64,000 nt of DNA from positions 248,001-312,000 of the forward strand of contig NZ_CP108455.1 of NCBI RefSeq assembly GCF_036241575.1. The letters are read 5' to 3'. Within the stretch, counting starts at the first letter, position 1. Each line of letters opens with the position of its first letter. This stretch comes from Streptomyces sp. NBC_01267. GTDB lineage: Bacteria; Actinomycetota; Actinomycetes; Streptomycetales; Streptomycetaceae. Under the pieces are notes generated by a model. The model was not told the DNA's origin. It searched no databases and saw only the letters and a list, made by a program, of their open reading frames with translations. Position numbers and translations under genes: made by a program. Positions 1 to 64,000 of the stretch are shown in pieces.

Positions 1-1350
1 GGGGCCGTAACGGTTGACGCCCTTGCGCAGCTGATCGGCGACCTCCGCGAAGGCCTGCTGTGCGGAGGTGTTCGCCGACCATATGCGCTGCAGAGCTGTG
101 TAGATACGCACGTTCGCATTCGGAATCATCATGCGCACCTGGTCGCAGGGGCGCGTGAGGTCCAACTGCCTGACGGCCGTGGCGAAGGCCGGGTCGTTCT
201 TCATCAGTTTGACGAGGGTGGGTTCCTTGACCGCCGCCGACACCACGGGCAGGTAACCGGTCTCGATGGCCCACCGCGCGGCGTTCTCCGGGCGGGCCAG
301 GAAGCGCACGAACTGGGCTGCGGCTTCCTTGCGTTCCCGTGGCACGCGCTTGAATATGCCCAGGCCGCCGCCGCCCGTGTTGACCGCGAACTTCTCCTTC
401 TTCGGCAGGAAACCGGTGCCCAGCTCCCAGCCGTTCGCCTTCGCCATCTCGTTGATCTTCTTCAGGGCGCCGGTGGAGGTGACGAGCGTGGCGATCAGCT
501 GGTTGCCCATGTCGGCGGTGGGCTCGGTCGCCATGTAAGCGATCTCGTCCCTGAAGATCAGCTTTCGCTGCCATTCGCCCGCCGCCACGGCGCCGCCCTC
601 GTCGATGGTGACGTCCAGGCCCTTGGAGTACGCCCCACCCCACTGCCAGGCACTGCACTGGAACTGCCAGTCCCCGTCGACTTTCTGGTATCCCTCCAGG
701 GCTACCCGCTTGCCGCCCACGCTCTGCCGGGTGATGTGGCGCGACCAGTCGTAGAGCTCGTCGTAGCTCTCCGGGGGGCGTACCGGCACGCCGGCCTTCT
801 TGAAGAGGGTCTTGTTGTAGTAGAAGAGCGGCGTCGAGCGGGCCAGCGGCAGCCACCAGGTGTGCCCCTTGCGGACGCCCTCGCTCAGCAGCCGCGGATT
901 GTAGGTCCGCTCCAGCTCACCCCGTGCGAAGTAGCTGTCCCAAGGTTCCAGGGCGTCGCCGAAGTAGAACTTGTACCACTTCACGTCGGACAGCACGCAC
1001 AAGTCCGGGGCCTGGGCGCCGAGCAGGCTGATGACCGCCTTCTGGGCGCATTCGTCGTAGGTGCCCTGGAACTGCACCTCCACGTACACGTCCCGCTGCT
1101 CGCGGTTGAAGGCGTCGACGAGATTCTGCAGGGCCGGTCCCACCGGATCTGCGAACGTCGACCAGAGCACCACCCGGGTGCGCCCCCGGAACGCATCAGG
1201 TACCGAGCCACCGCCGGGCTGTGCGACGGGCCCCGTGGTCTGACCGCAGGCGCTCAGCGTCGCGGCCAGTCCCAGCCCCGCGCCCGCCCCGAGCATCCTG
1301 CGCCTGTCGAGCACGGGGCCCGTGACCTCCCGCAGCGCAGTTCGCGTCAT
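1..1350 (-). CDS. Sugar ABC transporter substrate-binding lipoprotein (3' end outside window)
   Basis: Extracellular solute-binding protein of the UgpB/MalE-like family, which delivers a sugar or glycerol-phosphate-type ligand to the permeases encoded just upstream. About 450 codons are visible and the gene runs off the left edge, so the C-terminus is missing. The N-terminus has an Arg cluster (DRRRML, residues 15-20), a hydrophobic stretch and a lipobox LSAC with Cys35, so export followed by lipid anchoring is likely, possibly by the Tat route. The ATG at 1350 overlaps the TGA of the upstream permease (ATGA), which fixes the start and implies translational coupling. The ligand cannot be told from sequence, and no ATPase gene lies in the visible part of the operon. 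Such importers commonly share the MsiK-type ATPase in Streptomyces (known family behaviour). Confidence 0.88.
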   Translation of the reverse strand, partial: MTRTALREVTGPVLDRRRMLGAGAGLGLAATLSACGQTTGPVAQPGGGSVPDAFRGRTRVVLWSTFADPVGPALQNLVDAFNREQRDVYVEVQFQGTYDECAQKAVISLLGAQAPDLCVLSDVKWYKFYFGDALEPWDSYFARGELERTYNPRLLSEGVRKGHTWWLPLARSTPLFYYNKTLFKKAGVPVRPPESYDELYDWSRHITRQSVGGKRVALEGYQKVDGDWQFQCSAWQWGGAYSKGLDVTIDEGGAVAAGEWQRKLIFRDEIAYMATEPTADMGNQLIATLVTSTGALKKINEMAKANGWELGTGFLPKKEKFAVNTGGGGLGIFKRVPRERKEAAAQFVRFLARPENAARWAIETGYLPVVSAAVKEPTLVKLMKNDPAFATAVRQLDLTRPCDQVRMMIPNANVRIYTALQRIWSANTSAQQAFAEVADQLRKGVNRYGP

Positions 1351-2225
1351 TTTCCGGCTCCCTGGGTCAGCCCGGCGATGATGTACCGCTGGGCGAAGAA
1401 GAACATGACGAGGACCGGCACGACCACCATGACGGCGCCGGCAAGGATCGCTCCCCAGTTGGCGAAGGTCTCGGTGTTCTTGAGGAAGAGCAGACCGATG
1501 GGCAGGGTCCGCATGTCCGTGCTGCTGGTGACGATCAGAGGCCAGATGAAGTCGTTCCACTTGCCGACCATGACGACCAGGGCGACGGTGATCACCATCG
1601 GGCGCGACATCGGCAGCACCACGCGGAAGAGGATGCGCAGGTGTCCCGCCCCGTCGATCTTCGCCGCGTCCGTGATCTCCTGGGGCAGTGTCAGCATGTG
1701 CTGGCGCAGCAGGAAGGTGCCGAAGACCGAGCCGAGGCCCGGCGCTATCAGGCCCGCATAGGAGTTGACCCAGCCGAGCTGGGCGATGGTCAGAAAGTTC
1801 GGCAGCAGCGTGACGTGGCCGGGCACCATCATCGCGCCCAGCAGGAACAGGAACAGGACCTTCTTGCCGGGGAACGGCAGGAACACGAATGCGTAGGCGC
1901 ACAGCAGCGCGGCGGTCAACTCGATCGCGGTGCCGATCACGGACACGATCAGGGAGTTGAGGAAGAACCGGCCGAACGGTGCGGCGCGCCAGGCGTCGGA
2001 GAAGTTGGACCAGTGCAGGTCGGTGGGGATCCAGTGCGGGGGGTAGCTGTAGATCTGCGGGTTGGTCTTCAGCGCCGAGGAGATCAGCCAGTACAGCGGG
2101 CCGCCCGCGATGACGGCGACCAGGACGAGCAGCGCGTACAGACCGAAGCGCTGGGCGCGGCGGACACCTGAGCGGCTGCCCGTGGCGACCGGGCGGGCGT
2201 CCGGCAGGGAGTTGGCGGCTGTCAC
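1347..2225 (-). CDS. Sugar ABC transporter permease, MalG/UgpE type
   Basis: Inner-membrane permease subunit (292 aa) of the importer that begins at 3166. Six hydrophobic segments follow a short cytoplasmic N-terminus. The EAA-type loop (EITDAAKIDGAG, then a run to VLPMSRP) is the standard contact site for the ATPase. The GTG start at 2225 overlaps the TGA of the upstream permease in a GTGA junction, and the stop overlaps the ATG of the binding-protein gene, so all three are co-translated. Longer in-frame extensions upstream are out-of-frame reads of the neighbouring permease and were not used. Confidence 0.9.
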   Translation of the reverse strand: MTAANSLPDARPVATGSRSGVRRAQRFGLYALLVLVAVIAGGPLYWLISSALKTNPQIYSYPPHWIPTDLHWSNFSDAWRAAPFGRFFLNSLIVSVIGTAIELTAALLCAYAFVFLPFPGKKVLFLFLLGAMMVPGHVTLLPNFLTIAQLGWVNSYAGLIAPGLGSVFGTFLLRQHMLTLPQEITDAAKIDGAGHLRILFRVVLPMSRPMVITVALVVMVGKWNDFIWPLIVTSSTDMRTLPIGLLFLKNTETFANWGAILAGAVMVVVPVLVMFFFAQRYIIAGLTQGAGK

Positions 2226-3166
2226 TGGTAGTGCACCTTTCGCTGGAGGAAGCGCGCCTGGAATCCAGTGATCAGCAGCAGCACCACAAACATGATCATT
2301 GCGGCGGCGGAGGCACGGCCCGCGTCGAACGTGCGGAAGCCCTGGTCGTAGATGAACCAGCTGAGGATCGAGGTGGAGGTGCCGGGGCCGCCGTTGGTCA
2401 TCATGGCGATCACATCGAACGCCTGGAAGGTGCTGATGGTGCAGGTCACCAGGAGGAAGAAGGTGACGGGCGAGAGCAGCGGCAGGATGATGCGGCGCAG
2501 CCGCGTCCACGCTCCGGCGCCGTCCAGGGCCGCTGCCTCGAACACGTCCCTGGGCAGGCCCTGCAGACCGGCGAGGTAGACCACGGCGACGAAGCCGGTG
2601 TTCTTCCAGAGGTAGACCACGACGAGACCGAACAGTGCCCACCTGGAGTCGGTCATCATCGCCGGCGCGGCCAGGCCGAGGGGTGCGAGCAAGGGGCGTA
2701 TCAGTCCGTAGTTGGGATCGAAGACGAACAGCCACAGAGTGCCGACGGCGGCTCCGGAGAGCACGTACGGAGCGAAGGCCAGCGTCCGCACGACGTCCCG
2801 CCCGCGCAGCCGCTGGTTGAGCAACAGGGCGGTGGCGAGCCCGAGTACGAGTCCGCCCGCGACGATTCCGACGACGAACAGCACGGTCGTCCACAGGCTG
2901 CCGCGGAAGTCGGGGTCGGCGAACAGCGACGTGTAGTTGTCCAGGCCGATCATGTGCCACGACGAGGAAACCATGTCCCAGTCGGTGAGGCTCAGATAGG
3001 CGTTGTAGATCACCGGCCAGTAGGCGAAGACCAGCAGGAAGAGAAAGTTCGGGGCGGCGAAGGCGGCGAACAGCAGGTACTCGCGCCGCCGGCGCCGTGC
3101 GGGGGTCCGGGGCCCTGCCTCGCCGGCAGTCGCCGGACTTGGCGGGACAGCTCTGCCGTCCTGCAT
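2222..3166 (-). CDS. Sugar ABC transporter permease, MalF/UgpA type
   Basis: First gene of the importer operon (314 aa from the ATG at 3166). After a basic tail (RRRRR near residue 25) come six membrane segments, with the EAA-loop sequence DVFEAAALDGAG toward the C-terminus; this pairs with the MalG-type subunit to form the channel. The start is uncertain: a TTG at 3181 sits 11 nt after a GGAAGG ribosome site and is equally possible; the ATG is taken as the conservative choice. The stop overlaps the next gene by 4 bp. No regulator gene adjoins the operon, and its promoter must lie within the 570-bp stretch to the right. Confidence 0.88.
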   Translation of the reverse strand: MQDGRAVPPSPATAGEAGPRTPARRRRREYLLFAAFAAPNFLFLLVFAYWPVIYNAYLSLTDWDMVSSSWHMIGLDNYTSLFADPDFRGSLWTTVLFVVGIVAGGLVLGLATALLLNQRLRGRDVVRTLAFAPYVLSGAAVGTLWLFVFDPNYGLIRPLLAPLGLAAPAMMTDSRWALFGLVVVYLWKNTGFVAVVYLAGLQGLPRDVFEAAALDGAGAWTRLRRIILPLLSPVTFFLLVTCTISTFQAFDVIAMMTNGGPGTSTSILSWFIYDQGFRTFDAGRASAAAMIMFVVLLLITGFQARFLQRKVHYQ

Positions 3167-3181
3167 CAAGTCGGTCGTCAA

Positions 3182-3754
3182 GACAGCGTTGTCCTTCCGG
3201 CGAACCGTACTGCGCCTCCGGCGGCGCGGTATCGGCCCTAGGAATACCAACAAAGTGAACGAGAAGAGAACACCTCTGCGTGTTACGAATTGGCAGCCAG
3301 GACGCCGGACGGTCCCCGCGTGATACCTGTCGTTCCGCCGTGACCGGGGGTTTCCCTGGACATCAGGGGGAGGCATCCGTCTTACATCTGTCGTGTGATG
3401 ACAGCCGGAAAGCGCGACGTATCGACCGGGCCGACCGGGCCGAACCAGATGTACGGTGCCGCTGGAGCCTGCGGCACCGCGTGACCAGAGCACCGGTTCC
3501 CTGGTCACGCGCTCCACGAAGTGCCGGCGGATCCCCGTCTGCCCCTCTGCTCTGCGAGGCCGGGCGGCAACGTGGACGAGGGGTGTCCAGGCGGGCGACG
3601 GGGCGAGTAGTCCGGTGCGCCGCCCTCCTGGTCCTCAACGCCGGTACGTCATCCCGGTGACGTACAGCGGCGCCGGAATGGACGATCGCCCGGCATGACG
3701 GCTCATCGCACCCGGGGTCTCATCCGTACAGCTCGGCGTGGTGGGATCCGTGGT
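3182..3754. other. Gene-free intergenic stretch
   Basis: No convincing coding sequence on either strand between the start of the sugar-importer operon and the end of the FtsX-type exporter operon. It contains two adjacent perfect inverted repeats (listed separately) and should hold the importer promoter. Confidence 0.6.
3455..3510. repeat. Two abutting perfect hairpins
   Basis: The first inverted repeat is GGTGCCGC / GCGGCACC (3455-3462 and 3471-3478, 8-nt loop). It is followed without a gap by GCGTGACCAG / CTGGTCACGC (3479-3488 and 3501-3510, 12-nt loop). They lie about 300 bp upstream of the importer operon. They may be operators or a terminator for a lost gene; nothing decides between these. 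Confidence 0.6.
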
Positions 3755-4429
3755 TCAGCCGGTTGTTGCAGTGGCGTGATCCAGCATGTCGATCGTGGTG
3801 TCGGCCGCCTCGATGACTACCGGATCGTGTGTGGCGACGACGGTGACGCAGCCGTGCTGGTGTGTGGTGCGTGCGATGAGGCCGGTCAGGTCGCCGGCGC
3901 GGGTTCGGTCGACGGCGGCTGTCGGCTCGTCGACGAGGAGGAGTTCGGGCCGGGTCAGTAGCGCGCGGGCCAGCGCGACACGTTGGCGTTCGCCGCCGGA
4001 CAGCTGGTCGGGGCGGTGCCGAAGTCGGTGTGCGAGTCCGACGTCGGCAAGCAGTTCACGGGCCTGGCCGCGTACGGCGCGGGGTCTGCCACCGGCAAGG
4101 GAGGCGGCGGCGAGCAGTTGTTCCTCGGCGGTGAGGCCGGCGAGGAGATTGCCGCTCTGGAACATGTAGCCGATGCGAGTCCGGCGGGTGCGGGCGCGTT
4201 CACGGTCGGTGAGGGACGCCAGGTCGGTCTCGCCCAGCAGGACCTGCCCCTCATCCGGGCGGAGCAGGGCGCCTGCGACGGCGAGGAGGGTGGACTTGCC
4301 GGAGCCGGAGGGACCGACGAGGGCGGTGAGGGCGCCCGGTTGGAAGGTCGTGGTCAGTCCGTGCAGGGCGGTGGTGCGGGACTCGCCGCTGCCGAGAGTG
4401 ACGGTGATGTCATTGAGGCGGAGGGTCAT
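3755..4429 (-). CDS. ABC transporter ATP-binding protein (MacB/LolD-like)
   Basis: ATPase of 224 aa that powers the FtsX-type permease encoded upstream. It has Walker A GPSGSGKST (near residue 40), the signature LSGGERQR and Walker B LLLVDEPT followed by the H-loop (ATHD). Its length and these motifs match the LolD/MacB/FtsE branch, whose members drive efflux or mechanical work on extracytoplasmic substrates rather than import. The ATG at 4429 overlaps the permease stop (ATGA). The pair is divergent from a TetR-type gene and probably exports a drug or peptide; the substrate is unknown. Confidence 0.9.
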   Translation of the reverse strand: MTLRLNDITVTLGSGESRTTALHGLTTTFQPGALTALVGPSGSGKSTLLAVAGALLRPDEGQVLLGETDLASLTDRERARTRRTRIGYMFQSGNLLAGLTAEEQLLAAASLAGGRPRAVRGQARELLADVGLAHRLRHRPDQLSGGERQRVALARALLTRPELLLVDEPTAAVDRTRAGDLTGLIARTTHQHGCVTVVATHDPVVIEAADTTIDMLDHATATTG

Positions 4430-5553
4430 CGTGCGGCTCCCAGCATGGTCATCGGGTCGACGGTGGTGACGCGGCGCAGGGTGAGGGCGGAGCCTGCGAG
4501 ACCGATCAGGGTCACAGCGGCCATGGTGGTGGCGAGGGTGGTGACGGGGAGGCTGAAGGGCACCTGCTCGCCGACGAACAGGCCTACGGCGGAGGCGAGC
4601 GCGCCCCCGACGGCTGCACCGGCAGCGACGACCACAGCGGCCTGCGCGAGGGTGTGCCCGAGGAGGCGGCGGCGGGACGCGCCCATGGCACGCAGCAGGG
4701 CGAGCTCGGGGGTGCGCTGGACGGTCCAGACGGCGAAGAAGGCTCCGACGACCAGCGGGGCGATGAGGAAGAGGAAGGTCTGGATGGAGGTCATCGTCAG
4801 GCGCTCGCCCTCGTAGCCGGGGGCTGCAGCGAAGGCGTCCTGGAGCGGGACGGTTGTCGTGCGGTGGCGGCGGTCCGCGGCGGCGAGGGTCTTCTCGCCG
4901 AATCCTGCGGGGAGCTCGAGTGCCATCGCGCTGTACTGACGTGGGAGGTCGTCCGGGCGCGCGTCGGTGCCGGGCGTGGTGAAGCGGATCCGGCGCCAGG
5001 TGTCGGTGGAGACGTAGGCGGCGGGGACGTGTCCGTAGGAGGAGCGGCCGATGATGCCGATGACGTTCAGACGAATACCGAGCCGGTCGACGGTGAGAGT
5101 GTCACCGATGTGGACGCCGTCAGTCACCAGCCGGCGGGAGACCACGATGCCGTGCGGTTCGGCCGACTCCAGGGATTTGCCTTCGTCGGCACCGGGGTCG
5201 GTGAATGCGCCGGGCTCGACACCGAACGCGGCGAGGTCCACCTCGACGCCGCGGTCGGTGGTGCCGCGCGTGATGGCGACGCCGAGCGGGGTGGCCGCGG
5301 CGCCTTCCTCCCGATTCCAGCCGACGGCGGACTGCTCGTCGATCAGGCCGCGGGCGAACTGGTCGGAATCGGAACCGGCGGCGAAGGCGATGTGGGTGGC
5401 GGGCAGTCTGCGCAGGGCGGAGACGGTGTCGTCACCGAGGCCGGTGGTGAAGCCGGAGACGATACCGACGAGCGCGGCGACGAGGACGACGACGCTACCC
5501 ATCAGCAGGAATCGGCCACGGGCCGCTTTGAGTTCCAGCAAGGCGAGGAACAC
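4426..5553 (-). CDS. FtsX-like ABC transporter permease
   Basis: Membrane component (375 aa) with one N-terminal transmembrane segment, a long extracytoplasmic domain (about residues 40-250, MacB-PCD-like) and three C-terminal segments typical of the FtsX domain. The GTG start at 5553 is supported by AAGGAG six nt upstream. It is the first gene of a two-gene operon with the ATPase. The 90-bp divergent region shared with the TetR gene carries two operator-like repeats, so repression by that TetR is likely. Confidence 0.88.
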   Translation of the reverse strand: MFLALLELKAARGRFLLMGSVVVLVAALVGIVSGFTTGLGDDTVSALRRLPATHIAFAAGSDSDQFARGLIDEQSAVGWNREEGAAATPLGVAITRGTTDRGVEVDLAAFGVEPGAFTDPGADEGKSLESAEPHGIVVSRRLVTDGVHIGDTLTVDRLGIRLNVIGIIGRSSYGHVPAAYVSTDTWRRIRFTTPGTDARPDDLPRQYSAMALELPAGFGEKTLAAADRRHRTTTVPLQDAFAAAPGYEGERLTMTSIQTFLFLIAPLVVGAFFAVWTVQRTPELALLRAMGASRRRLLGHTLAQAAVVVAAGAAVGGALASAVGLFVGEQVPFSLPVTTLATTMAAVTLIGLAGSALTLRRVTTVDPMTMLGAAR

Positions 5554-5570
5554 GGCGCTCCTTCCAAAGA

Positions 5571-5618
5571 TAGGGACAAGGCGTCCCCAAAATAGAAGAT
5601 GGCGACGCGGCGTCCCTA
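5571..5618. promoter_or_regulatory. Paired operator-like repeats between exporter operon and tetR
   Basis: Two 19-bp elements, TAGGGACAAGGCGTCCCCA (5571-5589) and TGGCGACGCGGCGTCCCTA (5600-5618), agree at 14 of 19 positions and are offset by 29 bp. The first contains a perfect GGGAC-N5-GTCCC dyad. They sit between the divergent starts at 5553 and 5645, the expected place for a TetR-family operator controlling both genes. A TACACT -10-like hexamer at 5633-5638 follows. Confidence 0.7.
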
Positions 5619-5644
5619 AGTGGGGTGGCTACTACACTGGTCGC

Positions 5645-6247
5645 GTGCCCAAGATCCACGCTGCGTCGGTCGCCGATCACCGTGCCCAACAGCGTGCTGC
5701 TCTGCTCGACGCGGCGCGGGAGCTGCTCGCCGAGGGCGACGCTTCCAAGGTGACGTTCGCGGAGGTCGCCCGCCGCACCGGCCTGGCCCGCAACAGCGTC
5801 TACAAATACTTCTCCGACCGCCGTGAGCTGCTGACCGAGGTGGTCCGACAGGCCGCTCCGCGCTGGACCGAACGCATTCACGCCTCCCTCGCCGCCGCCG
5901 GCGACTCACCTGCGGAGCGGGTTGCCGCCTACGTCACCGCGCAGTTGGAGATGGTCCGCGACGGCGAGCACCGCATCGCCCGCGCCAGTGCCGGCGCGCA
6001 GGACGCAGCAGCCTTGCGTGAGGGCGCGGACGCGGCACACCGCGCGCTGCTCGATCCGCTCGTGGATGCCCTGCGTGACCTGGGTGACGACGCCCCCCTC
6101 AGGACAGCACGCCTGTTGCAGGGATTCGTCAACGCCGCGACCACGGCGCTGGAGGCGGGCGACGACTACGACGCGGTGACGGACCGGGCGGTGCGGCTGG
6201 TTGTCGCCGCCCTCGGAGGTCTCACGGCCGACCTGCCGTCCCGATAG
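5645..6247 (+). CDS. TetR-family transcriptional regulator
   Basis: DNA-binding repressor of 200 aa. The N-terminal TetR helix-turn-helix is clear (VTFAEVARRTGLARNSVY followed by KYF), and the rest is a ligand-binding helical domain. The GTG at 5645 is chosen because it begins the family-typical preamble and lies 7 nt after a TACACT -10-like box with no ribosome site, suggesting a leaderless mRNA. It is divergent from the FtsX/ATPase exporter and probably represses it through the repeats at 5571-5618. Confidence 0.88.
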   Translation: MPKIHAASVADHRAQQRAALLDAARELLAEGDASKVTFAEVARRTGLARNSVYKYFSDRRELLTEVVRQAAPRWTERIHASLAAAGDSPAERVAAYVTAQLEMVRDGEHRIARASAGAQDAAALREGADAAHRALLDPLVDALRDLGDDAPLRTARLLQGFVNAATTALEAGDDYDAVTDRAVRLVVAALGGLTADLPSR

Positions 6248-6656
6248 AGCCGCACGTGCCGGGCCCACCACGGGCATGGCGCCGATCGTGCGGATCGTCG
6301 CGGTCGGCGCTGGTGGCGTCCTGCTCCGCGGGGGTTTCCCGGTGGGTGAGCTGGATGATCGGGCAGCTGGCGTCGGCGCCACGTTCGTGGCCGGGGCGCT
6401 GGTGAGCTCGCCGACGAGGCGGCACTCCGATACGGACACCCGGCTCGGTACGGCAGGGCTTGCGCAGGCTGCCCTCGAGCGCGGGGCCGGTCAGGAAGAA
6501 CCGGCACCCGCGCTCGCCGTAGGAGCCGCGCGCAGAGCCCTCCGGCTCACGAGGGGCCGACGTCGCGGCCACTCCCCCGTCGATGGCACGCGGCAACTCC
6601 CGGTTGCACCATGCCCCTGACGGGTCGGCTTTCCGGACCCGGGTCGAGGGGGCGGA
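6248..6656. other. Gene-free convergent spacer
   Basis: About 410 bp between the stops of the TetR gene and the PIG-L gene. Open frames exist on both strands but none has a ribosome site or a recognisable domain. A short stem (CGGGTC / GACCCG, 6621-6641) near the PIG-L stop could act as a weak terminator. Confidence 0.5.
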
Positions 6657-7490
6657 TCAGCGCAGTCCGGCGAAGAGATCGTTCTCGGGGACGGCCGCGC
6701 CGGTGGCGTCCTGGACACGTACGAAGGTCTCCATGCCCATCAACTCGCCGAACCTCTCCTTGCCCATCTTGAGGAAGAAGATGTTCTCGCCCTGACTGGC
6801 ATGTGCGGCCAGCGCATCGAACTTCTGACCGCTGAACGCGGTGGTGTCCACCCATGTGGTGATCTCGTCGTCGGGGAGGCCGATCTCGGCCATCGCGGCG
6901 GCCTCGGCAGGATCCGGCTCCGGCATGTCCTCATGAAACTCGTGCATGGTCTCCCCGAACCTCTGCATCATCGAGCGGGGCATCGTCGTCCAGTACACCT
7001 TCGGGGTCAGCGCGGTCATCTCCAGCGCTGCCATCGTGATGCGGTGGGCCTGGATGTGGTCGGGGTGGCCGTAGAAGCCGTTCTCGTCGTAGGTGACGAC
7101 CACATCGGGCCGGTAGTGCCGCATGAGCTCCGCCAGTCGGGCAGCGCCTTCCTCCACGGGGGTCTGCCAGAAGGATCCGGGGGCGTCGTTGCTCGGCCAG
7201 CCCACCATCCCGGAGTCGGCATAGTCCAGCATCTCCAGATCACTGACCTTCAGGACGTCACAGCTCGCCTTGAGTTCTTGACGGCGCATCAAGGCGACGG
7301 CCGCCGGATCGTGCCCGGGATCGCCCGGCTTGGCGCCCTCCGTTCCGTCACCGCAACCGCCGTCGGTACACGTCACCAGAACCGTGCGGATGCCTTCCGC
7401 CGCGTACCGCGCGAGGACCCCTCCGGTTCCGGTGGCTTCGTCGTCGGGGTGGGCGTGTACTGCCATGAGCGTCAAGGGCCGGTCGGTCAT
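6657..7490 (-). CDS. PIG-L family deacetylase (MshB/Mca-like)
   Basis: Zinc-dependent N-deacetylase or amidase of 277 aa. The metal-binding motif AHPDDE (residues 13-18) and the second His motif HPDH (142-145) are both intact. The family includes the mycothiol enzymes MshB and Mca and several natural-product deacetylases; sequence reading alone does not tell which substrate is used. The ATG at 7490 is preceded by AGGAGGA with 7-nt spacing, so the much longer open frame upstream is ignored. The gene stands alone, divergent from the ArsR-type gene. Confidence 0.85.
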   Translation of the reverse strand: MTDRPLTLMAVHAHPDDEATGTGGVLARYAAEGIRTVLVTCTDGGCGDGTEGAKPGDPGHDPAAVALMRRQELKASCDVLKVSDLEMLDYADSGMVGWPSNDAPGSFWQTPVEEGAARLAELMRHYRPDVVVTYDENGFYGHPDHIQAHRITMAALEMTALTPKVYWTTMPRSMMQRFGETMHEFHEDMPEPDPAEAAAMAEIGLPDDEITTWVDTTAFSGQKFDALAAHASQGENIFFLKMGKERFGELMGMETFVRVQDATGAAVPENDLFAGLR

Positions 7491-7862
7491 GAAACAGTCC
7501 TCCTGCAGAAATACGGCTTGGTACGAGTGCGCGGCGGGCGTACCGCGATCCTGGGGCCCGGACCCTGGTGGGGCGGACGACCTCGCGGTCTCCGTGTTCC
7601 CCGTCCGTGCGGCGCCGGTCCCTCGGTCGATGCAACCGCGCCGGCCGGACCTGTTGTTCCCGGGTCCGGACAGTACGAGACCGGACAGCCGCCCTCCGGC
7701 GAGAAGGGTCAGCCGGTGCAACGGCTCAACAGCAGGCGGCCGATCGTCAGGAACGGCGCCGCCGGGCAGCGGCAGGGGGCGGGCTGCCGCGACCTTGCGC
7801 GGGAGCGAAGGCCTCCCCCGCCGGACAGCGAATTCCGGAAGGCCGTACGAAATCCCCTTGCT

Positions 7863-7888
7863 CAATGGTCAAGAGTCGTTGACCATTG
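7863..7888. promoter_or_regulatory. Perfect palindromic operator before arsR-type gene
   Basis: CAATGGTCAA (7863-7872), a 6-bp spacer and TTGACCATTG (7879-7888) form a perfect dyad with 10-bp arms, ending 5 bp before the ATG at 7894. Size and location fit autoregulation by the ArsR-type protein. The rest of the 400-bp divergent gap (7491-7893) shows no gene. Confidence 0.8.
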
Positions 7889-7893
7889 GCCAC

Positions 7894-8433
7894 ATGCCTG
7901 CCGACGATCTTCCCGAGACCATTCACGTCACCACTGACGAACAGCTGCGCGCCGTCTCCAATCTCACCCGTCACCGGATCATGGCCGTGCTCCGCTTCGA
8001 GCCCGCGACGATCACGCAGATCGCCGCGCGGGTGGGCCTCGCCAAAGGGAGTTCCAGCTATCACATGCGACTGCTGGAGCGGGCCGGCCTGGTGAAGGTG
8101 GTGCGGACGCGGAAGGTGCGGGGGGTCACCGAGCGGTACTACGCGATGGCCGCGCGGTCGATCGTGCTGCCGGATCCGGGGGTGGGGCAGCCGGATGTGC
8201 TGATGCGCAATGCGGTGGCGGACCTGGAGGCGGCGCCGGTGGATGGCGAGCGGCACGTGCGGATGGCGCATCTGCGGCTCACCGGTGAGCAGTTCGCGGA
8301 GCTGGGGGCGCGTCTGCAGGCGCTGGCGGACGAGTACCGGGAGCTGTCCGATCCGTCGCTGCCGGACGTGTCGCTCGCCTTCGCGCTGTTCCGGCCGGCG
8401 CCGCGCGAGCAGGCCGAAGGGGATTCCAAGTGA
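7894..8433 (+). CDS. ArsR-family (winged-helix) regulator
   Basis: Protein of 179 aa with an N-terminal winged helix (residues about 18-80; ITQIAARVGLAKGSSSYHMR is the recognition region) and a C-terminal sensor region without the Cys metal motif of classical ArsR. This architecture is common for regulators sitting just before MFS pumps. No ribosome site precedes the ATG, and the palindrome at 7863-7888 is adjacent, so a short-leader or leaderless autoregulated mRNA is likely. The stop overlaps the MFS start (GTGA). Confidence 0.85.
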   Translation: MPADDLPETIHVTTDEQLRAVSNLTRHRIMAVLRFEPATITQIAARVGLAKGSSSYHMRLLERAGLVKVVRTRKVRGVTERYYAMAARSIVLPDPGVGQPDVLMRNAVADLEAAPVDGERHVRMAHLRLTGEQFAELGARLQALADEYRELSDPSLPDVSLAFALFRPAPREQAEGDSK

Positions 8434-9719
8434 CCTCAGATATAAGGAAGTTGCCGACCGGGTTCGGACGGATGTGGACCGCGCAGACGGTGTCCTCGCT
8501 CGGTGACGGGGTGACGCATGCCGCGCTGCCGCTGCTCGCGTTGACGTTGACGCGGGATCCGATGGCGCTCGCCGTCGTCACGGCCGCCGGGACGCTGCCG
8601 TGGCTGCTCTTCGGGGTGCTCGGCGGTGCGCTGGTTGACCGCTGGGACCGTCGGCGCGCGATGTGGGTCGCGGACGCTGCACGTGCGGTACTGCTCGCGA
8701 TACCTGCGGCGGCGGCCTGGCTCGACGTGCTGAGTATTCCGCTGCTCGCAGCCGTCGCCTTCCTGCTCGGCCTCGGCGGACTCTTCTTCGACACGGCCGC
8801 CACGGCCTGTCTGCCGGATCTGCTCGGCCGCGACCCCGCACTCCTGGAGCGCGCCAACTCCCGCCTGCGCGGCGCCCAGACCGCCGCGTCCGGCTTCGCG
8901 GGGCCGCCCCTGGGCAGTGCGCTGCTCGCGCTCGGGCGGGCGGTTCCGCTGCTCACCGACGCGGTGTCGTTCGCGCTCTCCGCACTGCTCGTACGGTCGC
9001 TGCCCGCCGCGCCCCGGCCCGTACCGGAGGCCCGCGAGTCGCTGCTTCGGCAGGCGCGGGCCGGGGCCTCGTACGTCTTCCGGGATCGGTTGCTGCTCGG
9101 GCTCGCGCTCCGTCCGACGGTCGGGAACGTCGCCTTCCTCGCCGTGGAGACCGTACTCGCCCTCTTCGCACACGACCGTCTCGGCATCGGCGCCCTCGGC
9201 TACGGCCTGCTCCTCACAGCAGAGGCCACCGGCGGCCTGCTCGGCGCGGGCATCGCCTCCTTCCTCGGCCGACGACTCGGCACCGGCACCGCGCTGACCT
9301 GCACGGCCGCGGTCGAGGGGCTTGCCGTCCTGGGGCTTGCCGCCGCCCCGAATCCGTACGCGGCCGGGCTCGCGCTCGCCGTCTGCGGGGCGGGCATGGG
9401 CGCCACGATGGTGCTCGGGCCCTCCCTCCGGCAGGCGATCGTCCCGGCCCACCTGATGGGCCGGGTCGCCTCCACCTCCCGCATGCTCGCCATGTGCGCC
9501 GCCCCGTTCGGCGCCTTCGTCGGCGGATGGCTGGCCACCACCTACGACATACGCACCCCGCTCTACGCCGCCGCCGCTCTCCTCCTCACCATGACCGCCG
9601 TCACGGCGACCATGACCGACAACCGCCGGGTCGAGGCGGCACTGCACGGCGCTGCCTCGGCCGGCGGTCCACGTCACCCGGAATCCGCGAACCCCGTTCG
9701 GGAAGGTGCACCCGAATAG
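8430..9719 (+). CDS. MFS transporter (DHA3/EntS-like)
   Basis: Twelve-segment major facilitator of 429 aa. The loop motif GGALVDRWDRRRAMW (about residues 65-80) marks the family, and the short N-terminal signature GRMWTAQTVSSLGDG resembles the EntS/MefA-type efflux group. It is translationally coupled to the ArsR-type gene by a GTGA overlap and is almost certainly its regulated target. The substrate is unknown; drug or siderophore export are the usual roles. Confidence 0.87.
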   Translation: MTSDIRKLPTGFGRMWTAQTVSSLGDGVTHAALPLLALTLTRDPMALAVVTAAGTLPWLLFGVLGGALVDRWDRRRAMWVADAARAVLLAIPAAAAWLDVLSIPLLAAVAFLLGLGGLFFDTAATACLPDLLGRDPALLERANSRLRGAQTAASGFAGPPLGSALLALGRAVPLLTDAVSFALSALLVRSLPAAPRPVPEARESLLRQARAGASYVFRDRLLLGLALRPTVGNVAFLAVETVLALFAHDRLGIGALGYGLLLTAEATGGLLGAGIASFLGRRLGTGTALTCTAAVEGLAVLGLAAAPNPYAAGLALAVCGAGMGATMVLGPSLRQAIVPAHLMGRVASTSRMLAMCAAPFGAFVGGWLATTYDIRTPLYAAAALLLTMTAVTATMTDNRRVEAALHGAASAGGPRHPESANPVREGAPE

Positions 9720-9767
9720 TGGCGGCGTCTTCGCGGAAGTGTCACGGGTGTTTCAGGGTGGGTGCAT

Positions 9768-12551
9768 CTATCGAGCAGTAGGGACGTCACTTGTCGACGG
9801 GTCCGGGAGTTGCCCGTGACCGCGGTCGGGTGAGGCTGATGAGTTCGGAAGGCGTGCCGGGAGTTGGCGGCGCGAGGTGATGTTGAGTTTCGGATAGATC
9901 CGGTACAGGTGGTAGCCCACCGTGCGCGGGCTGAGGAACAGGCGGGAGCCGATGTCCTTGTTGGTCAGCCCCTGCGCCGCGTAGCGGGCTATCTGAAGCT
10001 CTCGGGGAGTGAGGTCCTGACCGCTGGTGGGCGGCGTGGCGTCGAGGACACCTGCTGCGCGCAGTTCTGTGTGTGCCTGTTGCGTCCAGGGTGTGGCCCG
10101 CATCATCCGGAAGTGCTCCACGGCCTGGTGCAGATGGTGCCGGGCGGACTTGATCTCGTGGTGGCGGCGTAACCACTGCCCGTACAGGAGATGAGTACGG
10201 CCGGTTTCGAACCCGGAGACGCAGGGCGCGGCAAGTGCGTCGGCAAAGTGGTGACCGGCTTTTTCCGCCGGCGCCAGCAGCGCCTTGCACCGGTGCCATG
10301 CGGCGCGGAGCGAGGGTGAGAGCTGGGGCGCGGCCCGCTCTTCGAACTGCAGCAGCGCCGCGCCCGCCCGATCGCGCTGCCCCACCCGGACCAGGGCCTC
10401 GACCAGGTCGGGGATGACCAGCCGGCTCAGCATGAAGTGCTCTGCCGTGCCGCCGGGGGCGGTGACTTCGCTGAGCGGGCCGACTGCCTGCCGCGGCCGA
10501 AGGCTGCTGAGAGCGTCCAGTCCCTGTGCCCAGCGCGCTATCGCGGCGGCCGACGCGGCCCGGCGGGGCATGGACACCGCAAGGGACGCCTCGGCCAGTT
10601 CATGGCAGCGGGCGGAATCGCCCTGGGCCGCGGCCATACACGCCAGCAGGGCCTGGAGGTGGCAGGCAGCGATGGACTGGCCGGTCTCCGCGGCGAGGGT
10701 GAGTGCTTGTTCGCCGAGCGCCGCCCCTTCGGCCCACCGGCCGGTGACCAACTGCGCGGCCACGAGCGAGGTGAGGGCCACCGGTAGGGCCCCCGAAGCA
10801 CCGGACGCCCGCAGGGCGTCGACCGAACGCCGCTGTGCGTCGAGCCCGGCTTCGCCGTCTCCCATGAGGTACGGCAGGAACACGGGAGGCCACACAACAG
10901 GCCCGAGGCCGAGGGTCGGCGCCCACCCGTCGCTCGGAGGTGAGCACCGTACCGCAGGCTCTCCGGCCGGTTCCTCACCCCGGCCCACGTCTCCCATGGA
11001 GCGTAATTGGTCGAGACGTTGGCTCCTGTCCGTGGTTTTCTCCAGAGGGAGCAGGGCCAGTAGGCCGGCTATCTCCGTCAGCTTCGCCGGGTGGCTGGCG
11101 CCCCATGCGGCGCGGGCCGCCAGCAGGAGGCACTCCTCCGCCAGCTGGGGTGCATGGGACCGGGCGAGTCGCGCGCTGTGCAGGAGCGTGTCGCAGGCGA
11201 GGGCGGGCGCGCTGCCGGCATGCAGCATGGTGCCGCGCACACAGGCAACGCGGGCCTGTAACTCCGTTGTGTGCTCCAGGAGTTCGACCTCGGCCAAAAG
11301 CGCCTGGGCCTGGGCCGGCTCGGCCGCGGCCCAGGCGCACTCGGCAGCCTCCACCAACCACCGCGCGGTGGCCGCGGGGATGGAGGAGAGTGCCGCGGCG
11401 CGGCGTAGCGCGCGGACGGCGGACGCCACGCCGCCGGAGCGCCGGGTCCGGTCCGCGAGACCGGCAAGGAGACGGGCGACCGTGTCGTCGGGAGGTGTGG
11501 CGCAGGCCGCGAGATGCCAGACGCGGCGGTCGTCCTCCTGGTCGAGGGCACCGGCCAGGGCCCGGTGGGCGGCGCGGCGCCGGCTGGGCGCTGCGGCCTG
11601 GTAGGTCGCGGAGCGTACCAGGGGGTGGCTGAAGCTGACCCGTTCTCCGCGCACGGTGATGAGCCCGGCCTCTGCGGCCCCGTTCAGTACGTCCATGGCC
11701 GTGTCGGCGTCGTCGGCGGCGTTGAGGAGGGTGCGAAGCTCGCCGTCGCGCTCGGCGGCGGCGAGCAGCAGGGGGAAACCGTATGCGGCGGCGCGGCGAC
11801 AGAAGATCTGCCGTACCCGCTCGCTGAGCGGCAACTGGTCGGGCAGCGCCTGGGCGCCTGTCAGTTGCTCGTCACTGAGTGCGGCCGGGAGTTCGGCCAG
11901 CGCCAGCGGGTTGCCCTCGGCCTCCGTCAGCAGACGCTTGTACACGGAGGGAGCCGCCCGCGGCGCGTGCTGGTCCAGCAGGCGCCGCGCGAGCGCGGTG
12001 GGCAGGGGCCCGAGCCGCAGTTCCCGGGCCCCTGAAACGGGGACGGGTAACGTTTCCTCATCGCAGACCGCGAACACCATGGCCACCCGTGCCGACCGGA
12101 GCCTGCGGGCGGCGAAGGCGAGCGCGGCCGCCGACTCCTCGTCCATCCAGTGCGCGTCGTCCACGACCACGAGTACGGGTGCCTGCCGGGCGGCTCTCGT
12201 GAGCAGGGCGAGCACGGCCAGGCCGACGAGGAGCGGCTCTGCGGAAGATGCGTTCATGCCGAAGGCGCCGCGCAACGCGTCAGCTTGGCGGTCGGGCACC
12301 AACTCCAGCGCCGGCAGCAGGAGGTGCAGCAGCTGGTGCAGTCCCGCGAACGGCAGTCTGACCTCACTCTGCGTTCCGTCCGCCCATAAGACCTGCGCGG
12401 GGGGCTCCACCTGCTGTGCCACGTGGGTCAGCAGTGCGCTCTTGCCGATGCCGGCACCGCCGCGCAGGAGTACGGCACTACTTCGGTGACTCCGTGCGGC
12501 GTCGATGAGCCCCAGAAGGTCTCGGATCTCCCGGTCTCGCCCTTCCAACAT
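9768..12551 (-). CDS. LAL-type LuxR-family ATP-binding regulator
   Basis: Large transcriptional activator of 927 aa. It has an N-terminal AAA/STAND ATPase with Walker A GGAGIGKSA (31-39) and a Walker B-like VLVVVDDAHW, a long helical repeat region, and a C-terminal LuxR helix-turn-helix (LTPRELQIARYAAQGLTNKD onward). LAL regulators commonly control natural-product clusters. This one is divergent from the RiPP cluster that begins at 13123 and is the best candidate for a pathway regulator, although it could act elsewhere. GGGAG lies a few nt before the ATG at 12551. Confidence 0.88.
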   Translation of the reverse strand: MLEGRDREIRDLLGLIDAARSHRSSAVLLRGGAGIGKSALLTHVAQQVEPPAQVLWADGTQSEVRLPFAGLHQLLHLLLPALELVPDRQADALRGAFGMNASSAEPLLVGLAVLALLTRAARQAPVLVVVDDAHWMDEESAAALAFAARRLRSARVAMVFAVCDEETLPVPVSGARELRLGPLPTALARRLLDQHAPRAAPSVYKRLLTEAEGNPLALAELPAALSDEQLTGAQALPDQLPLSERVRQIFCRRAAAYGFPLLLAAAERDGELRTLLNAADDADTAMDVLNGAAEAGLITVRGERVSFSHPLVRSATYQAAAPSRRRAAHRALAGALDQEDDRRVWHLAACATPPDDTVARLLAGLADRTRRSGGVASAVRALRRAAALSSIPAATARWLVEAAECAWAAAEPAQAQALLAEVELLEHTTELQARVACVRGTMLHAGSAPALACDTLLHSARLARSHAPQLAEECLLLAARAAWGASHPAKLTEIAGLLALLPLEKTTDRSQRLDQLRSMGDVGRGEEPAGEPAVRCSPPSDGWAPTLGLGPVVWPPVFLPYLMGDGEAGLDAQRRSVDALRASGASGALPVALTSLVAAQLVTGRWAEGAALGEQALTLAAETGQSIAACHLQALLACMAAAQGDSARCHELAEASLAVSMPRRAASAAAIARWAQGLDALSSLRPRQAVGPLSEVTAPGGTAEHFMLSRLVIPDLVEALVRVGQRDRAGAALLQFEERAAPQLSPSLRAAWHRCKALLAPAEKAGHHFADALAAPCVSGFETGRTHLLYGQWLRRHHEIKSARHHLHQAVEHFRMMRATPWTQQAHTELRAAGVLDATPPTSGQDLTPRELQIARYAAQGLTNKDIGSRLFLSPRTVGYHLYRIYPKLNITSRRQLPARLPNSSASPDRGHGQLPDPSTSDVPTAR

Positions 12552-13122
12552 TCCGATGCTCCCGCTCCGTAGGTGGCTCAGGCTGTACGTCGGCGTATTC
12601 CCGTCGCGCCATCGCGTGGTTCTGCCTGGCTTGACGATCGATTGCCCCTGTGCGCACTCCGGGACGGGAAAGACGGCTGGATGTGGGTGGTCATCGTGCG
12701 CGAAATGCCGCCAGCCACGCGCGGGCAGCGAACGCGGCCGGATACGGCTCCGGAAACCCGCGGGACACTCCGTGACTGCGACGCAGAAGAGGTTCCCACC
12801 ACTCGCTAACGATGCCCTAGCGGCTGGTAACGGTGGCCTGTTAGTGCGTCCAGGGCGGCGCGGTCAGTGCGTTCGAGGCACCGTTCCCGGCCGGTCGGCG
12901 CGGCGGACGGCCTCCGCCCGTGCCTCTCCGTGGGGCGGCCCGACCGACTTGACGATCTCTTGACCATCGCGGCAGCGCCCCCAGGACCAGTCGGATGACA
13001 GATACCGGCCGCCCGTCGCCCTGCGCACAGTAATGACCACGGACCGCACGCCGGGGGCACCGGTCCGCAGACCCGATCACGACGCGGGCTCCGGTCACGG
13101 ACGCAGAACCGAGGGAGAGGGT
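12552..13122. other. Divergent intergenic region between LAL regulator and RiPP cluster
   Basis: About 570 bp without a convincing gene on either strand. It must contain the promoters of the LAL gene and of the methyltransferase gene. No strong dyad was seen. A 12-codon frame at 12994-13032 lacks a ribosome site and was not called. Confidence 0.5.
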
Positions 13123-13938
13123 ATGACAGTTGCGGAGACGGACGCTTCCGAGCACGCACTGGCGACGTATGAACCGTTGGCCCACTTCTACGACTTGTTC
13201 ACCCGGCACGACGACTACCCCCGGTGGTGCGCCCTCCTTGACGACCTGCTGCACCGCCACCGCGTACCGGGCAAGCGGCTGCTGGACGTGGCCTGCGGGA
13301 CCGGCAGGAGCACGGCCGCGTTCCGCGATCTGCACTACGAGGTGTCAGGTGTCGACCTGAGTGCGGCGATGATCGCAGAGGCCCGGTCCAAGGCGGCGAA
13401 CCGGGGCATATCCTTCCAGCAGGGCGATATGCGCGACCTGCCCGGCACAGGTCCGGGCCACGACGTCGTGCTGTGCATGGACGACGCGGTGAACAACCTC
13501 CTCGACGACGCCGGACTCAGCAGCGCGTTCGCCAGTGCGGCACGGGCACTGCGCCCCGGTGGGCTGCTGGTATTCGACGTGAACACCCTTCGTACGTACA
13601 GGAATTGGTACGCACACGACGAGGTGTCACACGAAGAGGACACCGTCTTCGTCTGGCAGGGGCACTGCGGACCCGGACACCCGGAGGGCGCCCTGGCCCG
13701 CGCCGACCTCACCGTCTTCGCACGGGACGAGGCCACCCCGCTGTGGCGACGCTTCGAGGCGCCGCACCTTCAGCGTCACCATCCCGAGTCCCGCCTGCGC
13801 TCCGCGCTCCGCACGGCCGGCCTCGACGTCCTCCGCGTGTACGGCATGCGTCCCGGGACCGCGGACGTCGACGACACGCTCGACGAGGAGCGGCACCACA
13901 AGGCGATCGTCATCGCCCGCCGGCCGCCGACCGGCTGA
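13123..13938 (+). CDS. Class I SAM-dependent methyltransferase
   Basis: Methyltransferase of 271 aa with motif I LLDVACGTG (53-61), an acidic end of strand beta-2 (GVDLSAAM) and motif III-like GGLLVFDVN. The ATG at 13123 has a GAGGGAGAGG ribosome site, so the upstream in-frame ATG at 13033 is rejected. It lies 72 bp ahead of a short peptide gene and heads a run that continues with radical SAM, MFS and LanB genes, so it probably methylates the modified peptide. A role elsewhere in metabolism cannot be excluded. Confidence 0.85.
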   Translation: MTVAETDASEHALATYEPLAHFYDLFTRHDDYPRWCALLDDLLHRHRVPGKRLLDVACGTGRSTAAFRDLHYEVSGVDLSAAMIAEARSKAANRGISFQQGDMRDLPGTGPGHDVVLCMDDAVNNLLDDAGLSSAFASAARALRPGGLLVFDVNTLRTYRNWYAHDEVSHEEDTVFVWQGHCGPGHPEGALARADLTVFARDEATPLWRRFEAPHLQRHHPESRLRSALRTAGLDVLRVYGMRPGTADVDDTLDEERHHKAIVIARRPPTG

Positions 13939-13948
13939 CCCATGGACT

Positions 13949-13970
13949 CCGGGCGTCAGCAGACGTCCGG
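13949..13970 (+). repeat. Hairpin upstream of peptide gene
   Basis: CCGGGCGTC (13949-13957) pairs with GACGTCCGG (13962-13970) through nine pairs (one G-U) around a 4-nt loop, just after the methyltransferase stop. Together with the hairpin at 14106-14146 it brackets the peptide gene. It may be a processing or stability element. Confidence 0.55.
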
Positions 13971-14010
13971 TGCACGAGCACCATCCCCTCATGGAAAGGA
14001 AGTACTGATC

Positions 14011-14100
14011 ATGGAGCACACCGAGGAGACCATCGTCGTCTTCGACACCGAGGAAGCTGCCGACACCTGTGGCGTCCGGACCGGCACCCCGGCTCGCTGA
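14011..14100 (+). CDS. Putative RiPP precursor peptide (29 aa)
   Basis: A 29-codon gene too short for routine calling. A good ribosome site (AAGGAAG, 8 nt before the ATG) and position between modification-enzyme genes support it. The N-terminal 18 residues are acidic (Glu/Asp at 2, 5, 6, 12, 14, 15, 18) with a hydrophobic IVVF patch, as expected of a leader. The C-terminal part TCGVRTGTPAR (19-29) holds the only Cys (20) and three Thr (19, 24, 26), the residues LanB and radical SAM enzymes act on. A 5-codon frame (13991-14008) overlaps the ribosome site and may be incidental. The leader/core boundary and the modifications are inferred. It matches no precursor family I recognise. Confidence 0.65.
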   Translation: MEHTEETIVVFDTEEAADTCGVRTGTPAR

Positions 14101-14105
14101 TGCCG

Positions 14106-14146
14106 GCCCGGGGAGGGCGCGCCGGTACGACGTGCCCTCCCCGGGC
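14106..14146 (+). terminator. Strong hairpin between precursor and maturase genes
   Basis: Arms of 15 nt (14106-14120 and 14132-14146) pair with one G-U wobble around an 11-nt loop, 5 bp after the precursor stop. No U-run follows. Such attenuating stems are common after RiPP precursor genes and let the peptide be made in excess over its enzymes (known pattern; its function here is inferred). Confidence 0.75.
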
Positions 14147-14196
14147 TCAGCCATCTCATGGGCATCACACACTCAGATGTGCCGAGACGAGGAACC

Positions 14197-15363
14197 ATGC
14201 GACTGATCAGAGGCGAGGCGAACTGGTGGTGCCTGTCCGGCCGGAAAGTGGCCAAGCTGCCGTCATCCGCCGTGACAGAGAACGGCGAACTCACCGCCGG
14301 AGCACGGGCCGAACTCGACGGCACCGGTTTCTTCGCCGTACCGCCGGTCGACCGCTTTCATCTCACCGTGCTCACCAGCAGCGCCTGCAACCTGGGGTGC
14401 GCCTACTGTTTCCAGAACACCGGGGCCGCTCCGGAGGGCACCTACCGTCCACCGCGCATTCCGCAGATCGCCCTCACTGCCCCGGTCATCGACGAGATCC
14501 TGGTCTTCGCCCGGGAACGGATGGCCGCGGCGGATCTCGGCAAGCTCCACCTACTGCTCTTCGGCGGTGAGCCACTGCTCAACCGTCAGGGCTGCTACAC
14601 CCTCCTGGACCGAGCCGCCGGCGCCGGTCTCGCGTCAGCCGAGATGATCACCAATGGCACCCTGCTGACCGCCGACACCGCGCGCACACTCGAAGGACTG
14701 GGCCTCGGCCGGGTGCAGATCACCTTTGACGGCGACCAGGAACACCACGATGTGAGCCGGGTCAACCGGATGGGCCGTGGCACGTACGACCGGATCGTGC
14801 GCAACGTCTCACGCAGCGCGGAGGCCACCGGCCTGCGATGGCACTTCCGCATCAATGTCGCCACCCCGTCGATAGAGGGCATCGACGCGCTCATCGACGA
14901 CCTTGCTGCCCGGACACCCACAGAGCGGTGTGCGATCAGCTTCGCCACGGTCGACGACGTGGGCATCGGCTACGAGTACGCCCCCGCGGCCACCGCCGCG
15001 CTCGCGCAGCGGCGCAAGAGCTGGAACGCCAGGGCGCTGTCGTACGGGTTCACCGTGCCGCTGCCCCAGCCGATCACCCGCTGCCCCTACTGCGCACTGC
15101 GCAGCGGCGCGACCGGTGCCGTGGTCAACGCCGACGGCACGCTCTACAGCTGCTGGGAGTCGGCGGGCAAGGAGGGGTGGGAGGTCGGCCACATCCGCTC
15201 CGGCTACCTGCCCGACGAGGTCATCACCCCACGCTGGGTCGCCTGCGACTACGACGTGCGGCTCACCCCCGACGCGGCGCGGGCCGAGTCACAGATCGGC
15301 GACCAGGTGGACGCCTCACTGCTGGACCTGATGTACCTCAAGGGGAAGCTGGGTTCGGGGTGA
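14197..15363 (+). CDS. Radical SAM peptide maturase, SPASM/Twitch-like C-terminus
   Basis: Iron-sulfur enzyme of 388 aa. The radical SAM motif C64-x3-C68-x2-C71 (ACNLGCAYC) binds the SAM-reducing 4Fe-4S cluster. Further Cys at 296, 299, 319 and 350 suggest an auxiliary cluster of shortened SPASM or Twitch type. Family members install thioether or carbon-carbon cross-links, or epimerise residues, in ribosomal peptides. The ATG at 14197 follows GAGGA and is preferred over the ATG at 14158, which has no ribosome site. The gene sits directly after the precursor and overlaps the MFS gene by GTGA. Which of the Cys or Thr residues it modifies is unknown. Confidence 0.87.
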   Translation: MRLIRGEANWWCLSGRKVAKLPSSAVTENGELTAGARAELDGTGFFAVPPVDRFHLTVLTSSACNLGCAYCFQNTGAAPEGTYRPPRIPQIALTAPVIDEILVFARERMAAADLGKLHLLLFGGEPLLNRQGCYTLLDRAAGAGLASAEMITNGTLLTADTARTLEGLGLGRVQITFDGDQEHHDVSRVNRMGRGTYDRIVRNVSRSAEATGLRWHFRINVATPSIEGIDALIDDLAARTPTERCAISFATVDDVGIGYEYAPAATAALAQRRKSWNARALSYGFTVPLPQPITRCPYCALRSGATGAVVNADGTLYSCWESAGKEGWEVGHIRSGYLPDEVITPRWVACDYDVRLTPDAARAESQIGDQVDASLLDLMYLKGKLGSG

Positions 15364-16622
15364 GCGGTGCCTCCCTGGATCCGTCGGCGAAGGCCGCGGA
15401 CCGTGGCGGCATCCCCGCAGGGGCACGCCGGCCTCTGGCCCGCCTGGCGCTGGCGACCTGGGTCTCGACGGTGGGGAACTGCTTCACCACCGTGGCGCTC
15501 GCTCTGGCGGTGGCCGGTCTTCCGGGCTCCGGGGCCGGTACGGTCGCCGCCGCTACCGCACCCACCGTGGTCGGTACGCTCGCGAGCGTACTGGCCGGGG
15601 GTGGGCTGGCCGACCGCTGGAACCCCCGCTCCCTGATGGCCGGCGCCGAGCTGACGTGCGGCGCGGTGCAGACCGTCACCTTCGTCCTGTTGGCCGCCGG
15701 GCCCGGTACGGGCATGCTCTGGGCGCTGGGCGCACTGTCGTTCCTCCGCGGGCTCGCGAGTGGGGTGACCGGGCCCGCCGCGCGGGCGATACTGCCGCGC
15801 GTCGTCCCACCGCACGCCCTGCAGCGCGCCAACGCCGCTCTGCGCACCGGGATGTCACTGAGCGTCATCGTCGGTCCGGCGCTCGCCGGCTGGTGTGCGT
15901 CCGCAGTCGGTCCGGCGGAGGCGATCGCCGCCGATGCCGCGTCCTTCTTCCTCGCCGCGGCTCTCCTGTACCGCATCCCGGTCCGCGCCGCGGCCCCACG
16001 TCACCCACCGGTACAGGGATTCCGGCGCGAACTGCGCGAAGGGCTGGCCGAAGTCGTCGGCCGGCGGTGGCTCCTGCTGGTCATCGTCCAGGCCGCCGTG
16101 CTCAATCTGGTGACCCTCGGCCCCATGCAGGTGCTGGCCCCGCTCGCCGCTCAGGAGGGCTACTCGGGGGCACGGGGGTACGCCGCGTTCCTCACCAGCG
16201 CGGGCGTCGGCGCGGTCCTGGGCGGCATGCTCATGCTGCGCTGGGCGCCGAAGCACCCTGTCCTGATGTGCTCGGCCGTGATGGCGGCCTTCTGCCTGCC
16301 CTGCCTCGCCATGGCGGTGCACGGTTCGTGGTGGCAGGTGACGCTGGCGTACGGACTTCTCGGCACGGCGGAGGGGATCTTCGCCATCCTGTGGTCCACC
16401 GCGCTGCAGCGTGGCGTGCCCGCCGGGGTGCTGGGCCGGGTCAGCGCCTGGGACTTCCTCGGCTCTTTCGCGTCCCTGCCTCTGGGCATGGTTCTCGCGG
16501 GTCCCATGACTGCCGCCCTCGGGCTGGACGACTCCTTGCTGGCCATGGGTGCGGTGGGCTGCTGCGTCGTCGCGTGGCCGCTGCTCTGGCCCCGGGCGCG
16601 GAGCGCGCTGCGCGCCGTGTGA
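15360..16622 (+). CDS. MFS exporter of the RiPP cluster
   Basis: Major facilitator of 420 aa with about twelve membrane segments and the loop motif GGGLADRWNPRSLM (about residues 80-93). The GTG start at 15360 overlaps the stop of the radical SAM gene (GTGA), so the two are co-translated. By position it should export the mature peptide or give self-resistance. RiPP clusters of the lanthipeptide type more often use ABC exporters, so an MFS pump is slightly unusual. Confidence 0.85.
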   Translation: MSGASLDPSAKAADRGGIPAGARRPLARLALATWVSTVGNCFTTVALALAVAGLPGSGAGTVAAATAPTVVGTLASVLAGGGLADRWNPRSLMAGAELTCGAVQTVTFVLLAAGPGTGMLWALGALSFLRGLASGVTGPAARAILPRVVPPHALQRANAALRTGMSLSVIVGPALAGWCASAVGPAEAIAADAASFFLAAALLYRIPVRAAAPRHPPVQGFRRELREGLAEVVGRRWLLLVIVQAAVLNLVTLGPMQVLAPLAAQEGYSGARGYAAFLTSAGVGAVLGGMLMLRWAPKHPVLMCSAVMAAFCLPCLAMAVHGSWWQVTLAYGLLGTAEGIFAILWSTALQRGVPAGVLGRVSAWDFLGSFASLPLGMVLAGPMTAALGLDDSLLAMGAVGCCVVAWPLLWPRARSALRAV

Positions 16623-16648
16623 CACGGCGTTCTCCCCGTACCCGCTTC

Positions 16649-16698
16649 CCATCCGTATCCATCCTTGTCCATCCGTGTCTATCCGCATCCATCCGTCA
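16649..16698 (+). repeat. Five tandem decamers before lanB
   Basis: Five imperfect copies of the 10-bp unit CCATCCGTRT fill most of the 86-bp gap between the MFS stop and the LanB start. They end just before its AGAGGAG ribosome site. The leader is untranslated; the repeats may affect mRNA structure or may be slippage products. Confidence 0.8.
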
Positions 16699-16708
16699 GA
16701 GGAGTGCC

Positions 16709-19700
16709 ATGCCTGCCGCAGAACCGCCGTTGTTCTCCTGTGCGGACACGGTGACCGTCCGGCTGCCCGTGCGCCCGCGGGAGCTGGTGCGGCACTACGG
16801 GGAGCCCGTGGCGCACGGCGCGCCGGACGAGAGCGACCGGCTGGCCGGCTACCTGGCCGTGGCCGCACGCGACGCGCCTCTCCTGGAGGCGATCACCCTG
16901 GCCAGCCCTTCGCTGCGGCAGCGGCTCGACTCCCTCCGCACAGGCCCGCGCCCCGGGCTCGGCGTCTTGCGCAAAGCCGTGCGTGCCGTGGTCGGCTACC
17001 AGCTGCGGATGGCTTCGCGCTCCACCCCGTACGGCACTTTCGCGGCCGTGGCGCTCGCCCGGATCGGCACGCCGGGCGAGCGCGCACGGGCGAACGTGGG
17101 CGAGGACCACCGCCGCGGGGTGCGCCCGGACACGCAGTGGCTGCTCACTCTGGTCTCCCTGTGGGAGCAGCGCCCGGAGGTGGCCGACCGGCTCTCGGTG
17201 GTGACCAACTCACTCGCCGCCTCCCGCGGCGACCGGCTCGTGCTGAGCTATGTCGCGTCCTTGCAGACCGACCGGCTGGCCCGGGGAGGTGAGCGGGGGC
17301 GCAGCGGCACGTTCTTCGAGCTCGCGCTGCCGCGTACAGACGTGGCCGAATCGGCCCTTCGGGAGGCCCGGCGGCCCATTCTGCTGGGGACGTTGAGGGA
17401 GGAACTGGCCAGGGCCTTTCCCCGGGACGCCGTGGATGCCGCACTGACCGCCCTGGTGCGGCGGGAGTTCCTGCTGACAGATGCGCGTCCCGACGCACAC
17501 GAGGAAGACCCGATCGCGGCGGTGCTCGACCGGCTCGACGGCGTGCCGGACGTACCCGAGCTGTCCGCGCTGCGTGAGATACACCAGTTGCTCGCCGATT
17601 ACGGCGCCGCCCCGCCCGGTGCCGCACTCCACACCCTCGACCATGCACGGCGGGCGATGGCCGAGCTGCTGCCCGGTGAACCGACAGCGGTCCACGTGGA
17701 CCTGGCCGCCGATGCGGATCTCCTCCTGCCCGCAGAAGTGGCGCGGGAAGCGGAGCAAGCGGCGGAAGTCCTGTGGCGGCTCTCCCCGCCCGGCCCCCCG
17801 CAGGAACTGCGCCGCTTCCATGAGGCGTTCACGGACCTGTACGGGACCGGGGTCGCGGTTCCGGTCCTCGAACTCCTGGATCCGGATACCGGGTTGGGGC
17901 CTCCCCAGGGCTACCGGCATCCGCCGGTACTGCGGCAGAACCTGCCTTCCCTCCTCTGTCCGGACGCCCCGGAGCGCGTACGGCTGCTCGCCGACATCGT
18001 CTTCGACGCCGTCCGTTCCGGCCGACAGGAGGTGGAACTGGATACGGAGTCGCTCCGCCGCCTCGACCGCACCCCCGAAGGCGGCCAAGCCGTCGGCCCC
18101 CCACGGTCCACGGACTTCCCCGCCCGGCTGCTGGCACGCGGCACGGCCGAACTGGACGCCGGTCACTTCCGGCTGTGGCTGACCACCGGGCCCGGCTCGG
18201 ACCTCGCGGGCGCGGCATCGGCCCGCTTCGCACACGCCCTGGGGCCCGCGAGGAGTGACCTCCTCCGCGAGGTGGCGCGGCGCTCCGCCACCCAGTACGC
18301 ACCGGAGCTGACTGCCCAACTGGACTGCCGCCCGGTCCCGTTCCGCAGCGGGAACATCACCCGGCTGCCGCACTGGACGCCTCACCGGCTGCCTGTCGGT
18401 CTGTACGCCGACCCTGCCGACCCGCTGACCCTCGTCCCCTCGGACCTGGCAGTAGTGGCCGACGACCGGCGCCTGCGGCTGGTCTCACTCAGCCGGGACC
18501 GCGAGGTCGTACCGCTCTCCTTCCACATGCTGGAATTCGAACGGCATGCCCCCAACCTCGCCCGTCTCCTCAGTGAGATCCCCATGACCGGGGCCCGGCC
18601 GTGGCAGAGCTGGGACTGGGGCTCACTGTCGGCGGCCCCGTTCCTGCCGCGCGTCCGCTACGGCCGGACCGTACTGACCGCTGCCCGCTGGCGGCTGGAC
18701 ACCAGGCTCTCTCCGCCCGCCACGGCCGAACCGGTCCTCTGGACACAGCACTTCACTGCCTGGGCCGAGCGGTCGGGGCTGCCTCGACGCGTGCTGCTAG
18801 GCACCGGCGACCAGCGCGTGGAAACCGACCTGACCTGCGCCGCGCACGTGGAGCTGATACGTAAGGAAGCGGCCCGGGGGCTGCCGGTGACTCTGGAGGA
18901 GGCGCCCTTCCTGCCCGGTCCGACCGGCCCCGACCCGGGAGACGGCTGGCTGACCGGCCCGGCGGGAGCGCACGCGAACGAGGTGGTCTTCCCGCTGTTC
19001 ACCCACCGGCCGGCCGGCGCCGCCGCTCCCCGCCGGCTACGCCCCCAGCTCGTCGAGTCGCCTCATCTCGTGGGCGGCCCCTGGCTGTACGCCAAGCTGT
19101 ACATCGCGTACGAACGGCACGACGAGGTGATCGGAGTCCACCTGCCGGAATTGCTCGCGCACATAGGTGACCACGTGGACCGCTGGTTCTTCCTGCGGTA
19201 CGGCGACCCCGATCCGCATCTGCGGGTGCGGTTCCACGGCAGCCCCCAGCGGTTGACGCGCGAGGTGCTTCCGGCGCTGCACACCTGGGCCGAGCGTCTG
19301 CGCGCGGACGGACTCCTGGGGCGGGTGGTCCTGGACAGCTACCGACCGGAGACGGCCCGCTACGGCGGTCCCCGAGCACTGAAGGCTGCCGAGAGGGCGT
19401 TCCAGGCCGACAGCGAACTGGTAGTGGCACAACTCTCCGCGCTGCGCGAGGGATCGCTGAGCGGCGACCCGGTCGTGCTGTGCGCGGTCAACCAACTCGA
19501 TGCCCTCCGCGCGACGGCCGGCCCGGAACCCTGGGCACCGTGGCTGCTGGCCCGGTACCCGCGCACCCCGCAGACCGCCTCCGTACGCAACCGGCAAAAG
19601 CTCCTTGACCGACTCCTCGACGGCTCTCCCAGCCTCCTCTCCCCCGGCTCACCCGCTCCAACGCTGGCCCGACTCTGCGGTCCCGGCCCGCTGGCCTCTG

Positions 19701-19924
19701 CTGCGGCGAACCGCGCCGAGGCCTTCGCTCGGTACGGACAGGTAATAAGCGACCTCGGCCGGGGAATCACCGCAGAGGAAGGGCAGCACACTCCCCTGCC
19801 TTCACTCCTGCACATGCACTACAACCGCGCGGTATGCATACCACCCGCAGGCGAGGACACGGTCCTGGTACTGGTACGGAACACCGTGCAGGGTCACCTC
19901 GACCGGCAGACTCAGCGGCGATGA
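16709..19924 (+). CDS. Full-length LanB-type lantibiotic dehydratase
   Basis: Peptide dehydratase of 1071 aa, close to NisB in size. The N-terminal part carries the LanB hallmark MASRSTPYGTF (101-111) of the glutamylation domain. The C-terminal SpaB_C elimination domain shows WFFLRYGDPDPHLRVRFHG (about 826-844), DSYRPETARYGG (about 875-886) and HMHYNR (about 1034). Known LanB enzymes use glutamyl-tRNA to glutamylate Ser/Thr and then eliminate to dehydro-amino acids; here Thr 19, 24 and 26 of the precursor are candidates. AGAGGAG lies 6 nt before the ATG. No LanC cyclase gene lies nearby. Thioether closure may therefore be done by another enzyme, occur spontaneously or not occur. Confidence 0.9.
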   Translation: MPAAEPPLFSCADTVTVRLPVRPRELVRHYGEPVAHGAPDESDRLAGYLAVAARDAPLLEAITLASPSLRQRLDSLRTGPRPGLGVLRKAVRAVVGYQLRMASRSTPYGTFAAVALARIGTPGERARANVGEDHRRGVRPDTQWLLTLVSLWEQRPEVADRLSVVTNSLAASRGDRLVLSYVASLQTDRLARGGERGRSGTFFELALPRTDVAESALREARRPILLGTLREELARAFPRDAVDAALTALVRREFLLTDARPDAHEEDPIAAVLDRLDGVPDVPELSALREIHQLLADYGAAPPGAALHTLDHARRAMAELLPGEPTAVHVDLAADADLLLPAEVAREAEQAAEVLWRLSPPGPPQELRRFHEAFTDLYGTGVAVPVLELLDPDTGLGPPQGYRHPPVLRQNLPSLLCPDAPERVRLLADIVFDAVRSGRQEVELDTESLRRLDRTPEGGQAVGPPRSTDFPARLLARGTAELDAGHFRLWLTTGPGSDLAGAASARFAHALGPARSDLLREVARRSATQYAPELTAQLDCRPVPFRSGNITRLPHWTPHRLPVGLYADPADPLTLVPSDLAVVADDRRLRLVSLSRDREVVPLSFHMLEFERHAPNLARLLSEIPMTGARPWQSWDWGSLSAAPFLPRVRYGRTVLTAARWRLDTRLSPPATAEPVLWTQHFTAWAERSGLPRRVLLGTGDQRVETDLTCAAHVELIRKEAARGLPVTLEEAPFLPGPTGPDPGDGWLTGPAGAHANEVVFPLFTHRPAGAAAPRRLRPQLVESPHLVGGPWLYAKLYIAYERHDEVIGVHLPELLAHIGDHVDRWFFLRYGDPDPHLRVRFHGSPQRLTREVLPALHTWAERLRADGLLGRVVLDSYRPETARYGGPRALKAAERAFQADSELVVAQLSALREGSLSGDPVVLCAVNQLDALRATAGPEPWAPWLLARYPRTPQTASVRNRQKLLDRLLDGSPSLLSPGSPAPTLARLCGPGPLASAAANRAEAFARYGQVISDLGRGITAEEGQHTPLPSLLHMHYNRAVCIPPAGEDTVLVLVRNTVQGHLDRQTQRR

Positions 19925-20010
19925 CGGTCTCGGCGAGTCCCTTGCTCACGGCTCGCGGGCCTTGTGCCCGCCGGACCTGCCGCCAACTCGACATGCCTTG
20001 ACACCGCTGC

Positions 20011-20049
20011 TGCGCTCCAGCCCCGAGCGGACGTGAAGGCTGGAGCGCA
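20011..20049 (+). terminator. Terminator-like hairpin after lanB
   Basis: Perfect 12-bp stem TGCGCTCCAGCC / GGCTGGAGCGCA (20011-20022 and 20038-20049) with a 15-nt loop, 87 bp after the LanB stop, marking the probable end of the RiPP operon. The remaining gap to 20278 holds no gene. Confidence 0.7.
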
Positions 20050-20248
20050 CCATCGGTCGCGGTCAGGCCTGTCGCGGAAGCAGCCTGAAACGCCCGTGAA
20101 AACCTCGCCTGCCCAGGCGCCTGCGACACGAGCGTGCTCCACGCGCCCCCCGACACGGCTGCTTGGGGCGGGCGCGTCCGGGGCCCGGGACAAGGAAGCG
20201 GGAGGCGCGGGTGACGTGCTTGCCCCGGCGCCCGTGGCGAAAGGCTGT

Positions 20249-20290
20249 CAGGTCACCGCGTCCCTGGGGCTTTCCAGGTCACCGCGTCCC
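20249..20290. repeat. 16-bp direct repeat at protease 3' end
   Basis: CAGGTCACCGCGTCCC occurs at 20249-20264 and again at 20275-20290. The second copy contains the last codons and stop of the serine protease gene, so the 3' end has been partly duplicated. Confidence 0.75.
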
Positions 20291-21196
20291 CGACGGTTTC
20301 GGCAGTTCGCACCCTGCTGCCGCCAGGTCGAGCTTGTTGCCCGTGGTGAAACACGCCGGGATGCCGTACGTCTCCTCGGCGTAGCCGATGCCCTCGCGGA
20401 TGGTCACGGTGCCCTGTTCGTCCACCTCGCAGGGGTTGTCGAGGGTGCAGCGTTCGCCGCTCTCGTTCGTGGTGTTGTTGATCGCCGTGATCTGTCCCGT
20501 CGTCGTGTCGATCACCGGAGAGCCCGAAGTGCCACCGATGACCTGGCATTCCGGGGTGTAGCGGACGGCGTCCTTCCACGTCCACTGATCCTCCTTGAGG
20601 CGGTACGCGAACCCGTCGACCGAGCAGGAGTAGGCCTGTTTCCAATAGCCGGAGACCACGTTGACCGCGTGGCCCTGCACCGGGTGGGTGGCGGACAGCG
20701 TCAGCGGGGCTATCCCGGTGGATTGCTGTATCTGGGCGTAGGTCTTGGTCAGTTGGTAGATCGTCACGTCGGTGTCGGTCATCGTCGAGTAGACGACCTG
20801 GTTCGCCTTGAGCGTTCCGGCGCTGCCGGCCGAGGCGTTGAGGAGCGTGAAACTGCGGGTCGATGACTGGCCGGTGATGACCTGGCCTGCGCTGGGAAAG
20901 CCCGTTTCGAGGCAGTGGCCGTTCGTCATGACCAGCGCGGGGTCCGTCGACTGCGAGTTCGGCATACGGACCAGGGAGCCCGAACAGTTGCTGAGTGCGA
21001 CCGTGCCGGCGAATGAGGTGGCCCGAGCCGCTGCGGGGGTCACCTTCCCGCCGTCCGGATGCGCGCCCGGCGTCGTGACGGCGGGGGCCGCACGGCCTCC
21101 CCCGGCCGGGGCCGCGGCGGCCGTGCCCGCAGTTCCGGCCAGGGCGGCTGCGCCCAGGGTGAGCGTGGCCAGGGTGGCAAGGAGAGGCTTGCGCAT
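20279..21196 (-). CDS. Secreted trypsin-like serine protease
   Basis: Exported endopeptidase of 305 aa. Residues 1-31 form a Sec signal peptide ending in AAAAPA. The catalytic triad is visible as His94 (MTNGHC), a probable Asp143 (TDTDVTIYQL) and Ser224 in GGTSGSPV, with several Cys pairs for disulfides. GAGAGGAA precedes the ATG at 21196. It faces the RiPP cluster tail to tail. A role in removing the peptide leader outside the cell is possible, but an independent extracellular protease is just as likely. A GCATTGTC / GACAATGC dyad lies 61 bp upstream. Confidence 0.87.
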   Translation of the reverse strand: MRKPLLATLATLTLGAAALAGTAGTAAAAPAGGGRAAPAVTTPGAHPDGGKVTPAAARATSFAGTVALSNCSGSLVRMPNSQSTDPALVMTNGHCLETGFPSAGQVITGQSSTRSFTLLNASAGSAGTLKANQVVYSTMTDTDVTIYQLTKTYAQIQQSTGIAPLTLSATHPVQGHAVNVVSGYWKQAYSCSVDGFAYRLKEDQWTWKDAVRYTPECQVIGGTSGSPVIDTTTGQITAINNTTNESGERCTLDNPCEVDEQGTVTIREGIGYAEETYGIPACFTTGNKLDLAAAGCELPKPSGTR

Positions 21197-21256
21197 GGTG
21201 GGTTCCTCTCGGATCAGCCCGGGAGCCGACCGGCACCCGGACGTCGAAGGGTCGCT

Positions 21257-21280
21257 GCATTGTCCGCGTACCGACAATGC
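21257..21280. promoter_or_regulatory. Inverted repeat upstream of the protease gene
   Basis: GCATTGTC (21257-21264) and GACAATGC (21273-21280) form a perfect dyad with an 8-bp spacer in the protease promoter or leader region. A regulator site is likely; the protein is unknown. The rest of 21197-21590 holds no gene. Confidence 0.6.
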
Positions 21281-21590
21281 GCCCGCTACCCTGCGGTTCC
21301 CTCCTGACGCGTTTCGCACTGTTGACAACCTCCGTATCCGGCACCACCGTTCGGGCGAGTTCGTCTCACGAGCCCGTCCTGCCCACATCGCTCCCGAGAG
21401 CACGAGGAGGCCGCAGCCGCCGCCTACGACGCACACGGCCGTCTGCACGGGGTGGGAGCAATTCGTCTCCGGACCGGACGTGCCCGCGCCTGCGAAGTCA
21501 CCTGCCCGCCGGCCTCGCCGGAGTACTGAGCAAGAAGCGAGGCGCCCCGGCGAGACATGTCGCCCCGGGCTCGCGGTGGCGCCGACGGTC

Positions 21591-22016
21591 TCACGTGTGA
21601 TCGTGCGTCGCTCCCGCTCTGTTGACGGCGACGTCCCGGAGCGGCCCGTCGGCCCTCTCGGTGCCGCCCCCGTCCTCCGGCCGGGACACGTCCTCGATGC
21701 CCGGATGGCGGCGAGCCGATACGACGAGGCAGGCGACGGCGCCGAGGAAGACCACCACAGAGGTCCAGTTGTTGAGGCGCAGGCCGAGGAACGTGTGGGC
21801 CTCGTCGATGCGCAGGTACTCGGTCCAGAACCGGCCGACCGTGTAGGCGGCGACGTACAGGGCGAAAGCCCTGCCGTGACCGAGCGCGAACCGGCGGGTC
21901 GCCCAGAGGACCAGTGCGGCGACGCCGATGTCCCAGAGGGACTCGTAGAGGAAGGTGGGGTGGTACGTCGCGACGTCGGTCGCTCCGTAGGAGGCTCGGT
22001 CAAACGGACTGGTCAT
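21591..22016 (-). pseudogene. lgt: C-terminal fragment of prolipoprotein diacylglyceryl transferase
   Basis: 141 codons corresponding to the last third of Lgt, which attaches diacylglycerol to lipoprotein Cys. The retained part reads YHPTFLYESLWDIG, then VGRFWTEYLRIDEAHTF and two membrane segments. The N-terminal membrane segments and the catalytic His and Arg motifs of the full enzyme (about 280-320 aa) are absent. Upstream bases to 22078 do not encode them, so it cannot be a working Lgt. Streptomyces carry complete lgt copies elsewhere (known). No ribosome site precedes the first ATG. Confidence 0.75.
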
Positions 22017-22078
22017 CAGGCGTGCGCTGAACGGCTTCCTGAGCCCTTGGCCAGAAGCCCGTACGGTCGAACGAGCGC

Positions 22079-22792
22079 TCAGGGCCGGCGTCGCTCACGG
22101 CTGGCTTCGCCCAGGGTCGGCGCCTGATCGCCGATGCCCGATCGCCGACGCCTGAGGGCCGCACCGAGTGCGGCGATCCAGATCAGCAGCAAGGGCAGTG
22201 AAATGAATGCCGCCGGGGTCAAGGTGGTGGACAGGAGCAGGTATCCGATGCCGGACACGGTGATCGTGACGGCAAGGATCCAGCCGAGAACGACCTCTCG
22301 ACGCCGCAGCAGTGCGTCGCGCCGCGAGGCCACACAGGCAGCCGCGGCGAGCACGGCCAGTGCGACCATCTTGACACCGTCCAGACGCTGGACCGCTTCG
22401 AACAGTGCGCCGGTCCTGCCCGGTGACGCTGGATCAGCCCCAGGTATAGCGATCAGTTCCAGGACGAGTTGCGCGCATCCGAACGCCCCCGCGACGATGC
22501 CGGCCCATCCGGCCGACCGAGCCACGGTGTTGCCGGTACGGCGAGCCCGGTCGAGCACTCCGGATCCGACGAACACCAGGGCGACAGCTGCCACACCGTG
22601 AACGAGCAGAGCCTGGGCCACAGCCTGGAAGGGCCGGTCGGCGTACGCAGTCGTGATCCCTGCGTGTGTGTCACCGACTTCGGGTGTGGCTCCCCACGCG
22701 ACGGCGAGCCCGAGAATCCACGCCGCGGCGTGTGTGTATCCGGCGGCGCGGGCGGTGACGCCGGAAGCGGCTTCCTCGGCGATTGTGGTCAT
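22079..22792 (-). CDS. Hypothetical seven-segment membrane protein
   Basis: Protein of 237 aa with about seven hydrophobic helices and a basic C-terminal tail (RRRRSG). I recognise no specific family. GGGGGAGAG precedes the ATG at 22792. The gene starts 27 bp after the stop of the TetR gene on the same strand, so the two form an operon and the membrane protein is probably that regulator's target, for example in transport or stress response (inference). Confidence 0.78.
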   Translation of the reverse strand: MTTIAEEAASGVTARAAGYTHAAAWILGLAVAWGATPEVGDTHAGITTAYADRPFQAVAQALLVHGVAAVALVFVGSGVLDRARRTGNTVARSAGWAGIVAGAFGCAQLVLELIAIPGADPASPGRTGALFEAVQRLDGVKMVALAVLAAAACVASRRDALLRRREVVLGWILAVTITVSGIGYLLLSTTLTPAAFISLPLLLIWIAALGAALRRRRSGIGDQAPTLGEASRERRRP

Positions 22793-22819
22793 GCGATCTC
22801 TCCCCCGGTCTTGTTGTGG

Positions 22820-23368
22820 TCACACGATGTCCGGCCCGGTCTTGTCTCGGATTGCGCGGGCGAACGCCTCGCAGCCGGTGCACCATGCGGCGTCCAGATC
22901 CGCGCCGGACGGGAAGCGGCCGTCGAGTTCGAGCACGACCATGCCGTGCGCGAATGCCCAGAACGAGCGCGCGATGTCGATGTCGCCGTGCACCGCGCGG
23001 GCCAGCGGCATCGCCGCGCGATCCTCGAGCCCCTCGGGGAGCTCGGTGCGTGCGAGCGGCCGACCATGAGTGATGCGGTAGAGGTGCGGGTTTGCGAGAG
23101 CGTGCCGACGGTAGGCGCGCGAGAGCACGAGCAGAGGCGGCTCGCCGCCGATCTCTGCTTCGGCGGCCTCCAGTTCCTCCGCCAGCTGGATCATCCCCTG
23201 TACCTGGAGCCCGGCCTCGACAGCGGCCTTGTCCGGAAAATGCTTGTACAAGGAAGGCGCTCGGATACCGACACGCTCGGCGATGCGCCGCATCGACAGC
23301 GCATCCGGCCCTTCGGCGTCGAGCAGTTCCCGGGCGGCGGCCATGATCTGCCGCGCGCGGTCAGCCAC
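22820..23368 (-). CDS. TetR-family transcriptional regulator
   Basis: Repressor of 182 aa with the TetR helix-turn-helix (LSMRRIAERVGIRAPSLYKH) and a C-terminal domain of the TetR_C_33-like type. The GTG at 23368 (VADRARQIM) is preferred; the frame continues to 23500 but the extension is low-complexity. Two near-identical palindromes (23552-23602) about 200 bp upstream look like its operators. It is co-transcribed with the membrane protein gene. Confidence 0.83.
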   Translation of the reverse strand: MADRARQIMAAARELLDAEGPDALSMRRIAERVGIRAPSLYKHFPDKAAVEAGLQVQGMIQLAEELEAAEAEIGGEPPLLVLSRAYRRHALANPHLYRITHGRPLARTELPEGLEDRAAMPLARAVHGDIDIARSFWAFAHGMVVLELDGRFPSGADLDAAWCTGCEAFARAIRDKTGPDIV

Positions 23369-23551
23369 GACGGGCCGTCCCTGTGATCGCGATGCGGGTG
23401 GGCCGTCCGTATCCGGAAGCAGGCGTCCGGACGGTGGGTGGGCCCAGGGGGCCGCTGACGAACACGAGCGCGGCGACGACCGGCAGTTGGTGCCTTTCAC
23501 TGGCTGTGGCGGTGTTCACTGCAGCCCTCTCACGTTGCGACCGACCGACAT

Positions 23552-23602
23552 GGCTAACAGTGTTAGCCGCGTTGCGCCAAGGTACGACTAACAGTGTTAG
23601 CC
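23552..23602. promoter_or_regulatory. Tandem TetR-type operators
   Basis: GGCTAACAGTGTTAGCC (23552-23568) is a perfect palindrome about a central G. GACTAACAGTGTTAGCC (23586-23602) repeats it with one arm mismatch, 34 bp away centre to centre. TAACAGTGTTA cores are typical TetR-family sites. They lie between the TetR gene (minus) and the small secreted protein gene (plus). Confidence 0.82.
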
Positions 23603-23885
23603 GTCAAGCCTGGACGGTGCCGAACTGCGACAACTGCGGCAGCCAGCACCACCACAACGCCCGGCGCGGAACCGGTTCAGGGAACTCGAACCTCCGGCCG
23701 GTGGGTGGGACCGACAGACCGCGGTGTGGCGCTCGCGCGCTGCACAAGACCGCCCAGGCGTGCAGTGGTGCGTGCCCCGCCTCCCGCGCTCCGCACGCCA
23801 CCTCAGTCACCCTGTGCGCTCTGCCGGAACTGCCCGGAATGGATCTAGCGTTACGGAAGTCGGAACCACCACCTACGGGGGAAAT

Positions 23886-24212
23886 GTGATTAACCGGAAT
23901 CGACTCGTCGGGTCCATCGCGGCAACAGCACTGCTGGGTGCGGGACTGCTCAGTGCGGCTGCGCCCGCCACCGCCGCCCCGGCACAGGTGCAGGCCCTCA
24001 ACTGTGGGCCTGCTACTCCTCTCACGGGGAGCGGCGGTCACAAGGGAGCGAGGGTCACCTGCACCGGCGCGGCCTTCACCGCGTCCGTCGTGTGCGACAA
24101 GCAGGGGTACCAGTACCGCCACTTCGGTAACAGGGCCGTGTCCGGGGGGACCTCGACCGTGTGGTGCGACCTCGGTGCCTACGTGGTCAAGGTCCAGGTC
24201 GAGGCCACCTGA
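23886..24212 (+). CDS. Small secreted protein with four cysteines
   Basis: Protein of 108 aa with a signal peptide (hydrophobic 8-24, AxA cleavage sites near 30-32) and a mature part of about 75 residues holding Cys 40, 59, 70 and 94, enough for two disulfides. No enzyme motif. GGGGGAAA precedes the GTG at 23886. It resembles the many small secreted proteins of Streptomyces with no known role. A 36-bp palindrome after the stop probably terminates it. Confidence 0.72.
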   Translation: MINRNRLVGSIAATALLGAGLLSAAAPATAAPAQVQALNCGPATPLTGSGGHKGARVTCTGAAFTASVVCDKQGYQYRHFGNRAVSGGTSTVWCDLGAYVVKVQVEAT

Positions 24213-24286
24213 CCGGCCGTTCTCTCGCCGCCCCGGGCCGCAAGGAGGCGTCCTTCGCGCGGGCTGGGATTTCTCTCCGGCGAACC

Positions 24287-24322
24287 CTCCAGGTCGTGGC
24301 GGGCGCCCGCCACGACCTGGAG
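24287..24322. terminator. 36-bp perfect palindrome (bidirectional terminator)
   Basis: 18-nt arms (24287-24304 and 24305-24322) are fully complementary with no spacer. It lies between the converging small secreted protein and carboxypeptidase genes. The likely role is transcription termination in both directions, without a U-run as is usual in Streptomyces. The remaining bases of 24213-24581 show no gene. Confidence 0.75.
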
Positions 24323-24581
24323 CCCGCCTACTGCGGGCGAGCCCGGACGGGCAATGCCGCCCGGGGCCGCAGAACTGGGGAACGTACCTCCGCGTGCGCG
24401 GATGAGACCCGGTCGCCGGTCGGAGGGAAGACAAGAGTCACCGACGAGTGTTCAGGACCATAACTCATAGGCTCCGGAAACCCTTCGGGGATGCTCAAGT
24501 TGTCAGTGCAACAGAGGATTCCTCCAGGTGATCGACGTTGTGCGGGGTGAGGCTCGAAGCCGTTCCCGGTGGGCGTCCTAC

Positions 24582-25640
24582 TCAGTGGGCGAAGCCCCAG
24601 TCGAGCATCTTGGTGGCGTCGTCGAAGCGGCCTGTGTCGTCCCGGAGGATCGCGCCGACCAGGGTGCGGTTGTCCCGCTTGGCGGCGAAGACGACGCAGT
24701 AGCCGTCCTCCGGGCCGCTGCCGGTCTTCACGCCCAGGGCGCCGTCGTAGCTGCCCAGCAGCTCGTTGGTGGTGTTCCAGGTGTAGTACCGGGTGTGCCC
24801 GTTGGCCGCCGGGGCCTCTGTCTTGAACTGTTTGTTCTGCACGACATCGGCGAACACCGGCTGCAGCATCGCGCGCTGACCGAGCTTGGCCAGGTCGCGG
24901 GCGGTGCTGTGGTTGTTGCCGTGCGAGATGCCGTCGAAGGTGTCGAAGTGCGTGCCGGTGAGGCCCAACTGCTGCGCCTCGGCGTTCATCTGGCTCACGA
25001 AGTCGGCGATCCGCGCGTCCTCGGTGTCCCCGGAGCCGAAGTTGTCGGCCAGGGCCATCGCGGCGTCGTCGCCGGACGGGATCAGCATGGCGTGCAACAG
25101 CTGTTCGACGGTCAGCGTGTCGCCGGTCTGGAGGTCGGCGGTGCTGCCACCGGCCTCCTGCACGTAGTCCCGGTACTCCTGCTTGACCGTGATCTGCCGG
25201 TTCAGCCACTCCGGGTGCTTGAGCACCACCAGGGCAGTCATGATCTTCGTGGTGCTGGCCATCGGTACGCTCTCGTCGGCCTTGGCACCGGCCCACATCT
25301 CCCGCTCCTGGCTGCCGTCGCGAGCGTCCAGCAGGAAGGCGTGGTCGGCGTTGATCTCGGGGGCGGCCTGATCCTTCGCGTCCTGCACGTCGGCGGCCCT
25401 GACGGAGTGCTGCGCCGTCCGGGCAGGCTGGGCCCGCTGGTGCGCGTCCTGGTTCTGGTGGGCGGGTGCGGTGGTCTCGTTGCCCTGCCGACCGTCCTCG
25501 TCGGCGGAGTGCGTGCCACCGGGGGTGGCCGCCTCGGCGAGGCCGCCGGCGGTGAGCGGCAGGGCCGCCCCGACAAGTGCGACCATCGCGATCCGGACCC
25601 CGGTTCGGTGTATCCGGTTGGGGCGGGCGTGGGAACCCAT
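24582..25640 (-). CDS. D-alanyl-D-alanine carboxypeptidase (S11/PBP5-like)
   Basis: Secreted cell-wall enzyme of 352 aa that trims the terminal D-Ala of peptidoglycan stem peptides. A signal peptide (about 1-38) is followed by a low-complexity Gln/His/Ala linker (about 40-95) and the catalytic domain: S129-T-T-K132 (nucleophile and general base), S189-G-D191 in place of the usual SxN, and K305-T-G. The Asn-to-Asp change in the second motif is unusual and may alter activity. There is no C-terminal membrane anchor. AAGGAGGGG precedes the ATG at 25640. Confidence 0.87.
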   Translation of the reverse strand: MGSHARPNRIHRTGVRIAMVALVGAALPLTAGGLAEAATPGGTHSADEDGRQGNETTAPAHQNQDAHQRAQPARTAQHSVRAADVQDAKDQAAPEINADHAFLLDARDGSQEREMWAGAKADESVPMASTTKIMTALVVLKHPEWLNRQITVKQEYRDYVQEAGGSTADLQTGDTLTVEQLLHAMLIPSGDDAAMALADNFGSGDTEDARIADFVSQMNAEAQQLGLTGTHFDTFDGISHGNNHSTARDLAKLGQRAMLQPVFADVVQNKQFKTEAPAANGHTRYYTWNTTNELLGSYDGALGVKTGSGPEDGYCVVFAAKRDNRTLVGAILRDDTGRFDDATKMLDWGFAH

Positions 25641-26042
25641 GATGTCCCCTCCTTCCGGCGCAGAGACGCCGGTACTCGTAGAAACTCAGTGCATATCGAA
25701 CCTACTTGCGTGATGACAGCGACTGTCAAGCTGGGTATGTCATAGCCAGGTAACGAGATCCGACGGTGTGCAGATGTTGCGCAGGTGACTGGTGGGGCCT
25801 GTGGGGTTGCTCGCGCGCGGTAGCGGACCGACTCCCCTGGGGCACCAGAGCCGACCGGCGTCCGTCGATCCGGTACCAGGATGCCAACTCCGAGGCGTCC
25901 GACCTGTTTTGTCCGATATCCGCCCCGCAAGCGGGATACCAACTCCCCGTCCGTGTGTGAACGCTCAAAGGCCGCTGAACGCGACCCCTGTCTCAGACAG
26001 GAGCCGCGTGGTGCGGATGACGCCCGTGAGCGAACGGGTGGG
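25641..26042. promoter_or_regulatory. Carboxypeptidase upstream region with TGACAG dyad
   Basis: This 400-bp stretch contains no gene. TGACAG-CGA-CTGTCA (25714-25728) is a perfect dyad about 80 bp upstream of the carboxypeptidase start, a plausible operator. The left neighbour is the promoter side; the right part follows the GH5 stop. Confidence 0.5.
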
Positions 26043-27485
26043 CTACCTCGGGCTGATCGTGACCCGGTAGGTAGCTCCGGCCCCGCCGTGGGTGCTCACC
26101 GTGACGGTCTGGCCGTGGTCGCCCCAACTGGCCTTGCCGCCTTGGACATTCACGCGGTAGCCGCCTGGGTACGTGTCCCTGGGCACAGTGATCAGAGTGG
26201 ACCCCTCGGCATTGTCGCGGGTGCGGAAGGTGAGCGTGTACGTGCGTGCAGCCGGGTCGTACGCGAACGTGAGCGGGTCGCCCGCGACGGCCCGCGCGTA
26301 CGGCTGGACGAGCAGCTGGGCGTTGGGCTTCGCGGCGCCCGTCTGGTCGAGGAAGCAGTAACCGCCGCCCCGGCACCACTGCCACCACGTCCAGCCGCTG
26401 GAGAAGCGGTCCAAGGCAGCCGTCATGTCGGTGACGAACTGGCTTCCGTGCGGAACGTCGGGGTTGCCGCCCCACTCCCCCACGATCACCGGCATCCGGT
26501 TACGGCTCGGGTAGTCGCTGATCGCGGCCTCGTAGGCGGGGATGAAGGGACCGTCGGGGTCGTAGTCGCCGCCGGTTTCCATCGCGGTCTCGTAGAAGTG
26601 CGGCGCGTAGCCGGCGTGCGGGTCGTCGATGTGACCCAGTTGGGTCGGGACGCCCTCACCGACGATGACGGTGGGTTCGACGAATACCCACGACCTGTGG
26701 TCGACCAGGCGGATCGCCCGGGCGAGGCGGTTCCACAGCTCGGTGAGCTCGGTGGCCTCGAAGCGGGCTGCGGCGGCCGGGAGGTCTTCGCCTTCGAGGA
26801 ACTTCGCGAACGGCTCATTCATCAAGTCGTAGCCGAGCAGCGCCGGGTGCCCGCCCAGGGCGGAGGCGACCGTCATCCACATCCGAGCCTGCGCGGCGCG
26901 GAGATCGGCGTCCTTGTACAGGTGGTCGAAGGCGGTCTGTACGGATGGCTCGAAGTACTCGGAGAACCAGTCGTCGGGTATCTGCGAGAACGGCAGCCCC
27001 TCGTCGCGGGTAGCCCAGTCGGGGATGCCGCGGGAGCCGAAGTGCGGGCCGAATACGTCCTGGTGGGCGTCGAGGATGACCTTGATGTGGTAGCGGTCGG
27101 CCCAGTCGAGGATGCGGCGCATCTTGGCGAGGTAGCTGCGGTCGTAGTGCCCGGGGGTGGGTTCGAGGTCGTCCCAGAAGAACGCGAGGCGCGCGAGGTT
27201 GAAGCCCCGGGCGGCCATGTCTTCGAGGTCGCTCTCGTGGATGTCGGCGAACGCGTCGGTGCCTCGGTTGCTCTTGTCGGCAAGATTGAAGCCGTGCCAC
27301 TGGAGCGCGCGGCCTTGGCCATCGGCGATGAAGGTGCGGTCACCTACCGTGACCCGGTCGGGGGCGCGGTCGGTGGCGCGGTCGGTGGCGCGGTCGGAGT
27401 GGGCCTGGGCCTGCGCGGGGAGGACGCCGAGCAGGAGGGCGGCCACGGCGAGGGCGATGGGGGCGACGCGGGAGGTCAAGCGCAT
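26043..27485 (-). CDS. Secreted GH5 glycoside hydrolase, endoglycoceramidase-like
   Basis: Secreted retaining glycosidase of 480 aa. Signal peptide 1-29; a short Arg/Asp repeat (RATDRATDRAPDR, 32-44); then a (beta/alpha)8 domain with QWHGFNL near 62-68, acid/base Glu224 in DLMNEP and nucleophile Glu337 in VGEWGG. A C-terminal beta-sandwich (about 380-480) follows. This domain pair is typical of endoglycoceramidase and related GH5 enzymes acting on glycolipids, but other beta-glycans are possible. It is a single-gene unit; GAAAGGG lies 9 nt before the ATG. Confidence 0.85.
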   Translation of the reverse strand: MRLTSRVAPIALAVAALLLGVLPAQAQAHSDRATDRATDRAPDRVTVGDRTFIADGQGRALQWHGFNLADKSNRGTDAFADIHESDLEDMAARGFNLARLAFFWDDLEPTPGHYDRSYLAKMRRILDWADRYHIKVILDAHQDVFGPHFGSRGIPDWATRDEGLPFSQIPDDWFSEYFEPSVQTAFDHLYKDADLRAAQARMWMTVASALGGHPALLGYDLMNEPFAKFLEGEDLPAAAARFEATELTELWNRLARAIRLVDHRSWVFVEPTVIVGEGVPTQLGHIDDPHAGYAPHFYETAMETGGDYDPDGPFIPAYEAAISDYPSRNRMPVIVGEWGGNPDVPHGSQFVTDMTAALDRFSSGWTWWQWCRGGGYCFLDQTGAAKPNAQLLVQPYARAVAGDPLTFAYDPAARTYTLTFRTRDNAEGSTLITVPRDTYPGGYRVNVQGGKASWGDHGQTVTVSTHGGAGATYRVTISPR

Positions 27486-28207
27486 GCAGGAGACCCTTTC
27501 GCGGGTGGCTGCTCGGGCGGCGTGTTACTGGCCGGTCGGATGTTACTGGCGAGTGGGTCAACTTCAAAGGAGTACGCGGGAGTTGGCGGGACTTCCTTCT
27601 TCGAGGGCGCCGATGCCCAGCTGGCCCGCCAGGCGGGCGCCGACCCGTCCCGTGAGCGCCGGCCCGACACGTTCCAAGAGCTGAGCGCCTCGCGCTCGAT
27701 CCCCGGGTTCGCATCGGTCTGTCCGGCCAGATCAAGGCAGATCGCCAGGTCGAGGAGCGACCACACGACGCCGTCGGGAGACGGCCGGCCCCTGGATTCT
27801 CTGTCCGGGGTGATACAGCATCACGGCGGGCCGGAGCCGAAGGAGGCCAGGGAGGCTGCCCTGGAGAGATACCCGTACGAACCGGCTGAGGCGCCGGACC
27901 GCGGGCTGATCATTCACGACGAGGCGTGACACTGGGCGATGCCGGCGATCCACGGCGATCGGTACGTAGCGGAACACCCCGAGCTGGTTCATCCGTCACC
28001 CGACTACCGAGCCCTTTGACTACCGAGCCCTTGAGTAGCCAATCAACGAGCACATTCGATCACCGGGCCAACACTCCGCGACCGTTCCCCCAAGCTCCGT
28101 GCCAGAACCCGGTTCTCGCGCGAACTACAGCCACTTGGGCCGCGAAGGGGAAGGCAAGTTGGTGATTTTCTCGGCTCGCCCCGTGGCCGGGAACTAGTGT
28201 CGCGGGC
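27486..28207. other. Non-coding stretch with a 16-bp tandem repeat
   Basis: About 720 bp without a supportable gene. GACTACCGAGCCCTTT (28002-28017) is repeated immediately as 28018-28033 with one mismatch, about 180 bp before the methyltransferase gene. An internal fragment of an unidentified gene may be present. Confidence 0.5.
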
Positions 28208-28855
28208 ATGGTTGAAAGTGATGCCCTGAGTGCCACCCGCGAGGCCTACGACGCTGCTGCCCTCACCTACGCGCAGTTGTTCCGCGACACACTGCGTGAC
28301 AGTCCCCTGGACCGCGGGATCCTGGGTGCCTTCGCCGAGTTCGTGCGTGCGAGTGGGAACGGTCGGGTCGCGGATCTGGGGTGTGGGCCTGGCCATATCA
28401 CCGCCCACCTGGCCGAGTTGGGGCTGACTACGTTTGGTGTCGACACCTCTTCCGCGATGGTCGAGTTGGCTCGACAGGCCTATCCGGGCCTGCGGTTCGA
28501 CCTGGGCTCGATGGCCGCGTTGGACATCGCGGACGGCGTGCTGGGCGGCGTACTCTCACGTTGGTCCATCATCCACACGCCGCCGCAGGAACTCCCGGCC
28601 ATCCTGGCGGAGTTCCATCGGGTGCTGGCACCTGGCGGCCACCTTCTGATCGGCTTTTCGGCAAGCGCTGGCCCGTCTCACCCGACGCAGGTCTTCGATC
28701 ATGCAGTTGCGCCGGCCTATCGGTGGTCGCCTGATCACCTCACCGCGATGCTGCGCAAGTCCGGCTTGGCCGAGGTGGCTCGCCTGGTTCGCGAGCCTCA
28801 GCCGACCGACCGACGGCAGTTCCAGGAGATTCAACTGCTCGCCCGCAAGGCCTGA
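28208..28855 (+). CDS. Class I SAM-dependent methyltransferase
   Basis: Methyltransferase of 215 aa, Methyltransf_11/25 type: motif I VADLGCGPGH (about 54-63), acidic residue in GVDTSSAMVE, and motif III LAPGGHLLIGF. The ATG at 28208 has no ribosome site; a TAGTGT box lies 8 bp upstream, so the mRNA may be leaderless. The gene stands alone and is closed by a perfect hairpin at 28940-28982. The substrate is unknown. Confidence 0.83.
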   Translation: MVESDALSATREAYDAAALTYAQLFRDTLRDSPLDRGILGAFAEFVRASGNGRVADLGCGPGHITAHLAELGLTTFGVDTSSAMVELARQAYPGLRFDLGSMAALDIADGVLGGVLSRWSIIHTPPQELPAILAEFHRVLAPGGHLLIGFSASAGPSHPTQVFDHAVAPAYRWSPDHLTAMLRKSGLAEVARLVREPQPTDRRQFQEIQLLARKA

Positions 28856-28939
28856 ACCGGGACTGCCTGGCCGAACACACGGGGGCCGACCTGCCGGACA
28901 GGGGTCCGCCAGGTTCCAGGCGTCGATTCGTGACCAGGG

Positions 28940-28982
28940 CTCTCCCTCGTTCGCACTCCGATGTGGGGCGAACGAGGGAGAG
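28940..28982. terminator. Perfect 15-bp hairpin between convergent genes
   Basis: CTCTCCCTCGTTCGC (28940-28954) pairs with its exact complement at 28968-28982 around a 13-nt loop. It lies between the stops of the methyltransferase (+) and the VOC gene (-), so it is probably a shared terminator. Confidence 0.82.
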
Positions 28983-29090
28983 TCCGAGGCGTGGTTCGGG
29001 GTCGGGACCGTTGGCGGGACGCGGGACGACGACCCTCGTGATGACGGCGAACTGCACCAGCCGACTCATGCAGGTGCCACGTTCGGCCAC

Positions 29091-29525
29091 TCAGTCGAGA
29101 CAGAACTCGTTGCCCTCGATGTCCTGCATCACGAGGCACGACTCGTTGAATCCATCGGCAAGCAGCAGTTGCCCACGTACAGCGCCGAGTGCGACCAGTC
29201 GTGTGCACTCGGCCTCAAGTGCGGCCAGGCGCTCTTCACCCACGAGCCCAGTGGCGACGCGCACGTCGAGATGCAGCCGATTCTTGACGACCTTGCCTTC
29301 GGGAACGCGCTGGAAGAACAGTCGAGGGCCCACACCTGAGGGATCCTTGCATGCGAACGCCGAACCCTGACGCTCAGGTGGCAGTGCGCGATCGAAGTCG
29401 TCCCACGTGGCAAACCCGTCCGGTGGCGGCGGTACGACGTACCCCAACACCTCGCACCAGAAACGGGCAACACGCTCAGGTTCCGTGCAGTCGAAGGTTA
29501 TTTGGATCTGCTTGATCAACGCCAT
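29091..29525 (-). CDS. VOC-superfamily (glyoxalase-like) protein
   Basis: Protein of 144 aa with the paired beta-alpha-beta-beta-beta units of the vicinal oxygen chelate fold (FDCTEPERVARFW at the start, QDIEGNEFCLD at the end). Members act as isomerases, dioxygenases or drug-binding resistance proteins; the C-terminal pattern is of the glyoxalase_6 kind with no assigned reaction. A TATAGT box just before the ATG suggests a leaderless mRNA. Confidence 0.82.
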   Translation of the reverse strand: MALIKQIQITFDCTEPERVARFWCEVLGYVVPPPPDGFATWDDFDRALPPERQGSAFACKDPSGVGPRLFFQRVPEGKVVKNRLHLDVRVATGLVGEERLAALEAECTRLVALGAVRGQLLLADGFNESCLVMQDIEGNEFCLD

Positions 29526-29656
29526 CGGTCCACTATAGAGACGGGGCCTTTCGTCGTCTCCACAGGCCGGCCCCCTGGCCAGTGCCATGTGATGTCGTCC
29601 GTGGCCCTCGCCAGGGACCGGATGCAGATCAGCAACAACTGTGGCTGCGTCAACGG

Positions 29657-29702
29657 CTGGACCAGCCACGGTCGTGTCTCTGGACCAGCCACGGTCGTGT
29701 CT
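29657..29702. repeat. Perfect 23-bp tandem duplication
   Basis: The 23 bases at 29657-29679 are repeated exactly at 29680-29702 without a gap. The region is non-coding or pseudogenised; the repeat is probably recent. Confidence 0.9.
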
Positions 29703-29730
29703 TGGGGTATCTGTGTGGCAGTCGACGGCG

Positions 29731-29830
29731 TCACCCGGTGGATCCCCGGCGGCGCGCGCAGGCGGTGCTGCTGCCCGCTCGGGGCATGCCGGTCACGAGG
29801 ATCGGTTGGCGAGCCGTCCCCGAGCTGCGG
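29731..29830 (-). pseudogene. Sulfotransferase N-terminal fragment (tentative)
   Basis: On the minus strand a short frame reads PILVTGMPRAGSS, which matches the 5'-phosphosulfate (PAPS) loop of sulfotransferases (consensus VTGMPRSGTS). The frame ends within ten codons and nothing downstream continues the fold. If real, it is a remnant whose 3' part has been lost next to the 23-bp duplication. No other gene is seen in 29526-30024. Confidence 0.35.
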
Positions 29831-30024
29831 CTATGCCCCAGCTGGTCGGCCTCGGCATACCCGTCCTCACCGACCCCGCACCCCTGCCAGGAGCAGTCGA
29901 ACCCGGCCCTGCGCCCGATTCTCGTTCGGGTACGTCCACCTCCTCGCACGCCCGGACAGCACTCCGGCCGCCGATGCCGCCGAGCAGTAGGATCATCCCG
30001 CAACACGACGCGAAGGGGAGCTCA

Positions 30025-31410
30025 ATGGCGCGGGTTGCAATAATCGGTGGGGGCATCAGCGGGCTGGGCGCCGCGCTCATGCTCGGCCGACGGGGCCACA
30101 CGGTCGCGGTGTTCGAGCAGGACGTACGGCAGGCCGGAGACGACCTGAACCGGGACTTCTTCCACTGGCACAGGCCCCGAGTTCCGCAGGCGGTCCAACC
30201 TCACTCGTTCCTCGCCCCCGTACGCACGGTGTTGCGCACCGAAGTCCCTGATGTCTACGAGGACCTGCTGACGCGCGGAGCCCAGGAATACCACGACTTC
30301 GACTGGTTCGATGAGCATCCGCCCCACCGTTCCGGGGACGAGGACTTGGTGACCCTGCGCACCCGCCGCATCGTGCTGGAGGCCGCCTTGACCGCGGCTG
30401 TGCGGCGGGAACACACCGTTGACGTGCGACGAGGCCGACGGGTGAGCGCTCTCACCATCGAGGAGGGCCGCCCTGCCCGGGTCTCCGGTGTGCGGGTGGG
30501 GGCGGAAACGCACCAGGCGGATCTTGTGGTCGATGCGTCCGGTCGCCGCTCGCCGGTTCCCGGCTGGCTGACCGCGGCCGGCTGCCGCCCGCCCGTGGTC
30601 GACAGCCATCGGACCGGGATCGCCTATCTGTGTCGCTGGTACCGCCTGCGTGCCGACGGTCCGCGTGACCCCGGTCGGGTGCAGACCGGCTCCTCCGCTC
30701 CGTTCGCGCTCGCCGGTGTCTTCCCTTCCGACAACGACACCTTCGCGCTGCACCTGGCGCTCTCCACCGGCGACCCGACCCGCGGCGCGCTCACCGACCC
30801 CGCAGTGTTCGAGGCCGCCGCGCGCCGCTTCCCCGCCACTGCCGCCTGGCTCGACCTGGCCCCCGAACCTCAGTCGGCCGTCCTCGCGATGGCCGGCCTG
30901 GACAACCGATGGACCTCCCTCACCGACGATGACGGCCCCGTCGTCACCGGCCTGGTCAACGCCGGGGACAGCCTCATCCACACCAACCCCACCCTGGGCC
31001 ACGGCGCAGCCCTGGGACTGCGCGCCGCCCAGCACCTCGCCACCCATGTCGACCAGATCACCGCGGATCCTGTCGTTTACCACGACTGGACGGCACAAGC
31101 CCTCCGCCCGTGGTTCGACGCGCAGGTATCGGCCGACCGTGCCAACGAGCAACGCCTCGCCGAGGCCTCACCCCGCTCGGATCGGCGGGCTGCCGCCCTG
31201 GCGGCCTGCGCCTTCGATGATCCTGTCGTGATGCGGGCCCGAGCCCAGGTACGCCATCTCCTGCAACCGGCCCACGACGCCTACGGAACCGACGAGGTGG
31301 ACCGACACCTCACCGCCTGGCTGGATGCCCGCCCGGACTTCTCGCCGACGTACGACGGTCCGACCCGGGATCAGTGGGAAGCGCTCATCCCGGGCCGGGT
31401 ACTTGCCTGA
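30025..31410 (+). CDS. FAD-dependent oxidoreductase/monooxygenase
   Basis: Flavoprotein of 461 aa. The N-terminal dinucleotide motif GGGISGLGAALMLGRRG (about 8-24) and the second FAD motif ending in GDSLIHTNPTLGHG (about 312-325) place it in the PHBH/squalene-epoxidase-like group of NAD(P)H-linked monooxygenases and halogenase relatives. AAGGGGAG precedes the ATG at 30025. It is followed by a frameshifted methyltransferase remnant, hinting at a former tailoring pair. The substrate is unknown. Confidence 0.82.
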   Translation: MARVAIIGGGISGLGAALMLGRRGHTVAVFEQDVRQAGDDLNRDFFHWHRPRVPQAVQPHSFLAPVRTVLRTEVPDVYEDLLTRGAQEYHDFDWFDEHPPHRSGDEDLVTLRTRRIVLEAALTAAVRREHTVDVRRGRRVSALTIEEGRPARVSGVRVGAETHQADLVVDASGRRSPVPGWLTAAGCRPPVVDSHRTGIAYLCRWYRLRADGPRDPGRVQTGSSAPFALAGVFPSDNDTFALHLALSTGDPTRGALTDPAVFEAAARRFPATAAWLDLAPEPQSAVLAMAGLDNRWTSLTDDDGPVVTGLVNAGDSLIHTNPTLGHGAALGLRAAQHLATHVDQITADPVVYHDWTAQALRPWFDAQVSADRANEQRLAEASPRSDRRAAALAACAFDDPVVMRARAQVRHLLQPAHDAYGTDEVDRHLTAWLDARPDFSPTYDGPTRDQWEALIPGRVLA

Positions 31411-31446
31411 CACCTCGGCAAGACAAGGACGGCGCCCCGGAAGTTC

Positions 31447-31747
31447 AAGCGGTGTGGCGCGACGGACGTCTTCGGTGTCGACATCTCCGTCGAGATGACC
31501 GCCGCCGCGCGGGAGTTCGAGCAGCGTGCCCCGCTGGGTGTGAGCTACGAGGTCGGTGACGTGGCCGAGTTGCGGCCTCCCGACCGGCGCTTCGACATCG
31601 CGGTCGGGGTTCAGCGCCTCAACTACGCCGAGAACACTGCGTCGATGGAGCGATGTGCCGCAACATCCACCGGCGCCTGGTGCCGGGTGGCGAGTTCTTC
31701 GTGGGAGATGCTGCGCTGCCGCACCCGACCGCCGCCCGGCGCGTCGT
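31447..31747 (+). pseudogene. Frameshifted methyltransferase remnant
   Basis: The first reading frame (to about 31655) gives VFGVDISVEMTAAAREF, then a VGDVAELRPPDRRFD stretch, the middle of a class I SAM methyltransferase. The continuation RNIHRRLVPGGEFFVGDA is in the +1-shifted frame from about 31653. The glycine-rich motif I at the start and the C-terminal half are missing. A frameshift and truncations make it a pseudogene. It directly follows the FAD oxidoreductase gene. Confidence 0.65.
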
Positions 31748-31965
31748 CGTACAAAGGCGGCGCCCTGTCCGCAGCGAAGGCGGCCTGAACTCTGTTCTGC
31801 TGCCCGGTAGGCCCGCCGTTGCCCGAGGTTTCGCGGCTGGTGGTCCGGCGTGCGAGGACCGGCGCCGGAAGGGCCTGACGGCCGCCCACCCCCTCGGTCT
31901 TACCGGTCCAGCTGACACCGCTGTTGCCGGGCGGCGCATCATGGACGTCTCCGAGTGAGGGAGGG

Positions 31966-32946
31966 ATGGCATCCACAATGACCGATGCGACCGATGAGCA
32001 GGGACACGCTGGCGCGCCCACTGTCCCCGGAAGTGCGGTGTGGCTCAAAGGGGAGCTGCTGGAGATCACTTCCGCGCTGTATCCGGACCGCCGACCGATG
32101 GTGGTCCGCGAGTGGACTGATCCGGTACGGCTGCGTGACCCCGCGCCGGTCGGCCACCGCTTCTTGTTCCTCCTCTGCGCCGACGGGGACGATCGCCCCA
32201 CGTCTCCAGGATTCGACGACGCCCTGAACGCCTTCTCCGCGGCCGGCTGGACCGTACAGCGACGGCCCTCGGACCACCCCGGGGAGAGGGGTGCGACAGT
32301 ACACCGCGAAGAGTTCGAGGTGAGGGTCTACGAGGGCAGCGGGCGGGGAATCGTGACGTTCACCGGCTGGACACCGGTCGTGTACACCGAGCGGCATCTG
32401 CGCCAGCCGCCCTTCACTCCGAGCACGGCCGATGGGGTGTTGTGCGATGACTGCCACGGCTGGGGAATGTGCCTGGAGTGTGAGGGCAGGCCCTACAGCG
32501 GTGGCAGCGGCGGCTACGGGCGATGTCTGTGCGCCGCGAACAACGCGGGGCCTGGCAGATGTGTGGAATGCGGCGGGTCGGGCCTTCTCACCGCCGAGGA
32601 GACATCGTGGAAGCGGAGGCAGTACGGACTGCCCGATACCGACGGTGGTGACGCCTTGCGGCAGATGCCGCCTGAGGGCGGTCACGACTCCAACACCAAC
32701 GCGTTCATCAGCGTCAGCCAACGGTCTTGCGGGTGCGGGGAGTTCCGCTGCTTCTGGCGCAACATCCTTACCGAGGCCGACGATCACCTCCTCTCCCGGT
32801 TCGTCGGCACCTGCCAGGGATGCGCCGCACAGCGCTCCTACACGTTCACCCTCCCCTTGCGGAGGCTTGTCGCCCCTGCGGATCCGCCGTCACCTCCGCC
32901 AGGCCCGCGCAGTCGACGGTCGCCCCAAGTACCGGGCGGTGCCTGA
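31966..32946 (+). CDS. Hypothetical protein with DnaJ-like zinc-ribbon motifs
   Basis: Protein of 326 aa of no family I recognise. The N-terminal half is an acidic alpha/beta region. The middle holds CDDCHGWGMCLEC and, after CLC, CVECGGSG, the CxxCxGxG spacing of DnaJ zinc fingers. The C-terminal third adds CGCGEFRC and CQGC, so several zinc sites are likely. A proline-rich tail ends the chain. GAGGGAGGG overlaps the proposed ATG; the ATG at 31978 is an alternative start. A role in protein or RNA binding is plausible, nothing more. Confidence 0.65.
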   Translation: MASTMTDATDEQGHAGAPTVPGSAVWLKGELLEITSALYPDRRPMVVREWTDPVRLRDPAPVGHRFLFLLCADGDDRPTSPGFDDALNAFSAAGWTVQRRPSDHPGERGATVHREEFEVRVYEGSGRGIVTFTGWTPVVYTERHLRQPPFTPSTADGVLCDDCHGWGMCLECEGRPYSGGSGGYGRCLCAANNAGPGRCVECGGSGLLTAEETSWKRRQYGLPDTDGGDALRQMPPEGGHDSNTNAFISVSQRSCGCGEFRCFWRNILTEADDHLLSRFVGTCQGCAAQRSYTFTLPLRRLVAPADPPSPPPGPRSRRSPQVPGGA

Positions 32947-33192
32947 GAGTGGCGGAGCGGCCTTCCGACCGAGAGACCGCGAAACGTGTCTCGCTGTCCT
33001 GAGCTCCTGCGCCCCTGTTCTGCGGGACATCGCCGGGGCAGACTTCGGGCGACGGGTAGCGACGACGCTCTCCGTTGTGCACCGCTGGCGGCCATGACAG
33101 GCGTCGGGCGGGATCGCAGCCGCTCGGTCGAGGGTCATCAGCCTCTCCCCCGGTACGGCGTGCCCGGCTTCTTCCACCTCGTCGGGGTCAAC

Positions 33193-33387
33193 TCACGTTG
33201 CCCGCCAACCGGTTTCGGCGGCCCATCGTTCGGCCCCAGCCATCAGGACTTCCGTGGCAGGGGCCTTGATCTGCCCATTCTCCAAGAGGTCCGGGACGCT
33301 CACGGCCAGTCTCTGCTTGAACGCGCCCCAGCGGCCGAAGCCGCGCGAGGAACCGGTGATGAACCAGGTGCGGATGTGTGTACTCAC
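33193..33387 (-). pseudogene. Short-chain dehydrogenase remnant with internal deletion
   Basis: 64 codons from a GTG at 33387. The start, IRTWFITGSSRGFGR, is the NAD(P)-binding motif typical of SDR enzymes (TGxxxGxG). The chain then jumps to a C-terminal-like stretch (DLLENGQIKAPATEVLMAG). The Tyr-x3-Lys active site and about 180 residues are missing, so it is inactive. It is divergent from a TetR gene, a pairing common for SDR operons, with inverted repeats in between. Confidence 0.6.
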
Positions 33388-33394
33388 ATCTATA

Positions 33395-33475
33395 CCGAAA
33401 CACGGTTGCACTAATCGCAGGACCGGCCACCCGCAGCAAGACCGCGGTTGCGTCATTACCAAAACCATGTTTCGT
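33395..33475. promoter_or_regulatory. Inverted 13-mers between SDR remnant and tetR
   Basis: CCGAAACACGGTT (33395-33407) and the complement of 33463-33475 (ACGAAACATGGTT) agree at 11 of 13 bases in opposite orientation. They frame the divergent promoter region and are probable TetR half-sites or paired operators. The possible ATG at 33467 lies inside one copy, which argues for the later start. Confidence 0.5.
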
Positions 33476-33487
33476 TACACCGAGCTC

Positions 33488-34180
33488 ATGGCCAAAGCTG
33501 AATTCCTGCGCGCCCGCAGTCCCGAGACCAAGCGCGCCCGCGAGAACGCGATCCTCGCGGCGGCGGAACACCTCGCTACGTCGAAGGGAGTCCGGGAGGT
33601 GACCGTGACAGCCATCGCCGACGAGGTCGGCATGCACAAGTCGGCCATGCTCCGTTACTTCGAGACGCGCGAGGACATCTTCCTGCGTCTTGCGGCAAGT
33701 GCCTGGGAGGACTGGTCAGCCGACGTACGCAGCCGCCTTGAGGCCGTCACCCCCTGCCCCGCCGCCGGCGATCGCGCGTGGGATCGCACGGCGCGCTCGA
33801 TCGCCGACACGCTGGCCCGGTCGCTGGTGGCGCGCCCGCTGTTCTGCGACCTACTGGCCCACACCCCGCTCAACCTGGAGCGCAACGTCTCCACCGGCAT
33901 CGTCCGGGTCTTCAAGAAGGGCGCCATCGCGGAGGTCGCGAAGATCAGTGCCACGCTGGCCACGATCGCTCCCCTCGATGTCGACCAGGCGCACGACGTC
34001 GTGACGACCGCCACCTCGATGGCCGGGGCCCTGTGGCAAATGGCCGCCCCTGGCACGCAGTTGCGTGCCTTCTACGAGACAGACCCCGAGCTGTCCCACA
34101 CCATCGTCGACGTCGAACCGCGGCTGGCCGACATCCTTGCAGCGCTGCTCGTCGGGTACGCCGTCGCCCGGAACGGTTGA
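33488..34180 (+). CDS. TetR-family transcriptional regulator
   Basis: Regulator of 230 aa with an N-terminal HTH (VTAIADEVGMHKSAMLRYFE) and a long helical ligand domain. The ATG at 33488 is favoured because the earlier ATG (33467) falls inside a probable operator repeat. It is divergent from an SDR gene that has decayed to a remnant, so the regulator may now have lost its original local target. The stretch 34181-34472 that follows holds no gene. Confidence 0.8.
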   Translation: MAKAEFLRARSPETKRARENAILAAAEHLATSKGVREVTVTAIADEVGMHKSAMLRYFETREDIFLRLAASAWEDWSADVRSRLEAVTPCPAAGDRAWDRTARSIADTLARSLVARPLFCDLLAHTPLNLERNVSTGIVRVFKKGAIAEVAKISATLATIAPLDVDQAHDVVTTATSMAGALWQMAAPGTQLRAFYETDPELSHTIVDVEPRLADILAALLVGYAVARNG

Positions 34181-34472
34181 GGCCGCGGCTCCGGCCCCGC
34201 GGGCTCCGTACCGGTTCGCCCCCGCCAACCCCGGGCAGCCGGTGAACCCGGACCCGCCGCCGGCCTGGCGCAGGGGACTGCGGCTGCCTGCCCGTCGGGC
34301 GGACCAGGAAAATGATGTTCGTCGGCGAGGTTCCCCGATCCGCCATCGCCGACTGCCGGGCTCGGCCGAAAGCACCCCTGTGCCGATGAGTTCCGGCCCG
34401 GTCGCGAGTCTGCCCCGGTGGCCGTCGTACGCCGTGCGACGCTGCCCGGTACGAGACGCCAAGGAGCACAGC

Positions 34473-35288
34473 ATGACGATCACGCCCGGCAACACGAGCA
34501 GCGACCTCCCCGGCAAGCCACCAGTCGTCGACCTGGCCACCTGGCAGGCTGCGCGCGAGGAGTTGCTGGTCCGCGAGAAGGCACACACCCATGAGGGCGA
34601 CGCGATCGCCGCGGCCCGGCGGCGGCTGCCGATGGTCGATCTCGACGGCACGGTCGAAGTCACCGGCGCTGACGGGCCGGTCCCGTTCCTCGACCTGTTC
34701 CAGGGCCGCGACGAGCTCGTGGTCTACCAGCACATGTGGTACGACGGCGCACCTCACCAGGGTCAGTGCGAAGGCTGTACCACCATGGCCTGGCAGGTGA
34801 AGGACGCCGTCTACCTCAACGCCCGGGGCGTCTCGTTCGCCATCCTGACCTCGGGGTCGTGGGGCGAGGTGGCTCCCTACGTCGAGTTCATGGGCTACAC
34901 CCAGCCCTGGTACTCGGTGCGGGACGTGGAAGCGCCGGTCGGCGGGGAAATGGGGCACATCACCTGTTTCCTGCGCGACGGCGATCGCGTGTTCCTCACC
35001 TACTCCACGACGGGCCGTGGCAACGAGCCCGTCTCCGGATTCTTCGCGCTTCTCGACATGACACCGTACGGCCGCGGCGAGGCGTGGGAGGACCAGCCCG
35101 AGGGCCGTCACCTGACCGGCGGTGGCAGCGAGGCCCCCTCGCCCGAAGGCCACCACGCCTGCTGGTACTGGCGCTCGGACGCCGATGGCGTCGCCACCTG
35201 GGGCCCGACCAGCCGACCCGTGCCGCAGTGGACCCGCCCCGGCGCGACCCCCGTGGAAACGCTCGGCCGGCACGGCAACCACCGCTGA
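34473..35288 (+). CDS. DUF899-family thioredoxin-like protein
   Basis: Protein of 271 aa matching the DUF899 pattern: an N-terminal WQAAREELLVREKAHTHE helix, RRRLPMV, then a thioredoxin-like domain with YQHMWYDG, GCTTMAW and a CEGC pair. The family is widespread in actinobacteria and related to AhpC/TSA folds, but no reaction is established. AAGGAG lies 7 nt before the ATG. It appears monocistronic. Confidence 0.82.
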   Translation: MTITPGNTSSDLPGKPPVVDLATWQAAREELLVREKAHTHEGDAIAAARRRLPMVDLDGTVEVTGADGPVPFLDLFQGRDELVVYQHMWYDGAPHQGQCEGCTTMAWQVKDAVYLNARGVSFAILTSGSWGEVAPYVEFMGYTQPWYSVRDVEAPVGGEMGHITCFLRDGDRVFLTYSTTGRGNEPVSGFFALLDMTPYGRGEAWEDQPEGRHLTGGGSEAPSPEGHHACWYWRSDADGVATWGPTSRPVPQWTRPGATPVETLGRHGNHR

Positions 35289-35357
35289 CGCGCTTCGTCG
35301 ACGGCGGTGGTTCGGCGGCTGCGGCTCCGGCTCCGGCTGTAAAAGGTGCTGGCGCCC

Positions 35358-36470
35358 TCAGCCGGTGTGAAGGACCCGAAAACGATCCGGTTCCGCCGGA
35401 TCGCGGTCGACGACCTGGACCGGCGTCCAAGCCCATTGCCACACGCTGATACCTGGTACGCGGGAGAACTGGATCTGCCCACGGGTGCCTTCGACTGCGA
35501 CGCGCGGCCAGGATTCGGCCGTGCGCACCCGGTCCACGCCGTGAGAACGCAGCACATCGGCGAGGACCGCGACCGTGTCGTAACCCTCGAAAGCGACGAA
35601 GGAGGGCGCTTCGGCCAGCTCCTCGCGAAGGGCCCTCTCGACTCGTTCACCAAGGGGGGTGAGCCGCTCGGGCAGGTAGCGCAAGAACGGGACCGCTGCG
35701 CCGTCCTTGCCCAGCGACGTCGCCCATTCGGCGAACTCCGGCTGCCCGGCCGGAGCACCGATCATGATCGCGGCGAGGCGCGGGTCACGGCGGACGGACT
35801 TGACGATCGACACGGCCGGCTCAGGGTGGCCGACCAGAAGGAGGAGGGCAGTTGCGCGATTTTCGACGAGTTCGTCGCACACGTCCGCAGGAGCGAGCGC
35901 GCTCATGTCGATTTCGATGACGTTGCCGCCACGTGGAGCGAGGTAGTCCCGCAGAATGCGCGCCCCGGATGCCCAGTAGACACTCGGCTGGGTCGCTACG
36001 GCGATGCGGCTGTGGCCCGCGCCGAGGAGGAAGTCTGCGTAGATCTGCCAGCCGTGGGACTGCGCCGGGGCGAGACGCGCGACCCATTCCGTCGGCTGTT
36101 CGGTGAGCGCGTCGAGAACCGCTGACGAGCAGAGGAACGGTAGGCCGAGGGCGTCGGCCCTGGCGGCAGCGGCGCGAGCGACGACGCTGTGGTACTCCCC
36201 CGCCAAGGCAGCCACGCCCAGGCGAGCCAATTCGTCCACGGCCGCCGCGGCCCTCCGAGGATCAGCGGCGGTGTCTCGGACCACCAGTTCAAGTGGCCTT
36301 CCGCCGATCCCGCCGACGTCATTGACTTCACGAACGGCCAACTCGAGTCCAGCGAGCAGGTGTTGACCCGCCTCGCCCCAGCCAGGACGGGTCAGGGGAA
36401 GGAGAGCGCCGATCTGGACGGATACCCCGTCAGTCCGCTCCGCCCCAGGTGGCGATGGTGGCGTATTCAT
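35358..36470 (-). CDS. Type-1 periplasmic-binding-fold protein (Peripla_BP_6), no signal peptide
   Basis: Protein of 370 aa with the branched-chain amino acid binding fold: QIGALLPLTRPGWGEAGQ, then AVREVNDVGGIGGRPLELVV and VDELARLGVAALAGEYHS. It has no export signal or lipobox at the ATG (36470) and no permease or ATPase neighbours. It may be a cytoplasmic ligand sensor, as in AmiC-like proteins, or an importer subunit that has lost its signal. AAAGGGGA lies about 10 nt upstream. Confidence 0.78.
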   Translation of the reverse strand: MNTPPSPPGAERTDGVSVQIGALLPLTRPGWGEAGQHLLAGLELAVREVNDVGGIGGRPLELVVRDTAADPRRAAAAVDELARLGVAALAGEYHSVVARAAAARADALGLPFLCSSAVLDALTEQPTEWVARLAPAQSHGWQIYADFLLGAGHSRIAVATQPSVYWASGARILRDYLAPRGGNVIEIDMSALAPADVCDELVENRATALLLLVGHPEPAVSIVKSVRRDPRLAAIMIGAPAGQPEFAEWATSLGKDGAAVPFLRYLPERLTPLGERVERALREELAEAPSFVAFEGYDTVAVLADVLRSHGVDRVRTAESWPRVAVEGTRGQIQFSRVPGISVWQWAWTPVQVVDRDPAEPDRFRVLHTG

Positions 36471-36832
36471 ACGTCGGCGTCCCCTTTGTGAAGATTTGAT
36501 TGCCGTGTGCCCGGCTCACGGAGCGGCAAGGCCAGGCCAGGCAGTACGTTGTCATCGCATCACGCCGCGGTGGGCGCATCCGGACGACCCTGCCGGACAT
36601 TGCATACACCACCATCGCCAACGGGCAACCGATTATCTGTTCGCTGAGCTGTCGGGCTCAAAGAATCTTCCCGGACGATCGCCAACTCGACGCCCCGTCT
36701 CCGGCACCCGCGCGGGCCCTGGACGCTGCCGCCCCGGATCACGGCCGGCGTGTTCACCACCGGGCAGTCCGTGGAGTGCCGTCCGCGGTGCCGCACGCCG
36801 CGCCGTGCCACCCGCCGGACACGCGGAGCACC
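36471..36832. other. Gene-free region holding a ribonuclease fragment
   Basis: About 360 bp between the orphan binding protein and the ABC-2 permease stop. The only recognisable content is the short guanyl-RNase remnant listed next. Confidence 0.5.
36721..36790 (-). pseudogene. Fragment of guanyl-specific ribonuclease gene
   Basis: The minus strand encodes TDCPVVNTPAVIRGGSV, nearly the same as TDYPVVNTPLVIRGSNV in the intact secreted RNase at 44214-44684. The DNA is also alike over about 50 bp. No start, active-site region or end is present. Confidence 0.6.
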
Positions 36833-37720
36833 TCACTGGTCCCGGTGGTTCGGGGTGAGAACGGCCAGCACCGTGGCGGCCAGTGCCCAGCCGGCGAGGA
36901 CGGTCCAGGCTCCGGTGGTCGTCCACTGCCACGGGTCGGTGGGAGAGGGGTCGAAGCTCAGGCGCCGCCAGGCTTGAAGGACCGTCGTGTGGAGGATGGT
37001 GACCGTGAGGTGCTTCCGGCTGCTCAGCAGAGACGGCAGGACGAAGAGCAGCACGACCGTGGCCACGATGGTCAGCACGCTGTGCCGGATCACTGCGGCC
37101 ATCCCCATACCCACGAGTGCGGACACCGGCGACAGCGCCGCGGATGCCGCGAGCAGGCGAAGTACGCCGTGATGGCCGAGGCCGGCGTCGGCGCCCCGGC
37201 CGGAAAGGATCAGCTGGGCCACACCGAACGAGAACAGCGCCACGAGCACGCCGAGAACGCCTGTGGCGGCGGCGACCACCCCGACCTTCGCGACCATCAC
37301 CGAGCGGCGGGCCGGAACGGCCGTGAAGGTCGTGCGGATCAGACCGGTCGTGTACTCCCCGAGAACGGTGATGGCGCCAATGGCACCGGCACCGAGAACC
37401 AACAGAGTGGCACTGCCCATGGGGAACGAGTCACCCACCGCCCCGAACATGCGGAAGTACTGCTGGTGCTGCGCGCCATACCCTGGCCAGTTCTGGTAAT
37501 CGGCGTAGGCAGCACTGGCGGTGACGCCAAGGACCGCCAGCATGGTGGCCGTAAAGGCCCAGATGGTCGAGCGCAGCGACCACAGTTTGATCCACTCCGC
37601 GGCGAGCAGATCGGCGAACCGGGCTCGGGGTTCCAGGTCCGGCACCTCGGCCGCCACGGTCATCGGCGTCGCCGGTGCGGGTGTCGATTCCGGTGCGGGT
37701 GTGGGCGTCGGCTCAGTCAC
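36833..37720 (-). CDS. ABC-2 type transporter permease
   Basis: Membrane protein of 295 aa. A Pro/Thr-rich cytoplasmic N-terminus is followed by about six segments and the ABC-2 pattern (LLAAEWIKLWSLRSTIWA, later TTGLIRTTF). It forms the channel of an efflux system with the ATPase encoded upstream. The GTG at 37720 overlaps the ATPase stop (GTGA). It is divergent from a histidine kinase/response regulator pair likely to control it, as in drug- or peptide-sensing BceAB-like or NarL-type modules. Confidence 0.86.
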   Translation of the reverse strand: MTEPTPTPAPESTPAPATPMTVAAEVPDLEPRARFADLLAAEWIKLWSLRSTIWAFTATMLAVLGVTASAAYADYQNWPGYGAQHQQYFRMFGAVGDSFPMGSATLLVLGAGAIGAITVLGEYTTGLIRTTFTAVPARRSVMVAKVGVVAAATGVLGVLVALFSFGVAQLILSGRGADAGLGHHGVLRLLAASAALSPVSALVGMGMAAVIRHSVLTIVATVVLLFVLPSLLSSRKHLTVTILHTTVLQAWRRLSFDPSPTDPWQWTTTGAWTVLAGWALAATVLAVLTPNHRDQ

Positions 37721-38628
37721 TGGGTCTCTCCTGCGAGGTACTCGATGCTGTCGGCGGTCAGTTCGATGAACGCCTCCTCCAGCGAGCCGGTGCGCTTGGT
37801 CAACTCGTTCAGCAGAATGCGGTGTTGAAAGGCGATCTCGGCGATCCGGTCCGCATGGAGTCCGACCACCGTGAGCCGCCCGTCGGCCTCGTGCTGGACC
37901 GACGCGCCCTCGGCGCTCAGCAGCGGCGACAGACTCGCGGGAGCCGGCGTACGAACCAACACGCTTCGGCCGGCCCCGCGGCCCGCGAACTCCGCCACGC
38001 TCTCCGCGGCGATCAACTCACCACGGCCGAGGACGATGAGCTGGTCGGCGGTGTGCTCCATCTCGGACATCAGGTGGCTGGAGACGAAGACCGTGCGTCC
38101 CTCACCGGCCAGTCGGCGGAACAGGCCACGCATCCAGTACACGCCCTCCGGGTCCAGCCCGTTGAGCGGCTCGTCGAACAGGAGAACCGGTGGATCTCCG
38201 AGCAGCGCGGTCGCGATGCCGAGCCGCTGCTTCATGCCCAGCGAGTACCCGCCGATCAGACGGTCCGCCGCACCGGTCAGCCCGACCTCGCGCAACACCT
38301 CCTCCACCCGGCTCCGCGGGATGCCGTTGCTGCGGGCCAGGGCGCGCAGGTGGGCCCGCGCGCTGCGACCGCCGTGCACGTCGCCGGCGTCCAGCAGCGC
38401 CCCGACATGCCGCAGGCCCCTGGGCAGCGAGCGGAACGAGCGGCCACCGATGGTGACGGACCCACTGGTGGGGGTGTGCAGACCGAGGATCAACCGCAGT
38501 GTGGTGCTCTTGCCGGCTCCGTTGGGGCCGAGGAACCCAGTGACGTGGCCGGGATTCACGGTGAAACTCAGATGGTTGACCGCTGGCTTCCCGCCGTAGC
38601 GCTTCGCCAGTTCGTGGACTTCGATCAT
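37717..38628 (-). CDS. ABC-2 transporter ATP-binding protein
   Basis: ATPase of 303 aa with Walker A GPNGAGKST (near 36), signature YSLGMKQR (in place of LSGGQ, usual in this branch), Walker B PVLLFDEPLNGLDP and the switch His. A C-terminal extension (about 215-303) is typical of antibiotic and lipid exporters of the CcmA/DrrA group. The operon promoter lies in the shared region at 38629-38759. Confidence 0.9.
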   Translation of the reverse strand: MIEVHELAKRYGGKPAVNHLSFTVNPGHVTGFLGPNGAGKSTTLRLILGLHTPTSGSVTIGGRSFRSLPRGLRHVGALLDAGDVHGGRSARAHLRALARSNGIPRSRVEEVLREVGLTGAADRLIGGYSLGMKQRLGIATALLGDPPVLLFDEPLNGLDPEGVYWMRGLFRRLAGEGRTVFVSSHLMSEMEHTADQLIVLGRGELIAAESVAEFAGRGAGRSVLVRTPAPASLSPLLSAEGASVQHEADGRLTVVGLHADRIAEIAFQHRILLNELTKRTGSLEEAFIELTADSIEYLAGETQ

Positions 38629-38657
38629 GCCCTCAACGGTGCCCCGTTCGAGGCCGA

Positions 38658-38731
38658 CGGGCATCGGACCAGAACCGACACCCGCCGCACCGCCTGTCGA
38701 CCCTGGTTGTACAACCGTGGTCCGATGCCCG
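38658..38731. promoter_or_regulatory. Long inverted repeat and palindrome in divergent promoter
   Basis: CGGGCATCGGACCA (38658-38671) is repeated in inverted orientation at 38718-38731 (14 of 14). Between them, GGTTGTACAACC (38705-38716) is a perfect 12-bp palindrome. The elements sit between the ABC exporter start (38628) and the kinase start (38760), as expected of sites for the NarL-type response regulator. Confidence 0.78.
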
Positions 38732-38759
38732 CGGGAAGGCACCTGGTTACGATCACGAC

Positions 38760-40043
38760 ATGTCCGTGACCCCGGCCCTGCCGTTGCTCAAGCGCGTGCC
38801 ACCGGGCGCCTGGACCGCTCTGGCCTGGTGCGTGTCGGTCGCGTACCCCACGGTCGTTCTCGGTGGGACGCCGGACCGTTCCCTCTCCCACGCGGGAGGC
38901 ACCGCCGGGCACCGGGACTGGGCGCTCCTCGGCGCAGCGTCCCTCATCGCGTTCAGCGCTGCCGCCCTGCTGAACCGGCGGCCACTGCTCTCGATCGCCC
39001 TGCTGACCGTGGCCACCCTCGCGGCGACGGATGCGACGCGCTCGAACGTACAGCTGCCACTGACCGCGCTTCTGTCCGTCGACGTGGCGCTCTGTCTGGT
39101 CACGGCCGCCCAGCCGCGCCGGACCTCCCGCGCCGCCCTGGCCATGGTGCTGGTCGTGCTGTTCCTGCACCTGGGTCTGACGCCCGCCAACACCTTCGGG
39201 CTGACGACTGCCACGTACGACGGTGCTCCGGCGCCGGGAACCCTGTTCGTCGTCGATCATTTCCAGGTGACCACCAGCCTGCCGCACATCGGCGTCTCGG
39301 ACGAGGGCGTCCTGGCCGCCGTCATCGCCTGGCTGGTGGGCCGGTCGATACGCCAGTCCCGTGAGCACACCGAGATGTTGAGCACCCAACTGGCCGCGCA
39401 GGCGGTCACCGCCGAGAGGTTGCGGATCGCCCGGGAGATGCACGACACGGTGGCGCACAGCATCGGCATCGTCGCCCTGCAGGCCGGCGCGGCGCGGCGA
39501 GTCATCGACAGTCGGCCGGACCGGGCACGCGACGCGTTGACCGAGATCGAGACCGCGGGGCGGGAGACGCTGTCGGGGCTGCGGCGGATGCTCGGCGCGC
39601 TGCGCCGGGCCGAGCAGGACGCCGGCGCCGGGACCACCGCGTCGCGTCGGCCGCCGGGCCTGGCCGACCTCGACCGGCTGGCCGCCGCGACGACCGCGGC
39701 GGGCGTGCGGGTCGACGTCCGGTGGCGGGGCGAGCGGCGCCCGCTGCGGCCGGAGGTCGGCCTGGCGGTGTTCCGCATCGTCCAGGAGTCGGTCGCCAAC
39801 GTGGTGCGCCATGCCGAGACCACCTCCTGCCAGGTGTCCATAGACTGCCGGACGGGCGACGAGGTGGCCGTCGAGATCACCGACCGGGGCGGCAGCCACG
39901 GCGCGACGCCGGGAAGTGGCTACGGCCTCGCCGGACTGCGCGAGCGGGTCGCCCTGCTGCACGGGGAGTTCCACGCAGGTCCCCGGACCGGTGGCGGCTT
40001 CCGGGTCTCGGCCCGCCTGCCCACGGTGGGCGAAGCGCCATGA
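38760..40043 (+). CDS. Sensor histidine kinase, NarX/LiaS-like (HisKA_3)
   Basis: Membrane kinase of 427 aa. About six membrane segments in residues 15-205 form the sensor. The dimerisation/phosphoacceptor region is REMHDTVAHSIG (phosphorylated His near 230) and the HATPase domain has VANVVRHAE, then GYGLAGLRERV. It phosphorylates the response regulator encoded by the overlapping next gene (ATGA). The adjacent divergent ABC exporter is the likely regulated system, responding to a membrane-active compound (inference). Confidence 0.88.
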   Translation: MSVTPALPLLKRVPPGAWTALAWCVSVAYPTVVLGGTPDRSLSHAGGTAGHRDWALLGAASLIAFSAAALLNRRPLLSIALLTVATLAATDATRSNVQLPLTALLSVDVALCLVTAAQPRRTSRAALAMVLVVLFLHLGLTPANTFGLTTATYDGAPAPGTLFVVDHFQVTTSLPHIGVSDEGVLAAVIAWLVGRSIRQSREHTEMLSTQLAAQAVTAERLRIAREMHDTVAHSIGIVALQAGAARRVIDSRPDRARDALTEIETAGRETLSGLRRMLGALRRAEQDAGAGTTASRRPPGLADLDRLAAATTAAGVRVDVRWRGERRPLRPEVGLAVFRIVQESVANVVRHAETTSCQVSIDCRTGDEVAVEITDRGGSHGATPGSGYGLAGLRERVALLHGEFHAGPRTGGGFRVSARLPTVGEAP

Positions 40044-40711
40044 GCATCCGCGTCCTGCTGGTCGACGACCAGCCGCTGGTGCGCGCTGCCCTGGAGATGG
40101 TCATCTCCGGCACACCCGGCGTCGAGGTCGCCGGGGAGGCCGGAACCGGCAGGGAGGCGGTTCGGCTGGCCGAGGAGCTGCACCCCGACGTGGTGGTGAT
40201 GGACATCCGTATGCCCGGCATGGACGGCATCGAGGCAACCCGGTTGGTCACTGCGGGCCCGCGAGACACCCGCGTGGTCGTGCTGACCACCTTCGACGAC
40301 GACGATTACGTCTACGCCGCGCTACGCGCGGGGGCGTCCGGTTTCCTGGTCAAGGACATGGCACTGGACGACATCCTCACCGCGATCCGGGTCGTCGCCG
40401 CCGGAGACGCCCTGATCGCTCCGAGCGTCACCCGCCGCCTGATTGCCGAGTTCGCCGGACGGCCCGAGACCGCCCCGTCCGCTCCTGCTCCCGCCTCCCG
40501 GAGAATCAGTGGCATCACCGGACGGGAGCGGGAGATCCTCACCCTCATCGGACGCGGCCTGTCCAACACCGAGATCGCCGCCGAGTCGGTCATCAGCGTG
40601 GCCACCGTCAAGACGTACGTGACACGGCTGCTCGCCAAGCTCGACGCCCGCGACCGCGTTCAGCTCGTCATCCTCGCGTACGAGACGGGCCTGGTGACGC
40701 TGCCCCGCTGA
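40040..40711 (+). CDS. NarL/LuxR-family response regulator
   Basis: Response regulator of 223 aa. The receiver domain (1-120) carries the acidic pair VDDQ and phospho-accepting Asp in VVVMDIRMPG, the Thr in LTTF and Lys in LVKDM. The C-terminal LuxR HTH is ITGREREILTLIGRGLSNTE onward. The ATG overlaps the kinase stop. It probably acts on the inverted repeat at 38658-38731. Confidence 0.9.
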   Translation: MSIRVLLVDDQPLVRAALEMVISGTPGVEVAGEAGTGREAVRLAEELHPDVVVMDIRMPGMDGIEATRLVTAGPRDTRVVVLTTFDDDDYVYAALRAGASGFLVKDMALDDILTAIRVVAAGDALIAPSVTRRLIAEFAGRPETAPSAPAPASRRISGITGREREILTLIGRGLSNTEIAAESVISVATVKTYVTRLLAKLDARDRVQLVILAYETGLVTLPR

Positions 40712-40884
40712 CCACCGCACCCTGTCCGTCACGGGCCGAGCGGGCCGAGCGGGCCGCAGACGGGAACAGTGGTGTCCCTGACGGCCTGAACTGGTCGTGG
40801 CCACGCGGCGGAAAGCAGGGCGAGGCCGGTCGAACGGGTGCTGATGGGCTCGCCGGGCCCGCTGGAGACGGGGATGATCCGGAT

Positions 40885-42351
40885 ATGGATATCCGCCTGT
40901 CCACGGCCCAGGGCCGCTGGGTCATCCTCACGACCGTGCTGGGCTCCAGCATGGCGCTGCTGGACTCCACCGTCGTCAATGTCGCGTTGCCTCACATCGG
41001 CGACGACCTGCACGCCCCACTGGCGTCCTTGCAGTGGATCAGTAACGCGTACACGGTCACGCTGGCCGGGCTGATTCTCCTGGGTGGCTCGCTCGGCGAC
41101 CGTTACGGCCGCCGCAGGGTCTTCGTCATCGGGGTGGTCTGGTTCGCGCTCGGCTCGCTGTTGTGCGGTCTCGCGCCGACCACAGGAGTGCTGATCTTCG
41201 CGCGTGCCCTGCAAGGTATCGGCGGCGCGCTGCTGACGCCGGGCTCTCTCGCCATCATCCAGGCCAGCTTTCATCCCGACGAGCGATCGAGGGCCGTCGG
41301 CATGTGGTCGGGCCTCGGTGGCATCGGATCGGCGATCGGCCCGTTCGTCGGCGGCTGGCTCGTCGACGGACCCGGCTGGCGCTGGGTGTTCCTGATCAAC
41401 CTTCCGCTCGCGGCGCTGTGCGTGCCGGTCGCCCTGCGACACGTGCCGGAGACGAGCGATCCACGGCACCACGGCAGGTTCGACGTGGGTGGGGCCTCGC
41501 TCGGCGCGCTCGCGCTGGCACTCCTGGCCTACTCGCTCATCGCGCAGAACGGGTGGGCCGGGGCGCTCGGTGTCGTAGGAGCGGTGTCGTTCGTGCTGGT
41601 GGAGAAGCGGCGATCGGACCCGATGCTGCCGCTGTCGATCTTCTCCTCCCACCTGTTCTCCATGGTCAACATCGTGACCCTCTGCGTGTACGCGGCTCTG
41701 GGCGGCTTCTTCTTCCTCGGCACACTGCAACTTCAGGTCGTGTCCGGCTACTCACCGCTGGCGGCCGGCACGGCCCTGCTGCCGACAACGGTGCTCCTGT
41801 TGCTGTTCTCGGCGCGGTCCGGGCAACTCGCGGACCGGATCGGCCCGCGGCTCCCGCTGACCGTGGGGCCTCTGCTGTGCGCAGGGGGCATGCTCCTGAT
41901 GCTGAGGGTCGGCAGACACGCCTTCTATCCCACCGACGTGCTCCCCGCGCTGGTGGTGCTCGGCGCGGGCCTGGTCACACTCATCGCCCCGTTGACCTCG
42001 ACGGTGCTGTCCTCCGTCGAGACTGCGCGGGCGGGCCTCGCGAGTGGCGTGAACAACGCGGCGGCGCGGGCGGCCGGCCTGATCGCGGTCGCTGCGCTGC
42101 CGTTCCTCACGGGGATGGGACCAGAGGCGTACCACTCCGCCACCGCCTTCGACCGGTCGTTCGACAAGGCCATGCCGATCTGCGCGGGCATCCTGATCGT
42201 GGGCGCACTCGTCGCCTTCCTCACCATCCGAAGGCCGACCCCCGCGGACCTGGCCCAGGTGCGCGCGGAGCCCGAGTGCCGGATGAGTTGCGGGCTGTCG
42301 GCGCCCCCACTGGAACCGGTCACTGCCGACGCACCTCCCGAACGACGGTAG
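40885..42351 (+). CDS. MFS transporter, DHA2 (EmrB/QacA) type
   Basis: Fourteen-segment drug:proton antiporter of 488 aa. Motif D1 LDSTVVNVALP (about 26-36) and motif A GGSLGDRYGRRRVF (72-85) place it in the DHA2 family. The ATG at 40885 was chosen because it begins just before the first helix; no clear ribosome site is visible. It follows the two-component pair by 170 bp and may belong to the same resistance response. The C-terminal end meets an IS5-type transposase remnant at once, so the tail may have been altered. Confidence 0.87.
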   Translation: MDIRLSTAQGRWVILTTVLGSSMALLDSTVVNVALPHIGDDLHAPLASLQWISNAYTVTLAGLILLGGSLGDRYGRRRVFVIGVVWFALGSLLCGLAPTTGVLIFARALQGIGGALLTPGSLAIIQASFHPDERSRAVGMWSGLGGIGSAIGPFVGGWLVDGPGWRWVFLINLPLAALCVPVALRHVPETSDPRHHGRFDVGGASLGALALALLAYSLIAQNGWAGALGVVGAVSFVLVEKRRSDPMLPLSIFSSHLFSMVNIVTLCVYAALGGFFFLGTLQLQVVSGYSPLAAGTALLPTTVLLLLFSARSGQLADRIGPRLPLTVGPLLCAGGMLLMLRVGRHAFYPTDVLPALVVLGAGLVTLIAPLTSTVLSSVETARAGLASGVNNAAARAAGLIAVAALPFLTGMGPEAYHSATAFDRSFDKAMPICAGILIVGALVAFLTIRRPTPADLAQVRAEPECRMSCGLSAPPLEPVTADAPPERR

Positions 42352-42470
42352 GCCAGGTTGTAGGCGGCGTATCTCGTGGCGGTACCGGAGTCGCTCGAAC
42401 CGGTGGAGCCAGGCGATGGTCGGCTCGACGCTCCAACGGGACGTTCCCAACCAGGAGCTGTGGGCGGCGC
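42352..42470 (-). pseudogene. IS5-family transposase C-terminal remnant
   Basis: The minus strand reads LGTSRWSVEPTIAWLHRFER, then LRYRHEIRRL, matching the conserved end of IS5-group DDE transposases (consensus RWVVERTIAWLHRFRRLR). The key VER glutamate region reads VEP, and no start, other DDE residues or terminal repeats were seen. It is a dead fragment next to the MFS stop. Confidence 0.65.
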
Positions 42471-42538
42471 CCGGACCTGCGCCCGTTCGGCGCAACCTCC
42501 AACAGCCTTGCTCAGACGCCGGCTTCGACCCGGAACAA

Positions 42539-42587
42539 GCGTCAATTACAGGTTGACGACCCTCAATCGTCAACTTAAGATTGACGC
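42539..42587. promoter_or_regulatory. Nested dyad operator directly before the Clp_N protein gene
   Basis: Outer arms GCGTCAAT (42539-42546) and ATTGACGC (42580-42587) enclose inner arms GTTGACGA (42552-42559) and TCGTCAAC (42567-42574), all exact complements. Spacers are 5, 7 and 5 bp. The four half-sites share TTGACG. The last one abuts the ATG at 42588, so the mRNA is leaderless or nearly so, and binding would block transcription or translation. Confidence 0.85.
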
Positions 42588-43292
42588 ATGAGTCCACTCG
42601 ACATCAGTCTCGCCGACCTGATCGCCCGCCTCGACGAGGAACTCCCCGACGCCAACGAACTGTCCCGCATCAGCGAGGCGCGACTGCGCGCCCAGACCCT
42701 CTCCGACCTCGGTGACCAGCTCATCGACCACTACGTCAGCAAGGCCAAGCAGACCGGCGCGTCGTGGACCGCGATCGGCGACGCCATCGGGGTGTCCAAG
42801 CAGGCCGCCCAGCAACGCCACGCACCCGGCCCTTTCGAGCGGTACACCAACCTGAACCGGCACAGCATCGTGCTGGCACAGGAGGCCGCCCGCACACACA
42901 AGCACGACTTCATCGGCACCGAACACATCCTGCTCGGCCTGCTCGGCGAGCCGCGGGGCCTGGCATACGAGGTGCTGATCGCGAGGACCGAGTCGGAACA
43001 ACTCATCCGCGACGCCATCGAGGAAGCGATGCCGCCGGCCGGCGAAAAGGCGCTGCGGGGTCACATCGCGTTCCGGCCGGAGAGCAAGGAGGCCATCGAG
43101 CAGGCGCGCCGCGCGTCGGCCGACCTCGGCCACGACTGGGTCGGCACGGAACACACGCTCCTCGGCCTGATCCAGGCCGAGGAGAGCCCAGCCGCGCAGA
43201 TCCTGCGCAACCTCGGCTTCACGTCGGACGAGTTGCGCGAGACGATCAAGACCGAGATCACCAAGCGGTCCACCGCGCGCGACAAGCAGTGA
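42588..43292 (+). CDS. Clp_N-repeat protein with N-terminal helix-turn-helix
   Basis: Protein of 234 aa. Residues about 1-80 contain an HTH-like stretch (WTAIGDAIGVSKQAAQQRH). Then come two Clp_N repeats (about 95-150, HDFIGTEHILLGLLGE; about 165-225, HDWVGTEHTLLGLIQAEES), the substrate/adaptor-binding module of ClpC-type chaperones, without any ATPase domain. It probably regulates its own gene through the nested dyad just upstream, and may sense or deliver damaged proteins. Stand-alone Clp_N proteins occur in actinobacteria, but their role is poorly known. Confidence 0.85.
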   Translation: MSPLDISLADLIARLDEELPDANELSRISEARLRAQTLSDLGDQLIDHYVSKAKQTGASWTAIGDAIGVSKQAAQQRHAPGPFERYTNLNRHSIVLAQEAARTHKHDFIGTEHILLGLLGEPRGLAYEVLIARTESEQLIRDAIEEAMPPAGEKALRGHIAFRPESKEAIEQARRASADLGHDWVGTEHTLLGLIQAEESPAAQILRNLGFTSDELRETIKTEITKRSTARDKQ

Positions 43293-43496
43293 CGAACGAG
43301 CGGGCGGTCCGCACTCGATGGGACGCCCGCCCCCGCCCGCCGGTTCGAGGAGGCCGCGCCCGAGACGCCGCCAGCCTGACCGTCCAGGAGCTCGACGTCA
43401 CCGGACCTGGCAATCGGTACATGTTGTCCCGCTGCACACTGACCTGACCTGCTCAAGGGGTGGGGTCGGGGCGGGAGACCCTGACATCACGGTCGA

Positions 43497-43898
43497 TCAG
43501 CCGCGAGGGCTGCTGATCCGTTCGGGCTGGATCACATAGATCACCCGGACTTGCTCACGGCCGCCGAACCACGGGTAGGGCCCGCCGAGGTACTTCTGCG
43601 CGAGCGCCTCGATGTGGTCGACCGCCCCCTCAGTGGTCATACGCACCACACGGCCACGGATCTGCACGTAGGAGGTGGGATCCGAGGGGTCGGCGAGCGC
43701 GACGGCCACCCGCGGGTCGCGCGCGATGTTCCGGGTCTTCTGGTGCGACTCAACACTGTTGATCAGGACGTGCTCGCCGTCGGTGTCGACCCACGTCTGG
43801 GTGAGCTGGGGCGAGCCGTCGGGCATCGTGGTAGCGATGTAGCAGGTGACGGGGCGGCGCAGCAGCGCCACCACGTCCTCGCCGAGGTCTACGGGCAC
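43497..43898 (-). CDS. PPOX-class F420/FMN-dependent oxidoreductase
   Basis: Protein of 133 aa with the split-barrel flavin/F420 fold: CYIATTMPDGSPQLTQTWVD at the start, NIARDPRVAVAL and a YVQIRGRV strand. The family covers F420H2-dependent reductases and pyridoxamine-phosphate-oxidase-like proteins. GTG at 43898 with GGAG seven nt upstream is preferred over the longer frame to 43991. A single-gene unit; the substrate is unknown. Confidence 0.83.
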   Translation of the reverse strand: MPVDLGEDVVALLRRPVTCYIATTMPDGSPQLTQTWVDTDGEHVLINSVESHQKTRNIARDPRVAVALADPSDPTSYVQIRGRVVRMTTEGAVDHIEALAQKYLGGPYPWFGGREQVRVIYVIQPERISSPRG

Positions 43899-44097
43899 GG
43901 GGTTCTCCAGGGGTCGCTTCGCTGGGGTGCTGGGGCAACGGTAGCCACAGCGGGGAACCCGTTCCCCACCCCCTGGGGGCTTCGCGAACAACCCCCGTAC
44001 GCTGCCCGGCCGTCAGCGCAGGACGACGCGACATGCGCCGGTCAGGTTCACGGCGCGCGTAAGTCGCCGGCAAAGGGCCACAGCATCGTGCAGGAGG

Positions 44098-44134
44098 GTC
44101 AGGCCCCCGCATCGTTTCTCCGCGGGGGCCTGAC
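44098..44134 (-). terminator. Terminator hairpin after ribonuclease gene
   Basis: GTCAGGCCCCCGC (44098-44110) and GCGGGGGCCTGAC (44122-44134) are exact complements with an 11-nt loop. It lies 80 bp beyond the RNase stop on the minus strand. Confidence 0.82.
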
Positions 44135-44213
44135 GCCTGCGTATCCGGAGTCAGTCGAGCGGGGCACTCTCTACCTGTGTGCCCGCCTCCACCTGAACAA
44201 TGCCGAGCGCGGG

Positions 44214-44684
44214 TCAGGGACAGCCGGAGGAGATCTCCTGGAAGTTGTCGTAGTGGTCGCCCGTGTACCAGACGGTGCGGGTGTCGGGATCACGGACGAG
44301 GCGTTCCGCGTCGCGATGGGTGCCGGGGGTGCGGGGGTTGACGTCGTATTCGCGGTAATGGCCGTTCATGGGGAGGTCGTGGGAGCGGTTGCCGTAGACA
44401 TTGCTGCCACGGATCACGAGCGGGGTGTTCACCACGGGGTAGTCGGTGGGTCGTTTCGCTGCCGGCCAGTCCATCTCCTTCCAGATCTCGCAGGCCTTCT
44501 TGACCTGCCCCGGAAACGCCTCGACCGGCTGCGGCGGGTCGATGACACCGACGACTCGGAGAGTCTGGCTCGACGGAGCACCGCTGGGTGTCCCGGCCGT
44601 CGCGGAAGAGACGGCCGGGAGAACGAGCCCGGTCACGAACAGAGCGGCGGCTACCGCAGCGCGCCGATTACGGATGAGAGTCAT
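44214..44684 (-). CDS. Secreted guanyl-specific ribonuclease (RNase Sa/barnase family)
   Basis: Secreted RNase of 156 aa. Signal peptide 1-29, a spacer, and a C-terminal microbial RNase domain (about 45-156). Alignment by eye with RNase Sa places general base Glu112 (HYREYDV), Arg128 (HRDAERLV) and general acid His144 (TGDHYDNF) at the catalytic positions, with Cys65 and Cys155 able to form the single disulfide. It cleaves RNA after G in known relatives. No barstar-like inhibitor gene lies alongside. A fragment of a second copy is at 36721-36790. The upstream gene encodes a secreted lectin-like protein. Confidence 0.85.
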   Translation of the reverse strand: MTLIRNRRAAVAAALFVTGLVLPAVSSATAGTPSGAPSSQTLRVVGVIDPPQPVEAFPGQVKKACEIWKEMDWPAAKRPTDYPVVNTPLVIRGSNVYGNRSHDLPMNGHYREYDVNPRTPGTHRDAERLVRDPDTRTVWYTGDHYDNFQEISSGCP

Positions 44685-44873
44685 ACCGACTCAAACCGGA
44701 AAGTGGCTGCCTTGGTAACGGCCGCCGCCGACGCGGAGCTTGGTCCCGGACCGGCCGTGCGAAACCGCCTTCTGCCGAAGGAAGATCCGGCAGGAGCCCA
44801 GCGTCAGCGGGCAGGACACCGTCGCGAACTCCCTTGTACGAGGCGAGCCGCCTGCTGAGTGCTCGGCTGCCGG

Positions 44874-45383
44874 TCAGGACAGGAGCCAGGCCTGGTTCTG
44901 ACGACCACTGCACGGCTCGTTGTGGACCTTGTCGGAGTTGGTCACGTTGGCGAGGCAGTACGCCTGTGCGTAGCCGAGTTTGATCGTCGCGTTGCGGTTG
45001 CCGGTGGCCGACACCAGCCACGCCTGGTTCTGCCTACCGGTGCACGGCGCCGTATGGATCTTGTCCGTCTTCGTGTCGTTGGTCAGGCAGTAGCCCTGCG
45101 CGTAGCCGAGCCGGATCGTGGCGTTGCGGTCTCCTGTACGGGTGACGAGCCACGCCTGGTTCTGCTTACCGGTACACAGAGCGGTGTGGACCTTGTCAGT
45201 GTTCGTGTCGTTGGTCAGGCAGTAGCTCTGCGCGTATCCGAGCCGGATCGTCTCGTTGGGGTCGCCGGTGCCGGCGGCGGCGCTGCCGGTCAGGGCCGTG
45301 GAAGCCAGAGCCAGAACCGCCGCGGCCGTTGCGGCGACGCGAGTACTGGCGCGAAAGGTGGCGGTGCGGATGGTGACGGACAC
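44874..45383 (-). CDS. Secreted ricin-type beta-trefoil (R-type lectin) protein
   Basis: Protein of 169 aa from the GTG at 45383 (GGGAG upstream). A signal peptide (about 8-38) is followed by three consecutive near-identical 44-residue repeats, each with LGYAQxYCL, a second Cys and QNQAWLV or QNQAWLL (the QxW motif of ricin-B lectins). Three such units make exactly one beta-trefoil. The domain probably binds a sugar outside the cell. The downstream secreted RNase (189 bp away, same strand) suggests they could act together (inference). Confidence 0.83.
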   Translation of the reverse strand: MSVTIRTATFRASTRVAATAAAVLALASTALTGSAAAGTGDPNETIRLGYAQSYCLTNDTNTDKVHTALCTGKQNQAWLVTRTGDRNATIRLGYAQGYCLTNDTKTDKIHTAPCTGRQNQAWLVSATGNRNATIKLGYAQAYCLANVTNSDKVHNEPCSGRQNQAWLLS

Positions 45384-45454
45384 AGGGCAACTCCCGGAAG
45401 CAGACAGGGCCGTGTCCGCGCGGCGGAGGGGCACGCCCTCCCCCGCGCGGACGC

Positions 45455-45483
45455 GGATGGGGATGGGGATGGGGATGGGGATG
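45455..45483 (+). repeat. GGATGG tandem array with G-quadruplex potential
   Basis: Almost five copies of GGATGG give four runs of four G (45459-45480) with 2-nt AT loops, an ideal G-quadruplex motif on the plus strand. It lies 72 bp upstream of the lectin gene start, on the opposite strand to its mRNA. Confidence 0.88.
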
Positions 45484-45694
45484 CACGTCAACCTAGCCAC
45501 CACGTCGGGCCGTGCCCGGTCGAGACCCGACGATCTCACCCGCACGGCGCATTGCTGGGGCCTGTCAGGTCCGCTCCGCAGTCCCGGATCCCCGTCGGAG
45601 ACGGCCCGGCCGTGTGTGTCCGTGGAGCCGATGTCAGAGGTAGGTCCTAGCCTCGTCCTCAGAAGGCTGACGCCGATACCCGGAGGGCTGCACC

Positions 45695-46102
45695 ATGGCC
45701 GTGACGCCGCAGAAGATCACCACTTTCCTCATGTTCGAAGGCAGGGCGAAGGAGGCGATGACCTTCTACACGTCGCTGTTCGACGACGCGGAGGTCGTCG
45801 ACATCTCCCGCTACGGCGCTGACGGCCCCGGTCCGGCGGGCACCGTTCAGCACGCCACGTTCTCCCTCGCCGGACAGCAGTTCATGTGTATCGACAGTCA
45901 CGTCACACACGATTTCGGGTTCACCCCGTCGATGTCGCTGTTCGTCGGGTGCGACACCGAGGCCGAGCTCGACCGGCTCTACGCTGCCCTCGCCGAACAG
46001 GGCACGGAGCTCATGCCGCTGGGCTCGTACGGCTTCAGCGCCAAGTTCGGCTGGGTGAACGACCGCTTCGGCGTCTCCTGGCAGCTGAACCTGCCCGAGT
46101 GA
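45695..46102 (+). CDS. PhnB-like VOC protein
   Basis: Protein of 135 aa with the PhnB/3-demethylubiquinone-methyltransferase-like VOC fold: ITTFLMFEGRAKEAMTFYTS at the N-terminus, GQQFMCIDS in the middle and SWQLNLP at the end. These proteins are common in actinobacteria; the reaction is usually not known despite the family name. GGAGGG lies 7 nt before the ATG. It converges on the cobalamin-type importer operon. Confidence 0.85.
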   Translation: MAVTPQKITTFLMFEGRAKEAMTFYTSLFDDAEVVDISRYGADGPGPAGTVQHATFSLAGQQFMCIDSHVTHDFGFTPSMSLFVGCDTEAELDRLYAALAEQGTELMPLGSYGFSAKFGWVNDRFGVSWQLNLPE

Positions 46103-46204
46103 CAGTGAACTTGGCGCAGGAACCGGAGAGAGAAGGGGGACACGCTGCCACGCCACCCCGAACGTCGTGGCAACGTGCGTATCTCCGGCGCCCCGGGCCG
46201 CCCG

Positions 46205-46972
46205 CTATCTCTCCTTCGGCGTCGCGTAGGCCCGCAGCCGCTCCTCACGGCTCGTCAGACAGCAGCTCGCACAGCGCACCGCCTCCGCGCTCGTGTAGTA
46301 CAGACAGCAGGTGTTACGCAGATAGACCAGCCGCTCCGGACCGTCCGGAGACCGCCGGACCCGTGCCACCTCGCCCAGCGCCGCGAGTCCGCCGGGTGCG
46401 GTGTCCGCGAACTGCCGCCAGCGGGCGGCCAGCAGATCCACCTGGGCGCCGTACGCGCACAGCGCGGTGGCGCAGCCGTGGGCGATCCCGCCGCGCAACT
46501 GCCTGAGCCCGGCGCGGGTACGGCGGTGCAGCGCATCGGCGATCGGCAGCAGATGCCCGTCGAGCACGGTGCGGTGCAGCAGCCGTACGGGGTCCTCCCC
46601 GGCCCGGGGCACCAGCAGCCGGGACCGGCGCACTTGGACCCCGCCGATCCCGTGCGCGGCGGGGCGCAGCAGCACATTGCCGGACCGCATGTCCGGGACC
46701 TCGTCGTACAGCGCCCAGTGGAGCACGGCGGCAGCGGTGACCCGGCCCGCGTACACCGCCATCAGGGTCAGCGCGGTCGCATGGCCGGTGCGGTGGCCGC
46801 TGCCGGCGCGCTCGCTCTCCAGCAGCCTGGACAGCTCGTCGCCCGCCGGGTCGGCCAGTCGGTCGGCCGCCAGCCACGGCCCGGCTCGGCCCGTGGACGG
46901 TTCGCCTTCGGTGACCTGCCAGCGTGGCCCGTGCGGCAGAGGCGTCCAGACAGGGAACGTGTTGTCGCTCAT
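46205..46972 (-). CDS. FhuF-like 2Fe-2S ferric-reductase-type protein
   Basis: Protein of 255 aa. The C-terminal Cys set CCLYYTSAEAVRCASC has the exact C-C-x10-C-x2-C spacing that binds the 2Fe-2S cluster of FhuF-type siderophore reductases. It is the last gene of the importer operon (ATG overlaps the ATPase stop). The operon sits under a cobalamin riboswitch, so reduction of an imported corrinoid or metal complex is possible. Siderophore-iron release is the known role of the family. Confidence 0.83.
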   Translation of the reverse strand: MSDNTFPVWTPLPHGPRWQVTEGEPSTGRAGPWLAADRLADPAGDELSRLLESERAGSGHRTGHATALTLMAVYAGRVTAAAVLHWALYDEVPDMRSGNVLLRPAAHGIGGVQVRRSRLLVPRAGEDPVRLLHRTVLDGHLLPIADALHRRTRAGLRQLRGGIAHGCATALCAYGAQVDLLAARWRQFADTAPGGLAALGEVARVRRSPDGPERLVYLRNTCCLYYTSAEAVRCASCCLTSREERLRAYATPKER

Positions 46973-47757
46973 GACAGCGGGAGGTAGACGACGTGGGGAG
47001 CGCCGGTGACCGGGTGGACGCCGATCCGGGACCGCACCCCGTAGACCTCGGCCAGCAGTTCTTCCGTCAGCACCGCGTGCGGGGAGCCGGACGCCACCAC
47101 CCGTCCGGCGCTGAGGACGAACAGCCGGTCGCAGTAGGAAGCGGCCAGGTTGAGATCGTGCAGCACCAGCAGATTGGTGGTGCCCAGCGTCCTCACCAGG
47201 CCGAGGATCTCCAACTGGTAGCGGATGTCCAGATGGTTCGTGGGCTCGTCGAGCGCCAGCAGTCCCGGGTCCTGGACCAGGGCGCGGGCGATCAGGGCCC
47301 GTTGCCGTTCCCCGCCGGACAGTTCCTCGAAGCGCCGGTCGGCCAGGGCCGCCGCGCCGACACGCCGCAGCGCCCGGTCGATGCGGTGGGCGTCGTCGGC
47401 GTCGTCCTGCTCCCAGAACCGCTTGTGCGGGCTGCGGCCCATCGCCACCACTTCTCGCACGGTCAGGCCGAAGGCACCGGGGCTGTCCTGCGGTACGACG
47501 GCGACGTGCCGGGCCCGTTCCTTCACACCGAGGGCCGCGGCGTCCGCCCCGTCCAGCAGGACCCGCCCCGCCACGGGGCGCAGGGCGCCGTACACGCAGC
47601 GCAGAAAGGTGGTCTTGCCACTGCCGTTCGGCCCGACCAGGCCGACCGTCTCGCCGGGGGCTGCGTCCAGCGCGACCCCGTCGAGCAGGGTGCGGCCGGC
47701 CACCTCGTAGCTGATCCCGTCGGCGGTGAGCGCCGTCGGGGACGGTGCCGGGCTCAT
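46969..47757 (-). CDS. Cobalamin/siderophore-type ABC importer ATPase (BtuD/FecE-like)
   Basis: ATPase of 262 aa with Walker A GPNGSGKTT, signature LSGGERQR and Walker B LLALDEPTNHLDI, all typical of FecE/BtuD. It energises the FecCD-type permease encoded just upstream, and both its start and stop overlap neighbours by 4 bp. The operon structure and upstream riboswitch favour a corrinoid substrate. Confidence 0.88.
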   Translation of the reverse strand: MSPAPSPTALTADGISYEVAGRTLLDGVALDAAPGETVGLVGPNGSGKTTFLRCVYGALRPVAGRVLLDGADAAALGVKERARHVAVVPQDSPGAFGLTVREVVAMGRSPHKRFWEQDDADDAHRIDRALRRVGAAALADRRFEELSGGERQRALIARALVQDPGLLALDEPTNHLDIRYQLEILGLVRTLGTTNLLVLHDLNLAASYCDRLFVLSAGRVVASGSPHAVLTEELLAEVYGVRSRIGVHPVTGAPHVVYLPLS

Positions 47758-48809
47758 CCGGTGATCCCTTCGGTACGGCTGGAGCGGCGCAGCAGCCAGA
47801 GGAAGAACGGGCCGCCCACCAGGGCGGTGACCACCCCGGCGGGGATCTCCTCGGGGGCTGCCACCGTCCGCGCCAGCAGATCGGCCAGCAGCAGGAAAAC
47901 CGCGCCGCCGAGGGCGGTCACCGGCAGCAGTCTGCGGTGGGACGCGCCGACGATCAGCCGGGCGGCGTGCGGGATCATGAGGCCGACGAAGCCGATCGCC
48001 CCGCTGTAGGCGACCAGCACGCCGATGATCAGCGACACCAGCACGAAGACCAAGCCCCGGAAGCGGCCGGGGTCCAGGCCGAGGCTGCGGGCCCCTTCCT
48101 CCCCGGTCAGCAGCAGATCCAGCGGACGGGCCAGGCTGATCAGGAGTACGGCCCCCACGCCCAGGACCGCGGCGGGCAGGGCCAGTTGGTCCCAGCGGGC
48201 GCCGCCCAGGCCTCCCAGGGTCCAGAACATGATCGCCCGCACATGCTCGGCCCGGGAGGACAGCACCAGGATCAGGCTGGTGAACGCGGACAGCACGTAC
48301 TGGATCGCCACCCCGGCCAGAATCAGCCGACCCGTCGTCATGGTGCCGCCGCGCCGGGCCATCGCGTAGACGGCGACCAGCGCGACCATGGACCCTGCGA
48401 ACGCGGCGGCGGGCAGCGCCACATCGGTGGCCGCGCCCGCGCCGACCCCAAGCACGACGACCACGACGGCGCCCGCCGATGCCCCGGAGGAAGCGCCCAG
48501 CAGAAAGGGATCGGCCAGCGGATTGCGCACCAGCGCCTGGAGCACCGCGCCCGACAGGGCCAGCCCGGCGCCGACGACGGCCCCGAGCAGCACCCTGGGC
48601 AGCCGTACCTCCCACACGATCGTCGGGTAGGCACCGGTGTGTTCGCCGCCCATTACGGTACGCAGCACCTCGCCCGGCGGAATCCGTACCGGGCCGAGCG
48701 CCAGGCCGGCCACCACTGCCGTGAGCAGCAGGACCGTGAGGACACCGATCACGACGGGTGTCGAGCGGAGGACGGTTTTCAGGCGGGTGCGGGCGGACTC
48801 CGCGCTCAC
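47754..48809 (-). CDS. FecCD/BtuC-like ABC importer permease
   Basis: Permease of 351 aa with about ten membrane segments and the family signatures RLPRVLLGAVVGAGLALSGA (about 68-87), NPLADPFLLG and the GFVGLMIPHAAR loop that contacts the ATPase. GTG at 48809 overlaps the binding-protein stop (GTGA). It builds the channel for corrinoid or ferric-siderophore uptake. Confidence 0.9.
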   Translation of the reverse strand: MSAESARTRLKTVLRSTPVVIGVLTVLLLTAVVAGLALGPVRIPPGEVLRTVMGGEHTGAYPTIVWEVRLPRVLLGAVVGAGLALSGAVLQALVRNPLADPFLLGASSGASAGAVVVVVLGVGAGAATDVALPAAAFAGSMVALVAVYAMARRGGTMTTGRLILAGVAIQYVLSAFTSLILVLSSRAEHVRAIMFWTLGGLGGARWDQLALPAAVLGVGAVLLISLARPLDLLLTGEEGARSLGLDPGRFRGLVFVLVSLIIGVLVAYSGAIGFVGLMIPHAARLIVGASHRRLLPVTALGGAVFLLLADLLARTVAAPEEIPAGVVTALVGGPFFLWLLRRSSRTEGITG

Positions 48810-49792
48810 GGGGTATCGGGGTGCAGCTGCCCGGCCAGGTCCTGCACGGCGTCGGCGACCCGGACGCCGAGCACGGCCGAGGACAGCGGGAGTACCGCGA
48901 ACCTCTTGTTCTTGATCGCTGGTACGTCCGCGAGCGCCGGGTCGTTCAGCAGCCGCTTCTTCTTGGCCGCGACCGTGGTGCCACCGTAGTCGTAGATCAC
49001 GACCACCTCGGGCCTGCGCTTGATGACCTGCTCCCAGGACACGTCGCCGAAGGTGTCGTCGAGGTCCGCGAAGACGTTCCTGCCCCCGGCGAGCCGGACG
49101 ATCTCGTTGCCGATGCCGTTACCGCCCGCCGTGAACGCGGAACTGTCGCCGGAGTCGTACACGAACACCGAGGGATGCGAGGAGCCCTTGAGCTCTGTCT
49201 CGACCGCTCCGATCTTCTGCCGCTCCTCGGCGATCAGCTTCTTGCCGCGCTCCGGTACGCCGAAGGTCCTGGCGACCTGGGTGATCTCGGTGGCGAGCTG
49301 ATCGATACCGACCTTTCCCCCGGTGCAGTTCTCGACGTTCAGCCGGGTGTTGATGCCGCTCTGCTGAAGTCCCGCCCGGTCCTCGCCCTTGGCCTTGTCG
49401 AAGGCGCTGCTGTATCCGCCGTAGACGAAGTCGGGGTTCGCGCCGAGCAGCACCTCCTTCGAGGGGTACTCCTTCGCCAGCACCTTGGTTCTGGCGTATG
49501 CGGCCCGGTACTTCGGCAGAATGCTGTCGTCCAGGTAGGCGGTCCCGGCCAGCCGGTCCTGGAGGCCGAGGGCCAGCATGACTTCGGTGGCGTGCTGGTT
49601 CATGGTGACGGCCCGCTTCGGCGGGGCGTCGAAGGTCGTCTTCGTGCCGCAGTTGGTGACCGTGTAGGGGAAACCGTCGGCGACCGGTACGGCCGCTGCC
49701 TTGTCCGCGCCGCCCGTGCCGGAGCCGCAACTGGTGAGCGGTAGCAGAAGCAGCGGTATGAGCGCGAGTGGTACACGGCGGATCCGGGGCAT
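48806..49792 (-). CDS. Cobalamin/siderophore-type substrate-binding lipoprotein (BtuF/FecB-like)
   Basis: Lipoprotein of 328 aa. Signal with lipobox LTSC (Cys near 22), then a helical-backbone binding fold of the BtuF/TroA type (NQHATEVMLALGLQDRLAG, later VFVYDSGDSSAFTAGGNG). First gene of the four-gene operon. The ATG at 49792 has GGAAAGG eight nt upstream. A cobalamin riboswitch in the leader implies a corrinoid ligand rather than a siderophore (inference from the riboswitch). Confidence 0.87.
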   Translation of the reverse strand: MPRIRRVPLALIPLLLLPLTSCGSGTGGADKAAAVPVADGFPYTVTNCGTKTTFDAPPKRAVTMNQHATEVMLALGLQDRLAGTAYLDDSILPKYRAAYARTKVLAKEYPSKEVLLGANPDFVYGGYSSAFDKAKGEDRAGLQQSGINTRLNVENCTGGKVGIDQLATEITQVARTFGVPERGKKLIAEERQKIGAVETELKGSSHPSVFVYDSGDSSAFTAGGNGIGNEIVRLAGGRNVFADLDDTFGDVSWEQVIKRRPEVVVIYDYGGTTVAAKKKRLLNDPALADVPAIKNKRFAVLPLSSAVLGVRVADAVQDLAGQLHPDTP

Positions 49793-49841
49793 GGCCGAGC
49801 CTTTCCGGGGGATGTCCTCGTCCCCTGGTTGTACGGAGAAG

Positions 49842-49942
49842 GCGGCGCGGCCAGTGTCTGACTTCCGGGCTGTTGCAGCCCGGTCACAGTGGCGGGACCG
49901 TACCGGATTCACACCGGTTTCCTGACGCGCGTCGCCTGAGTT
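49842..49942 (-). promoter_or_regulatory. Cobalamin riboswitch
   Basis: Minus-strand leader of the importer operon. The conserved core GAAACCGGTGTGAATCCGG (first box) is followed by GTCCCGCCACTGTGA (the GCCACTG box), a stem GGGCTGCAACAGCCC and the closing GAAGTCAGACACTGGCC. These match the adenosylcobalamin riboswitch consensus in order. A downstream stem GGGGA/TCCCC (49807-49825) sits next to the ribosome site and may be its expression platform. Ligand binding usually represses such operons. Confidence 0.88.
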
Positions 49943-49961
49943 TTCGGGGCTCAGTCTGTCA

Positions 49962-51387
<1,426 letters not shown>

Positions 51388-52311
51388 TCACGGTCCGGGT
51401 TTGTTCGCGAACACCCATCGGTTGCCCGCCAGCGCGTCGTTCTGTTCGGGCAGCGGGCCGCGTCCGTGGTGGCGGGTGAAGTCGAAGGGGGTACGAACCG
51501 ATGTGGACCAGCCCTTGCTCCCCAGATCACCGGCGGAGTCGGGCCGCGGCTCTCTGTCGAACAGGTCGAGCAGGTCGATGCCGATCTGGTGTGTCGTCGA
51601 GGTGTAGAGCGGGCTGTCGCGGTACTCCAGCAAGTCCTTGTCGAGTTTGACCTCGAACGCCAGCGCGCTTCCTCCCGTGCTCAGCCGGTCCACCGTGTCG
51701 ATGAGGTACGTCTCGGCGGCGGATGGCAGGTAGAACAGCAATCCCTCGGCCAGCCAGATGCTCGGTGCTGCCGGGTCGAAGCCCGCGTCGGCCAGCGCTC
51801 CGACCCAGTCGGCCCGCAGATCGACCGGGACGGGTACACGCGCCGCCTTGGGGGTGGCCGACAGTCCGTCGAGCACCTTGTGCTTGAACGCCAGCACGCC
51901 CTCCCTGTCGATCTCGAAGATCACGCAGCCGGGAGGCCAGTCGAGCCGGAACGCCCGGGAGTCCAACCCCGCCCCGAGCAGCACCACTTGGCGGGCGCCC
52001 GGCTGCACCGACCGGAGGAGGAAGTCGTCGAGGACCCTCGTCCGCAGACCGAAGTAGCGCGCGAATCGCCCCCACAGCGGGTTCGCGTCCCCGTCCGGAA
52101 CCTGTTGCATGCGGACCGGCCAGCCGGCGGATGCCGGTGCGGCGAGCACGAAGTGCTCCGCGTAGATGTCCCGTGCCAGCGTGTCGTGGCGATGTGTCTC
52201 GATCGCCCGTGCCGCGGCGACCATGAGAGCGGTCAGGCCTACCCCTCCTTCCACGCCATCCACGCCATCCACGCCATCCACACCGATGTTCCCGGGCGTT
52301 GTGCCGGCCAC
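51388..52311 (-). CDS. PPM-family (leucine carboxyl methyltransferase-like) SAM methyltransferase
   Basis: Class I O-methyltransferase of 307 aa of the PPM/TIGR00027 type: VVLLGAGLDSRAFRLDWP binds SAM, followed by FEIDREGVLAFK and the WLAEGLLFYLP motif. Near its N-terminus an in-frame 9-bp repeat encodes VDG three times (about residues 11-20). The GTG start at 52311 follows GGAGGA. Members methylate small carboxylates or polyketides in many pathways; the target here is unknown. A related paralogue is at 63003-63860. Confidence 0.83.
   Translation of the reverse strand: MAGTTPGNIGVDGVDGVDGVEGGVGLTALMVAAARAIETHRHDTLARDIYAEHFVLAAPASAGWPVRMQQVPDGDANPLWGRFARYFGLRTRVLDDFLLRSVQPGARQVVLLGAGLDSRAFRLDWPPGCVIFEIDREGVLAFKHKVLDGLSATPKAARVPVPVDLRADWVGALADAGFDPAAPSIWLAEGLLFYLPSAAETYLIDTVDRLSTGGSALAFEVKLDKDLLEYRDSPLYTSTTHQIGIDLLDLFDREPRPDSAGDLGSKGWSTSVRTPFDFTRHHGRGPLPEQNDALAGNRWVFANKPGP
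52249..52283. repeat. Tandem 9-bp repeat inside a methyltransferase gene
   Basis: Four copies of CCATCCACG, in frame with the methyltransferase gene, encode repeated Val-Asp-Gly. Being a multiple of three, copy-number change would keep the frame. Confidence 0.88.
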
Positions 52312-52559
52312 GTGTCCTCCATCGAGCTAGTTGCGACCACGAACAGTGAGGGACAGGAATGCTGGATCAGCGGCGGACGCACGGCGCCACCGCTCCGGGC
52401 GCCCGTTCCTCGGGGAGCGCCCCGTAGCGAGCAGCCCTGCGGCCACCCGGTTCCTCGGCCCGGCCGTCTCGGTGCGGGCGGTTCAAGGACCTGCCGTCAT
52501 GCTGCCCGGTGACGGTCGATCGGCGTCGACCGGATGGGCAGGGGCATTGAACGCTTCGC

Positions 52560-53669
52560 TCATCGGCTCCTCCCCTCCGGAAGCAGAACCGGTTTGACCA
52601 CGCGGCCCGCCTCGCAGTCGCGTTCGGCTTCGTTGATGGCGGCGAGCGGGTACGTACGGATCAGCTCGTCGAAGGGAAACCGCCCGGCCTGCCACAGCCC
52701 GGTCAGCCGCGGGATGAGCAGTCCCGGCACCGCGTCCCCCTCGCAGATGTGGGAGATTTTCCTGCCCCGGTCCAGTGCCCCCGGTTCGAGTGGCAGCGTG
52801 CTGTGGAGCCGGGCCACCAGACCGAGGTGGCCGGTCGGACGCAGGGCCCGGAGCGCGTCGTTGATCAGCCGGGCAGAGGCCGTGGTATCCAGCGCGAACT
52901 GCGCGCCACCGTCGGTCAGTTGCCGGATGCGGCCGGGCAGGTCGGTCGAAGCGGCGTGCAGCGGGATCGCGCCGAATCGTTCGGCGAGGGCCAGCCGTTC
53001 GGAGTGCCGGTCGACGGCCACGGTCACCGCTCCGGAGACCTCAGCCGCCATCACCGCGGCCAGACCGACCGCTCCTGCGCCGAAGACCGCGAAGGTGTCG
53101 CCGGGCCCGACACCCAAGGAGTTGAAGACCGCTCCGGCGCCGGTGAGGAAGCCGCAGCCGAGCGGTCCGAGAAGTTCGACGGGCAGCGAGGGGTCGGCCC
53201 GGACGGCATTGCGGGCCGGAACCACCGCGTACTCGGCGAAGGAGGACTGTCCGAACCACCGGGGGGCCAGTTCCTCCCCTGCCGCATCGGTGAACCGCGC
53301 GGCGTTCTCCTTGCGCCCTCCGAAGAGGTTGAGCGAGGCGAACGAGCCGCAGTAGGCGGGGGCAGCGTCCAGGCAGTTCCGGCAGCGTCCGCAGGAGTCG
53401 AAGCTCAGCACGACGTGGTCGCCGTTGCTCAGGCCGGTGTGCGGGCCGCCCGTCTCCACCACGACCCCGGCCCCCTCGTGGCCGAGCACCGCCGGCAGCG
53501 GCGAGCGGCCCGCCGAACGCCGGACCGCGAGATCGGTCCGGCACATCCCGCAGCCCGCGATCCTGACCAGGATCTCGCCGTCGGCCGGTCCCGTGTTCAG
53601 GATCACCTCCTCGACGGCGAATCGGCTCTCGTACGAGCGCAGTACCGCCGCGCCGAACCTCATCGTCAT
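52560..53669 (-). CDS. Zinc-dependent alcohol dehydrogenase (aryl-alcohol type)
   Basis: NAD(P)-dependent dehydrogenase of 369 aa. The catalytic zinc motif GHEGAGVVVE and Cys in CGMCRTDL are intact. The structural zinc site is only partly conserved (CGRCRNCLDAAPAYC). The nucleotide motif GAGAVGLAA follows. The closest pattern is benzyl/aryl alcohol dehydrogenase. It lies last in an operon after an aldehyde dehydrogenase (4-bp overlap) and an MfnB-like enzyme, so a furan alcohol/aldehyde substrate is suggested by context. Confidence 0.87.
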   Translation of the reverse strand: MTMRFGAAVLRSYESRFAVEEVILNTGPADGEILVRIAGCGMCRTDLAVRRSAGRSPLPAVLGHEGAGVVVETGGPHTGLSNGDHVVLSFDSCGRCRNCLDAAPAYCGSFASLNLFGGRKENAARFTDAAGEELAPRWFGQSSFAEYAVVPARNAVRADPSLPVELLGPLGCGFLTGAGAVFNSLGVGPGDTFAVFGAGAVGLAAVMAAEVSGAVTVAVDRHSERLALAERFGAIPLHAASTDLPGRIRQLTDGGAQFALDTTASARLINDALRALRPTGHLGLVARLHSTLPLEPGALDRGRKISHICEGDAVPGLLIPRLTGLWQAGRFPFDELIRTYPLAAINEAERDCEAGRVVKPVLLPEGRSR

Positions 53670-55069
53670 GCCTCCTCCGGACGGTGGACGACGAACGGTC
53701 TGAGGTTCCCGTAGAGCCCCCATGGCCCGCCCGCGACGCCGACGCCGCTCTCCTTGATGCCCGCGAAGGGCTGAGCGAGGGACAGTTCGGCGTGGTGGTT
53801 GATCCACGCCGTCCCGCACTCCAGCCGGTCGGCCACAGCCTCGGCCCGGTCGAGGTCCGTTCCCCATACCGATCCGCCCAGCCCGAAGGAGGTGCCGTTG
53901 GCGGCCTCGACGGCTTCGTCGGTGCTCCCGTACGGCAGCACCGGCAGGACCGGACCGAACTGTTCCTCCGTCACCACCGGGCTGTCGGGCGGGACATCGG
54001 CGAGGATCGTCGGGGCGTAGAAGTAGCCCGGCCGGTCCAGCCGGTGGCCACCGGCCACTGCTCGGGCACCGGCTGCCAGGGCCTGGGCCGTGCAGCGCTC
54101 CACCCGGGCCAGTTGGGGGGCGTTGTTGACGGGGCCCAGTTGCGTGCCCGGGTCGAGGCCGGCTCCGACAACGGCGGTCTTCGCGCGCTGCGCGAGGGCC
54201 TCGACCACGTCGGAGTAGAGCCGGGCCGGGGCGTAGACACGTTTGACCGCCATGCAGACCTGTCCGCAGTTACGGAACGCCGCCCAGAACAGCCGGTCCG
54301 CGATCAGTTCCACGTCCACGTCCTCCAGCAGGACGGCGGCGTCGTTGCCACCCAGCTCCAGGGTGACCCGGGCGAGCGACGCCGCCGCTCCCTCCGCGAC
54401 AGCGCGTCCGGTGGGAATCGAACCGGTGAAGGTCACATGGCGGATCCCCGGATGGGAGGCCAGGCGGGCGCCGAGGGGTTCATGACCGGTGACGATCGTC
54501 AGTACGTCCTCGGGGAGGGCCGTGGCGATGACGGACCCCAGCACCCGTGTGGCCAAGGGCGTGAAGGGAGAGGGCTTGAGCACCACCGTGTTGCCTGCGG
54601 CGAGCGCGGGCGCGAACTTCGCCGACGCGAGCTGGAGGGGAAAGTTCCACGGGACGATCGCGGCGACGGGCCCGAGCGGTCGCCAGCGGATCTCGCTGCG
54701 TACCGGTCGGCCGTCCCTGATGGGCCGTGGCCTGGGGGCCAACTCCGCGAAGTAGCGCAGGCGGGCTGCCGTGCGGGCGATCTCCGCGTACGACTCGGCC
54801 AGGGGTTTGCCCTGTTCACGGGTGAGCAGCGGAGCGAGGTCGGCCCCGGCCGCCTCCACTGCGTCGGCTGCCGCGAGCAACGAGGTGGCACGGGTGACGG
54901 GGTCGGCCCGCCAGCTTCGCCAGGCCTCGTGGGCCCGGCCTACGACGGCATCCAACTCCTCCGGCTGCTGCTCGGGAGCCTCTTCGAATGCCTCGCCCGT
55001 TGCCGGATCGAGGACAGCGAAGCACTCGCCGAGGGTTCCGGGAGCGTGGCAGGGCTCACGTGTCGCCAT
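53666..55069 (-). CDS. Aldehyde dehydrogenase (NAD(P)+)
   Basis: Enzyme of 467 aa. The ALDH signature is complete: PWNFPLQLASAKFAPALAAG, catalytic Glu in LELGGND and catalytic Cys in FRNCGQVCMA, with a GTAWIN-type C-terminal motif. It oxidises an aldehyde to an acid. It sits 8 bp after an MfnB-like gene, whose known product carries a furan aldehyde, so a furan carboxylate is a reasonable product (inference). The ATG at 55069 has only a weak ribosome site, and coupling to the upstream gene is likely. Confidence 0.87.
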   Translation of the reverse strand: MATREPCHAPGTLGECFAVLDPATGEAFEEAPEQQPEELDAVVGRAHEAWRSWRADPVTRATSLLAAADAVEAAGADLAPLLTREQGKPLAESYAEIARTAARLRYFAELAPRPRPIRDGRPVRSEIRWRPLGPVAAIVPWNFPLQLASAKFAPALAAGNTVVLKPSPFTPLATRVLGSVIATALPEDVLTIVTGHEPLGARLASHPGIRHVTFTGSIPTGRAVAEGAAASLARVTLELGGNDAAVLLEDVDVELIADRLFWAAFRNCGQVCMAVKRVYAPARLYSDVVEALAQRAKTAVVGAGLDPGTQLGPVNNAPQLARVERCTAQALAAGARAVAGGHRLDRPGYFYAPTILADVPPDSPVVTEEQFGPVLPVLPYGSTDEAVEAANGTSFGLGGSVWGTDLDRAEAVADRLECGTAWINHHAELSLAQPFAGIKESGVGVAGGPWGLYGNLRPFVVHRPEEA

Positions 55070-55077
55070 GCCGGCGG

Positions 55078-55833
55078 TCAGCTCGCGGTGGTGACGGCAG
55101 CCGCGGCTTCCCGGGCGTGACGGTCCATCTCCGCCCGGAAGGCGGCCACCAACTGCGGCTGGATCCTTCCGGTGTTGCGGTCGCCCCCCTCGCAGACCGC
55201 CCCACGCACCCCCACGATGTCCGTGCCGATGCGGGTCAGCAGGCCGAGGTCGCCCGCCTTCACGCTGCCCGCGAGTGCGGCGAGCAGACCGGCCTCGTGA
55301 GCCAGCCGGACGAACTCCGCGCAGGCCTCCGGCGGAACGTGGTCGAACAGCCGCGTCCCGTCCTTGACAGCGGTGTCGAGCATGGCCGCGTCGCAGCCGG
55401 AACGACGGGCGATGTCGGGCAGTGCGAGCGGGTTGACGCAGCCGATCCGGTGCGCGTCGGCGTAGCCCGATGCGACGACGAGAGCGTCCGGCCGATAGTC
55501 CTTCACTGCCCGGACGACCCCTCGCATGACATCGATGGCCTGATCGGGCGTCGTACATCCGTAGAGGCCCACCTTGATGTACGTGGCTCCGGACACAGCA
55601 GCACCGAGCGCCGCCTGGGCCACCGTGCCGGGCTTGTACGGCACGTCTCCCACGGTGGCGGACACCGGTTTGTCCGCCGGGACCGCGTCGCGGATCTCTC
55701 TGATGACCCACGGATAGTTCGCGCCGAGCGAGCCCTCGTCGGGCTTCTTGACATCGACGATGTCGAGATGCTCCGCCGCCTTCGCGCAGTCGAGGGCCTC
55801 CTCGACGCTGTCCGGGGAGATGAGAAGCAACAA
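55078..55833 (-). CDS. (5-formylfuran-3-yl)methyl phosphate synthase-like protein (MfnB family)
   Basis: Protein of 251 aa resembling MfnB, which in methanogens condenses two glyceraldehyde 3-phosphates to the furan precursor of methanofuran. [13 protein letters not shown] begins the barrel, [20 protein letters not shown] holds the conserved Lys pair, and [10 protein letters not shown] and VVASGYADA follow. AAGGAG lies six nt before a TTG at 55833, preferred to the upstream ATG at 55854. It heads an operon with aldehyde and alcohol dehydrogenases. The bacterial role is unknown; a furan metabolite is suggested. Confidence 0.83.
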
Positions 55834-56200
55834 CGTGGACTCCTTCCCCCGCATGTCCACCTGGCCAAGAGGCAAGTGCGCGGAGTCGACTGGATCCCTT
55901 GCGGTCGGCTCATCATCACTGCGGCCCGAGGGCACCGGTAGGGCGTGCGGAGTCCGGGCGGGTGTTGGCACGGTGTACCCAGTGCGCCGTGCACGCCGGT
56001 TCGAACCCGCTCCCGCCGAAACACGACAGAGCAAGCCGCGGACGACCTGACCGACGCCTCCGCCACGCTGAACGACGTCACTCAGCCGACGGACCGGATC
56101 AGCCGGCACGAACGGCCTGATCCGGTCCCACATCCCCTCACCGGTCACCAACCGGACAGACACACCCGATCAGCCGACCGGCCGAGCAAAGAGGCACGGG
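55834..56200. other. Gene-free spacer
   Basis: About 370 bp between the start of the MfnB-type gene and the stop of the secreted protein gene. No gene was seen. A T-arm-like GGTTCGAACCC (55998-56008) does not fold into a tRNA. Confidence 0.5.
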
Positions 56201-57181
56201 CTAGCCGACGGCCTTCCAATGGTCGTACGCGCTGACCATCTGGTAGGTGCGGTCGGGGCAGTAGAAGGAACTGTCCGGCGAGTCGTAGGTGGTATCGGAA
56301 TTGGCCGACGAGGCGGGAGTCCAACTGCCGTTGATCCGGACCGTGATGTTGCTGGACTCGAAGGTCTGGCCCGCCATGGCGTCGCAGGAATAGGCGCGGC
56401 CGGAGCTGCCCACCTGGGAGTACAACTCGTCGATGTCCCAGCCGGTGTCGCGGCCCGACTGGTTCTGGCCCGACTGGGTGAAGAGGGTGTCCCAGGAACC
56501 GGTCCGGTAGTTGTACAGCGCAGCGGTCCAGGAGTTGGTGGTCGCGTCGGTCTTCACGACACGGCCGGTGTACGCGCTGGAGGACCCGTCCGTGTAGGTA
56601 CCCAGGAAGGCACTGTCGATGGGCACCGATGCCTCGAAGGTGACGCTCTGGCACCAGTCCCAGGCCGAGACCGATCGACCGGACAGCGTGTAGACGGTGA
56701 CCAGTTCGACGCACGAGCCACCGGCCGGGTACATCGTGGGGGTGTAGATCGTCGTCGAGCCGTCCTGGATGTTCAGCTGCGTGGACACGGACTGGGTGGC
56801 GCAGGAGCCGTCACTGCCGTTGATCGCCTTGAAGGAGGTGCCCTGGGCCGGGTGTATGTCCGTCAGCAGACCGCGGTCGGGCGCGCCACCCCCCAACGGG
56901 CCCTTGTCGGCCACCCCTGAGGCGGGGTATCCGCGGGCCTCACGGTGGGCTCCGGTCAGGCCGGAGAGCTGGTGGTGCACCTGGTCGCGGGACAGCGCCC
57001 CGTGAACCGGGCGGCCGGAGTTGGCGGCTGCGGACGTGCAGACGTTCGCGGCCTGTTGCCGCGTGGTGGCGGCGTGACCGCCGGTGGGTGCCGCGGCTGC
57101 GGAGGCACTGCCGAGACCGCAGGCCAGGATCAAAACAGTGGCGGCGCCGAGCGCGGCCGCCATGGAGTTCAGACGTCTCAC
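56201..57181 (-). CDS. Secreted protein of unknown function
   Basis: Exported protein of 326 aa from the GTG at 57181 (GAGAGGA about 9 nt upstream). Residues about 8-33 form a signal peptide. Then comes a Gly/His-rich spacer and a beta-rich domain with several Cys (CATQS, GGSCVELV, WDWCQSV, YSCDAM, YCPDR), suggesting disulfides in a carbohydrate-binding-like or protective fold. I recognise no specific family. It stands alone. Confidence 0.7.
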   Translation of the reverse strand: MRRLNSMAAALGAATVLILACGLGSASAAAAPTGGHAATTRQQAANVCTSAAANSGRPVHGALSRDQVHHQLSGLTGAHREARGYPASGVADKGPLGGGAPDRGLLTDIHPAQGTSFKAINGSDGSCATQSVSTQLNIQDGSTTIYTPTMYPAGGSCVELVTVYTLSGRSVSAWDWCQSVTFEASVPIDSAFLGTYTDGSSSAYTGRVVKTDATTNSWTAALYNYRTGSWDTLFTQSGQNQSGRDTGWDIDELYSQVGSSGRAYSCDAMAGQTFESSNITVRINGSWTPASSANSDTTYDSPDSSFYCPDRTYQMVSAYDHWKAVG

Positions 57182-57496
57182 GGGGTGCGTTCCTCTCAAG
57201 GGTGGGGGCCAAGGAGTACGCAGAAACCATGCTCATGACAGAACGCGGAGTCAATCGAAACAGGAATCCTTGCCCAGCTCTTGTCCGATCAGCGTCACGA
57301 CGAGCACGAGGAGCGGACCGGAGATCGCACCGAGGTTGCCCGCCATGCGCCGCGCCGCGCTCCGGGGACAGGGCACATGACGAAGTGTGAGGGGGATGAC
57401 AACACTGCGGGCGCGCAGCAACACAGGTCTTGTTCCCACCCGTTGGGGTGGTGGGTCCCGGGACCCGGCCCTGTCGGCGCTTCTCCGTTCACCAGG
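57182..57496. other. Gene-free spacer
   Basis: Region upstream of the secreted protein gene and downstream of the small protein gene, holding the former's promoter. No gene or clear repeat was seen. Confidence 0.4.
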
Positions 57497-57757
57497 TCAG
57501 GGAGCGACTGTGTCACGGATGGCCTGGAGCGCGGCTTCGAGGGTGGGCGCGGTCAGCTCGTGGCCGGAGAATCCGTCGTCCTCGCCGGGGTCGACGGTCC
57601 AGCCCCAACCGGTCTCCGGGTGCCCGTCGATCGTCGCGGCGTGCCGGCCGACGTGGACGGTGACCGACAGGTTCCCGGCGGGGAACTCCTTCACATCGGG
57701 GTGCGTGTCGCCGAGGACGCGGCGGATCGTGTCGCGTGCTTCCTGCTCTGTGGTCAT
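57497..57757 (-). CDS. Small hypothetical cytosolic protein
   Basis: Protein of 86 aa, acidic, with a repeated beta-strand pattern (NLSVTVHVGRHAATIDGHPE, then GWGWTVDPGEDDGF). There is no signal peptide or enzyme motif, and no family is recognised. GGAGGAA lies 6 nt before the ATG at 57757, which supports a real gene. Confidence 0.65.
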   Translation of the reverse strand: MTTEQEARDTIRRVLGDTHPDVKEFPAGNLSVTVHVGRHAATIDGHPETGWGWTVDPGEDDGFSGHELTAPTLEAALQAIRDTVAP

Positions 57758-58269
57758 GGGGTTCCTCCGGGGTGACGGTGAGGACGGGCGTGCGGCCGTC
57801 CGGATCGTGAGGGTGCGCCGACCCACGGTCAGGGTCGGGGAGCCGGCTCCGGGTTGTCGGTCGGTGTCCCAGCGGGTGGGAACCAGGTATCGACGTCCAC
57901 CGGGAGACTCTAGAGGCCGGGGCCGTCCTGTGATCGCGAACGGGGCCGAGATCGGATCACTCCGATCGTGACTGTGCGGTGGAAGGCGCAGACCCCTTCT
58001 GCCGTGCCGGACGGCGACGGTTCGGGGGTCTTGAATTGGTTGAGCGTGCGCTCGGCCTCGTTGCGGCTTCTACGGATCTCGCCGTCGACGGTGGCGGGCC
58101 GGCCGCCTTGCCCCACCGGTCAGATGTGACGAGGAAGGCCAACGACCGCATCCGCCTTCACCGATGAGGTGGCCCTTGCAGGTCGGTCCCCCGGGATCGC
58201 CCGAGTCGCAGAAATCGCTCTCGACGTGATCGTCCAAATCCCGGATCGGAGCGACATTATGCTGTCCAC
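57758..58269. other. Spacer with IS remnant and kinase promoter
   Basis: Holds a transposase fragment (57940-58095, listed) and, before the kinase gene at 58270, a TATGCT box 7-8 bp upstream of the ATG suggesting a leaderless transcript. No other feature was seen. Confidence 0.5.
57940..58095 (-). pseudogene. IS5-like transposase C-terminal remnant
   Basis: The minus strand reads IRRSRNEAERTLNQFK, then FHRTVTIGVIRS, which matches the end of IS5-type transposases (RRRNEAERTINRLK, later FHGTVTVAAI). The middle Tyr-Asp-Lys-Arg block and all upstream DDE regions are absent or altered, and no terminal repeats were seen. A dead fragment. Confidence 0.6.
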
Positions 58270-59607
58270 ATGGTTGAGTCGTTGCCCTCCGTGGTCGCGG
58301 GTCGGTGGCGGCCGAGTGCCGGGTTCGTCGTTCGCGCAGGGCGTCGCACGCTCGTCGAGTCGTTGTATCTCCTGACCGCGCCTTTCACCGCCGCCGCCGG
58401 TCTGCTGCTGATGGTCGGCGGCCTGTGCGTCGCAACGGTCGGTTCGTTGTTGCCGGGAGGATCGCCCGTAGCGGCCCGTTCTCTGGCACTGGCGCGGTGG
58501 TCCGGCGATCTGGAGTGGTGGCGGATCGGCACGGTGCGTTCCCGGACCGACGGCACACGAGGAGCGGGCCGGCGGCCCAGGTCGAAGGAGACGGCCGACG
58601 CGACCGGCCCGGGGCTGTGGCTCGACCTGGCACACGCGGTGTCGGTGCTCCCCGTCGTACTGGTCACCTCGGTGGTGACGGTCCTGTGGTGGTTCGTGGG
58701 AGCCGCGACCGCCACGTACCCCCTGCGCATCCAGGTCACCCCCGGGTCGCTGCGGCCCATGACCCTGTACGCGGGCAGCGACCGGTCCCACATCGCCTTG
58801 AGCCTGGGACTGACGGCGCCGACCGAGCGGCTCGTCTTCGCGATCACGGTCGGCGTGCTGCTGCTGTTCACCCTGCCGCTGGTGACCCGGGTGTGCGTCG
58901 CCGCTCAGGCCGGTCTCGGGCAGGCGCTGCTGTCCAGCACGTCCGTGTCGCACCGCCGGACCGGCAGATCGGGGCAGGGGCGCGACACCGCCCGTGGACA
59001 GGCCGCCGCAGCGGTGACGGCCGAGGCGGTCGCCCTGCGCCGGCTCGAACGCGACATCCACGACGGCCCCCAACAGCAACTGGTCCGGCTGGCGATGGAA
59101 CTGGGCCGCGCCCAGCATCACTTCGACAGAAAGCCGGAACTTGTCCGGGCCGCACTCGCCGACGCGGTCGTCCAGACCCAGGAGGCGCTGGACGAGCTAC
59201 GGGCCCTGTCACGCGGCATCGCCCCGCCGGTCCTCACCGACCGAGGACTGCGCGAGGCGCTCTCCGCTCTGGTCGCTCGCTGCGTCGTACCCGCCGAGCT
59301 CGACGCCGGTCCGCTGAGCCGCCAGTTGGACGCCGGCGTCGAGACAGCCGCGTATTTCGTGGTCGCCGAGGCGCTGACGAACGTGGCCAAGCACAGCCAC
59401 GCCCGCCGGTGCACGGTCGGTATGCGCCACACGGGGGAAATCCTGCGGGTCCGGGTGACGGACGACGGAGTGGGTGGTGCGGCGTTGGCCAAGGGACACG
59501 GGCTGCAGGGGTTGGCCGACCGGGTGCACGCGGTCGGCGGCCGACTGCGCGTCGACAGTCCCGAGGACGGCCCGACGACGGTCACCGCGGAGCTGCCATG
59601 TCGCTGA
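58270..59607 (+). CDS. Sensor histidine kinase (HisKA_3 type)
   Basis: Membrane kinase of 445 aa. Two to four hydrophobic segments (about 35-65 and 125-220) flank a loop. The phosphoacceptor box is RRLERDIHDGPQQQLVRLAM (about 257-276) and the HATPase domain has EALTNVAKHSHA and HGLQGLADRV. Probably leaderless. It overlaps the response regulator gene by 10 bp. No transporter is adjacent, so the signal and target are unknown. Confidence 0.86.
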   Translation: MVESLPSVVAGRWRPSAGFVVRAGRRTLVESLYLLTAPFTAAAGLLLMVGGLCVATVGSLLPGGSPVAARSLALARWSGDLEWWRIGTVRSRTDGTRGAGRRPRSKETADATGPGLWLDLAHAVSVLPVVLVTSVVTVLWWFVGAATATYPLRIQVTPGSLRPMTLYAGSDRSHIALSLGLTAPTERLVFAITVGVLLLFTLPLVTRVCVAAQAGLGQALLSSTSVSHRRTGRSGQGRDTARGQAAAAVTAEAVALRRLERDIHDGPQQQLVRLAMELGRAQHHFDRKPELVRAALADAVVQTQEALDELRALSRGIAPPVLTDRGLREALSALVARCVVPAELDAGPLSRQLDAGVETAAYFVVAEALTNVAKHSHARRCTVGMRHTGEILRVRVTDDGVGGAALAKGHGLQGLADRVHAVGGRLRVDSPEDGPTTVTAELPCR

Positions 59608-60305
59608 CCTCGGACGAAACAACGCCTGGAGCACCGTCGTACCCCGCGCACCGGGATCCGCTGCGGATCGTCGTCGCCGATGACGCGGTGCTGCTGCGCG
59701 AGGGCCTGGTCCGGCTGCTGACCGAGGACGGTCACGAGGTGGTGGCGGCGGTCGGCGACGGCCCTTCCCTGGTCGAAGCGGTGCTCGCACACCGCCCGGA
59801 CGTGTCGGTCGTCGATGTCCGGATGCCGCCGACGCATACGGACGAGGGCCTGCGGGCGGCGGCCACCGCCCGCAGACAACTGCCCGGCACCCCCGTGCTG
59901 GTACTCAGCCAGTACGTGGAGGTGTCCTACGCCGCCGACCTGCTCGCGGACGGTTCCGGCGCGGTCGGCTATCTGCTCAAGGACCGGGTCGCCAAGGTCG
60001 AGGAGTTCCTGGACACCCTGGACCGCGTGGCCCGTGGCGCGACGGTGCTCGACCCACAAGTCGTCGCCGAGTTGCTGGCCGGACAGCGGCGGGACGACCC
60101 GCTGGGCGCACTGACCGCGCGTGAACGGCAACTGCTGGCGCTGATGGCCGAGGGCCATTCCAACACGGCCATTGCCCGGCGAATGGCGCTCTCCAACAGC
60201 GGGGTGGAAAAGCACATCGGCAACGTCTTCGCGAAGCTCGGCCTACCGCCCGATGACGCCCAGCACCGCCGGGTGCTCGCCGTTCTCGCCTTTCTCAATG
60301 CCTGA
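59598..60305 (+). CDS. NarL/LuxR-family response regulator
   Basis: Response regulator of 235 aa. The receiver (about 20-145) has VADDAVLLR and phospho-Asp in VSVVDVRMPP, then LVLSQY and LLKDRV. The C-terminal LuxR HTH is LTARERQLLALMAEGHSNTA onward. Its ATG lies 10 bp before the kinase stop, so the pair is coupled. The membrane protein gene downstream converges on it. Confidence 0.88.
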   Translation: MSLTSDETTPGAPSYPAHRDPLRIVVADDAVLLREGLVRLLTEDGHEVVAAVGDGPSLVEAVLAHRPDVSVVDVRMPPTHTDEGLRAAATARRQLPGTPVLVLSQYVEVSYAADLLADGSGAVGYLLKDRVAKVEEFLDTLDRVARGATVLDPQVVAELLAGQRRDDPLGALTARERQLLALMAEGHSNTAIARRMALSNSGVEKHIGNVFAKLGLPPDDAQHRRVLAVLAFLNA

Positions 60306-60315
60306 CGGCGGCCTC

Positions 60316-61209
60316 TCACCATCCGCCTTCGAAGAAGGCCAGAAGCGCAGGTGCCGGGTCGGCCGTGGTAGTCGTGTTCGCCACAGCGACAACGATGACG
60401 ACCAGGGACAGCAAGGCCGAGACAAGACCGAACGACCTGAACACGCGCCGTGTTCGTCTGTCGGACGCCCCGGTTCTCGCAGACCTCCTCCACGACACCG
60501 CACTCATCCCGATGAGGACGACCGCCACCGTCGTGGCGGCCACGGCTATCACCGCGTGGTACCGGGAGAAGTCACTGACCATCACCTCCAGAGCAGGCGG
60601 AGTTCGGTCACCGGTGTTCGGGTAGTCGGCAAGGTGCTGCCTGACCTGGCGGAGCGTATCGGCGAGTTCCCCGTGGGGCGCGTGTACCGGCAGCATCGAC
60701 AGCAGCGAGGAGAACGGCGCCGTCGCACCCTGGATGTTGGCCATGACCATCGCCGACGAGAACACCGCGAGCGCCGTGACGACAGCCGCGGCCGACGCGA
60801 GAGCGAACCTGCTTGCCGCCCCCAGCCCCCCGGCCCGCAGAAATGCCTTCCAGAGAAGAGCGCCGAGCGCGATGAGCACGGCCAGCAGCATCGCAGCGAT
60901 CACGGCTTTGACCACGTGGTAATGACGCCAGTAGTCGACGGCCCGCTCCAAACCGGGGGGAAAGGTCCGGTCGCCGGAACTCCAGTAGTCGACGAACGAC
61001 TTGGAGAGGCTGTCGATGAGGCCTTGCTGACCGCCGAAGCCGCCGCCCGACGTGCTCGCCGCCAAGGGGCGAGGGGCGAGGACGAAGGCCGGGACGAGGG
61101 CCGTGGCGAGAGCGCCGAGCACAGCGAATGCGCGACCGGAACTGCCTCCGGATCGAGAGGGTCCGTGCCTGTGGGTGGGTCGTGCCGTTGTTGTCATGCT
61201 GATGACCAT
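60316..61209 (-). CDS. Hypothetical membrane protein
   Basis: Protein of 297 aa from the ATG at 61209; the ATG at 61197 (MTTTARPTHRHG) is an equally good start and neither has a clear ribosome site. Four or five membrane segments alternate with two extracytoplasmic loops that each contain a related LxxxDYW / VSDFSRYHAV pattern, so the two halves may be a duplication. No family recognised. It converges on the two-component pair. Confidence 0.65.
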   Translation of the reverse strand: MVISMTTTARPTHRHGPSRSGGSSGRAFAVLGALATALVPAFVLAPRPLAASTSGGGFGGQQGLIDSLSKSFVDYWSSGDRTFPPGLERAVDYWRHYHVVKAVIAAMLLAVLIALGALLWKAFLRAGGLGAASRFALASAAAVVTALAVFSSAMVMANIQGATAPFSSLLSMLPVHAPHGELADTLRQVRQHLADYPNTGDRTPPALEVMVSDFSRYHAVIAVAATTVAVVLIGMSAVSWRRSARTGASDRRTRRVFRSFGLVSALLSLVVIVVAVANTTTTADPAPALLAFFEGGW

Positions 61210-61422
61210 TTCGCAGCGGCGCTCGCCCGGTCACTACGGTCCGCCGCCCACTTGGGGTGTGGCCTGCCACACCCCCCAGCCATGGTGTGACTCCGCGATG
61301 GCGTGAACTCCGCATGTGAGTCCGCCGTTCTGTTCACGTGGCCGGTGAGCGGCGACTGCACAGCCCACGATCCGACCATGACGACATCTCGAACGGCCGT
61401 CACCAGCAGGTTCATCAGAAGG

Positions 61423-61833
61423 CTACGAGTTGGCCCAGGCGCGCGTGGACAGCACCAGCAGATAGCCGTCCGGGTCCTGGACCGTCACACCCCAGGTGTC
61501 CCAGTACGGATTGTGCGCCGGCACTCGCTTCCCGCCATGGCGTTCGAGCCGGTCCACCAGCGAGTCGGGCACCGGTTCGCCGAGGTAGATCACCAGCAGG
61601 TCCTCGGGGGTCGGCTGCGGGTCCACGGGGGCGGCAGGGTCGTGGACGAGTTCCACATGCCAGGCGGCATCGGGCCAGCCGACCATGAGGAGCGAGTTCC
61701 TGCCCGGAGTGCCGTCCGCCTCATGCCGGTACTGGACCTCAAGGCCGAGACCCGAAATCCAGAAATGCTCCGCCGCACGGATATCCCGTGTCGGACGGGC
61801 GATGCGAAGGTGAGCCGTGGCGTTGGCCGGCAT
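61423..61833 (-). CDS. VOC-superfamily protein
   Basis: Protein of 136 aa: AHLRIARPTRDIRAAEHFW begins the fold, WHVELVHDP and a GVTVQDPDGYLLVLS ending are typical of glyoxalase/dioxygenase-like VOC proteins. AGGAGG lies 6 nt before the ATG at 61833. Single gene; its reaction is unknown. Confidence 0.85.
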   Translation of the reverse strand: MPANATAHLRIARPTRDIRAAEHFWISGLGLEVQYRHEADGTPGRNSLLMVGWPDAAWHVELVHDPAAPVDPQPTPEDLLVIYLGEPVPDSLVDRLERHGGKRVPAHNPYWDTWGVTVQDPDGYLLVLSTRAWANS

Positions 61834-61974
61834 GTGCTGCCTCCTGGTGGCGTTCGCTCTCCACGGGCTGATGGGTGTCACAGAGCCTAGAGACCAAGTG
61901 ATCGCGCGCCTATCGGACGCTGGTCCTAAGCCTGGCGTGATCGTGAGAAGCCGCCGTCTCGGGGATGCGGCCGT

Positions 61975-62235
61975 CGGGCACGACCGCGACGCCCTCGTAC
62001 GGACCGCAGCCGGGTGATGGCCAACATGCGCAGGCCGCGGCCCACACTCACCGGCCGGGAGCGGGACATCCTGGCGCAGCTCGCGCAGGGCCTGGGCAAC
62101 CGCGACATCGCGAAGGCGCTGTTCATCAGCGAGACAACGGTCAAGACCCACCTCGGCCGGATCTACAACGAGCTCGGCGTGGACACCCGTACCGGGGCGG
62201 TAGCGGTGGCGAAGGAACAGCGGCTGCTGTCCTGA
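61975..62235 (+). pseudogene. NarL-type response regulator remnant
   Basis: The LuxR HTH region LTGRERDILAQLAQGLGNRD through VKTHLGRIYNELGVD is open from an ATG at 62014. Just before it, in another frame, DRDALVRTAAG looks like the end of a receiver domain. The acidic receiver core is missing, so a full regulator has been broken by deletion and frameshift. A stand-alone HTH protein of 73 aa could still be made from 62014, but no ribosome site is visible. Confidence 0.6.
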
Positions 62236-62420
62236 GACGGGTTTCCTTGTGGGCGAGAGAGGTGGTCGACGACATCAGCCACGAGGTTCTGCGCATCCGG
62301 TTCCCTGAGTTCCGCCGCTACTCGGGCTCGCTCTGCCGACCGGCGGTGCGGATCGCGGCCGTCCAGGAGTCGACCCGCCGGCACTTCTTCGTGGTGACAC
62401 CGTCGAGAATCACCTACCAC

Positions 62421-62455
62421 GCGACACTAGCTTGCTAGAATGCTAGCATCACCTT
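62421..62455 (+). promoter_or_regulatory. GCTAG-rich operator/promoter of the RHH gene
   Basis: ACTAGCTTGCTAGAATGCTAGC (split here by position: three GCTAG/CTAGC elements at 62427-62446) lies 10-29 bp before the GTG at 62456. A TAGAAT -10-like box (62436-62441) is embedded in it. RHH proteins typically bind such short repeated sites to repress their own operon. Confidence 0.6.
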
Positions 62456-62635
62456 GTGAGTGACGAAGAGGTCAAGCAGTTCAACGTGTACTTGCCGGTC
62501 GGGCTGATCAAGCAGGTCAAATATCACGCCATCGAGTCGGGCTCGTCCCTCTCGGCGTTGGTCGCAGACGCCTTGCGCGCCTACCTCGACGACACCCATC
62601 GGCAGCGGCAGCAATCGTCCGAGAAGGAGATCTGA
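62456..62635 (+). CDS. Ribbon-helix-helix (CopG/Arc-type) regulator, 59 aa
   Basis: Small DNA-binding protein starting at GTG 62456. [20 protein letters not shown] has the pattern of the RHH beta-strand and first helix, followed by [16 protein letters not shown] as the second helix. Such proteins are antitoxin-like or autoregulators; no toxin partner is beside it. The next gene begins one base after its stop. The short upstream GCTAG repeats are probably its operator. Confidence 0.8.
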
Positions 62636-62636
62636 C

Positions 62637-62981
62637 ATGGCGACCGAAGGCATCGAGGCCGTGTTCTTGACGACCCACAACTGGGGCAAGGCGGCGAAGT
62701 TCTTCCAGGCGCTGGGCTACGAGTTGGAGTTCTCGACCGACCACAACTCCGGTCAGCTCCGCAATGGCGACGGACCCTACGTCTTCATTGCCGAGGTCCC
62801 CGAGGACCGGGAGCCCCAGACCCAGATCGTGCTGAAGGTTCCGGACGCAGGCACATTCCGTCCCGATCCTGCCGTCGAGGTGGTCACGCCGTTCACGGAC
62901 ACCCATTTCGGGACCAAGGAGATGACCGTCCGCGACGCCGACGGCCGGCTGTGGAGCCTCCAGGCTCCCGCCGAGAAGTGA
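62637..62981 (+). CDS. VOC-superfamily protein, operon with RHH regulator
   Basis: Protein of 114 aa with a single-domain VOC pattern (IEAVFLTTHNWGKAAKFFQ to TVRDADGRLWSLQAP). AAGGAG before the ATG and a one-base gap to the RHH stop show tight coupling. Such proteins can bind drugs or act as isomerases; here the neighbouring methyltransferase suggests a small detoxification or metabolite-tailoring unit. Confidence 0.83.
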   Translation: MATEGIEAVFLTTHNWGKAAKFFQALGYELEFSTDHNSGQLRNGDGPYVFIAEVPEDREPQTQIVLKVPDAGTFRPDPAVEVVTPFTDTHFGTKEMTVRDADGRLWSLQAPAEK

Positions 62982-63002
62982 CCGCGACGAAAGGGGAACA
63001 CC

Positions 63003-63860
63003 ATGGCTGACGAACAGAACGAAGCGCCGGACAGCACCGCGGTGCGTACCGCCCTCTGGCGGGCGCTGCACGTACAGGCCGACCCGCCGCCGCACGTGAT
63101 CGAGGACGAGGTCGGCCTGCAGCTGGTGGCCCCCGACGACGGCTGGCGGCGGCGCCCGGACATGGACCCGCGCGGCACCAGCGGGTTCCGGGCAGCCATC
63201 GTGGCCCGCGCCCGCTTCATCGAGGACCTGGTCGTCGAGCAGGCCGACCACGGCGTCACCCAGTACGTCGTCCTGGGAGCCGGACTCGACACCTTCGCCC
63301 AGCGCAGGCCGGAAATCGCCTCCCGCCTCCGGGTCTTCGAGATCGACCAGCCGGGCACCCAGGCCTGGAAACGCCGACGCCTGATCGAGCTCGGTTACGG
63401 GATCCCCGACTGGCTGCGGCTGGTGCCGGTGGACTTCGAGGCGGGCGGCGACTGGTGGCGGCAGCTGTCCGAATCCGGTTTCGACCCGGGCCGGCCGGCG
63501 CTCGTCGTCTGTACCGGCGTCACCATGTACCTCACCAAGGACGCCACCGCGGCCACCCTGCGCAGGTTCGCCGGGCTCGCCCCCGGCTCGACGCTCGCCA
63601 TGACGTTCATGTTGCCGACCGAACTCATCGACGACGCCGACCGCCCCGCACTTGAGGCGACCAAGCCACAGGCACGGGCAGCCGGAACACCGTTCATCAG
63701 CTTCTACACCCCGCACGAGATGCTGACACTGGCCGGTGACAGTGGCTTCGAGGACGTGCAACACGTGCCGGGAACCGTGCTCGCCGAACGGTACTTCGCC
63801 GATCGGTCCGACAGCCTTCGCCCGTCAAGCGGCGAGGATCTGCTGGTGGCCACCACCTGA
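63003..63860 (+). CDS. PPM-family SAM-dependent methyltransferase
   Basis: Methyltransferase of 285 aa of the TIGR00027/PPM type: YVVLGAGLDTFAQRRPE for SAM, then VFEIDQPGTQAWKRRRL and VCTGVTMYLTKDA. It follows the VOC gene by 21 bp with AAGGGGAA at its ribosome site, so RHH, VOC and methyltransferase form one operon. The acceptor is unknown. It resembles the PPM-type gene at 51388-52311 in fold but not in neighbours. Confidence 0.84.
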   Translation: MADEQNEAPDSTAVRTALWRALHVQADPPPHVIEDEVGLQLVAPDDGWRRRPDMDPRGTSGFRAAIVARARFIEDLVVEQADHGVTQYVVLGAGLDTFAQRRPEIASRLRVFEIDQPGTQAWKRRRLIELGYGIPDWLRLVPVDFEAGGDWWRQLSESGFDPGRPALVVCTGVTMYLTKDATAATLRRFAGLAPGSTLAMTFMLPTELIDDADRPALEATKPQARAAGTPFISFYTPHEMLTLAGDSGFEDVQHVPGTVLAERYFADRSDSLRPSSGEDLLVATT

Positions 63861-64000
63861 CGCTCCTCGGCCGACCACCTGCCCGATAGGACGAGTTGGG
63901 GACACCGCCGCCGGCGCGGGAAGGTGTACGAGAATTCGAGTTGCCCAAGCGGTTGCAAACGCTGCGACAACTGGCGCTCGGATGTCCGCCGAACCGCAAA
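63861..64000. other. Terminal spacer
   Basis: The last 140 bases show no complete gene. A plus-strand frame is open to the window edge but has no start codon or recognised motif. Confidence 0.4.

Follow-up and report, generated by a model that had tools for sequence, protein, structure and literature searches.

Thiopeptides of the nosiheptide type combine a radical SAM enzyme with LanB-type dehydration, and they need a YcaO protein and a split LanB. LanBs of the PEARL type have no elimination domain. In general, it is rare to see a lantibiotic-type dehydratase together with a radical enzyme. One report mentions, for Mucilaginibacter lappiensis, a predicted cluster in which two radical SAM enzymes accompany a lantibiotic dehydratase, six precursors and an alcohol dehydrogenase (PMC9062424). 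Among Cys-directed maturation systems, NxxcA was described as carrying a Cys23–Asn20 link (PMC8326336). The locus considered here was found in a 64-kb Streptomyces window, the whole stretch of DNA that was analysed (C1:248001–312000 of the genome), and it joins a radical SAM enzyme and a LanB in a different gene set.

Gene content and conservation of the cluster

Five genes lie on the + strand in the order methyltransferase, 29-aa peptide, radical SAM/Twitch enzyme, MFS exporter and full-length LanB, and all five were located in the order that an earlier note on this DNA had claimed. The class I SAM-dependent methyltransferase (13123..13938, +; alternative start 13033) matched Methyltransf_25. 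Its best NCBIfam match was daptide_MTase, at 59.5 bits vs. a cut-off of 175, and a daptide reading was dropped on this ground. The precursor peptide MEHTEETIVVFDTEEAADTCGVRTGTPAR (14011..14100, +) directly follows a ribosome-binding site, GGAAAGGAAG. The radical SAM/Twitch peptide maturase of 388 aa (14197..15363, +) was recognised by its Radical_SAM Pfam match, its Cys pattern and its predicted structure, and its stop overlaps by 4 bases the start of the predicted MFS exporter (15360..16622, +; MFS_1/MFS_3 matches), whose TIGR00900 match scored below the cut-off. The row ends with the LanB-type dehydratase of 1071 aa (16709..19924, +). A LuxR-family regulator with an AAA ATPase domain (LAL type; 9768..12551, −; Pfam AAA_16 and GerE) is divergent from these genes and is the probable pathway regulator. 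Inspection by eye of the stretches separating these genes turned up no other convincing precursor, and no leader protease is encoded in the cluster.

The same gene set and order occurred in another locus of the same species (L040) and in a second species (L041), which also carried a matching regulator region. The regulator stretch 9862–12664 of the window was 77.5% identical at the DNA level to L041, beside the cluster. The conserved block thus extends into the divergent regulator, and the DNA that L041 has in common with the window stops at LanB. The dN/dS values of 0.14–0.29 across the five genes indicated purifying selection. Judged from its sequence, this is a small RiPP cluster whose operon-like row of genes has been kept by purifying selection in two species. 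For NPDC006691, close sequences of the radical SAM enzyme (89%) and of LanB (77%) were also listed, both on contigs of the same length, 686565. At E 1e-150, the radical SAM enzyme was found among 120 near genomes in its own genome only. A plasmid collection gave no radical SAM match at E 1e-40, and spread by plasmids was set aside.

Conservation of the peptide at homologous loci, on which the earlier note had made its reading depend, was present: 28 of 29 residues and 84 of 90 bases were identical between the window and L041. The flanking gaps were less alike (53/75 and 79/99 identical), and the radical SAM gene had 1007 of 1167 positions identical. This comparison with the gaps argued that the peptide is more than a chance ORF. 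RNA folds of the 99-base gap behind it gave a strong hairpin downstream of the peptide stop (14105..14147, +), with folding energies of −53.5 kcal/mol in the window and −66.0 in L041; between these two sequences, the only ones compared, the stem was altered on both sides. The hairpin is possibly an attenuator yielding more precursor than enzyme.

The radical SAM enzyme and its peptide-associated family

The radical SAM enzyme carries CxxxCxxC at 64/68/71 and a Twitch-like set of cysteines at 296, 299, 319 and 350; across 62 aligned rows, six of the seven were invariant and Cys319 was kept in 90%. In searches against the PDB, its AlphaFold model (pLDDT 86) matched best 5wgg/5why, which we take to be CteB, followed by 7vob (BlsE), anSME, ChlB and SkfB. 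The entry title of 5wgg names thioether formation; this top match was loose (TM about 0.65, rmsd >6), and other matches are non-thioether enzymes; the epimerase EpeE and SuiB were also among the fold matches. The enzyme stayed below the curated NCBIfam maturase cut-offs, with at best 113 bits vs. 525 and 600, and the nearest curated families, all sub-cut-off, include a ranthipeptide maturase (PapB).

Relatives, mostly 38–50% identical to the window enzyme, place it in a large actinobacterial family of apparent peptide-modifying enzymes, of which no description was found in the open literature searched; none of seven members scanned exceeded any curated NCBIfam cut-off. The idea that the cluster stands alone, with no relatives, was abandoned on this basis, and a second copy of the radical SAM cluster exists in the same genome (C1:7445421). 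After removal of fragments L060 and L061, 61 loci were considered, and 57 after subtracting the duplicates L040, L054, L145 and L146. In 48/57 loci the radical SAM gene had near it a short ORF whose product bears a '[VI]xAH...C'-like or '[VIT]CG[VI]' motif, vs. 2/36 control pieces and 8/57 stretches further downstream, with motifs that had been picked after inspection of the same loci. The window peptide has only the CG motif of the two; CG[VI] is common to it and to peptides that neighbour certain related radical SAM genes. The LanB-free relative L046 has an 18-aa peptide. Peptides of five relatives had no meaningful NCBIfam match, one of them showing weak sub-cut-off hits to ClpS models. An S9 prolyl oligopeptidase was found near 34/57 loci, an MFS match at E 1e-3 in 31/61, and methyltransferase homologues at E 1e-20 near 14/61 (10/57 after duplicate removal); some loci carry a P450 or another extra enzyme.

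All 45 family peptides listed contain at least one Cys, and 26 contain exactly one, in a list that was chosen by hand with Cys as part of the choice. Two closely spaced Cys occur in some of the family's peptides, and a rule of one Cys per peptide therefore has exceptions. In the 60 distinct contexts of these 45 peptides, the residue at Cys+3 was His, Tyr or Asn in 36; Arg23 of the window peptide differs from these. The preference at Cys+3 recalls, in reversed order, the Cys23–Asn20 link of NxxcA (PMC8326336). A link joining Cys with the VVAHS histidine was not retained, since the distance between them, by eye, varies.

In our reading the radical enzyme would modify Cys20, probably forming a thioether. 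A change of another kind at xCG, such as epimerisation, a C–C or C–N link at Cys+3 or backbone splicing, seems somewhat unlikely: EpeE, SuiB and anSME among the fold matches and scores far below the cut-off of the curated maturase families are in its favour, while Cys chemistry is what both the closest curated families and the top fold match indicate, and every one of the hand-chosen peptides, by the terms of that choice, has Cys.

The LanB dehydratase and the absence of a nearby LanC

LanB was described in the earlier note as intact with both domains, and it is a single, unsplit protein in which the glutamylation and elimination domains (PF04738 and PF14028; Lant_dehydr_N 563 bits, Lant_dehydr_C 168 bits) both scored over the cut-off. 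A PEARL reading was dropped because of the C-terminal elimination domain (168 bits). The best solved-structure match, at 400 bits over residues 35–1067, was 5ehk, presumably MibB of the microbisporicin pathway. Of 67 columns with a conservation of ≥93% across 117 further LanBs, 65 were kept, including R18, R100, R104, T106, D141, R839, R841, E881, R884 and H1035; the departures were A113 and A686. We take the kept residues to correspond to NisB catalytic residues, a correspondence only partly visible in the structure match.

LanB was present in 2/61 radical SAM loci, both of the window's own clade. It therefore looks like a rare addition, and, since it is missing from the other 59, it is dispensable for the core pathway. 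These 59 loci would suit a LanB that acts only as an aminoacyl-tRNA dependent ligase, or that serves another substrate, and is carried along in the operon, beside an ordinary radical SAM family product with methylation. That is unlikely, as the elimination domain is present with its conserved residues and LanB is under purifying selection at the same position in two species. A Thr tail as a LanB-specific mark was rejected, because NTGT tails occur at L125, L131 and L132, relatives without LanB.

A profile search of the 64-kb window matched neither LanC nor YcaO, in keeping with the earlier note's claim that both are absent nearby. Over the genome as a whole, C1:92967 and C1:2.73 Mb gave LanC-like matches, the nearest PF05147 match being about 167 kb from the cluster; YcaO matches are confined to C1:7.25 and 7.67 Mb, and Lant_dehydr_N matched a second time at C1:7.67 Mb. 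Among 27 LanB matches outside the own genome, 21 have LanC within 5 kb, so LanC could act in trans. Six have none within 5 kb, G008 of these being at a contig end. Four of the six loci were inspected (G225 was left out), and CxxxCxxC was absent from their ORFs as called heuristically.

These neighbours and the two distant LanC-like places speak for an explanation as a class I lanthipeptide, in which a trans LanC or spontaneous cyclisation joins Cys20 to dehydrated Thr24 or Thr26 as methyllanthionine and the radical SAM enzyme makes some other change (epimerisation, a C–C bond or oxidation). Cys20 and Thr24 would form a small ring. Against this, no LanC lies near the cluster and the L041 block ends at LanB; the peptide, read directly, has FDTE instead of an FxLD-type leader motif; and, because related radical SAM genes go with Cys peptides at loci without LanB, the radical enzyme is the likelier user of Cys. 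We consider this explanation unlikely. The alternatives to our reading can hold together and are not mutually exclusive.

Proposed pathway and comparison with known systems

We propose, with roughly an even chance of being right as a whole, that the radical SAM enzyme acts at Cys20 and LanB dehydrates Thr, alongside methylation and export; the candidate sites are Cys20 and Thr19/24/26. Given the hairpin behind its gene, the precursor may be made in excess of the enzymes. The radical SAM/Twitch enzyme would recognise the N-terminal IVVFDTEEA (EVVAHSEE in many relatives) and oxidise the segment around the single Cys20, whose sulfur would most likely be joined to a nearby residue, Arg23 (Cys+3) or an acidic residue before Cys. 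LanB, with glutamyl-tRNA, would convert one or more of Thr19, Thr24 and Thr26 to dehydrobutyrine. With no LanC gene nearby and Cys20 already taken, the dehydrobutyrine would not react further. The methyltransferase would add a methyl group, a protease encoded elsewhere would cleave the leader, and the MFS protein would export the product. It is plausible that the product combines dehydro-Thr with a cross-link made by the radical enzyme. The two enzymes could also have different peptide substrates.

LanB would in this way have joined an older, LanB-free radical SAM pathway. We speculate, at somewhat less than even confidence, that the locus belongs to a new, widespread actinobacterial RiPP class with radical SAM chemistry at Cys (xC-x-[VIL]-x) and precursors as short as 18–29 residues, here merged with LanB to give dehydrobutyrine and a radical-made Cys ring without LanC. 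If true, this shows how a radical SAM peptide pathway can take on a dehydratase with no cyclase beside it, and it brings to light a large radical SAM family with tiny or repeat-built precursors that lies outside the scope of LanC-anchored mining (as in PMC7268733). A precursor of this length can be made by synthesis, which opens the chemistry of both enzymes to direct tests.

In the open papers searched, no described class matched the whole gene set, and the earlier note's view of an unusual combination stood to this extent; as a stand-alone system it did not, since the radical SAM enzyme and, in part of its family, the methyltransferase recur at LanB-free peptide loci. Class I lanthipeptide LanBs (MibB, NisB) are likewise full-length with both domains, whereas here LanC and an FxLD leader are missing, the precursor has 29 aa, and a radical SAM enzyme and a methyltransferase adjoin LanB. 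The thiopeptide reading was dropped, as YcaO, in contrast to nosiheptide-type systems, is found only far away and LanB is one protein. The ranthipeptide and sactipeptide maturases (CteB, PapB, NxxcB, TIGR04463, CefB) share the SPASM/Twitch-type radical SAM architecture and small Cys precursors, but our enzyme reached 78–124 bits vs. cut-offs of 340–600, has only four auxiliary Cys and is accompanied by LanB. The actinobacterial '[VI]xAH...C'/'CG[VI]' clusters have similarly short Cys precursors and, in 59/61 loci, no LanB. For the predicted pairing of a radical SAM enzyme with a lantibiotic dehydratase, the M. lappiensis cluster, likened here by its description, is a precedent that differs in its six precursors, two radical SAM enzymes and alcohol dehydrogenase (PMC9062424).

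Gene set and conservation in a second species

The methyltransferase, the 29-residue peptide, the radical SAM/Twitch protein, the MFS exporter and the LanB are encoded in this order on the + strand (window 13123–19924), at the positions reported in the earlier note; a 4-base overlap joins the radical SAM gene to the MFS gene. The LanB had been described as full-length, and its 1071 aa indeed form a single protein that carries the two lantibiotic dehydratase domains. Of the 67 columns with conservation of 93% or more across 117 further LanBs, it retained 65, including residues that probably correspond to the NisB catalytic ones. A genome-wide search bore out the claimed absence of LanC and YcaO nearby: the LanC-like match closest to the cluster was ~167 kb away, and for YcaO the distance exceeded 6.9 Mb in contig coordinates. 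A YcaO match adjoined a second Lant_dehydr_N match (872-aa frame) at C1:7666475–7670011 of the same genome; this region is likely to be a distinct cluster of azole- or thiopeptide-like type.

A second species is the best test of whether the cluster is real. The species-genome collection was scanned once with the window radical SAM, and 22 loci were obtained. Two of them were close, L040 in Streptomyces sp. A 4/2, which is the same species as the window (radical SAM 100% identical), and L041 in Streptomyces sp. ASQP_92 (89%); the rest were at most 49% identical. L041 contained the same five genes in identical order, and its DNA also matched the window across the divergent LuxR-family regulator (window 9768–12551, − strand), with one edge of the common DNA at the LanB and the other inside the regulator. 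In the peptide, five codons differed between the two loci, four silently and one from Pro to Lys. The peptide was the best conserved of the parts compared (84/90 bases identical vs. 53/75 and 79/99 in the flanking gaps and 1007/1167 in the radical SAM gene). The dN/dS values were 0.24 for the methyltransferase, 0.18 for the radical SAM, 0.27 for the MFS protein, 0.29 for the LanB and 0.14, from few sites, for the peptide. The gap 3′ of the peptide formed a strong hairpin in both loci, with the stem altered on both sides, although only two sequences were compared. Protein searches found further close relatives, as sequence matches only, in NPDC006691 (radical SAM 89%, LanB 77%) and NPDC048111 (LanB 72%). 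Among 120 near genomes, a close radical SAM was found in the own genome only, which indicated that the cluster is rare.

No gene of the window cluster was seen to encode a prolyl oligopeptidase. An open frame at window 20253–22003 (− strand), which by eye only looked like a secreted protease, faces the LanB. It lies outside the block common with L041 and is thus probably not the leader peptidase.

The radical SAM family and its candidate precursor peptides

At E 1e-60, 19 of 295 genomes from the genus and 23 of 150 from the family had a radical SAM relative, own genome counted in both; at E 1e-40, 631 of 7,997 scored candidate proteins matched. None of the seven members scanned passed a curated NCBIfam cut-off, and the best models (TIGR04463 and the CefB, geopeptide and PapB maturases) gave 78–124 bits vs. 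cut-offs of 340–600. The AlphaFold model (pLDDT 86, pTM 0.87) was closest to 5wgg/5why, presumably CteB (TM 0.64–0.65, rmsd above 6), followed by BlsE, anSME, ChlB and SkfB. Six of the seven cysteines of the CxxxCxxC motif and the Twitch-like set were invariant, and Cys319 was present in 90% of 62 rows. A tree of 62 rows, built by a quick method, placed the window, L040 and L041 in one long-stemmed clade.

Short peptides were encoded near many relatives; most had a single Cys per unit, and in some two Cys lay close to each other. The candidate precursors of loci L046 (9821–9877, MKIEIFETTERVVCGINL, 18 residues) and L051 (9768–9830, MEIDVYEMEDEARDVCGVKG, 20 residues, with an alternative upstream GTG start) are, to our knowledge, among the shortest RiPP precursors. 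Peptides with EVICGVYDKE or ICGV[YF]DK occurred in L039, L053, L055 and L057, those with C[VI]INTGT in L125 and L132, and further short types near other relatives. In Streptacidiphilus jeojiense (L057:7082–9870), five candidate precursor ORFs preceded one radical SAM, with varied cores such as CGVFDKD, CDLYTKD, CTIYDP, CSVYTQD and CPLYVSD. A second cluster of this radical SAM family, lacking LanB, was present in the own genome (L037, C1:7436000–7455999) and comprised a three-repeat peptide (PEVVAH...WCGVHQE), the radical SAM (C1:7445421–7446569), an MFS match, an S9 prolyl oligopeptidase (Pfam) and a 372-aa protein with no Pfam match at 1e-5; upstream was a gene whose family includes a P450 (the L027 member).

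A motif peptide (a small ORF that has a ribosome-binding site and matches either of two motifs) was looked for between 5 kb upstream and 2 kb downstream of the radical SAM and was present in 48 of 57 loci (18/19, 14/18 and 16/20 by batch). Among the controls, it was present in 2 of 36 LanB-locus pieces of ~8 kb from the same genus and, within the same radical SAM loci, in 8 of 57 stretches that began 2.5 kb past the radical SAM gene. The motifs were picked after many of the loci had been seen, so these counts are descriptive and no blind test. The window peptide had the CG motif and lacked the VxAH motif. The third residue after Cys, a candidate acceptor, was one of His, Tyr and Asn in 36 of the 60 distinct contexts (45 listed peptides, which are kin and not independent) and Arg in the window. 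Among 44 loci with a motif peptide, an S9 prolyl oligopeptidase was nearby in 17 of the 19 with Pro one or two residues before Cys vs. 10 of the 25 without. This association suggests that, in those relatives, the precursor is cut directly before Cys; at these positions the window peptide lacks Pro.

Enzyme combination and known systems

Only L040 and L041 had a LanB match among 61 related radical SAM loci, and LanC was within 5 kb of 21 of 27 LanB homologues (E 1e-110, genus sample, own genome excluded). Thus, in this lineage an often LanC-paired kind of LanB stands beside an otherwise LanB-free kind of radical SAM. Beside the observed gene set, its conservation, the conserved enzyme residues and the motif kinship, we propose a pathway in which the radical SAM would target Cys20 and the LanB would target Thr, the dehydrobutyrine would be retained, and the product would be methylated and exported; an attenuation step may also operate.

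The earlier note recognized no described class with this combination, and none turned up when open papers, PMC7268733, PMC9062424 and PMC8326336 among them, were searched for the combination, the name of the radical SAM family and the peptide strings; subscription papers and preprints were scantly covered, and a description may exist there. A RiPP made with known enzyme superfamilies is a known kind of system, and it is the enzyme combination and the radical SAM family that look new.
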